Positions 1 through 27,818 of a stretch of 27,818 nt of DNA are shown here, piece by piece. How positions within the stretch are numbered: position 1 is the first letter of the stretch; every line of letters starts with the position of its first letter. The translations under genes and the position numbers were made by a program. Source of the DNA: a virus. The notes below the pieces were generated by a model. It was given only the letters and a program-made list of their open reading frames with translations, was not told the DNA's origin and did no database searches. Where the stretch lies: the IMG/VR virus record IMGVR_UViG_3300025759_000534, positions 1 to 27,818 of that record, one strand, 5' to 3'.

Positions 1-806
1 TGATTACAGCCAGTACCATTCATACTTCTATTTACAATTTTCTTAAAAGAAAAATCAATATTTGCACCGAGAGATGTAGCCGCTAGTATTGTTGTAGCAG
101 AATCTTTTATTTTATCTTGTAGTTTAGCTACTATTTCACTACTGCGTGGGCCTTGTAGTAAAGGTTCTATTTTATCTACATCTGTTATATCCCCCTCTTG
201 TATTACTTTTACTTCTTTTATGTCCTCCTTGTTTTTATAGTTATGAGTTTCAGGTATCCTTAAAAGACAAACTTCGTTAGTTGATAGCCCTCTGTCATTG
301 TGTAGGTCATATTTATGGGTTAATCTTTTTAAACTAGTTGCTAGTGCTTTCCATTCTACTGATGGTATAGATTTACTTAATACCCAATGTACATGTAGTC
401 CGTATCCTGAATCTAAAATGAGTGGTTTTGGTAACCCTGTCACTTGTAAAAATCTATTTAAATCTTTTAGTGCTTTCTCTTTAGAATCGTAGTTATACTC
501 TTTATCCTCTTTAGCAGTAGTTAGACCTTTACAATCAATATCAATAAACAATGATTTATTCGACACCGCATTTTGCTGATTGCGTGCTTTACTACTACTC
601 AAAGAAGCCATACCAATGTACTTCTCTGTTTGTCTAGTGAGAGGATTTTTAGAGTTTTCCCAACCTTTTACTATATCTACGATATCTTGTTTAGATTCTC
701 TAAACTCAGTACCCTTATGAAATGTATTCGAAAAATGCGTTACACAATAATAGTTACCTTTTTCTTCTTCAGGTAAAACCCTTTCGAAAAATTGTTGCAT
801 GTTCAT
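1..806 (-). CDS. Archaeo-eukaryotic-type primase (Prim-Pol), 3' end outside window
   Basis: The 268 visible codons carry the AEP primase signature. There is an acidic DID pair at residues 89-91 in SLFIDID, then SGYGLHVHW at 133-141 (the conserved sGxGxHxxW strand), then LRIPETHNYK at 182-191 (the family's R-x-P-x-T-x-N-x-K element). Such proteins make primers or extend DNA at the phage fork, and are often fused to a C-terminal helicase; that part would lie left of position 1. The start is at 806 because AGGAG lies 8 nt upstream, and the gene follows the HTH gene by 11 nt. The N-terminus is complete and the C-terminus is missing. The family call is firm; whether it is primase alone or primase-helicase cannot be seen. 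Confidence 0.85.
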   Translation of the reverse strand, partial: MNMQQFFERVLPEEEKGNYYCVTHFSNTFHKGTEFRESKQDIVDIVKGWENSKNPLTRQTEKYIGMASLSSSKARNQQNAVSNKSLFIDIDCKGLTTAKEDKEYNYDSKEKALKDLNRFLQVTGLPKPLILDSGYGLHVHWVLSKSIPSVEWKALATSLKRLTHKYDLHNDRGLSTNEVCLLRIPETHNYKNKEDIKEVKVIQEGDITDVDKIEPLLQGPRSSEIVAKLQDKIKDSATTILAATSLGANIDFSFKKIVNRSMNGTGCN

Positions 807-817
807 AGCTAATACTC

Positions 818-1063
818 CTATCCCTGCAACTCATTTAACCAAATTTTTATTTTCGCAGTTGTGTTTTTAGTTGGTGTGCTTCTAAACTCTAACCAATTAT
901 ATAATGTTTTTTTCGTAAGATTTAATTCTTTTGCAATCTCCTCAATCCCCTTGTTACAATCTAGTATGTGAGTAAAAAACTTTACTAAACTTCCCTCCAT
1001 AGACTGTGAATTTTTGTCTAATAGTCTTTGTATTTTTTCTTGTGTTTTTAAATATAATGCCAT
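818..1063 (-). CDS. Small helix-turn-helix protein
   Basis: This 81-residue protein has a helix-turn-helix pattern at about residues 38-60 (KGIEEIAKELNLTKKTLYNW), where the second helix could read DNA. The N-terminal 30 residues are helical and basic. The start has AGGAG followed by ATATTT. It lies between the primase and the ssDNA-binding-like gene and is preceded by a GAAA-loop hairpin, so it may be expressed at a lower level than the upstream operon. It could be a transcription regulator or a replication accessory factor; its target sites are not identifiable. Confidence 0.65.
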   Translation of the reverse strand: MALYLKTQEKIQRLLDKNSQSMEGSLVKFFTHILDCNKGIEEIAKELNLTKKTLYNWLEFRSTPTKNTTAKIKIWLNELQG

Positions 1064-1083
1064 AAATATCTCCTATAAGAAAT

Positions 1084-1101
1084 AGAGGGGTTTCCCCCTC
1101 T
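1084..1101 (-). terminator. Intercistronic hairpin with GAAA tetraloop, possible weak terminator
   Basis: Read on the minus strand, a perfect 7-bp stem (AGAGGGG/CCCCTCT) closes on a GAAA loop and is followed by ATTTCTTAT. It lies in the 44-nt gap between the stop of the gene at 1108-1932 and the start of the HTH gene. The stem is strong and the loop is of the stable GNRA class, but the U-tract is short, so it may be a partial terminator or an RNA-stability element. Confidence 0.5.
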
Positions 1102-1107
1102 CGTTCT

Positions 1108-1932
1108 TTACTTATCAAACTCATCTAAAATATCATTTAATTTTTTAGACTTCTCCTCTACTTTTGGTTTATCAACCTTTACTGGTTCAGGAGTTTCCCC
1201 TCCACCTGAATCTCTTTTGGTTTTACCTACAGCTATTTTACTAGCTGTTTCTTCTTTCCTCTGCATGATTACCCCAAACTTTTCTTCAGGCAACATACCA
1301 GCCGCTTTGAAAAGTAACTTGGGTACAGGTGAGTTAGAATCAAAACGCATTTCAGTTACGATAGATTCGATAGGTAGTTTCCCCGTAGCTAAATATTTAG
1401 CATATGCTTGAAGTGGCATACCTGTCTTTGCTTGACCTTTACCATAAAAAGAAGTAGCAGGTATATTCATAGCATAGATATCTCCCTCTATATCATCAGC
1501 AAGTACAACCGATATTTTGTGTGCATATCTACATGCTCTACCTCTACCACCTTGACCTGAACCATCGACATTGTTAGGACACGCACCGCAAGTTACTGCC
1601 TGTGGTTCTTCGACAGATTCATCAGGTTTGACACTATCAGATGACCAACAAGTAGGCCCACTATTCTCTCCCTCTTTATATGAACCTGCATAATAACTAC
1701 GACCTGTTGCAGGTGCGACATCTACAACGACAATCCTCATAAACCTCTCATCACTCTCGGCTACTTGTTGCCCACTTTCCATAAGTCTAAACACATTACC
1801 TTTTATAGATATGCGTTTAAACCCACTAGATTCACCACCTGCTAAAGCAACTGTAGTGGCAGTAGTTGCGTCTTTTAAATATGAAGGTAAGTTTGTTGGT
1901 TTACCGTCTTGGAATGGAATAATATCACTCAT
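1108..1932 (-). CDS. Putative ssDNA-binding-like phage protein with Cys cluster
   Basis: The 274-residue protein has a beta-rich core. Four cysteines form a likely metal site: C95 (GPTCWSSD), C115 and C118 (TCGACPNN) and C134 (GRACRYAHK). A Lys/Pro/Glu-rich linker (about 235-262) follows, then an acidic tail, LNDILDEFDK. An acidic C-terminal tail after a flexible linker is typical of phage single-stranded DNA-binding proteins, where it recruits replication partners. Its place between primase and helicase genes agrees. I recognise the type as a common phage protein, but the ssDNA-binding role is inferred. It overlaps the upstream gene by ATGA and has AGGAG before the start. Confidence 0.5.
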   Translation of the reverse strand: MSDIIPFQDGKPTNLPSYLKDATTATTVALAGGESSGFKRISIKGNVFRLMESGQQVAESDERFMRIVVVDVAPATGRSYYAGSYKEGENSGPTCWSSDSVKPDESVEEPQAVTCGACPNNVDGSGQGGRGRACRYAHKISVVLADDIEGDIYAMNIPATSFYGKGQAKTGMPLQAYAKYLATGKLPIESIVTEMRFDSNSPVPKLLFKAAGMLPEEKFGVIMQRKEETASKIAVGKTKRDSGGGETPEPVKVDKPKVEEKSKKLNDILDEFDK

Positions 1933-2339
1933 TTCTTTCTCCTTATAGTAATTTGATATTCATTAAATGTATTTAAACCTTTAGGTATTTTAGTAGGATA
2001 CTTCTCTAACCACTCCTTCATAACACCTGCGTTGATTCTCTTTTGTAGCATTTCAGGTACTTTATTATCAATGATAAAATTATGTAAACTTTCCCAATCG
2101 TTAGTTCCATATTTAGTTTTTATCGAACGATAAGCAGTACCCACCTTTGTCTTAATAGATTCCATATTTGTCTTTTGAAATATCTCATTAAGTTTTTCTC
2201 TTATTAAGTTTTGGCTTTGGGTAAGTTTTTCAACCTTTTCGTTATACTCCGATTCTAATGCTTCCTTTTTATCCCTAATGTTTATGAAAGCTGTTAGAAG
2301 TCTTTCGGCATCAAACATACCTGACTTTTCTTCTGACAT
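1929..2339 (-). CDS. Conserved phage protein, N-terminal coiled coil
   Basis: The protein has 136 residues. Residues 8-60 form a charged heptad-like helix, probably a coiled coil. The C-terminal half has the pattern KVGTAYRSIKTKYGTNDWE, then an LQKRINAGVMKEWL helix and a final NEYQITIRRKK strand, an arrangement common in uncharacterised phage proteins beside recombination and ssDNA-binding genes. It is the first gene after the promoter at 2374-2402, with AGGAG upstream and a 4-nt overlap with the next gene. A role with the ssDNA-binding-like protein is possible; no enzymatic motif is visible. Confidence 0.6.
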   Translation of the reverse strand: MSEEKSGMFDAERLLTAFINIRDKKEALESEYNEKVEKLTQSQNLIREKLNEIFQKTNMESIKTKVGTAYRSIKTKYGTNDWESLHNFIIDNKVPEMLQKRINAGVMKEWLEKYPTKIPKGLNTFNEYQITIRRKK

Positions 2340-2373
2340 ATTGTTCTCCTTTTTGTTATATCCCCAAAACTTA

Positions 2374-2402
2374 ACTATACACTTTTAATGTGTAATGTGC
2401 AA
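2374..2402 (-). promoter_or_regulatory. Sigma70-type promoter for the ssDNA-binding-like/primase genes
   Basis: On the minus strand TTGCAC and TATAGT are separated by exactly 17 nt. The spacer ends AAAAGTG before the -10, a variant of the AGTGTA motif found in other promoters of this phage. It lies between the helicase stop and the start at 2339. Confidence 0.55.
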
Positions 2403-2409
2403 GTATTTT

Positions 2410-3966
2410 TTAATTAATTTCTTGTTTATACAAATCAATCATTTTGTTATGAATGTTCTCCTTGTTTCTTAAAAGCGTGTATATTCTTTTTTCTACAGCA
2501 CTACCTTGTATATTAATAACTGTAGTTTTATTTTTCTGCCCTGCTCTATGCACTCTAGCATTAGCTTGAATATATGTTTCTAAACTTGTGGTAGGACTAA
2601 ACCAGATGACTGTATCCGCTCTGGTTAAGGTTACCCCATGTGCGGCTGACTGTGGTTGAATTACTAAAACTTTTAAGTCATCTTCTGTTTGAAACCTACT
2701 AAATATACTACCTCTTTTTGACGCAGAAACTGCACCGTTTATAACTGCATTATTAATTTTTTTCTTATTTAGAAACTCACTTACCATCTCTATTGCATTT
2801 CTAAATGGCACAAATATTAGTGCTTTGTTTGAAGTCTCATCAATAATCTCTTTTATAACCTTTAGTCTATCTTTTGCATCAAACCTTACAGTTTCTTTAG
2901 TATCGGAATAGACCGCCCCACAACTTATCTGAAGTAGTTTCTGCATTAGAGCAGCGGCATTTACAGCCGATATATCTTCTTCAGCAGCTTCAATGTACAT
3001 CTTGTTTCTTATATCTTTATAATATTTTTCTTGTTGCTTTGTAAGTGGTACATCTCTAGTCTGATAGGTTATAGCAGGTAAATCCATGCACTCTTCTTTT
3101 GTGAATCTTATCGCAGGTTGCAATACTTTGTGTACAGTAGTATTAGAGTTTTCTTTTGGAATCCATGTGAATTGAGACACCTTTAACATAACCATATCTT
3201 TCCACACCCCTGCAAACCTAGGTACTTTATTTGGATTTACTAATTTTGCTAGACCATAAGCATCAACTGGTGATTGAGCCGCAGGTGTACCTGTCATCAT
3301 CCAAAGTCGCATATTAGAATTCGCATTTATAATTCTATTCAAACACTTCCATCTTTTTGTTTGTGTGTTTTTATATGCGTTTGCTTCATCTATAATAATT
3401 AAATCGAAATTATTTTTTATAATATCTTTCTCGATAATCTCCATACCATCATAATTAATTATTACAAATTCAGAATCTTGTTTTAATATCTTTTTTCTTT
3501 TGTCAGCCGTTCCATAAGCAATATCACAAGTTCTATGAATTACAGTTCTCATAATATCGTTCTGCCATGCAGACTGCATAATCGAAAGAGGGCATACAAT
3601 TAACACTCTTTTTATCTGTTTCATTCTCATCAAGTAATCACATGCCCATATCGCAGACATAGTTTTACCTGTGCCTTGTTCATTAAAACAAAAACATCTC
3701 TTATATAAACTTAAAAACGAAGCAGTCTTTTTTTGATGGTCAAAAGGTGAGTAAAAACTTTCATACTTGTAATCTCTGTCCATAGTGGACATTACATTCT
3801 TTAGACCTATACCTGCTAATTTTTGTGCGTTCTCCAAATCCCAATGTACTAATACCTCATATACATCCCCATTCTTCTTTACAACTTTACTTTTTTCAAT
3901 GGCATCAGTAATTCGGTCAGGGTCGTAAACTCTAACCAATAATCCCCTATCTTCTACTACTTGCAT
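2410..3966 (-). CDS. SNF2-type DEAD/DEAH-box helicase
   Basis: This is a superfamily 2 ATPase of 518 residues. Walker A is GTGKT at 98-102, motif II is DEAN at 193-196, motif III is TGTP at 225-228, and motif VI is QANARVHRAGQ at 467-477 with the R-x-H-R-x-G-Q of the SNF2/Rad54 group. The conserved LIFVPFRN strand opens the second RecA-like lobe near 383. Such phage proteins translocate on or remodel DNA during replication or recombination, with ATP hydrolysis. The gene follows the HNH-like gene by one base. Its own Shine-Dalgarno is poor, so translational coupling is likely. Full length, no break. Confidence 0.9.
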   Translation of the reverse strand: MQVVEDRGLLVRVYDPDRITDAIEKSKVVKKNGDVYEVLVHWDLENAQKLAGIGLKNVMSTMDRDYKYESFYSPFDHQKKTASFLSLYKRCFCFNEQGTGKTMSAIWACDYLMRMKQIKRVLIVCPLSIMQSAWQNDIMRTVIHRTCDIAYGTADKRKKILKQDSEFVIINYDGMEIIEKDIIKNNFDLIIIDEANAYKNTQTKRWKCLNRIINANSNMRLWMMTGTPAAQSPVDAYGLAKLVNPNKVPRFAGVWKDMVMLKVSQFTWIPKENSNTTVHKVLQPAIRFTKEECMDLPAITYQTRDVPLTKQQEKYYKDIRNKMYIEAAEEDISAVNAAALMQKLLQISCGAVYSDTKETVRFDAKDRLKVIKEIIDETSNKALIFVPFRNAIEMVSEFLNKKKINNAVINGAVSASKRGSIFSRFQTEDDLKVLVIQPQSAAHGVTLTRADTVIWFSPTTSLETYIQANARVHRAGQKNKTTVINIQGSAVEKRIYTLLRNKENIHNKMIDLYKQEIN

Positions 3967-3967
3967 T

Positions 3968-4231
3968 TTATGCTACAGATTTATCCCCGTTTCGTTTAAA
4001 TGAACGATTCTTACTTGGACTTTGTAGTTTGTATCCATCTTTGTTAGAACCCCCTTTACTTAATGCTTTTTTGTGTGCAATATCTTTTCCTTTTCTATTG
4101 ACACCTTTTTTATCAAGTTTTCTTCTTGCTCGTTGTCTCTCCATTCTCGCTTCGTGAACAGATTTGTTCTTTGCGATTCTCCTCTTTTGTTGTTGGTATT
4201 CTTTTTTGTAGTCTCTTTTCTTTGTGGACAT
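3968..4231 (-). CDS. Small basic HNH-like phage protein
   Basis: The protein has 87 residues and is very basic. Residues 1-45 are an Arg/Lys/Gln-rich helix. The C-terminal half reads GKDIAHKKALSKGGSNKDG, then SPSKNRSFKRN. The DIAHK...GGSN...NRS spacing resembles HNH-type phage proteins, but the usual second catalytic histidine is not evident, so nuclease activity is uncertain. The ATG at 4231 is chosen because it sits 2 nt after the stop of the nuclease gene and has AAAGGG upstream; the longer frame would intrude 43 nt into that gene. Confidence 0.55.
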   Translation of the reverse strand: MSTKKRDYKKEYQQQKRRIAKNKSVHEARMERQRARRKLDKKGVNRKGKDIAHKKALSKGGSNKDGYKLQSPSKNRSFKRNGDKSVA

Positions 4232-4233
4232 AG

Positions 4234-4896
4234 CTACCCTTTCCCATTGTGTGGACAACTTAATACAGGACAAAATCTATAGCAGGTAAAATTTGGTTTT
4301 GCGTTCCAAACATCCTCTTTATAACAAGTGTCCATGACATCTACCTCTTTAAAAAAGTTAGACGCAATACCAATAACATCTCCCTTTTCATAAGATTTTG
4401 TGATAAAATCGTTGGTCACTAAATAAAGCAACCCTGCTTTTATAGAATTAAGATGGGGAAAGTGAGTAAAAGCCGCTACTGTAAATAAGTCGAGTTGTTT
4501 GGTGTCAGCATATTTACTGTTTTTCCCTGTCTTATAGTCTATTATCTTACCCTTATCTCCATCAACAATCAAGAGGTCAATGATACCTCTCCACCATACA
4601 TCATCAGCCAAAAAATCACATGGTTTCAAGTCTTTAGTCATACCTAATCTTAATTCGCAATGTTTTTCCCCTTTCATATTTTTAATTTTATCGATAGGTT
4701 CTTTAAACATTTGGTATGCTTCAGGTATTTCTACATCATTAGCCACATACTCCTCTGCAACTTTATGCACTTTATTGCCGTATAGTAATGCCTGTGTTTG
4801 TTTTTCAACAACATCTTTAGCCACCTTTAAATGGTAGTATTTCTTTGGACATTGCTGAAAAAGATTTAAACTAGAATATGACCAAGCTAAACTCAT
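4234..4896 (-). CDS. Cas4/RecB-like PD-(D/E)xK nuclease with Fe-S-type cysteines
   Basis: The 220-residue nuclease carries H44 (GNKVHKVAEEY), D107 (GIIDLL), D120 and K122 (IIDYKTGK) and Q134 (KQLDLF), the ordered motifs of the RecB/Cas4 group. One cysteine near the N-terminus (C16, FQQCPKKYY) and three near the C-terminus (C205, C209 and C214 in CYRFCPVLSC) match the layout that holds a 4Fe-4S cluster in Cas4 and AddB. It probably resects or trims DNA ends. It sits with the SNF2 helicase and HNH-like gene, and there are no cas1 or cas2 genes here, so a recombination or DNA-processing role is more likely than CRISPR adaptation. Confidence 0.82.
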   Translation of the reverse strand: MSLAWSYSSLNLFQQCPKKYYHLKVAKDVVEKQTQALLYGNKVHKVAEEYVANDVEIPEAYQMFKEPIDKIKNMKGEKHCELRLGMTKDLKPCDFLADDVWWRGIIDLLIVDGDKGKIIDYKTGKNSKYADTKQLDLFTVAAFTHFPHLNSIKAGLLYLVTNDFITKSYEKGDVIGIASNFFKEVDVMDTCYKEDVWNAKPNFTCYRFCPVLSCPHNGKG

Positions 4897-4946
4897 ATGT
4901 TGTACCCCTTTGCACTATCTATACCGTAATACAGAGTATACATAAA

Positions 4947-5207
4947 TTACTCTTCGCCACCAACAATTAATTCTTGCTTCATATATTCTAATACCCCTAC
5001 TGTTTCAAACAAAGGCAGGTCTTTAGTAAACCCATAACTAATTAATGGATTGATACCATCACCACCAAAACCAATAACAATACATTTAGATACATCTGTT
5101 CTATCTTTTATCTGCTCTTTAAATTCCTCCAACAGTTTTATGACATCAGCAGATGTACCCATTTGTTTTTTAGTAATGGTGGGTAATACTTTTATTTTAT
5201 CCGTCAT
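4947..5207 (-). CDS. Hypothetical protein, 86 residues
   Basis: No family recognised. The sequence alternates helical and strand segments, with SKCIVIGFGGDGINPLISYGF in the middle and a C-terminal helix. It could be a small alpha/beta protein, but no catalytic set is visible. The ATG at 5207 is chosen over an upstream TTG because it gives a normal start, GCGAG precedes it, and it overlaps the DUF3310 gene by only 11 nt. It lies within the replication operon between the DUF3310 and nuclease genes. Confidence 0.6.
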   Translation of the reverse strand: MTDKIKVLPTITKKQMGTSADVIKLLEEFKEQIKDRTDVSKCIVIGFGGDGINPLISYGFTKDLPLFETVGVLEYMKQELIVGGEE

Positions 5208-5499
5208 CTTTCTCGCCAATCAAAATAGCTTCCTTTAAATAAAATTCAGCTTTCTTTAAATCTTCTTGTACTTTCTTTCGGTCTTTATGCCCAGCTCGTG
5301 AAAGATACTTTAGAACATTCCCAACACAATAGCCAACATACCCATCAACACCAAGTTTAGCCCTAATAAAATCAAGGGTCTCGATACCACCCACCTTATA
5401 GTGTGCAGGGTGGTTAACCATGTCCTCTTGTACATTCTTCTCGCTTTTCTTCTCATTACTAGCATCACTTTTCTCCTTGTTTGTGGTTTTCCAATTCAT
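5197..5499 (-). CDS. DUF3310 family protein
   Basis: The 100-residue protein has a charged N-terminal tail (about 1-25), then the DUF3310 core. The core starts with VNHPAHYKVGGIETLDFI, continues through GYVGYCVGNVLKYLSRAGHK, and ends with EDLKKAEFYLKEAI. The family is widespread in phages next to DNA polymerase and nucleotide genes and is sometimes labelled nucleotide-kinase-like, but its activity is not established. It overlaps the polymerase gene by ATGA at its start and the 86-residue gene at its end. Confidence 0.88.
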   Translation of the reverse strand: MNWKTTNKEKSDASNEKKSEKNVQEDMVNHPAHYKVGGIETLDFIRAKLGVDGYVGYCVGNVLKYLSRAGHKDRKKVQEDLKKAEFYLKEAILIGEKDDG

Positions 5500-7319
5500 T
5501 TTGATATACCTCCATAACTATTTCCATTACCTACCTCACATGTGAGAGGTAGACCCTCTGCCCAAGATGGTACAAAACTCATACATTCCTCGACATACTT
5601 CATTGCTTCCTCTGCTTCTTCTATCGGAACAACACACGCAATCGCATCATGTACAGTAAACACAACCTTGTACTTCTTGGCAATTAATAACATTTGGTCT
5701 GCTATTAAAATCCTTGCTAATCCTTGAACAACATTCTCTGTTAGTTTTCCACCATAAATATATTTTGGTTCTTTATCTCTTGATTGATAAACTATTTGTT
5801 TTCTAATACCATCTTCTTCTTCAACTACTATTTCTCTTAAATCTCTGTAGTGAATGTGCATACCATTTGGTAGCTGTAATGAATCAAGAAAGGGAGTAAC
5901 TATACCCTCTTTACCAAACTTGGATATCTTGTTCTTACATAAGTTTCGTAATAAGTCTTGACCTTGATACCATAAATCAGATATATACCTTGCAGAATCT
6001 CGATAAGCATAGACAATCTTTTTACATTCTTCTTCTGTCATATCTACCCCTGCATTTTTAATCGTGCCTTGAAACTTGGAATAACTCATTTGATATCCAC
6101 AACCTAATACACAAGTCTTACCGATAAATCTTTCAGCAGGTGTTACATCTTCAACTTTCTTACCATATATTTTACTTGCCATAATTTTATAGTTATCTTG
6201 ACCTGTTCTAAATGCGTTTAGCATATCTTCCTGACCTGCAAACCAACATAAAACTCTTGCTTCAATCTGCGAAGAATCTGCATCTATGAGTGTGTGACCT
6301 GACGGTACAATGATACCCTCTCGCATTTTATTCTTTGGTAGATTTTGTAGATTGACTTTATCTGTACCACCCCATCTTCCTGTGTGGGCGGCATAATAAC
6401 GCAAAGGTACAGGTAGCGAACCTCTTTCTGCAATAGATAAAAATCTTTCTATTCTTGTTTGGTTGATTGTACTTTTTATATTCTTCCTTGCACTCGCTAC
6501 AATTTGAATTGTCTCATCTTCGTGGTCTAACAATTCTTTGAAACCCTCATCAGATTTTGCTAGGGCATAGGTAGGTTTGCCTGTTCTTGGACTTATTTTC
6601 ATTGGCACTTTAACACCTTTAGATTCTAAAAACTCTGCAAACTGTTTATTACTCGCAAGTGTTTTTGAATCCATACCTGACTGGTTTAGTAAGGATTGTT
6701 TCTTTTCCTCAATACTCTTTAGTTCTTTTTCTAATAACCCTTCATCTATTTCTAATATTGGTTCACTAAACATTTTTATCGTTAAGTCTATAAGTCTCAA
6801 CTCTGATTGAGGAAACCCTTTGATAATCTTACTAAACAAAGCATAAGTTAACTCGACATCATTAATGCAATACTGTGCGTATCTTTCTAATTCTTCTTCT
6901 GAAAAATCTGCTCGTCTTTTTCCTAACGCATTTAAAACTTCTGTGCCTTTCTCACCGACTTTATAATACTTCGACATATTTGCAAGGGAGACAGAATGGA
7001 ATGAACCAATCAATGCTCTACCCATACTCATTGTATCGAACCACATCTTTGGTTTTATGCCAAACAACCATGTAAGAATTGCAGAATCAAACATTGCATT
7101 ATGTGCAAGGCAACCTGAATCCTCCCAATCATACTGCTTCAATGCTTTTCTTATTTCAGAAAATGCACCTGTATACCATTTAGTTTCTCCACTATCTTCT
7201 TTAACTGCAACACCAATAGTTTCAAACTGTTCACTTCTTATATATTCCTCTGTCGTTATTTTAGACAGCGAAAAATCTTTGTCGTAATATGTTTCAAAAT
7301 CAATCGTTAATAATTTCAA
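5496..7319 (-). CDS. Family A DNA polymerase with 3'-5' exonuclease
   Basis: This 607-residue replicative polymerase is complete. The exonuclease domain has D7 and E9 (IDFETYY), the Exo II block AHNAMFD at 72-78 and NDVELT at 153-158. The polymerase domain has RYYAAHTGRWGG at 307-318, motif A DADSSQIEARV at 346-356, motif B RFIGKTCVLGCGYQMS at 397-412 and motif C VHDA at 556-559. There is no 5'-nuclease domain, as in T7-type enzymes. Aligning motif B with E. coli Pol I puts leucine (L405) at the position of F762. The gene overlaps its neighbours by 4 nt on both sides. Confidence 0.95.
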   Translation of the reverse strand: MKLLTIDFETYYDKDFSLSKITTEEYIRSEQFETIGVAVKEDSGETKWYTGAFSEIRKALKQYDWEDSGCLAHNAMFDSAILTWLFGIKPKMWFDTMSMGRALIGSFHSVSLANMSKYYKVGEKGTEVLNALGKRRADFSEEELERYAQYCINDVELTYALFSKIIKGFPQSELRLIDLTIKMFSEPILEIDEGLLEKELKSIEEKKQSLLNQSGMDSKTLASNKQFAEFLESKGVKVPMKISPRTGKPTYALAKSDEGFKELLDHEDETIQIVASARKNIKSTINQTRIERFLSIAERGSLPVPLRYYAAHTGRWGGTDKVNLQNLPKNKMREGIIVPSGHTLIDADSSQIEARVLCWFAGQEDMLNAFRTGQDNYKIMASKIYGKKVEDVTPAERFIGKTCVLGCGYQMSYSKFQGTIKNAGVDMTEEECKKIVYAYRDSARYISDLWYQGQDLLRNLCKNKISKFGKEGIVTPFLDSLQLPNGMHIHYRDLREIVVEEEDGIRKQIVYQSRDKEPKYIYGGKLTENVVQGLARILIADQMLLIAKKYKVVFTVHDAIACVVPIEEAEEAMKYVEECMSFVPSWAEGLPLTCEVGNGNSYGGISK

Positions 7320-8071
7320 TAGTTCCCCCTTGCTTTTCTTTTTGCTTCTTTTTCTAACGCAGTTTTTCCCTTTTTAAATTGGGATATTAATTTACTTGAT
7401 GTTCTTCTATACTCTACCTGTAAAACCTTTTTTCTCATCCTTGCTTCACCTTGTTGTTTTGAATTGAAAGTGAGTGCATTACCTGAAAATAGCTTCGTGC
7501 TTTTTTCTTTTAGTTCTCCTATAAGACTATCTAGTTTTCTTTTATTGGTATTGTAAGTTATGGTTAGCCATCTCTTTACTCCCTTGTAAACAAACCCTAT
7601 ATCCCAATTTTTTTCTTTTGCTAAATATAATAATGGATTCCTAATTCCTGCATCTTCGAGTGGTTTATACAAATTAAAAAATTCTTTACCTTGTAGTTCT
7701 GCATCTTCAGAATTTATATCGTAATTAAACTCACTAATTTTTTTAGCAGAATCTCCAAACACAACAAGGGATAAACTATCAGGTGTTGTTGTGTTAGAAC
7801 CATTGTAAGGCGATTCATAAAAACCTTTTCTATAGATTTGTCTTGTTGGCAGAGATGGTGATGCTACATTACTACCTGTGTTTAGAAATTTTAAGAACGA
7901 TTTACAAGCAAGTAATTCACTTTTACATCTTGGTTTGTACCTGCAATTATGTATTTCACATGGGGGTGGTGGAGTATTGCTACTTATTAATCCCAGTATT
8001 TCTGTGTATTCTTTGTCGAGGGTTTCGCTCTTAATCCGATTTGTACCAAATACCCATTCTTTTTCGCCCAT
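7316..8071 (-). CDS. Conserved phage protein with four-Cys cluster
   Basis: The 251-residue protein begins MGEKEWVFGTNRIKS and carries a putative metal site at C38, C43, C49 and C56 (CEIHNCRYKPRCKSELLAC). A middle domain contains NPLLYLAKEKNWDIGFVYKG, and the C-terminus is strongly basic, ending KKGKTALEKEAKRKARGNY, which suggests nucleic acid binding. I recall the N-terminal WVFGTNR-plus-Cys arrangement from other phages but know no function. The start at 8071 has AGAGGA 9 nt upstream. It overlaps the polymerase gene by ATGA and the preceding 80-residue gene by 85 nt in another frame. Confidence 0.7.
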   Translation of the reverse strand: MGEKEWVFGTNRIKSETLDKEYTEILGLISSNTPPPPCEIHNCRYKPRCKSELLACKSFLKFLNTGSNVASPSLPTRQIYRKGFYESPYNGSNTTTPDSLSLVVFGDSAKKISEFNYDINSEDAELQGKEFFNLYKPLEDAGIRNPLLYLAKEKNWDIGFVYKGVKRWLTITYNTNKRKLDSLIGELKEKSTKLFSGNALTFNSKQQGEARMRKKVLQVEYRRTSSKLISQFKKGKTALEKEAKRKARGNY

Positions 8072-8229
8072 CTTCGTAATTCCTCTGTCTTGTAAGTTTT
8101 CCCTGCAAATGCTGACCATACTTCTTCCCCCTCATCATATGTTTTCGATTCATCTAAAACAAAAAGATATTTCATTTCATCACCATCAAATACCCTTAAG
8201 TACTTATCTATTCTTTTATCAAGTATCAT
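7987..8229 (-). CDS. Hypothetical protein, 80 residues, long overlap with next gene
   Basis: No family recognised. The protein is well balanced, with YLFVLDES in the first half and a helix TEELRRWAKKNGYLVQIGLRAKP near the C-terminus. It starts one base after the stop of the 31-residue membrane gene, with a GGGGGGATAG leader. The last 85 nt also encode the start of the four-Cys protein in a different frame. Position and coupling support it being real. Confidence 0.6.
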   Translation of the reverse strand: MILDKRIDKYLRVFDGDEMKYLFVLDESKTYDEGEEVWSAFAGKTYKTEELRRWAKKNGYLVQIGLRAKPSTKNTQKYWD

Positions 8230-8230
8230 T

Positions 8231-8326
8231 CTATCCCCCCAAAATATGTATTACTAGAAGTATTATAGGTAATACTATCATTAAAAAAATAACAGACAGC
8301 GAATATGCGACCATAAATAATTTCAT
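8231..8326 (-). CDS. 31-residue single-span membrane protein
   Basis: A short frame that easily escapes gene callers. It begins MKLFMVAYSLSVIFLM and is almost entirely hydrophobic from residue 4 to 29, so it is one membrane span. It overlaps the VRR-NUC stop by ATGA, has TTTTGGAG before the start, and ends one base before the start of the next gene, the coupling used throughout this operon. Function unknown; small phage spans can be lysis or host-takeover factors. Confidence 0.6.
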   Translation of the reverse strand: MKLFMVAYSLSVIFLMIVLPIILLVIHILGG

Positions 8327-8610
8327 AAGTTCTCCAAAACTTTTGTTACACTTTGTATGTTATCACAATTTACTACGATTGCAATACCCCCATTAGAATT
8401 AATTGTATTTATATTTCTCTGTTGTAATGGAGTGGGTTTGTTTTTAGGTGTCGCTTTAACCTCAATGGCTACAAATCGAGATTTATAACACACTATAATG
8501 TCAGGTACTCCTGACACTCCATACCCACTCATTACAGGGTAAAAATAATATGCACCAAACTTTTTTAGAATGGCAACAACTTTATTCTTTACTTTCTTTT
8601 CAGGTGTCAC
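8323..8610 (-). CDS. VRR-NUC domain nuclease
   Basis: The 95-residue protein is a stand-alone VRR-NUC domain of the PD-(D/E)xK superfamily. The active-site elements are VPD (D37, in GVSGVPDIIV), E50-x-K52 (FVAIEVKA) and a glutamine pair at 63-64 (PLQQRN). Stand-alone phage VRR-NUC proteins are structure-specific or Holliday-junction-type nucleases, as the domain is in FAN1. The start codon is GTG, overlapping the preceding stop as GTGA. Full length for the single-domain viral form. Confidence 0.88.
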   Translation of the reverse strand: MTPEKKVKNKVVAILKKFGAYYFYPVMSGYGVSGVPDIIVCYKSRFVAIEVKATPKNKPTPLQQRNINTINSNGGIAIVVNCDNIQSVTKVLENL

Positions 8611-8882
8611 TTGTAGATTTTCTTTTCAATACGAATAGCACTCTGATATGCTTTTTTACCATTCGGTAATTTTGCATACACTTCTAGAAAATAATGGTGG
8701 TCATCTTCAGTTTCTATAATCTCATAGGGTACTTCTTCACCAACTACATTCTCAACATGGTCTGCCGACATGTCGGCAGTATTTCCATGCAACCAACTCT
8801 TTTCAGCTTTTACCATATCTTCTAGCTTACTTGTTGATTCATTTATTGAATCAATTATCTTACATATATTATCCAAGTCCAT
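8607..8882 (-). CDS. Hypothetical protein, 91 residues, carrying palindrome in frame
   Basis: No family recognised. An N-terminal helix (1-30) is followed by a linker containing NTADMSADHVENV and a beta-rich C-terminal half (EETEDDHHYFLEVY type). The linker is where the 16-bp TGCCGACATGTCGGCA element is read as coding sequence, giving the repeated Ala-Asp. The element lies in a region likely to be flexible. GGAG lies 7 nt before the ATG. It ends in a GTGA overlap with the VRR-NUC gene. Confidence 0.6.
   Translation of the reverse strand: MDLDNICKIIDSINESTSKLEDMVKAEKSWLHGNTADMSADHVENVVGEEVPYEIIETEDDHHYFLEVYAKLPNGKKAYQSAIRIEKKIYK
8763..8778. repeat. Palindrome site 1, TGCCGACATGTCGGCA, inside a CDS
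   Basis: Perfect 16-bp palindrome, the leftmost of twelve copies; central four bases CATG. It is read in frame inside the 91-residue gene. Confidence 0.9.
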
Positions 8883-8943
8883 CTTTAATCTCCATTCCTT
8901 TAGTTAAGTAAGTACCATAGTCTATTAGTTCTTTTACTTTCAT
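8869..8943 (-). CDS. Possible 24-residue peptide gene
   Basis: A short frame encoding MKVKELIDYGTYLTKG and a few more residues. Support is positional: the ATG overlaps the upstream stop as ATGA, GGGGAGAAG precedes it, and its end overlaps the next start by 14 nt. It fills a 57-nt gap in an otherwise fully packed operon. It could also be only a coupling leader. Confidence 0.4.
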   Translation of the reverse strand: MKVKELIDYGTYLTKGMEIKDGLG

Positions 8944-9116
8944 AACTTCTCCCCAAAATAATGTTCACATTTATAACCCCTACTTTTTATTTCTTGGGAT
9001 ATATCTTCTAACATTTCTTCATCACATTCCCAAGACCCATTTAAACAATCTTCAACAACTTCTTTAGGTGCAGATGTTACAATCACCAAACTGTCTTCCA
9101 ATATAAATGTATTCAT
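8940..9116 (-). CDS. Small hypothetical protein, paralog of the 14956-15156 product
   Basis: The 58-residue protein reads MNTFILEDSLVIVTSAP and ends SRGYKCEHYFGEKL. Its plan, a hydrophobic strand, a Cys/acid-rich middle and a terminal GYxCxxYxGE motif, recurs in the product of 14956-15156, so the two are probably a duplicated family. The ATG at 9116 is chosen because it overlaps the previous stop by ATGA and has AGGAAG upstream. Function unknown. Confidence 0.6.
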   Translation of the reverse strand: MNTFILEDSLVIVTSAPKEVVEDCLNGSWECDEEMLEDISQEIKSRGYKCEHYFGEKL

Positions 9117-9271
9117 ACCACTTCCTTTTTTTGCAGTTCTTCCCAAATTTTATCTCGCATTGAACAGTACAAACCAAAGTCTTTTGGCTCTTCATTGAAT
9201 TCAACTCCAGTATGTTTCTTCAAAAGAGCATAAAACTCCTCATCAAATAACTCCCACTTTCTGTCACTCAT
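9113..9271 (-). CDS. Small hypothetical protein, 52 residues
   Basis: No family recognised. The protein starts MSDRKWELFDEEFYALLKKH and is mostly helical and acidic. The start at 9271 is set by a strong AGGAG 6 nt upstream; an upstream extension would read across that site into the zinc-protein gene. It overlaps the next gene by ATGA. Confidence 0.6.
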   Translation of the reverse strand: MSDRKWELFDEEFYALLKKHTGVEFNEEPKDFGLYCSMRDKIWEELQKKEVV

Positions 9272-9281
9272 ACTATCTCCT

Positions 9282-9470
9282 TTAACAACAATAATATTGT
9301 TTTGAATAGCATTTTGGGCAAACAACTTCTGCTTCATCTATGAGTACCTGACTTTCGCCATGCTCTCCGTAGACATACCCACTATACCCACAATCTTCAC
9401 AACAATTTTTAACATTGGAATCTATATAAATATTTACTCCATCTAAATTTTGTCTGATATGTTTATGCAT
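9282..9470 (-). CDS. Small zinc-ribbon-like protein
   Basis: The 62-residue protein has Cys pairs C24/C27 (CCEDCGYSG) and C51/C54 (VVCPKCYSKQ), the spacing of a zinc ribbon, plus C61-C62 at the very end. Residues 30-48 form a short acidic loop between the knuckles. Phage zinc ribbons often bind nucleic acid or host proteins; the partner is unknown. TTGAGGAG lies 5 nt before the ATG, which follows the stop of the 59-residue gene by one base. Confidence 0.65.
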   Translation of the reverse strand: MHKHIRQNLDGVNIYIDSNVKNCCEDCGYSGYVYGEHGESQVLIDEAEVVCPKCYSKQYYCC

Positions 9471-9471
9471 A

Positions 9472-9651
9472 CTATCTCCTCAAAAATATATCTCGTTTAC
9501 CTGCTTCTACAATAATTCTAGCTTCTAACAATCTATCGTAGACAAAATCTGAATCTATGTTTTCCCATTCAGTAAGTAATTTTTTAGTAGTCCACCTAGT
9601 AATATCTTTATCAATCAAGTTTAAAGATTCTTTTGCTGTTTCTGTTAACAT
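9472..9651 (-). CDS. Hypothetical protein, 59 residues
   Basis: The protein begins MLTETAKESLNLIDKDITRW and continues TTKKLLTEWENIDSDFVYDRLLEARIIVEAG, a mostly helical, possibly HTH-like fold. GGAGG lies 8 nt before the ATG at 9651. The frame ends 1 nt before the zinc-ribbon start, and the last codons (LRRstop) are themselves the Shine-Dalgarno of the next gene. No family recognised. Confidence 0.6.
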   Translation of the reverse strand: MLTETAKESLNLIDKDITRWTTKKLLTEWENIDSDFVYDRLLEARIIVEAGKRDIFLRR

Positions 9652-9863
9652 ATTTTTTCCTCCAAATATTCTAATAATTCCTGTGCTAATTCTAATCTAC
9701 CTTCGTAAATTTCTATATCATCATGTTCATTACTTGCTTGATTTTTATATGCTTCATCTAAATACTTTGTAGCATCATTTATTGCATTTTCTAATTGTGC
9801 CTTTAAACTATCAAGCACTACTTTTGTTTTAACGACTTCATAATGCATATTCTCTTTACTCAT
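9645..9863 (-). CDS. Helical hypothetical protein, 72 residues
   Basis: The protein starts MSKENMHYEVVKTK and is almost wholly helical, with a heptad-like run around SLKAQLENAINDATKYLDEAYK and a second helix YEGRLELAQELLEYLEEKI. It is probably an antiparallel coiled-coil hairpin. The ATG at 9863 has GAGGAG 7 nt upstream; an ATG 6 nt earlier would be too close to it. It overlaps the next start by 7 nt. Function unknown. Confidence 0.6.
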   Translation of the reverse strand: MSKENMHYEVVKTKVVLDSLKAQLENAINDATKYLDEAYKNQASNEHDDIEIYEGRLELAQELLEYLEEKIC

Positions 9864-10017
9864 AGTCATTCTCCTCATAGATTATTTTTGCAGTTATCAT
9901 ATCTTCGACCTTATGTCTGAATCGAATATCCTTTGTACCCTCACCACCATTTTGCATTTCTAACTCATGCAGTAAAAGTTCTAACTCTTCTCTTGTCATA
10001 GAATCTAAATCCATCAT
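9856..10017 (-). CDS. Hypothetical protein, 53 residues
   Basis: The protein reads MMDLDSMTREELELLLHELE, then a Gly-rich turn NGGEG and a second helix. Two ATGs are adjacent; the first overlaps the previous stop as ATGA and is used here. It ends inside the start region of the 72-residue gene. Small acidic helical hairpin, function unknown. Confidence 0.55.
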   Translation of the reverse strand: MMDLDSMTREELELLLHELEMQNGGEGTKDIRFRHKVEDMITAKIIYEENDYE

Positions 10018-10322
10018 TCCTCTCCCTCATATTCCCAAGCATAGATATATTTTTTTACAACTGCATAATCCTTAAGTGGCATTTCTTTACCAATAGTTAG
10101 ATAGGTGCGTCTATTGTTTACATTCCAACTAGGTAAGTACCAATCATCTTCTCTGTGTTCAGCTTCAGAATCCCAATGTTCAAGAATAAATTCTTTCTCA
10201 ATATCAGCATGATGTTTATTAACATCAACCTTTGAATCTATCTTCATTACTGATGGCATATCATACTCACCCTCTGAATCACATACAGTAGTCTCAACAC
10301 AATAATATTTATACATAATCAT
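10014..10322 (-). CDS. Hypothetical protein, 102 residues
   Basis: No family recognised. It opens MIMYKYYCVETTVCDSEGEY, rich in Tyr and Cys, and has a Trp/Asp-rich middle (EHWDSEAEHREDDWYLPSW) and a final helix ending AWEYEGEE. The overall charge is acidic. The start overlaps the upstream stop as ATGA and has GGAG upstream. Acidic, aromatic small phage proteins sometimes mimic DNA or inhibit host enzymes, but nothing here proves that. Confidence 0.6.
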   Translation of the reverse strand: MIMYKYYCVETTVCDSEGEYDMPSVMKIDSKVDVNKHHADIEKEFILEHWDSEAEHREDDWYLPSWNVNNRRTYLTIGKEMPLKDYAVVKKYIYAWEYEGEE

Positions 10323-10537
10323 TCCTCTCCTTTATATCCAAGTTCTTCTAATATTTCTCTAGCTTCATATATGTAGTTAGCATAATCTTCAGTAAGACTT
10401 ACTATACTTTCCTTACTATAATCATCAGGATAATCAATGATATCTATTATATAATCCCATGCTCTATCAAGTTTATCCCAAGCATTAATCAACTCATACT
10501 TTTCTTCATTAGAAGTTTCAATTCTCTTTTTCTTCAT
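10319..10537 (-). CDS. Acidic helical hypothetical protein, 72 residues
   Basis: It begins MKKKRIETSNEEKYELINAW and is then strongly acidic and aromatic, with a WDYIIDIIDYPDDYSKE segment and a terminal helix ending YKGEE. AAGGAG lies 8 nt before the ATG. It is the first gene of the small-gene cluster, and a palindrome copy lies 35 nt upstream of its start. Function unknown. Confidence 0.6.
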   Translation of the reverse strand: MKKKRIETSNEEKYELINAWDKLDRAWDYIIDIIDYPDDYSKESIVSLTEDYANYIYEAREILEELGYKGEE

Positions 10538-10571
10538 GTTTCTTTCTCCTTATTACTGGTTTCACAATGTG

Positions 10572-10587
10572 TGCCGACATGTCGGCA
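10572..10587. repeat. Palindrome site 2, TGCCGACATGTCGGCA
   Basis: Perfect copy in the 55-nt gap between the 388-residue gene and the small-gene cluster, placed ahead of the cluster's first Shine-Dalgarno. Confidence 0.9.
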
Positions 10588-10592
10588 ACTTA

Positions 10593-11759
10593 TCACAAAA
10601 GACTAACTGCGTAGCAATCACCCAACTTAAACCCAACATAAAAGATATCCTCATCACTACTAGAAAGTAGCGAATACTTATCTCGTATATCTTCAGGTAA
10701 ATCTTCAGGTGAATCATAGTAGTCTCTGACATATACCCCATCTCTATGAGAAACAACTGAATATTTATCATTAACAAAATTAACAAACACCATATGATTT
10801 TTCATATTCATATCAAGAAGAGTGTTCAAATAGTTATAGTCAGCGAGTATATCTTTATACTCATCTATAAATTTAAAAAACGATTTGGAAGATTCACTAC
10901 TCTCAACCTCTTTAATACAACTACCCAACTTATCTAGTGTGTCAGCGAAAGTATCTCGGTGCAAAATACCAAAATTAATTCTTTCTTCATTAACAAGGCT
11001 AGTCAACTCTTTATCAATTTTGTTAAGAGTTCTATGTGAATTATCATCACCACCAAACTTATATGTACTTCTAAACTCTTTAAGTTTTTGTTCAAAGAAC
11101 AATTGCTCGGTTTTGTCAGGTGCATGCATGGTATTAAAGATAATAGACCTAATACTTTTAGGCACAATACTACGACCACTATGCGACCTGTTATTATCTT
11201 TAAACTGTAATTCAAACCTCAAACCCTTTCCACCTCTACTAGAAGTATAAATATCTACTGCACCAATCAAAGTTTTGTCCACATAGAAACCTAATTCTAA
11301 ATCGGAAAAGATATTTCCAAAATACATCTTTAAATAGTATCCTGCGTAGAAACCCTGACCATCCGAACCATTGTAGTATTTGTCACCTATTACAACTAAA
11401 TCAAATAGACTTCTATCATAATCTTTTAGGTTTAAAATCTTATCAACTTCAAGGGGTAGATAAGTAGATTGATAATCTATATCAGAGGAAAGTGCATGTA
11501 TATCAGGCATATCATATGTTGCTCCATGATTAAGGACAACCTTTAATAGGTTTTTTTCACGACCATTTTTTTCAACCTCACCCCAAAAATTATGTTGTGC
11601 TTTATTTACACCCTTTAAACTAATTAGGTCGAGTTTGTGACCAAAGTGTTTAGATATTTTGAGTTCAACTTTTTTATCCCCAAATTTCTTTTTTACTGCA
11701 TCAAAAGCAATCTCGATTAAGTCTGCAAGATTACCACTCTGTTTCTTTTTTGTAGCCAT
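10593..11759 (-). CDS. Unknown 388-residue protein, third gene of AAA/VWA unit
   Basis: No family recognised. The N-terminus is MATKKKQSGNLADLIEIAFD, followed by alpha/beta segments, a Gly-rich stretch near YTSSRGGKGLRFELQF, a helical region (EQLFFEQKLKEFRSTYKF onward) and a beta-rich, Tyr/Asp-rich C-terminus. It is the last of three genes (AAA+ ATPase, VWA protein, this) with only 21 nt before it, and its leader and first codons copy those of the ATPase gene over about 25 bp. It may be the substrate or adaptor of the ATPase/VWA pair; this is inferred from position only. Confidence 0.65.
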   Translation of the reverse strand: MATKKKQSGNLADLIEIAFDAVKKKFGDKKVELKISKHFGHKLDLISLKGVNKAQHNFWGEVEKNGREKNLLKVVLNHGATYDMPDIHALSSDIDYQSTYLPLEVDKILNLKDYDRSLFDLVVIGDKYYNGSDGQGFYAGYYLKMYFGNIFSDLELGFYVDKTLIGAVDIYTSSRGGKGLRFELQFKDNNRSHSGRSIVPKSIRSIIFNTMHAPDKTEQLFFEQKLKEFRSTYKFGGDDNSHRTLNKIDKELTSLVNEERINFGILHRDTFADTLDKLGSCIKEVESSESSKSFFKFIDEYKDILADYNYLNTLLDMNMKNHMVFVNFVNDKYSVVSHRDGVYVRDYYDSPEDLPEDIRDKYSLLSSSDEDIFYVGFKLGDCYAVSLL

Positions 11760-11780
11760 GTTAAGTTCTCCTTATTAAAA

Positions 11781-13088
11781 TTAAATTACAACTGTTTTTC
11801 CAACATTGGGAGTATCATTACTCCCCTTAATACACCACAGTAAAGGTGCATTAACTTTACCCCAATCACCCCAACCATCTACATACCCATCAGTTAGCAT
11901 GATAACTACTTGTGGTTTGATATTGTTTTTCTCCAAGTATTTAGGAACACAATCAGGTGAAGTGCCACCACCCCCTCTCGGTCTACCCTCGACCTCAAAG
12001 CGAGAAAGTTTATTGTGCTTATAAAATTCAACTTTCTCAACATCAGTATCCCAATACAATACTCGAAGTGATTTTGGTTTGACTTGCTCACAAATCTTTT
12101 TTATTTCTGACGAAAATCGTGTAGCAAGTTCTTTATCATACAAGACAGAACCTGACGCATCATAACCAATAACAACATCACCAACAGATTTACTCTGTAG
12201 ACTTGGCATAAGTATCTCGTTGCCTAGCGACCTGCGATTCGGTCTCTGCCTTGTGACCTCACCATACCCTGAACAACTACTGACAATAAAGTTACGCAAG
12301 ACTTCTATCCAATCAGTCTTAACTTCAAATAGTTTTTCCAAGTCACCATCTTTTAGACCTGACCTGACACCTGCAAGGGCTTCACCTGACCGAAGTGCCT
12401 GACGCATATCCTCTGCCATCTTCTCTGCTTCTTCAGGATTGGCGAAGGCTTTTTTAGCTTCTTCCCAAAGGTGATTATCAAGTGGCTTACCCTTACCATC
12501 TTTACCATCACCTTGACCATCATCACCATCACCATCACCATCACCATCACCATCACCATCACCATCTCCTTGACCACTACCTTGTTTATCTTTAAGGTCT
12601 TGGTATATATCATCAAAGACTTGAGGAAAACTCCAATTCGCATATTTTGGATTACAACACCCACCCTCGATAAACTTGATGAAATCTTCTTCAGGTAAAC
12701 CATTCATCTTACAATACTTCAGATGTAGTTTGTTCCACCTTACAAGAATATTATTGACCACCTCATCCATAGCCATGTTCGTAACGATTGGACTTTTCAT
12801 AAAGTAGTCAAGATAAAACACCATGTGCATCAAGGCATTGTGCATTGTCTCATGGCAGATAAGAAACCTCTGTTCAGGTATACTCAAACCCTTGAAGAAA
12901 TCAAGATTGTAGTAAACCATCCTACCATCAGTAGCACCTGTGCGAATCTGCTCGTACTTTTTATCACCCTTACGCAAGACAGTAAAGGGTGTCTGTACCA
13001 TAACTCGTACAAGTCTACAGAAAGTAGGGTTATCACTTATCTGCGAATTAAGTGTGGATATAATATCCTCTGCTCTTTTTTGTTCCAT
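11781..13088 (-). CDS. VWA-domain protein with HExxH metallopeptidase-like motif
   Basis: The 435-residue protein has HETMH at 79-83 in the N-terminal domain (RFLICHETMHNALMHM), a zinc-peptidase motif, as in DUF2201-type phage and bacterial proteins. A low-complexity Gly-Asp linker follows at about 170-200. The C-terminal VWA domain has a full MIDAS metal site: D310-A-S312-G-S314, T376 (GGTSP) and D400 (LTDG). Such proteins work with MoxR-type AAA+ ATPases, one of which is encoded directly upstream with a 28-nt gap. That gap holds a palindrome copy. GAGGGGA precedes the start. Confidence 0.85.
   Translation of the reverse strand: MEQKRAEDIISTLNSQISDNPTFCRLVRVMVQTPFTVLRKGDKKYEQIRTGATDGRMVYYNLDFFKGLSIPEQRFLICHETMHNALMHMVFYLDYFMKSPIVTNMAMDEVVNNILVRWNKLHLKYCKMNGLPEEDFIKFIEGGCCNPKYANWSFPQVFDDIYQDLKDKQGSGQGDGDGDGDGDGDGDGDDGQGDGKDGKGKPLDNHLWEEAKKAFANPEEAEKMAEDMRQALRSGEALAGVRSGLKDGDLEKLFEVKTDWIEVLRNFIVSSCSGYGEVTRQRPNRRSLGNEILMPSLQSKSVGDVVIGYDASGSVLYDKELATRFSSEIKKICEQVKPKSLRVLYWDTDVEKVEFYKHNKLSRFEVEGRPRGGGGTSPDCVPKYLEKNNIKPQVVIMLTDGYVDGWGDWGKVNAPLLWCIKGSNDTPNVGKTVVI
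12521..12566. repeat. Hexanucleotide tandem repeat encoding Gly-Asp linker
   Basis: About seven and a half copies of CACCAT (plus strand) encode alternating Gly-Asp in the VWA protein. Such a run is prone to slippage, but each six-base gain or loss keeps the frame, so linker length can vary without destroying the gene. Confidence 0.85.
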
Positions 13089-13099
13089 ATTATCCCCTC

Positions 13100-13115
13100 T
13101 GCCGACATGTCGGCA
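13100..13115. repeat. Palindrome site 3, TGCCGACATGTCGGCA
   Basis: Perfect copy in the 28-nt gap between the ATPase stop and the VWA start, so the site is transcribed between the two cistrons. Confidence 0.9.
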
Positions 13116-13116
13116 A

Positions 13117-14256
13117 TTAAACTAAATCAATATTTTCACCAAGACCAACTGCACCCTTACCACATTCTTTAACAATGGTCATGTAGGGCTTACAAGTAAA
13201 TAGGTGTTTATGTAATGACTTGTTTCTAGTCAGAGTTTTAGTGAATAGATTCTTAAACTCTCTTTCCTCATAGCGACAAATATACTTACTGAATGTAGTC
13301 AAAGATTCTTTATCAGTAATCATCTGCGACAAGTTAAACATGGTCAGTAACTTACCTATTGCATCACTTGATACCCTAGCTTTTTCAGGATTCTTTTTTA
13401 TCTCATCAATCGGTACAAGTTTGTCCTCATGTTTTAGAAAGTCTAGTAAACTCGTTCCTGCAACCATACCAATCAAACCTGTAACCAAACACTCGAAAGC
13501 ATTTTGACTAGGTAGTTTATCTCTAATCTTCAATACATCAGACACCTGATGTAACCCACGCATAGTAATACCTTTTCTAGTAGGTGTGCTAGGATTAATA
13601 CCCCATACTGTATTTGGATTTGTAAGATAGTTCTCAAAGACATTACCCTCAAACTCTTTACTCCAAGCAAGTATCATAGGCTCATACTTTTGTTCTATTG
13701 GTAATTCAGAATTGTATGCAAGTAAACTATCTAATGATGGATTCTTCATCTTGATAGCCACCTCTCTATCTAACTCATGTGCGTAGATAGTATCACCAAC
13801 ACCCTCACCCTCAAGGTTTGATGTACACATCACAATAGTACCTTTAGGTAGTCGCACACCATTTATCTCACCTTTTTGAATGACATCAAGAAACTGATTA
13901 CGCACTTCTAACATACCCTTATCTTTTTCATCAAGGCATAGTACAAATGCTTCACCCTTGTGGAATTGGAAATATTCATTCCAAGCAAATGATGTGACTT
14001 TTACACCATCAATCTCTTTGACGATTGGATTGCCTGTATCACCAAGTGCTTGAGTAGGTAGAGATACCACAACTAGTTTTAACCCCAATCTATTTGCGAT
14101 TCTCTGTGGGATTGTAGTTTTACCACTACCCATTATCCCCCTGATTGTCATTGTCTTTGGTTTGATACCAAGATTAAGTTCTGCATCTCGCATAGCGATT
14201 GCTGTCTCGATTATCTCGACATCAGACATCTCTTGAATTTTAGTTTGTGTAGCCAT
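13117..14256 (-). CDS. MoxR-like AAA+ ATPase
   Basis: The 379-residue ATPase carries Walker A GIMGSGKT at 40-47, Walker B LCLDE at 106-110, sensor-1 TSN at 145-147 (VMCTSNLEGEG) and an arginine-finger candidate, R164, in HELDREV. The helical C-terminal part ends near KEC. MoxR-type ATPases use ATP to remodel protein complexes together with VWA partners, as in RavA-ViaA. The VWA partner is the next gene. AGGAG lies 8 nt before the ATG. A promoter at 14370-14398 and a palindrome at 14281-14296 lie upstream, so this gene probably heads a regulated three-gene unit. Confidence 0.88.
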   Translation of the reverse strand: MATQTKIQEMSDVEIIETAIAMRDAELNLGIKPKTMTIRGIMGSGKTTIPQRIANRLGLKLVVVSLPTQALGDTGNPIVKEIDGVKVTSFAWNEYFQFHKGEAFVLCLDEKDKGMLEVRNQFLDVIQKGEINGVRLPKGTIVMCTSNLEGEGVGDTIYAHELDREVAIKMKNPSLDSLLAYNSELPIEQKYEPMILAWSKEFEGNVFENYLTNPNTVWGINPSTPTRKGITMRGLHQVSDVLKIRDKLPSQNAFECLVTGLIGMVAGTSLLDFLKHEDKLVPIDEIKKNPEKARVSSDAIGKLLTMFNLSQMITDKESLTTFSKYICRYEEREFKNLFTKTLTRNKSLHKHLFTCKPYMTIVKECGKGAVGLGENIDLV

Positions 14257-14280
14257 GTTAAGTTCTCCTTATTTGTTTGT

Positions 14281-14296
14281 TGCCGACATGTCGGCA
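14281..14296. repeat. Palindrome site 4, TGCCGACATGTCGGCA
   Basis: Perfect copy 25 nt before the AAA+ start, in the leader of the transcript from the 14370-14398 promoter. It has the same GGTTGAAA flank as site 9. Confidence 0.9.
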
Positions 14297-14305
14297 GGTT
14301 GAAAT

Positions 14306-14446
14306 CTACATTCGTATCATTACCCACAACACGAACATAGAAAAAATTATCCCCATAATTAATACTACTATTGTACCATAGAATATTACACTTTGCAAGA
14401 TTCCACTATATTTCAGTTTTCTATAGTAGTTCGATAATCTAGCCAT
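14306..14446 (-). CDS. 46-residue single-span membrane protein
   Basis: A short frame starting MARLSNYYRKLKYSGILQSV, with a basic N-terminal 15 residues and a hydrophobic span at about 20-42. The charge pattern predicts the N-terminus stays in the cytoplasm. GGGGGT lies 7 nt before the ATG, and it overlaps the upstream gene by 8 nt. Its 3' half carries the AAA+ promoter. Function unknown. Confidence 0.55.
   Translation of the reverse strand: MARLSNYYRKLKYSGILQSVIFYGTIVVLIMGIIFSMFVLWVMIRM
14370..14398 (-). promoter_or_regulatory. Sigma70-type promoter for the AAA+/VWA unit
   Basis: On the minus strand TTGCAA and TACAAT are separated by 17 nt, and the spacer begins AGTGTAAT, as in the promoters at 17985 and 18719. 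It lies inside the 46-residue gene, about 110 nt before the AAA+ start, with palindrome site 4 in the resulting leader. Confidence 0.6.
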
Positions 14447-14606
14447 TCATATTACCCCCTCTATCTACAATAGCTTTTACATCATATGGTCTATAGTAGA
14501 CATCATCTTGCTCATCAATATCCAACTCATAACAAACCTCGTTATAAGTCTCCAAACTTCCAAAGATATTTTCAATATCTATATGTATCTCTTTCATTTT
14601 ACTCAT
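14439..14606 (-). CDS. Hypothetical protein, 55 residues
   Basis: It reads MSKMKEIHIDIENIFGSLET and continues with an acidic, Tyr-rich segment (YELDIDEQDDVYYRPYDV) to a GGNMNG end. The ATG overlaps the upstream stop as ATGA and has AGGAG 6 nt before it. Small acidic protein, no family recognised. Confidence 0.6.
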   Translation of the reverse strand: MSKMKEIHIDIENIFGSLETYNEVCYELDIDEQDDVYYRPYDVKAIVDRGGNMNG

Positions 14607-14959
14607 AGCTTTCTCCTTTGAAACTTTTTAAATATATCGGCTCTTTTTCTATCTACAAATTTAACTTCCCACTCTTCTTGAATACGATAAATAAAATCTT
14701 TCCCTTTATTTTCCTCATCAATGAATGGCTCAATTTCTGCATAGTTTTCAATATACTCGTTAGGAAACATTCCTGCGACACTTAATGCAACATCTTCTTT
14801 TGTTTCCTCACCACCTAACATTTCTATCAAGTCCTCACGACTGTAGTCAGAAAGTATCCAATCAACAAAATCATTATAGAGTTTTACTGTTTGGAGATTT
14901 TTCCCGTTTATCGTTATACGAACCTTTTTCGTACCGACAGGTGTTGGTGTGTTTTTCAT
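14603..14959 (-). CDS. Hypothetical protein, 118 residues
   Basis: No family recognised. The N-terminal part VGTKKVRITINGKNLQTVK suggests a beta hairpin. A helical acidic middle follows (FVDWILSDYSREDLIEML), and the C-terminus is basic (KRADIFKKFQRRKL). It overlaps genes on both sides by ATGA, so it is expressed with the 66-residue paralog gene upstream. Confidence 0.6.
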   Translation of the reverse strand: MKNTPTPVGTKKVRITINGKNLQTVKLYNDFVDWILSDYSREDLIEMLGGEETKEDVALSVAGMFPNEYIENYAEIEPFIDEENKGKDFIYRIQEEWEVKFVDRKRADIFKKFQRRKL

Positions 14960-15156
14960 ATCATCTCCCCAATATAATATTTACAAATATAACCCTTTTC
15001 TTCTAACGCTTGTGCAGTTAGGGTAGCCCACCATTCATCAGACATTGTAGAATCATCAGCATTAAGGACTTGTTCTTTTGTTGCATTTGTTATAAAGACG
15101 ATAGGCATATCTAGTTTTATTACAAATGTTCTAATTATAGATTCATTATCTTCCAT
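14956..15156 (-). CDS. Small hypothetical protein, paralog of the 8940-9116 product
   Basis: The 66-residue protein starts MEDNESIIRTFVIKLDMPIV and ends EKGYICKYYIGEMI. The hydrophobic first strand followed by NATKEQV, the Trp/Asp middle and the GYxCxxYxGE end match the 58-residue product of 8940-9116. The start at 15156 has AGAGGAG 6 nt upstream; the longer frame would overlap the 365-residue gene's end by 22 nt. Function unknown; the duplication suggests a useful small module. Confidence 0.6.
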   Translation of the reverse strand: MEDNESIIRTFVIKLDMPIVFITNATKEQVLNADDSTMSDEWWATLTAQALEEKGYICKYYIGEMI

Positions 15157-15167
15157 AGTTTTCTCCT

Positions 15168-16265
15168 CTATTGATTTTTGTGCGACCAATGGTCATGTGG
15201 ATATTCGGTATCCCATGCTCTTTTGCCTACCCCAACTTCTAAATACACACTTGTTTCTTTTTCATCATCATTCAAAGTAAAGAAGTGTGCCACATTATTT
15301 CGTAGCAAACTCATAGGTACAAACTTTTTGGTTTTTCTATATGTTTTATAATCATATACATCTTTATCTCTAACATTTAACACACCATGTTGTTCCCATT
15401 TGCTTGGTGCAAACTCTAATAAAACACAAGTTAAATCTAAATAGTCGTCATCTGTACATTCACCATTCTTAAGTTTATCTATGGTTTTTCTCATATACTT
15501 TTTAAACACTCCACGCACAGAAAAATCTTCCCAATTCAAACCTACAGGTTCAAATTTAGGTATCTCATTGTCAGTACAGGTAGACATTACATCCTTTAAC
15601 CAATTATAGTATGGCTCTAATATCTCATCATATTTTTTAAAGTCAACTTCAGTATAGAAATTTGAGTTTACTTTTCTTGGTCTATAGGCATCAACTAAAT
15701 ACCCATCTTGGAGCTGTAACCCACTACGATTAGTACAATAATACTTGCCATCTGTATGTTTAAAGTAGTCATACTTACTGTGCCTTTGTATAACATACCA
15801 ATCTCTATTTAAAAGATTAGACACGAAAGCTCTACCCCAAGAATTTGGTACATGTGGTGAGCCTGTACTAGCCATAATAAAATTATTTTTATACACTCTA
15901 ACAAGACCATTCATTCTATTAAGAGTAGGTGAAAATGCATAGGGTTTTTGATTTAGTGAATCTTCTCTAGTATAATCACTATAGTCTTCATCTCCATGCC
16001 AATAACTATATCTAGGTACAAGTGTGTCGTCTTTGCTTCGAGTATACAATTCTTGTTGTATATTCTTTGCTCTCATGTCACTATCAAACTGCCAAAAATC
16101 AATGTATCCACCACACTCTACATCATCTTTGATTGCCACCCTGTAAGATTTATCAGACCTACGATACGAATCAGGATAACCCCTGACTTTATTTTGCTTG
16201 TTAAATAACTCCAATGCCTTATCGTAAGTAAGGTCTGTTACTTTATGCTCGGATATTCTTTCCAT
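15168..16265 (-). CDS. Unknown 365-residue protein with its own control region
   Basis: No family recognised. It starts MERISEHKVTDLTYDKALEL and is rich in Tyr, Trp, Asp and Lys, with segments such as GYIDFWQFDSDMRAK and NSWGRAFVSNLLNRDWYVI. There is no membrane span or signal peptide. The ATG at 16265 is chosen because AAGGAG lies 8 nt upstream; a longer frame would start inside the palindrome at 16299-16314. A hairpin and the palindrome precede it, the same leader plan as other leftward units, so it is probably regulated separately from its upstream neighbours. Confidence 0.65.
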   Translation of the reverse strand: MERISEHKVTDLTYDKALELFNKQNKVRGYPDSYRRSDKSYRVAIKDDVECGGYIDFWQFDSDMRAKNIQQELYTRSKDDTLVPRYSYWHGDEDYSDYTREDSLNQKPYAFSPTLNRMNGLVRVYKNNFIMASTGSPHVPNSWGRAFVSNLLNRDWYVIQRHSKYDYFKHTDGKYYCTNRSGLQLQDGYLVDAYRPRKVNSNFYTEVDFKKYDEILEPYYNWLKDVMSTCTDNEIPKFEPVGLNWEDFSVRGVFKKYMRKTIDKLKNGECTDDDYLDLTCVLLEFAPSKWEQHGVLNVRDKDVYDYKTYRKTKKFVPMSLLRNNVAHFFTLNDDEKETSVYLEVGVGKRAWDTEYPHDHWSHKNQ

Positions 16266-16298
16266 AATTGTTCTCCTTAAAAAATTAATAGTATCCCC

Positions 16299-16314
16299 TG
16301 CCGACATGTCGGCA
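16299..16314. repeat. Palindrome site 5, TGCCGACATGTCGGCA
   Basis: Perfect copy 34 nt before the start of the 365-residue gene, directly after the hairpin at 16318-16340. Confidence 0.9.
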
Positions 16315-16317
16315 AAT

Positions 16318-16340
16318 CCTAGTTTTTTACAGAAACTAGG
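16318..16340 (-). promoter_or_regulatory. Leader hairpin before palindrome site 5
   Basis: An 8-bp inverted repeat (CCTAGTTT/AAACTAGG) with a 7-nt loop, ending 4 nt before the palindrome. Only ATTT follows on the minus strand, so terminator strength is doubtful. The same hairpin-then-palindrome order is seen at 18.7 and 20.1 kb. Confidence 0.5.
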
Positions 16341-16399
16341 AAAACTGTTAAGGTAAAAAATGAAAGTGTGATAGGTTTCTGTTTACCCTCGCAACCTAC

Positions 16400-16558
16400 C
16401 TACTTCTTACGAGCAATGAGTTTTTCTACCTCGTCTTTGAATTGACTTGGTGTGGTAAATTTTTTAGGTACATTAATACAACCCCCTTTTGTATCCTGTA
16501 TCTGTTTATCTTTAGGCACATACTTGTACCCCCTGTAAATCATACTAACTATTTTCAT
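16400..16558 (-). CDS. Small basic hypothetical protein, 52 residues
   Basis: It reads MKIVSMIYRGYKYVPKDKQI and ends DEVEKLIARKK, basic overall, with one Cys in GGCINVP. The ATG at 16558 is preferred over one at 16588, since GGCGAGAAAT precedes it as in the gene at 4947 and the upstream ATG has no Shine-Dalgarno; the longer form would be 62 residues. It follows the 179-residue gene. Function unknown. Confidence 0.55.
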   Translation of the reverse strand: MKIVSMIYRGYKYVPKDKQIQDTKGGCINVPKKFTTPSQFKDEVEKLIARKK

Positions 16559-16591
16559 ATTTCTCGCCAGTCCATTATATCCTCTCATAGC

Positions 16592-17131
16592 TTACACCAT
16601 AATAGAATCTAAATACCACATTGGAGGTCGTCTGCCCCAATCCCATGATAAGTAATCTTTATCGTACATAATATAGTTACGATATGCCCTTGCATAGTTT
16701 TTATGCTTGTACTCATCAGGCATACATTGTGGTGGCTCGGTGAAGTTCCCATTCGGTAAATGATAGGGTGGTTTCTTCAACGGCTCATGTAAATCCAAAA
16801 AAGTCTTATGGTGCTTACCTCTACGATAATAAAACTCTCGACCTAATGCAACAAATAAAAGATAAGAAAATCTATAATTACCTGTACTACTTCTAGCCCA
16901 TATACATACAGGGTGATTGACATGAGCAATTTTATACAATCGCTGGTCGACTGCCTTGTCATTGTCAACCTCATCACATTTTCTATGTGCTGTACATAAT
17001 ATCTGACCTTGTTCTAGTACCATCTTACTTGCTAACTTATCAGGCATAGCCCTTGCAATATTTGTTACTGCTTTGAATCTAGCAAATTTATTCCAAGCAT
17101 CCTTGTACATTTCAGTAATAAACATATTCAT
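16592..17131 (-). CDS. Conserved phage protein, KMVLE/TAHR/MPDEYKH type
   Basis: The 179-residue protein holds blocks I recognise from many phages: KMVLEQGQILCTAHRKCD (about 36-53), a NHPVCIWARSSTGNYR block near residues 72-87, and PQCMPDEYKHKN near 133-144. The conserved His, Arg and Trp residues suggest an enzyme or DNA-contact site, and relatives are sometimes annotated as DNA glycosylase-like; I would not assert that activity. It starts with MNMFITEMYKDAW and overlaps the upstream gene by ATGA. Confidence 0.65.
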   Translation of the reverse strand: MNMFITEMYKDAWNKFARFKAVTNIARAMPDKLASKMVLEQGQILCTAHRKCDEVDNDKAVDQRLYKIAHVNHPVCIWARSSTGNYRFSYLLFVALGREFYYRRGKHHKTFLDLHEPLKKPPYHLPNGNFTEPPQCMPDEYKHKNYARAYRNYIMYDKDYLSWDWGRRPPMWYLDSIMV

Positions 17132-17880
17132 GCTATCCCCCTTTCATGTGCAATCTCTATCGCTTTTTTTCTAGCTTTCTGCATCATCTTGATACAGTAT
17201 GGGTTTGTCGTTGTATTTGAATTGATACTATTGATTTGCGTCATCTTACCTTGACCAATCGTAGTATGTACATGCTCATTCAATTCTTCAATAGTCCTCA
17301 CCCCATCATGTAGCCAATAAGAATTGTTATCAAATGGTTTAGTTATCGTTTTTCTGTACTGATTGATATGCTTATCTGAATAACATCCACCACATACAAT
17401 ATCACCGACTTGCATCTCTTTACCTTTTTGAATCTCGTTGATAACTTTTACATCATGTAGTTTATCGGAATAACACACTCGACACTCAATACATTTACCC
17501 TCACAGTTGATGTTGTTTGCCGACTTATCGGCACTCTTTGGAAATACATTGAACACCCCATGAAAATTTCTAGGTGGTTTGCTCATAGGTACACCCACAA
17601 CAGGGTTTGAGTATATCAATAGAAGATTGCTAGGAAGTTCCTTGAGTTGTGCTTTTACTCTATCAACAATCTCGGCTCGTTTAGTCCACAAAGTATAGGT
17701 AGTATTCGGATTGTTTTTTGCAATCGTCACACAATTAATAAAAGAATAATCGTTCTCAATTTCACCATGCGAATGGAATCTTACAAAGTTGGCATTGAGA
17801 TATTTTAATTTGTTGTTTGGCTTGGGTGTATACCCTGACCACTTGTGCCGACCTGTCGGCTTGAATGTAATAATATTCAT
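17128..17880 (-). CDS. Cys-rich phage protein, possibly circularly permuted
   Basis: The 250-residue protein carries VRFHSHGEIENDYSFINC near 33-50, TLWTKRAEIVDRV near 63-75, a four-Cys block C126, C130, C133, C136 (CEGKCIECRVCY) and C163/C166 (VCGGCYSDK). In phage relatives I recall, a CY-type block comes first, then the FRWHxSGD-like block, then the GxCxxCxxCY block; here the CGGCY block comes last. The cysteines suggest a metal or Fe-S site. Two palindrome copies lie inside the gene, at codons 7-12 and 116-121. AAGG with a long spacer precedes the ATG, and a promoter with a structured leader lies upstream. Confidence 0.6.
   Translation of the reverse strand: MNIITFKPTGRHKWSGYTPKPNNKLKYLNANFVRFHSHGEIENDYSFINCVTIAKNNPNTTYTLWTKRAEIVDRVKAQLKELPSNLLLIYSNPVVGVPMSKPPRNFHGVFNVFPKSADKSANNINCEGKCIECRVCYSDKLHDVKVINEIQKGKEMQVGDIVCGGCYSDKHINQYRKTITKPFDNNSYWLHDGVRTIEELNEHVHTTIGQGKMTQINSINSNTTTNPYCIKMMQKARKKAIEIAHERGIA
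17518..17533. repeat. Palindrome site 6, variant TGCCGACTTATCGGCA, inside a CDS
   Basis: Arms TGCCGA/TCGGCA are intact and the centre is CTTA. It is read in frame as SADKSA in the Cys-rich protein, just before the CEGKC block. Confidence 0.85.
17846..17861. repeat. Palindrome site 7, variant TGCCGACCTGTCGGCT, inside a CDS
   Basis: Arms match except the last base; the centre is CCTG. It lies 20-35 nt inside the Cys-rich gene, so it is transcribed near the 5' end of that mRNA. Confidence 0.8.
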
Positions 17881-17910
17881 TTGTTTTACCTTAAATAGTT
17901 AATAAAAAAT

Positions 17911-17954
17911 GTGGAGTTCAAAAGTCCTACAACCCATCACCTCTCAAACTCCAC
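17911..17954 (-). promoter_or_regulatory. Leader hairpin with T-run, possible attenuator
   Basis: On the minus strand GTGGAGTT and AACTCCAC form an 8-bp stem with a 28-nt loop, followed by ATTTTTTATT. It lies between the promoter at 17985-18013 and the gene start at 17880. The stem plus T-run resembles an intrinsic terminator in the leader, so it may act by attenuation. The long loop makes this less certain. Confidence 0.5.
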
Positions 17955-17984
17955 TTGCTTCTCTCTGATGTTTAGTATGTATAT

Positions 17985-18013
17985 AGTCTATCAAAGAAAT
18001 TACACTTTGTCAA
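17985..18013 (-). promoter_or_regulatory. Sigma70-type promoter for the Cys-rich gene operon
   Basis: TTGACA (minus strand) and TAGACT are separated by 17 nt. The sequence is nearly identical, one spacer base apart, to the promoter at 18719-18747. The -35 overlaps the stop of the 58-residue membrane gene, and palindrome site 8 ends 12 nt upstream of it. Confidence 0.75.
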
Positions 18014-18186
18014 TCTTTCTCACCTGCCGACTTGTCGGCTAGGTATATTTTTCTGCCTACATAACAAAGTATGAGAGCAAAGGCTACAAAAAGATTTAAA
18101 CCTAATTCAGTTTGCGTCAAGATGTCATAACTTGCTAGTGCCATAACCCCATACGCATACAACATTAAAAATAAAATAAAAAACAT
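18010..18186 (-). CDS. 58-residue membrane protein
   Basis: A short frame starting MFFILFLMLYAYGVMALASY, with hydrophobic spans at about 1-19 and 30-44 and a charged tail LADKSAGEKD. GGGGG lies 4 nt before the ATG. It is the last of four coupled small genes. The palindrome at 18025-18040 is read in its tail. The two spans suggest a small inner-membrane protein; a holin-like role is possible but unproven. Confidence 0.55.
   Translation of the reverse strand: MFFILFLMLYAYGVMALASYDILTQTELGLNLFVAFALILCYVGRKIYLADKSAGEKD
18025..18040. repeat. Palindrome site 8, variant TGCCGACTTGTCGGCT
   Basis: Arms match except the last base; the centre is CTTG. It lies 12 nt upstream of the -35 of the 17985-18013 promoter and inside the tail of the 58-residue gene. 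Confidence 0.85.
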
Positions 18187-18187
18187 A

Positions 18188-18346
18188 TTACCCCCTTAAT
18201 TTTTCGATTTGTTTGTCAGTATACTTAAACCTATTTTTCAAGGTTTTTATTACATATTCATCAGTATAACTACCCATATACCAAATTAATCCTTTTCTTA
18301 AATGTTCCTTAAGAAACCCTAAATGCACCTTATCCTCTTTTGTCAT
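18188..18346 (-). CDS. Hypothetical protein, 52 residues
   Basis: It reads MTKEDKVHLGFLKEHLRKGL and ends KYTDKQIEKLRG, a basic helical protein with an aromatic middle (IWYMGSYTDEYV). GGAGG lies 5 nt before the ATG, and there is 1 nt between its start and the upstream stop. No family recognised. Confidence 0.6.
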   Translation of the reverse strand: MTKEDKVHLGFLKEHLRKGLIWYMGSYTDEYVIKTLKNRFKYTDKQIEKLRG

Positions 18347-18347
18347 A

Positions 18348-18476
18348 TCACCCTCCAAAAGTTAATATTACACATATAATAAACCAAATGCATGGTATCG
18401 CTACAATGCTACCTAGAAAATACAGGGCTAGTTCTTTACAACTAACCCCTTCAAAAATTTCAAATAACTCTTTCAC
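18348..18476 (-). CDS. 42-residue membrane protein, GTG start
   Basis: A short frame starting GTG (MKELFEIFEGVSCKELALYF), with a hydrophobic span at about 17-40 containing two Cys. The GTG overlaps the upstream stop as GTGA, and GGGGG lies 5 nt before it. Single span; function unknown. Confidence 0.5.
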   Translation of the reverse strand: MKELFEIFEGVSCKELALYFLGSIVAIPCIWFIICVILTFGG

Positions 18477-18643
18477 ATGTACCCCCTATATTTTTTCTTG
18501 GTTAATTCATGGTTAAGTGAAGTTGTATTGTTTCTCAATGTAACACCTAACCCAATATAAGATGGTGTGTTGTATTTTGGAAATATAGTACCTCGTACTT
18601 GTTTCCACATCTTTGGTGTAAATCGTTTTGTTTTAATCATCAT
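18473..18643 (-). CDS. Small basic protein, 56 residues
   Basis: It begins MMIKTKRFTPKMWKQVRGTI and is strongly basic throughout, ending LTKKKYRGYM, so nucleic acid binding is plausible. The first ATG of a pair at 18643 is used because AAGG lies 5 nt upstream; a longer frame would start inside the palindrome at 18662-18677. It heads the four-gene set read from the promoter at 18719-18747. Confidence 0.6.
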   Translation of the reverse strand: MMIKTKRFTPKMWKQVRGTIFPKYNTPSYIGLGVTLRNNTTSLNHELTKKKYRGYM

Positions 18644-18661
18644 TTTTACCTTGTAAGTTAT

Positions 18662-18677
18662 TGCCGACATGTCGGCA
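18662..18677. repeat. Palindrome site 9, TGCCGACATGTCGGCA
   Basis: Perfect copy 18 nt before the start at 18643, in the leader from the 18719-18747 promoter, with the GGTTGAAA flank shared with site 4. Confidence 0.9.
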
Positions 18678-18688
18678 GGTTGAAAAAT

Positions 18689-18706
18689 TGGGAGTTGCTT
18701 TTCCCA
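18689..18706 (-). promoter_or_regulatory. Small leader hairpin with T-run, possible attenuator
   Basis: A 5-bp stem (TGGGA/TCCCA) with an 8-nt loop, followed on the minus strand by ATTTTT. It lies between the promoter and palindrome site 9, the same order as at 20.1 kb. The short stem makes it a weak terminator by itself. Confidence 0.4.
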
Positions 18707-18718
18707 CTCATTAATTAC

Positions 18719-18747
18719 AGTCTATCATAGAAATTACACTTTGTCAA
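18719..18747 (-). promoter_or_regulatory. Sigma70-type promoter for the 18.0-18.6 kb small genes
   Basis: TTGACA and TAGACT are separated by 17 nt with the spacer AAGTGTAATTTCTATGA, a near-copy of the 17985 promoter. Palindrome copies lie on both sides: 18761-18776 (13 nt upstream of the -35) and 18662-18677 (in the leader). Confidence 0.78.
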
Positions 18748-18760
18748 TATTTCAAGGGTG

Positions 18761-18776
18761 TGCCGACATGTCGGCA
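18761..18776. repeat. Palindrome site 10, TGCCGACATGTCGGCA
   Basis: Perfect copy upstream of the 18719-18747 promoter; its centre is 99 bp from that of site 9. Confidence 0.9.
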
Positions 18777-18780
18777 AGTC

Positions 18781-18820
18781 TGTTCCTGAAGTGTAAAAAA
18801 GTGGAACAAAGGGTGGAACA
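18781..18820 (-). repeat. R element copy 1
   Basis: A 40-bp element. Read on the minus strand it has two direct TGTTCC boxes, a T-rich TTACACTT spacer and an inverted GGAACA box. This copy is the most diverged, with a changed A-tract. It begins 4 nt from palindrome site 10. Confidence 0.75.
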
Positions 18821-18855
18821 GATTCGACCAATAAAATCAAGTAGTTAGGTGTTTT

Positions 18856-18894
18856 TGTTCTCGGAGTGTAATTTTTTGGAACAAGGTTGGAACA
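18856..18894 (-). repeat. R element copy 2
   Basis: A 39-bp element in the same orientation as copy 1: TGTTCCAACCTTGTTCC, then AAAAAATTACACTC, then GAGAACA. The last box has one change from GGAACA. Confidence 0.8.
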
Positions 18895-19131
18895 GTCGAA
18901 ACCCTGATGGATAAAGGGATACGAGGGATTTAAGGTGCTATTTTTGTGATTTTTGAAAAAATAATGAGAGGAGTTATGAAAACAAGCAAAAAAGCACGAA
19001 AAAAGAGAAAAAAACAAAAAAAGAAAAGAATTTTCGTAGTATATAAAAATAGGTCTTTATTATTTTTTAATAATATATAATATAACAGGACTTTGCCTTT
19101 AGTTTTGCCTTTAAAATCAGATATTTAAGTC
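18895..19131. other. AT-rich core between inverted R pairs, candidate origin region
   Basis: The stretch between copies 2 and 3 holds an A-rich tract near 18976-19030 and a tract at about 19057-19086 that is almost only A and T. AT-rich unwinding tracts next to iterated protein-binding boxes are typical of initiator-dependent origins. One tiny plus-strand frame (18976-19080) is present but poorly supported. Confidence 0.45.
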
Positions 19132-19170
19132 TGTTCCAAGTCTGTTCCAAAAAATTACACTCTAGGAACA
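19132..19170 (+). repeat. R element copy 3
   Basis: A 39-bp element, inverted relative to copies 1-2: two TGTTCC boxes, then AAAAAATTACACTCTA and GGAACA. It is identical to copy 4 except for the bases between the first two boxes. Confidence 0.85.
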
Positions 19171-19205
19171 AGCAAGGGTAACTCATTGATTTTAAAAACT
19201 TATTT

Positions 19206-19244
19206 TGTTCCACCCTTGTTCCAAAAAATTACACTCTAGGAACA
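19206..19244 (+). repeat. R element copy 4
   Basis: A 39-bp element in the same orientation as copy 3, with TGTTCCACCCTTGTTCC, then AAAAAATTACACTCTA and GGAACA. Confidence 0.85.
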
Positions 19245-19254
19245 GGTCTTTTTC

Positions 19255-19318
19255 TTACTAGCTTCTACTTACTAGCTTCTACTTACTAGCTTCTACTTAC
19301 TAGCTTCATACTAGCTTC
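19255..19318. repeat. 14-bp direct tandem repeat
   Basis: Three full copies of TTACTAGCTTCTAC and two shortened ones (ending in TACTAGCTTC). It begins 10 bp after R copy 4 and lies in non-coding DNA between the origin candidate and the terminator. It could be an iteron set for a replication or partition protein, or a slippage product. Confidence 0.85.
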
Positions 19319-19341
19319 AAAAAAGATAAAACCGATAGACG

Positions 19342-19369
19342 AAAAAAAAGCCCTGCAAAATGCAGGGCT
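19342..19369 (-). terminator. Rho-independent terminator of the 228-residue gene
   Basis: On the minus strand GCCCTGCA and TGCAGGGC form an 8-bp GC-rich stem with a 3-nt loop, followed by eight T. It lies 30 nt after the stop of the gene at 19401-20087 and would stop leftward transcription before the R element region. Confidence 0.88.
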
Positions 19370-19400
19370 AGTAGGTGGGAGTATTAAAATGATGTTGCTG

Positions 19401-20087
19401 TTATTTATTAGTATTTATTGTTACTTTAATTTGCTGTAACATTTTTGCTAACTGTGGCTTTATCTTTTTTAAACTCTCTTGAGATTTAAATTTATTAACT
19501 CTTGTATCATTAGAGTCAGCATCTAAAGTATTTTCAATAGTGGTAACCATTTTAGCTATTTTGTCACCATCAATTATGTTGATAGTCTTTTTATCAAATG
19601 CCTTATTGAGAATTCTATTAATCATAGCTCCCATTTTTGGCATTGCAATCCTATCTGCTATAGACTTATCAATTTTTAAATTTTTAACAACTCTATCTTT
19701 TTTATTACTGTTAAAAAGTCCTGCTAATACAAATTTTGAAAACCCTTTATCTATTCTATTATATTCAGTTTTAGATAACAGATTTTTCAACTGAAACATT
19801 AAACCACTATGGCATACATCTATATACATAAACCCTGCTGTTTCAATACCCTTACCTTTCTCTACTGACTTAAATAACTTTTTAGCGTCCATTTCAAGTG
19901 GGATTAATTTTTTAATCATGTTAGCTGATTTTTCGATAATCTCATCTGTAATGCTTTTAGCTATTGAGTTTTTAACAATAATTTCACCAATATCTTTAGT
20001 TAGTTTACTACTGTTAATTGAATCATATAACTGTTCTATTGATGATTTATTGTTAGTATCGATATTTAATGCATTTCCATTTTTCAT
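19401..20087 (-). CDS. Orphan 228-residue protein, candidate regulator or initiator
   Basis: No family recognised. The protein is basic and Ile/Lys/Asn-rich, mostly helical, starting MKNGNALNIDTNNKSSIEQL. A conserved-looking centre includes KGIETAGFMYIDVCHSGLMF, and a basic helical end runs SLKKIKPQLAKMLQQIKVTI. It has its own promoter (20164-20192), leader hairpin, two flanking palindromes and a strong terminator. It sits between the divergent control region and the R element cluster, where a phage often places its master regulator or replication initiator. No classic HTH is visible by eye, so this role is inferred. GAGGT lies 5 nt before the ATG. Confidence 0.6.
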   Translation of the reverse strand: MKNGNALNIDTNNKSSIEQLYDSINSSKLTKDIGEIIVKNSIAKSITDEIIEKSANMIKKLIPLEMDAKKLFKSVEKGKGIETAGFMYIDVCHSGLMFQLKNLLSKTEYNRIDKGFSKFVLAGLFNSNKKDRVVKNLKIDKSIADRIAMPKMGAMINRILNKAFDKKTINIIDGDKIAKMVTTIENTLDADSNDTRVNKFKSQESLKKIKPQLAKMLQQIKVTINTNK

Positions 20088-20107
20088 AATTTACCTCTAT
20101 AAGTTGT

Positions 20108-20123
20108 TGCCGATTCGTCGGCA
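20108..20123. repeat. Palindrome site 11, variant TGCCGATTCGTCGGCA
   Basis: Arms TGCCGA/TCGGCA are intact and the centre is TTCG. It lies in the leader of the 228-residue gene, between its hairpin and Shine-Dalgarno. Confidence 0.9.
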
Positions 20124-20134
20124 GGTTTAAAAAT

Positions 20135-20153
20135 GTTAGGAATAATTCCTAAC
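20135..20153 (-). promoter_or_regulatory. Leader hairpin with T-run, possible attenuator
   Basis: On the minus strand GTTAGGAA and TTCCTAAC pair perfectly over 8 bp with a 3-nt loop, followed by ATTTTT. It lies a few bases after the predicted start of transcription and before palindrome site 11, so it could stop most transcripts before the 228-residue gene unless relieved. Confidence 0.6.
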
Positions 20154-20163
20154 TCTTATAACC

Positions 20164-20192
20164 ATTATTACACTTTTAAATCTAATTGTCAA
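20164..20192 (-). promoter_or_regulatory. Promoter of the 228-residue gene
   Basis: TTGACA is followed after 17 nt by AATAAT, with TGT just before it (extended -10 type). AAAGTGTAAT overlaps the spacer and -10, linking it to the other leftward promoters. Confidence 0.6.
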
Positions 20193-20232
20193 CATTCTGT
20201 AAAGCCCTATTTATAGAGGGATACAAGGCATT

Positions 20233-20248
20233 TGCCGATTCGTCGGCA
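20233..20248. repeat. Palindrome site 12, variant TGCCGATTCGTCGGCA
   Basis: Identical to site 11 and centred 125 bp from it. It lies upstream of the leftward promoter, in the divergent region. Confidence 0.9.
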
Positions 20249-20267
20249 GATAGTATATAGTTATGTG

Positions 20268-20281
20268 AGTGAGTACTCACT
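20268..20281. promoter_or_regulatory. 14-bp perfect palindrome, candidate operator
   Basis: AGTGAGTACTCACT is a perfect dyad in the divergent gap. It differs from the TGCCGA family and is seen only here, so it may bind a second regulator acting on the left-right switch. Confidence 0.5.
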
Positions 20282-20292
20282 AACCTTAATAT

Positions 20293-20331
20293 GGGGGGGG
20301 TATACCTAGCCCACCCATACCCTATCCCCCC
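20293..20331. other. GC-rich imperfect hairpin with G8 run
   Basis: A run of eight G, then TATACC, pairs with ATACCC and CCCCCC downstream: GGGTAT/ATACCC (6 bp) plus five G-C pairs outside a small bulge. It is unusually GC-rich here. No T-run follows, so it may be an insulator or a protein or packaging site; the role is open. Confidence 0.45.
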
Positions 20332-20383
20332 TTTCGGTGTGTGTCATGCTGTCGCACGCATACATATTATTCTGCACAAATAA

Positions 20384-20411
20384 TTAAACACATTTTGAAA
20401 CTAGAGATAAT
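20384..20411 (+). promoter_or_regulatory. Possible rightward promoter for the late genes
   Basis: TTAAAC and GATAAT are separated by 16-17 nt, 72 nt before the first rightward start. The -35 match is weak, so a phage-specific or activated promoter is possible. Confidence 0.3.
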
Positions 20412-20482
20412 ACACTTTCCCAGAAACCCCCCCGTCACTTTTTTTGGTTCCATACCCACCCCACATATGGTATTCTGTAAAA

Positions 20483-20845
20483 ATGAAGACGTATGCACCT
20501 ATATTTTTTATACCCGCTATATTCTGGGCTGTGATTTATTTTACCTATTCACATGCTTGGAAGTTGGATGACCTAGACCCCTATAAACGGTGTGAAGAAA
20601 TATATCACCTAGCAGTAACCTTTGCGGATATTAGAAACCATGACCTAATACCATCGGTAAAAACAAATAGGATGCTCACCCCATTTGAGCAAGACGTACT
20701 TCACGAAGTAGATAGAAGAGTGGTAGAATTAATGCATCTAAAACTAAATAAACCAGAAAAGTATAAAGGAATGTTAGAGAATCCAAATGCTATTGGTTTA
20801 CAGATATATGACGAATGTTTGTTAGACGAAGGTATCTACGAGTGA
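20483..20845 (+). CDS. Membrane-anchored hypothetical protein, 120 residues
   Basis: It starts MKTYAPIFFIPAIFWAVIYF, a single hydrophobic segment at about 5-22 that could be a signal anchor. A soluble helical domain with two Cys (one near the start, one near the end) follows. It is the first rightward gene, before a second small membrane gene and terS. Lysis or host-membrane roles are possible; no holin, endolysin or spanin family is recognised. The ATG at 20483 is chosen because it places the hydrophobic segment at the N-terminus; an upstream ATG at 20444 would add 13 residues. Neither has a good Shine-Dalgarno. Confidence 0.55.
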   Translation: MKTYAPIFFIPAIFWAVIYFTYSHAWKLDDLDPYKRCEEIYHLAVTFADIRNHDLIPSVKTNRMLTPFEQDVLHEVDRRVVELMHLKLNKPEKYKGMLENPNAIGLQIYDECLLDEGIYE

Positions 20846-20979
20846 GAAACAGAATAGAGCGATTCCTAGAATTAGGGTTTCTTTTTCATATGTTTCTTTG
20901 TGGTGTAACTTCTATTATAATATTTTTTTCTTTGCCTTTTATATTTATATATTTTATACTTCGACTTATAAGTGGATAA
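20842..20979 (+). CDS. 45-residue membrane protein, GTG start
   Basis: A short frame overlapping the previous stop as GTGA, starting MRNRIERFLELGFLFHMFLC. A long hydrophobic segment (about 11-40) is rich in Phe and Ile, with basic residues at both ends. GAAGG lies about 10 nt upstream. It ends 16 nt before terS. A small holin-like or accessory lysis protein is possible, but not shown. Confidence 0.5.
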   Translation: MRNRIERFLELGFLFHMFLCGVTSIIIFFSLPFIFIYFILRLISG

Positions 20980-20995
20980 TTACTTGGGATAACCC

Positions 20996-21508
20996 ATGCC
21001 GATATTGGAGACAGAAGGAAGTGTGCATATACCACATGTAGATGTGGATTTTTCATCGAAAGAATATAGTGAAGTTTTAAATAGAGGTCAGAATATAGTT
21101 TCTGATTTTGAAGAGGCGTGTAAAAAACATTACTTAGGCTCTATGAGTGGAGTAGAAGTAGCCAATACTATAAAAGAAAAAAGTAGCCCACTAGACGACC
21201 CAGAGGAAATACGAACCTTTGTTGTAAATAAATTACTACTTGAAGCTGATACAGGAGATAGTCGCAATAGACTACGCGCATTAGAACTCCTTGGTAAAGT
21301 TGGGGAAGTTGGACTCTTTGTTGAGAAAAAAGAAGTTGTTCATAAAAACTATCAGGAAGAAGAAGTTGATAGATTACTTGAGCAAAAAATTAAAGAGCTT
21401 ATGCATGAGAAAACCGTTGAAGCACAAGTGTTAGAACTTGAAGAAGAAGCAGAAGATATTTCTGATGCTGAATTTACTGAAGAAGTTAGGGAGACTACCG
21501 AAGATTAA
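20996..21508 (+). CDS. Terminase small subunit (probable)
   Basis: The 170-residue protein has a helical core containing RNRLRALELLGKVGEVGLFV, the pattern of small-terminase proteins that recognise packaging sites, and an acidic C-terminal tail (about 138-170) that would contact the large subunit. It starts MPILETEGSVHIPHVDVDF. It overlaps the large-subunit gene by TAATG, the usual order in phages. The identification rests on position and this helical core; the DNA-binding helix is not obvious. Confidence 0.7.
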   Translation: MPILETEGSVHIPHVDVDFSSKEYSEVLNRGQNIVSDFEEACKKHYLGSMSGVEVANTIKEKSSPLDDPEEIRTFVVNKLLLEADTGDSRNRLRALELLGKVGEVGLFVEKKEVVHKNYQEEEVDRLLEQKIKELMHEKTVEAQVLELEEEAEDISDAEFTEEVRETTED

Positions 21509-23013
21509 TGGATAATATCGAAGATATTGATTTAGATAACGTAAAGTCCCTACCTCTAAAAGAAAAAATAGCCCTTCTTGACCTGTTTAATAATCGAAGT
21601 AAGGTTAAATCAAAGACAGGATTCTTATCTTTCGTAAAACAAATGTGGCCTGAATTTATTTCAGGTCGCCATCATGCAAAAATAGCTAAAGCATTTGAGC
21701 GGGTAGCGGAAGGAGAGACAAAAAGACTCATAATTAACATGCCACCACGACATACAAAGAGTGAATTTGCTTCCTATTTATTACCAGCATGGTTTTTAGG
21801 GCGTTTTCCCCGTAAAAAAGTAATTCAAACTTCACACACCGCAGAATTAGCAGTAGGTTTTGGTAGAAAAGTAAGAAACTTGGTAGGTGGTGAAGCGTTT
21901 GCAGGTATATTTGATGAAGTACAACTACAAGCAGACTCAAAAGCAGCGGGTAGATGGAGTACAAATCATGGCGGAGAGTACTTCGCGATAGGTGTAGGCG
22001 GTGCTGTAACTGGTAAAGGTGCTGATTTGTTAATTATTGATGACCCACACTCGGAACAAGAAGCAGTAATTGCTGAAACAAACCCTGAAGTTTATGATAA
22101 AGTATATGACTGGTACACGTCTGGCCCACGGCAGAGACTTCAGCCAGGGGGAGCTATTGTCATTGTAATGACAAGGTGGTCAAAACGCGATTTAACAGGT
22201 CAAGTTATTAAAGCAAGTGCGCAAAGAGGTGGAGATGATTGGGAAGTTATCGAGTTTCCTGCTATTATGCCATCAAACAAACCTTTGTGGCCTGAGTTTT
22301 GGAGTAAAGACGAGCTAACAGCACTAAAAACACAACTCCCACTATCAAAATGGCAAGCACAGTACCAACAAGCACCAACATCTGAAGAAGGAGCGTTAAT
22401 TAAGCGCGAATGGTGGAACATATGGGAAAATGATAACCCACCACCTTGTGAATTTGTAATTCAATCGTGGGATACAGCGTTTTTAAAGACAAATAGAGCA
22501 GACTATTCTGCTTGTACTACGTGGGGGGTCTTTTACCATACTGATGAAGACACAGGAAAGCAAACATCGAACATAATTTTACTCGATGCGTACAGAAAAC
22601 GTATGGAGTTTCCAGAATTAAAGGAAACAACTTATAACATGTATAAAGAATGGAAGCCCGATGCATTAATTGTAGAGGCAAAAGCTGCAGGTGCGCCACT
22701 TGTATTTGAATTAAGGGCAATGGGGGTTCCAGTATCCGAGTTTACACCAAGTAGAGGAAATGATAAGATTGCGAGAGTAAACGCGGTAACAGATATTTTT
22801 GCATCAGGTATTGTTTGGACACCACCAAGTAGGTGGGCGGAAGAAGTTGTAGAAGAAATCGCAGCTTTCCCTGCAGGCGACCATGATGACTATGTAGATT
22901 CAACAACACAAGCTCTACTTCGTTTTAGACAAGGTGGGTTTGTGAGGTTATATTCAGACGAGGAAGATGAAGAAATACCTTGGTACAGAAAACGTAAAGC
23001 GGCATATTATTAG
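21508..23013 (+). CDS. Terminase large subunit
   Basis: The 501-residue packaging motor is complete. ATPase: Walker A-like PPRHTKS at 79-85, Walker B LLIIDDP at 174-180 and coupling motif MTRW at 221-224. Nuclease (RNase H fold): D322 (QSWDTA), E390 (IVEAKA) and the HDDYVDS acidic cluster at 459-465. It cuts and pumps DNA into proheads through the portal encoded two genes on. The VGVGGAVTGKGAD block before Walker B is a family feature. Its start overlaps terS. Confidence 0.95.
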   Translation: MDNIEDIDLDNVKSLPLKEKIALLDLFNNRSKVKSKTGFLSFVKQMWPEFISGRHHAKIAKAFERVAEGETKRLIINMPPRHTKSEFASYLLPAWFLGRFPRKKVIQTSHTAELAVGFGRKVRNLVGGEAFAGIFDEVQLQADSKAAGRWSTNHGGEYFAIGVGGAVTGKGADLLIIDDPHSEQEAVIAETNPEVYDKVYDWYTSGPRQRLQPGGAIVIVMTRWSKRDLTGQVIKASAQRGGDDWEVIEFPAIMPSNKPLWPEFWSKDELTALKTQLPLSKWQAQYQQAPTSEEGALIKREWWNIWENDNPPPCEFVIQSWDTAFLKTNRADYSACTTWGVFYHTDEDTGKQTSNIILLDAYRKRMEFPELKETTYNMYKEWKPDALIVEAKAAGAPLVFELRAMGVPVSEFTPSRGNDKIARVNAVTDIFASGIVWTPPSRWAEEVVEEIAAFPAGDHDDYVDSTTQALLRFRQGGFVRLYSDEEDEEIPWYRKRKAAYY

Positions 23014-23021
23014 GAGGAAAA

Positions 23022-23240
23022 ATGAGTGATTTAAATGAGTTTTTTGAGTACAATAAAAAAGTAGCAGAAAGAATGATTGATGTAATGGAATTAGATTTTC
23101 AACTTCACCAATCGTTAATTAAAAAGTTAGCCCAAAGAGATGAGGTAATCCAGAAGCTGACAAAAAAGATTGAAGCATTAGAGGGCATTGAAGCAAAAAA
23201 AGCTAAACTAGCTGCACCTCTTACCCTAGACGAAGGATAA
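23022..23240 (+). CDS. Small coiled-coil protein, 72 residues
   Basis: It starts MSDLNEFFEYNKKVAERMID and is nearly all helix, with a heptad run through KLAQRDEVIQKLTKKIEALE. AGGAGG lies 4-5 nt before the ATG. It sits between terL and portal genes and may be a minor head or assembly protein; no family recognised. Confidence 0.65.
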   Translation: MSDLNEFFEYNKKVAERMIDVMELDFQLHQSLIKKLAQRDEVIQKLTKKIEALEGIEAKKAKLAAPLTLDEG

Positions 23241-23243
23241 ATT

Positions 23244-25616
23244 ATGGCTATAGATAAAGCAATAGGTATTGAAGTAACTAAAATAGAACCTACAGAAGAA
23301 ATAGAAGTAGAAGAAGAACAGGATAATTCTATTGAAATAGAAATGAATGAAGATGGTAGCGTTGAAGTTACTATTGATAAAACAACAGACCCTGTATTTG
23401 AAGGTGACTTTAGTCAAAACCTTGCTGATAATTTAGATATAGACCAACTTAATCAAATTTCTGACGACTTAGTTGGAATGTTCGAAGCAGATAATGAATC
23501 ATTAAGTGAGTGGAAACAAACTTATGAAGATGGATTAGAGCTTCTTGGTTTAAACATAGAGGAAAGAACTGAACCTTGGGATGGCGCATGTGGTGTATTT
23601 CACCCATTATTATCTGAAGCAGTTGTGCGCTTTCAATCTGAAGCAATAACAGAAACATTCCCCGCTGCTGGCCCAGTTAAAACAACTATTATTGGAAAGC
23701 AAACAAAACAAAAAGAAGAAACTTCAAGTCGAGTTAGAGATGATATGAATTATCGTCTCACAGAACAAATGACAGAATATAGACCAGAGCATGAGAGAAT
23801 GCTTTGGAATTTAGCCATTGCAGGTTCTGCATTTAAGAAAATTTATTTTGACCCAGCTATGGGTAGACAGACAGCACAGTTTATTCCAGCGGAAGATTTA
23901 ATTGTAGCTTATGGTTCTTCAGATATAACAACAGCTTCGCGTGTGACACACGTTATGAGAAAAACTGAAAACGAAATAAAGTTTTTACAGGTTAATAATT
24001 TCTATTCATCGATTGATTTAGGTGACCCAGGTTTTATGCGTACATCTATACAGAAGAAAAAAGACGAAGTTGAGGGTGTAGATATATCTGAAGATGATAG
24101 ATATGAATTATTAGAGATGCATGTAGAATATGATTTAGGTGAAGACCCGAATCAAATTGCATTACCTTATGTGATTACTATTGAGCGTAATTCTTTACAA
24201 GTGCTTTCTATTTATCGTAACTGGAAAGAGGATGATGAATTAAGACGTAAGCGTAATCACTTTGTACATTATACTTATATACCAGGATTTGGATTCTATG
24301 GATTTGGACTTATTCATTTACTTGGCGGGCATGCTAAGTCTAGCACTTCTTTACTTCGACAGTTAGTTGATGCAGGAACATTAAATAATTTACCAGGTGG
24401 ATTAAAAACTAGGGGCCTTCGTATTAAAGGTGACGATACTCCAATAATGCCAGGAGAGTTTAGGGACGTAGATGTTCCAGGTGGAAAAATCCTTGATAAT
24501 ATCACATTCCTCCCGTACAAGGAGCCATCACAAACTCTTTTGGCATTGTTCCAAAATATAGTTGACCAAGGTAGAAGCATGGCAGCAATCTCTGATTTTA
24601 AATCCGTAGACTTAAATAGTGAAGCGCCTGTAGGAACTACTCTTGCGATACTTGAAAGAATGTTAAAAGTTATGAGTGCTGTGCAAGCTCGTATGCATAA
24701 CACTATGAAGATGGAGTTTAAACTCTTAAAAAATATAATCGCAGACCACACATCAGAGGAGTATGAATATGACGCAGATGATGAAGCAATCAAACGTGAA
24801 GACTATGAGTCAGTTGAGGTTATTCCAGTTAGTGACCCCAATGCTTCAACTATGTCAATGCGTGTGGTTCAATATCAAGCTGCACTACAGTTAGCACAAC
24901 AAGCTCCACAATTATATGATTTACCATTATTACATCAGCAGATGCTACAAACACTAGGTATTAAAGATGCTCAAAAACTTGTACCTACTGTTGACGATAT
25001 GGAACCAAAAGACCCAGTATCTGAAAATATGGCAATAATGACAGGTAAACCTGTACGTGCTTTCTTGTATCAAGACCATCAAGCACATATACAGACACAT
25101 ATGACAGCCGCACAAAACCCACAAATACAACAGTTAATAGGTCAGAATCCTATGGCAAACGCCATACAAGGAGCATTATCTGCGCATATTGCTGAACATG
25201 TGGCTATGCAGTATAGAGCGGAAGTTGAGAAACAAATGGGTGCAGAGTTACCACAACCGAATGCTAAGATGCCGCAAGATTTAGAGTTTGAAGTGTCTAA
25301 ACTTATGGCTCAAGCATCACAGCAAGTACTACAACAGTCACAAGCCCAAGCTGCGCAGCAGAAAGCGCAACAAAAAGCACAAGACCCAATAGTACAAATG
25401 CAGCAACAAGAACTTGCATTAAAGCAAGGCGAGTTACAACGTAAGATACAGAAAGACCAAACCGATGCTAAATTGGAAGAAGAAAAAATTAGGTCTGATG
25501 CAAATATTGAAGGGGCTAAACTTGGTGTTGAGTTAGCTAAACAAGAAAAGGAACTAACGGAGAAACAAAAAGTAGAAGGGATTAAGTTAGGTCTACAAAT
25601 ATCAAAAGGAGAGTAA
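23244..25616 (+). CDS. Portal protein
   Basis: The 790-residue protein is large for a portal. An acidic N-terminal extension (about 15-50) is followed by ERTEPWDGACGVFHPLLSEA near 107-126, a block I associate with this portal type. The middle has mixed alpha/beta segments (FGFYGFGLIHLLGGHAKSS near 350), and a long Gln/Ala/Lys-rich coiled-coil tail covers about 640-790. It would form the dodecameric ring at the head vertex through which terminase drives DNA. Location right after terL agrees. AAGGATAAATT precedes the start. Confidence 0.85.
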   Translation: MAIDKAIGIEVTKIEPTEEIEVEEEQDNSIEIEMNEDGSVEVTIDKTTDPVFEGDFSQNLADNLDIDQLNQISDDLVGMFEADNESLSEWKQTYEDGLELLGLNIEERTEPWDGACGVFHPLLSEAVVRFQSEAITETFPAAGPVKTTIIGKQTKQKEETSSRVRDDMNYRLTEQMTEYRPEHERMLWNLAIAGSAFKKIYFDPAMGRQTAQFIPAEDLIVAYGSSDITTASRVTHVMRKTENEIKFLQVNNFYSSIDLGDPGFMRTSIQKKKDEVEGVDISEDDRYELLEMHVEYDLGEDPNQIALPYVITIERNSLQVLSIYRNWKEDDELRRKRNHFVHYTYIPGFGFYGFGLIHLLGGHAKSSTSLLRQLVDAGTLNNLPGGLKTRGLRIKGDDTPIMPGEFRDVDVPGGKILDNITFLPYKEPSQTLLALFQNIVDQGRSMAAISDFKSVDLNSEAPVGTTLAILERMLKVMSAVQARMHNTMKMEFKLLKNIIADHTSEEYEYDADDEAIKREDYESVEVIPVSDPNASTMSMRVVQYQAALQLAQQAPQLYDLPLLHQQMLQTLGIKDAQKLVPTVDDMEPKDPVSENMAIMTGKPVRAFLYQDHQAHIQTHMTAAQNPQIQQLIGQNPMANAIQGALSAHIAEHVAMQYRAEVEKQMGAELPQPNAKMPQDLEFEVSKLMAQASQQVLQQSQAQAAQQKAQQKAQDPIVQMQQQELALKQGELQRKIQKDQTDAKLEEEKIRSDANIEGAKLGVELAKQEKELTEKQKVEGIKLGLQISKGE

Positions 25617-25814
25617 ATGAGTTCTATTGAGGAGGAATTTAAAAAGGAAGTGCGAAAAATTATGAATGATTACGCTGATACTGTTTCGACAGGTGGCGCA
25701 CAGGATTTTCCACAATATCGGCATCTTGTGGGAGTGATAGAAGGGTTAGCAATAGCTGAGAGGACTTTTCTTGATTTAATTGATGCTGCAACAAAAAGTG
25801 AGGACATTCCATGA
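25617..25814 (+). CDS. Small hypothetical protein, 65 residues
   Basis: It starts MSSIEEEFKKEVRKIMNDYA and is helical, with a Gly-rich loop (STGGAQDFPQYRHLVG) and a second helix ending in SEDIP. The start directly abuts the portal stop, and it overlaps the GroES-like gene as ATGA. Short proteins of this kind between portal and scaffold genes are usual in phages; function unknown. Confidence 0.65.
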   Translation: MSSIEEEFKKEVRKIMNDYADTVSTGGAQDFPQYRHLVGVIEGLAIAERTFLDLIDAATKSEDIP

Positions 25815-26197
25815 CAGATACAAATGTTGAAAAAGTTCCTGAAAAGGAAAAAGACGATAAACGAGCAAATCGTTTACCAAAACCAGCAGGTTATAAAATG
25901 TTGGTTGCTCTACCTAAAATTGAAGAAAAAACATCAGGTGGTATTATTAAAGCTTCTAGCACTCTTGAAAGAGAAGCTACTGCCGCTAATGTTGGATTCG
26001 TTTTAGGACTTGGCCCAGATGCTTATAAAGATAAAGAAAAATTTCCAAATGGCCCTTGGTGTAAAGATGGCGATTGGGTAATTATGCGTTCTTATTCTGG
26101 GACTCGCATGACAATAGACGGAGAAGAGTTTCGTATGTTAAATGATGATGCCATAGAGGGTACAGTACTAGACCCTAAAGGCCTTTTAAATGTATAA
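25811..26197 (+). CDS. GroES-like co-chaperonin
   Basis: The 128-residue protein has the Cpn10 plan: GYKMLVALPK (first strand), EEKTSGGIIKAS at 38-49 (the mobile-loop region that contacts GroEL), a VGFVLGLGPDAYKD strand, DGDWVIMRSYSGTRM and the DGEEFRMLNDDAIEG end. It is longer than host GroES (about 95) owing to an N-terminal charged extension of about 25 residues and inserts around residues 70-84. As in T4 gp31, it probably adapts host GroEL to fold the phage capsid protein, whose genes follow. Confidence 0.88.
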   Translation: MTDTNVEKVPEKEKDDKRANRLPKPAGYKMLVALPKIEEKTSGGIIKASSTLEREATAANVGFVLGLGPDAYKDKEKFPNGPWCKDGDWVIMRSYSGTRMTIDGEEFRMLNDDAIEGTVLDPKGLLNV

Positions 26198-26206
26198 GGA
26201 GGGAAT

Positions 26207-27211
26207 ATGGCAGAAGAAATAAAAGACGAAACTAAAGAGGAAAATGTTGAATCTGAAAATCAAGAAGTTGAATTTGAAATAGAAGATGACATGCCCGAAG
26301 AGGATAGAAAAGTCCTCGATAAAGATAAAGAAACATCTGACGAAAAACAAAAAACAGAATCTGAAGAACAAAACCCAGATGAGTTAGATAAATATAGTGA
26401 AAACGTTCAGAAACGTATAAATAAGCTGAAGCGTGAATACCATGACGAAAGAAGAGCTAAAGAGTCTAAAGAAAGAGAAGCTATTGAAGCTTTTCGTTAT
26501 GCTGAAGCGTTAAAAAAAGAGAATGAAAAATTAAAGAAAAACCTTTCAACAGGTGAAGATACTTTAATTAAAGAAGCTCAAGATAAAGCTGAGTTAGCGT
26601 TATCTGAAAGTAAAGCTAGATTTAAAAAAGCATATGAAGATAATGACCCAGAAGCTATGGCTGAAGCACAAGCTTCTATTTCAAATGCAACTGCGTTGAA
26701 ACACAAGTGGGAAAGCTACACCCCACAATATAAAATGAAAGAAAGTACTTTACAAACGCAGCAAAATCAATATAATCAAGGAAATGGGCAAAATGTTCCT
26801 GCACCTGACCCAAAACATGTACAACTTACTCAAGATTGGGTATCAAAAAATACATGGTTTGGTAGTGATTCAATCATGACTGGAACAGCCCAAGGTCTAC
26901 ATCAAGACGCAGTTGATACTAAGAAATTAGTCTCTGGAAGTGAGGAATACTGGGCTTATATAGACCAAAATATGCGGAACTTGTTTCCCGACAAATTTGA
27001 AGATGTTAGTGTTGAAGAGAAAGAAGGCGACTCAGATTTGATAGAGCAAGCTCCCAAAACCAAAATTACGCCAAATAATGTAGTAGCACCTGTTAAGCGT
27101 AACCCGTCTTCTAAAAAAATTACGTTAACCGCAACTCAAGTTAGCCTAGCTAAAAAATTAGGTGTTCCTTTAGAGGAATATGCAAAACAAGTTGCCCAAC
27201 TTAATAGATAA
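26207..27211 (+). CDS. Capsid scaffolding protein (probable)
   Basis: The 334-residue protein is acidic at the N-terminus (about 1-65), then a long coiled coil (about 65-140, with NKLKREYHDERRAKESKERE). A middle domain contains TQDWVSKNTWFG near 208-219, and the Lys-rich C-terminus ends EEYAKQVAQLNR. Acidic, helical proteins between portal and head genes are typically scaffolds that template prohead assembly and then leave. No protease motif is seen. GGAGG precedes the ATG. Confidence 0.75.
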   Translation: MAEEIKDETKEENVESENQEVEFEIEDDMPEEDRKVLDKDKETSDEKQKTESEEQNPDELDKYSENVQKRINKLKREYHDERRAKESKEREAIEAFRYAEALKKENEKLKKNLSTGEDTLIKEAQDKAELALSESKARFKKAYEDNDPEAMAEAQASISNATALKHKWESYTPQYKMKESTLQTQQNQYNQGNGQNVPAPDPKHVQLTQDWVSKNTWFGSDSIMTGTAQGLHQDAVDTKKLVSGSEEYWAYIDQNMRNLFPDKFEDVSVEEKEGDSDLIEQAPKTKITPNNVVAPVKRNPSSKKITLTATQVSLAKKLGVPLEEYAKQVAQLNR

Positions 27212-27222
27212 AGGAGATGCAC

Positions 27223-27675
27223 ATGACACAGTCAAAAACACGTTCTAGCAGAGAGCTAAATACAAGAGATAAAACAGAGAGAGTGAAAAGCTGGGTTCCA
27301 CCACAGCAATTGCCAGACCCGAAGCCCCAAAATGGATTTCGATTCCGTTGGGTGAGAGTTTCATTATTAGGGCAGAAGGATGACAGAAACATGTCAATCA
27401 AATTGCGTGAAGGTTGGGTTCCAGTTAAAGCAGAAGAACATCCAGAAATTGTTACTGAATATGGTTTTAGTGGCAATAAAAGTGGAAACATTGAATCTGG
27501 TGGTCTGATTCTCTGCAAAATACCGACTGAAACTGCTGAGAGTAGGAATAAGTATTATGAAAACCAAAACTCACAACAGATGCAGGCGGTAGACAATAAT
27601 TTCATGCGGGATAACAATCCTCGTATGCCACTATTTAGTGACAAACGTTCGACTGTTTCTCGTGGTAACGGTTAA
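27223..27675 (+). CDS. Hypothetical head-region protein, 150 residues
   Basis: It starts MTQSKTRSSRELNTRDKTER and has an aromatic block, GFRFRWVRVSLLGQKDDRN, a REGWVPVKAEEHPEI segment and a disordered Asn/Arg-rich tail. The ATG at 27223 is chosen because AGGAG lies 7 nt upstream; an ATG two codons earlier touches that site. Its place between the scaffold and the next head gene suggests a minor capsid or assembly factor; no family recognised. Confidence 0.65.
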   Translation: MTQSKTRSSRELNTRDKTERVKSWVPPQQLPDPKPQNGFRFRWVRVSLLGQKDDRNMSIKLREGWVPVKAEEHPEIVTEYGFSGNKSGNIESGGLILCKIPTETAESRNKYYENQNSQQMQAVDNNFMRDNNPRMPLFSDKRSTVSRGNG

Positions 27676-27697
27676 ATTTTGATTTTAGGAGTTTATT

Positions 27698-27818
27698 ATG
27701 GCTTATCCAACTGTTGACGCTCCATATGGTTTAGTCCCAATTAATTTAATTGGTGGCCAACCTTATGCTGGCTCTACAAGGCAGATGAAGATTGCTTCTA
27801 ACTATGGTACTGATATCT
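27698..27818 (+). CDS. Virion head protein, 5' end only
   Basis: Forty codons are visible, starting MAYPTVDAPYGLVPINLIGG, followed by QPYAGSTRQMKIASNYGTDI. The YGLxPxNLIGGQxYAGSTRQ pattern resembles head proteins I recall from uncultured marine phages; it could be a major capsid or a decoration protein. TTAGGAG lies 7 nt before the ATG, and it follows the 150-residue gene by 22 nt. The rest lies outside the window. Confidence 0.65.
   Translation, partial: MAYPTVDAPYGLVPINLIGGQPYAGSTRQMKIASNYGTDI

Follow-up and report, generated by a model that had tools for sequence, protein, structure and literature searches.

A candidate autoregulator in an exchangeable gene slot, and the dispersed palindromes that accompany it, in podovirus-like environmental phages

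The DNA analysed here (the window) is a virus record of 27,818 bp, with leftward genes occupying 1–20 kb, followed from 20.4 kb by rightward late genes (TerL-like, portal). The reading that best fits its sequence is that the final leftward gene ahead of the late genes, an orphan, encodes an autoregulated DNA-binding regulator of a regulon of dispersed palindromes, and we put the probability of this at about one half or marginally better. A role as an autoregulated master regulator had been proposed in a preliminary description of the orphan, and it fits best because, in related phages, exchange of the gene at this position (the slot) goes along with exchange of the palindrome family. The same comparison gives less for the distinctive sites seen at the orphan itself: variant slot sites occur in two other types of phage, while the slot copy of a third, L007, is not distinctive.

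The orphan gene and its control elements

The portal protein of the window is 38–42% identical to those of HTVC023P, HTVC027P and 023Pt_psg01 and less similar to those of other phages. The annotated phages with this common portal (HTVC023P, HTVC027P, RW, DSL-LC04, Pag-Yong1 and CRP-901) have other layouts and were uninformative on the slot. Further into the leftward genes, we note an AAA ATPase adjoining a DUF2201_N/VWA-like protein (11781–14256), with relatives in many Pseudomonas and Vibrio phages, and a relative of the PHROG 624 'DNA binding protein' (16592–17131), which is elsewhere annotated as a pyrimidine dimer DNA glycosylase and is common to L034 and L063.

The preliminary description held that, among the leftward genes, only the orphan has a control set of its own. 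The set is real, comprising a promoter, a leader hairpin, two TGCCGATTCGTCGGCA palindromes and a terminator (Table 1). The promoter ties for the best of 48 promoter-like sites in the region, a total which is not above that of shuffled sequences (56.2), and the terminator ranks top where terminator-like sites number 22 against 8.5 expected. The orphan is not alone in this, however, as the 56-aa ORF beyond the candidate origin has the same set, including a leader hairpin (18706–18689) and a terminator-like hairpin (18449–18424) with a weaker tail than that of the orphan.

No homologue or domain of the orphan was found in Pfam, PHROGs, PDB sequences, 50,697 phage records or GTDB genome contigs, and the sole match in a search of viral contigs was the same virus (L001). 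At useful E-values the orphan matched no Pfam or PHROG family, and thus no helix-turn-helix or other DNA-binding domain was recognized by sequence, which bears out the earlier remark that no domain is visible. Profile and structure prediction had been suggested as a check; the profiles are without a match and the AlphaFold model, made from a single sequence, has a pLDDT of 37 and is unusable.

Table 1. Features of the window (strand given as − or, where not applicable, a full stop)
Feature	Position	Strand	Basis
Small helix-turn-helix protein, PHROG 4268-like repressor (E 5.5e-5); rival candidate reader of the palindromes	818..1063	−	profile match
Palindrome within ORF 8607–8882	8763..8778	.	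palindrome scan
Palindrome 34 nt before ATG of gene 10319–10537	10572..10587	.	palindrome scan
Palindrome between AAA and VWA genes; missing in L091	13100..13115	.	palindrome scan + alignment
Palindrome in AAA-gene leader; core is CCCTCGTATACGAGGG in L091	14281..14296	.	palindrome scan + alignment
Palindrome 33 nt before ATG of gene 15168	16299..16314	.	palindrome scan
Palindrome within gene 17128–17880	17518..17533	.	palindrome scan
Palindrome (1 mismatch), first codons of gene 17128–17880	17846..17861	.	palindrome scan
Palindrome (1 mismatch), upstream of promoter 18013–17985	18025..18040	.	palindrome scan
Second single-gene cassette, 56 aa; same control elements, opposite side of candidate origin from orphan	18473..18643	−	sequence + scans
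Palindrome in second-cassette leader, ~+42.5	18662..18677	.	palindrome scan
Second-cassette promoter	18719..18747	−	promoter scan
Palindrome upstream of promoter 18747, centre ~−56.5	18761..18776	.	palindrome scan
Candidate origin: TGTTCC/GGAACA inverted repeats and 14-bp tandem repeat; repeats conserved in L007	18780..19330	.	sequence + alignment
Intrinsic terminator of orphan cassette	19349..19369	−	terminator scan
Slot gene (orphan), candidate palindrome-reading autoregulator	19401..20087	−	228 aa, basic, pI 9.74
Shine–Dalgarno-like GAGG upstream of orphan ATG	20094..20097	−	sequence
Palindrome TGCCGATTCGTCGGCA in orphan leader, 20 nt before ATG, centre ~+41.5	20108..20123	.	palindrome scan
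Orphan leader hairpin GTTAGGAATTATTCCTAAC, then ATTTTT	20135..20153	−	hairpin scan
Orphan promoter TTGACA-17-AATAAT, TG before −10, 11/12	20164..20192	−	promoter scan
Palindrome TGCCGATTCGTCGGCA, 40 nt upstream of orphan −35, centre ~−83.5	20233..20248	.	palindrome scan

Palindromes of the window and of related phages

The palindrome family of the window is TGCCGA-N4-TCGGCA, which is two-fold symmetric; matches to TGCCGANNNNTCGGCA with up to two mismatches number 12, against 0.17 expected from shuffles. The centre is TTCG in exactly two of the 12, both of which flank the orphan promoter, and CATG (seven), CTTA, CCTG or CTTG in the other ten. As the preliminary description stated, the TTCG centre differs from all others in the window, but the distinct affinity that it drew from this is not implied: a different centre alone does not mean a different binder, because the spacer also varies in relatives (TAAG, CATA and TATA in CCCTCG-N4-CGAGGG).

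Six of the 12 window palindromes sit 11–34 nt before an ATG, a position that would suit RNA hairpins in leaders, with control of translation or stability and a cassette controlled after transcription; the predicted hairpins are also stable (−8.6 kcal/mol in the window and −11.9 kcal/mol in L091). The copies at 18025, 18761 and 20233, however, lie upstream of their accompanying promoters, and the L063-type palindrome folds weakly (−2.9 kcal/mol) yet is repeated as often. These two points make a DNA site likelier, though several leaders do have hairpins, and we regard the RNA explanation as highly improbable.

Among the related phages we distinguish five palindrome types, all two-fold symmetric and with unrelated cores: TGCCGA-N4-TCGGCA in the window, CCCTCG-N4-CGAGGG in L007, TTAGAC-N1-GTCTAA in L063, ATGTCACAATTGTGACAT in L014 and TAGG..CATAATTATG..CCTA in L013. 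The TGCCGA palindrome was not found in L007, L006 or L091, which hold three, one and one exact copies of CCCTCG-N4-CGAGGG, respectively. L091 and L007 come from one metagenome, yet they are only 72–76% identical across their overlap and are thus two separate phages; the slot falls outside the L091 contig. At the leader of the AAA gene, alignment of L091 to the window gives flanks that are ~90% identical (88 of 99 positions match on the upstream side and 25 of 27 on the downstream side), whereas the cores, TGCCGACATGTCGGCA and CCCTCGTATACGAGGG, agree at only four of 16 positions. We also note that between the AAA and VWA genes a palindrome of ~16–19 nt (window 13100–13115, compared with L091 3160–3230) is cleanly absent from L091, which looks like the gain or loss of a whole site.

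L063 and L034 are more distant; both keep the PHROG 624-like gene and L063 also has AAA and VWA-like genes. Exact copies of TTAGAC-N1-GTCTAA number seven in L063 and eight in L034, many of them 3–20 nt before an ATG, that of the AAA gene included. Those at 1899, 3281 and 4992 in L063 and at 3333 and 4813 in L034 end 3–4 nt before the ATG, at the Shine–Dalgarno place. In L014 we count six ATGTCACAATTGTGACAT sites where 0.01 are expected, and the 77.8-kb record of L013 (G007) has seven TAGGNNNTCATAATTATGANNNCCTA sites with up to three mismatches against none in the control. An earlier half-site pattern for L013 was at chance level (five matches against 2.6 expected) and was rejected.

An automated scan for exact 6-mer palindromes recovered repeated sites in the window, L007 and the L034/L063 families, together with a small number of families that are clustered or terminator-like (L004, L051, L052, L059, L077 and L083); extending the scan to 5-mers in 24 longer loci gave no further dispersed-looking family. 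The sites of L013 and L014 escaped both scans, having been spotted by eye and then tested, so other loci may hide families that were missed.

Exchange of the slot gene

Related contigs were collected through TerL and the upstream regions of 27 loci were tabulated; L012, L013 and L014 were taken further, and L017, L039 and L078 were covered by the family scan only. An isolated leftward gene with its own promoter and an upstream palindrome occupies the slot in five types, those of the window, L007, L063, L013 and L014. L007 (IMG/VR 3300030451_006078) aligns to the window on both sides of the slot and carries, in place of the orphan, a 200-aa leftward gene (3741–4343) with a promoter at 4423–4396 (10/12) and a terminator at 3721–3700. 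Single leftward slot genes with a promoter are likewise present in L012 (262 aa), L013 (225 aa), L063 (288 aa) and L014 (196 aa). The terminator scan placed a terminator after the slot gene in four of the five types (window, L007, L013 and L063), and L014 has a hairpin and T-run seen by eye only; L012, where a terminator was also called, shows only a weak inverted repeat. Small ORFs stand where the slot gene would be in L004 and L005.

The six slot proteins (window, L007, L012, L013, L014 and L063) show no detectable relationship to one another, with hhalign probabilities of 0.1–1.1% for all pairs and 100% for a within-family positive control, and BLASTP gave no supported match between slot proteins of different types. 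All five of those measured are basic (pI 8.7–9.7). The L007 and L006 proteins are 84% identical, and dN/dS values of 0.10–0.18 within two families (L007/L006 and L063/L034/L109/L113) place the slot proteins of both under apparent purifying selection, so that the differences between types look like replacement and not fast drift. A model of the L063-type protein from four sequences reached a pLDDT of 57, with a moderately confident helical N-terminal domain (residues ~7–127) at ~60–90 and the rest poorly modelled. It gave no Foldseek match at E 0.001 in the PDB (also with VIA-align) or BFVD, the best Z being 4.5; the failed fold search has no bearing on function or DNA binding.

The slot gene adjoins the inverted-repeat region that forms the candidate origin, which would suit a replication initiator for the neighbouring repeats; an initiator was the other proposal of the preliminary description. 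The window and L007, the slot proteins of which are unrelated, nevertheless both keep the origin repeats (alignment score of 154, where 100 shuffles reached at most 32). L013 and L014, again with unrelated slot proteins, have common AACTGGT(A/T)TCAAA words and an alignment score (42) slightly above the shuffle maximum of 36. Conservation of the window and L007 repeats while the slot gene is exchanged disfavours an initiator, which we consider very unlikely.

Each of the five palindrome types pairs with one slot-protein family, and the types with several members keep both: the L007 and L006 slot proteins occur with CCCTCG sites and those of L063, L034, L109 and L113 with TTAGAC sites. When the window is compared with L091, L099 and L101, eight of its 40 ORFs are without a counterpart (six with no match and two with an insignificant one), the slot gene and the 56-aa gene among them. 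Between L014 and L013, seven of nine genes match at 72–96% identity; the two without a counterpart are the slot gene, with no match, and gene 3551–4168, with an insignificant match. The slot is the sole position common to both lists, and this, together with the pairing of palindrome and protein, is our main argument for the slot protein as the reader of the palindromes. The argument is correlational and drawn from a small sample of five types; a swapped gene beyond these possible contig fragments would fit equally, and any lineage-specific gene would be expected to show co-exchange as well.

The slot gene could instead be a regulated target, that is a lineage-specific early protein for host takeover or counter-defence which is swapped often since hosts differ, the palindromes being read by another phage or host protein. 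We regard this as possible, although with the odds clearly against it. Its location beside the late genes and its orphan status suit an accessory early gene, and the early genes of the related pelagiphage HTVC027P are described as all of unknown function (PMC12753301). The window also encodes a rival candidate reader, a small helix-turn-helix protein (Table 1) that is present in the L091 and L088 records and has diverged to ~50% in L099, where many neighbours are at 80–90%. Against this, its helix-turn-helix core, TKKT(L/I)YNW, is the same in the window and L099 despite different palindromes, and the L034, L063 and L013 records, possibly fragments and searched without a positive control, yielded no relative. 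The first of these objections is soft, because cluster A repressors with a common helix-turn-helix can have distinct stoperators (PMC6550527). On balance, the case for this protein as the palindrome reader is weakened, and the regulated-target explanation leaves the variant slot sites of three types unexplained.

The sites at the slot promoter bear on the preferred reading, that of the slot protein as an autoregulator. The upstream palindrome lies 40, 17, 11, 18 and 3 nt from the −35 element in the window, L007, L063 (at 9023), L014 and L013, respectively, with estimated centres at −83.5, −59.5, −54.5, −62.5 and −52.5. In the window the TTCG centre is found in both slot sites and in none of the ten others. 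In L013 (G007) an ATAT centre is found in both of the sites flanking the slot gene and in none of the five others, and in the L063 family a TTGGAC arm replaces TTAGAC in the slot-promoter copy of all four members. The corresponding hypergeometric figures (1/66 and 1/21) are post hoc. The TAAG centre of the L007 slot copy recurs at G003:2707, and the symmetric core of the L014 slot copy is identical to that of copy 1843.

Proposed mechanism and comparison with known systems

GalR-type operator pairs flank a promoter, one site being near −60 and the other downstream of the start, such that looping is possible. The site pairs of the window, spaced at 99, 125 and 179 bp, resemble this arrangement; no LacI/GalR-like protein was seen. 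In the early promoter stem-loop (PeSL) cassettes of T4-like phages a promoter and stem-loop precede small exchangeable genes. Unlike these, the palindromes described here look like duplex-DNA sites, with one sequence per genome.

In cluster A mycobacteriophages (L5, Bxb1), according to PMC6550527, one short site is present in many genomic copies, one of which is linked to repressor autoregulation, and the consensus shifts with the repressor. The present system is similar in its many dispersed copies, in having a site at the candidate regulator's own gene and in a site that changes with the candidate reader. It differs in that cluster A stoperators are asymmetric 13-bp sites read by related repressors, with similar motifs within a clade, whereas here the sites are symmetric and unrelated, as are the candidate readers; the asymmetric, transcription-oriented sites typical of stoperators were not seen. 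The extended start-associated sequences (ESAS) of cluster K mycobacteriophages, set out in PMC3203893, are inverted repeats that closely precede many gene starts; their consensus varies between phages and they have no known reader. Repeated inverted repeats ahead of gene starts that differ between phages are common to both systems, but the ESAS are 17-bp imperfect repeats beside a fixed SAS word with few differing positions, whereas here there is no SAS word and the cores are wholly different. A search of the open-access literature found no description of the slot or its palindromes, and palindromes or inverted repeats are not mentioned in the accessible text of PMC9599517; the part for which no description was found is the joint exchange of unrelated candidate readers and unrelated palindromes.

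The mechanism that we propose is as follows. A small basic phage regulator would bind the 16-bp palindromes scattered over its own genome and control its own promoter through the two flanking TTCG copies. Its regulon would consist of leftward genes with CATG-type copies at promoters or ribosome-binding regions, namely the AAA/VWA operon, gene 15168, gene 17128 and the 56-aa gene. With sites centred at about −52 to −62 (−83 in the window) and others downstream of the start, a bound dimer or a two-dimer loop might block or tune transcription, and variant sites at the regulator's own gene could set a separate level. In relatives, an unrelated regulator would replace the gene and the palindromes would change along with it. 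The identity of the regulator, its binding and reading of the palindromes, the sign of regulation and the looping are what we infer from these comparisons.

More tentatively, environmental podovirus-like phages may possess a modular control locus with one fixed slot, where DNA-binding regulators that are unrelated and of unassigned fold take one another's place. Each regulator would bring its own palindrome, and the dispersed sites would all change in sequence together while largely keeping their positions; this would be an immunity-like exchange of specificity without homologous repressors. We think this generalization somewhat doubtful. Should the slot proteins indeed read the palindromes, each type would yield a new family of DNA-binding protein whose target sequence can be taken directly from the genome. 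The locus would then offer a tractable case of joint change in a phage regulator and its many dispersed operators, the presence of a lone orphan gene inside a conserved control cassette would be explained, and the matched protein–site pairs could be tested in one binding experiment.

Three observations concern the late-gene side of the slot. A C-rich block (AAAACCCCCCCGTCAC or similar), at 20424–20485 in the window and also present in L007, L004, L012 and L014, precedes the rightward late genes and is conserved although the slots differ; it may serve as a promoter for late genes or as a signal for packaging. L003 and L004 have an additional rightward gene (L004 1833–2423), 2OG-Fe(II) oxygenase-like by eye, which separates the conserved late genes from the slot region. 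In L063 the TerL frame (9935–12460, 841 aa) contains, by eye, an intein-like insert (CFVAGT...VHNC).
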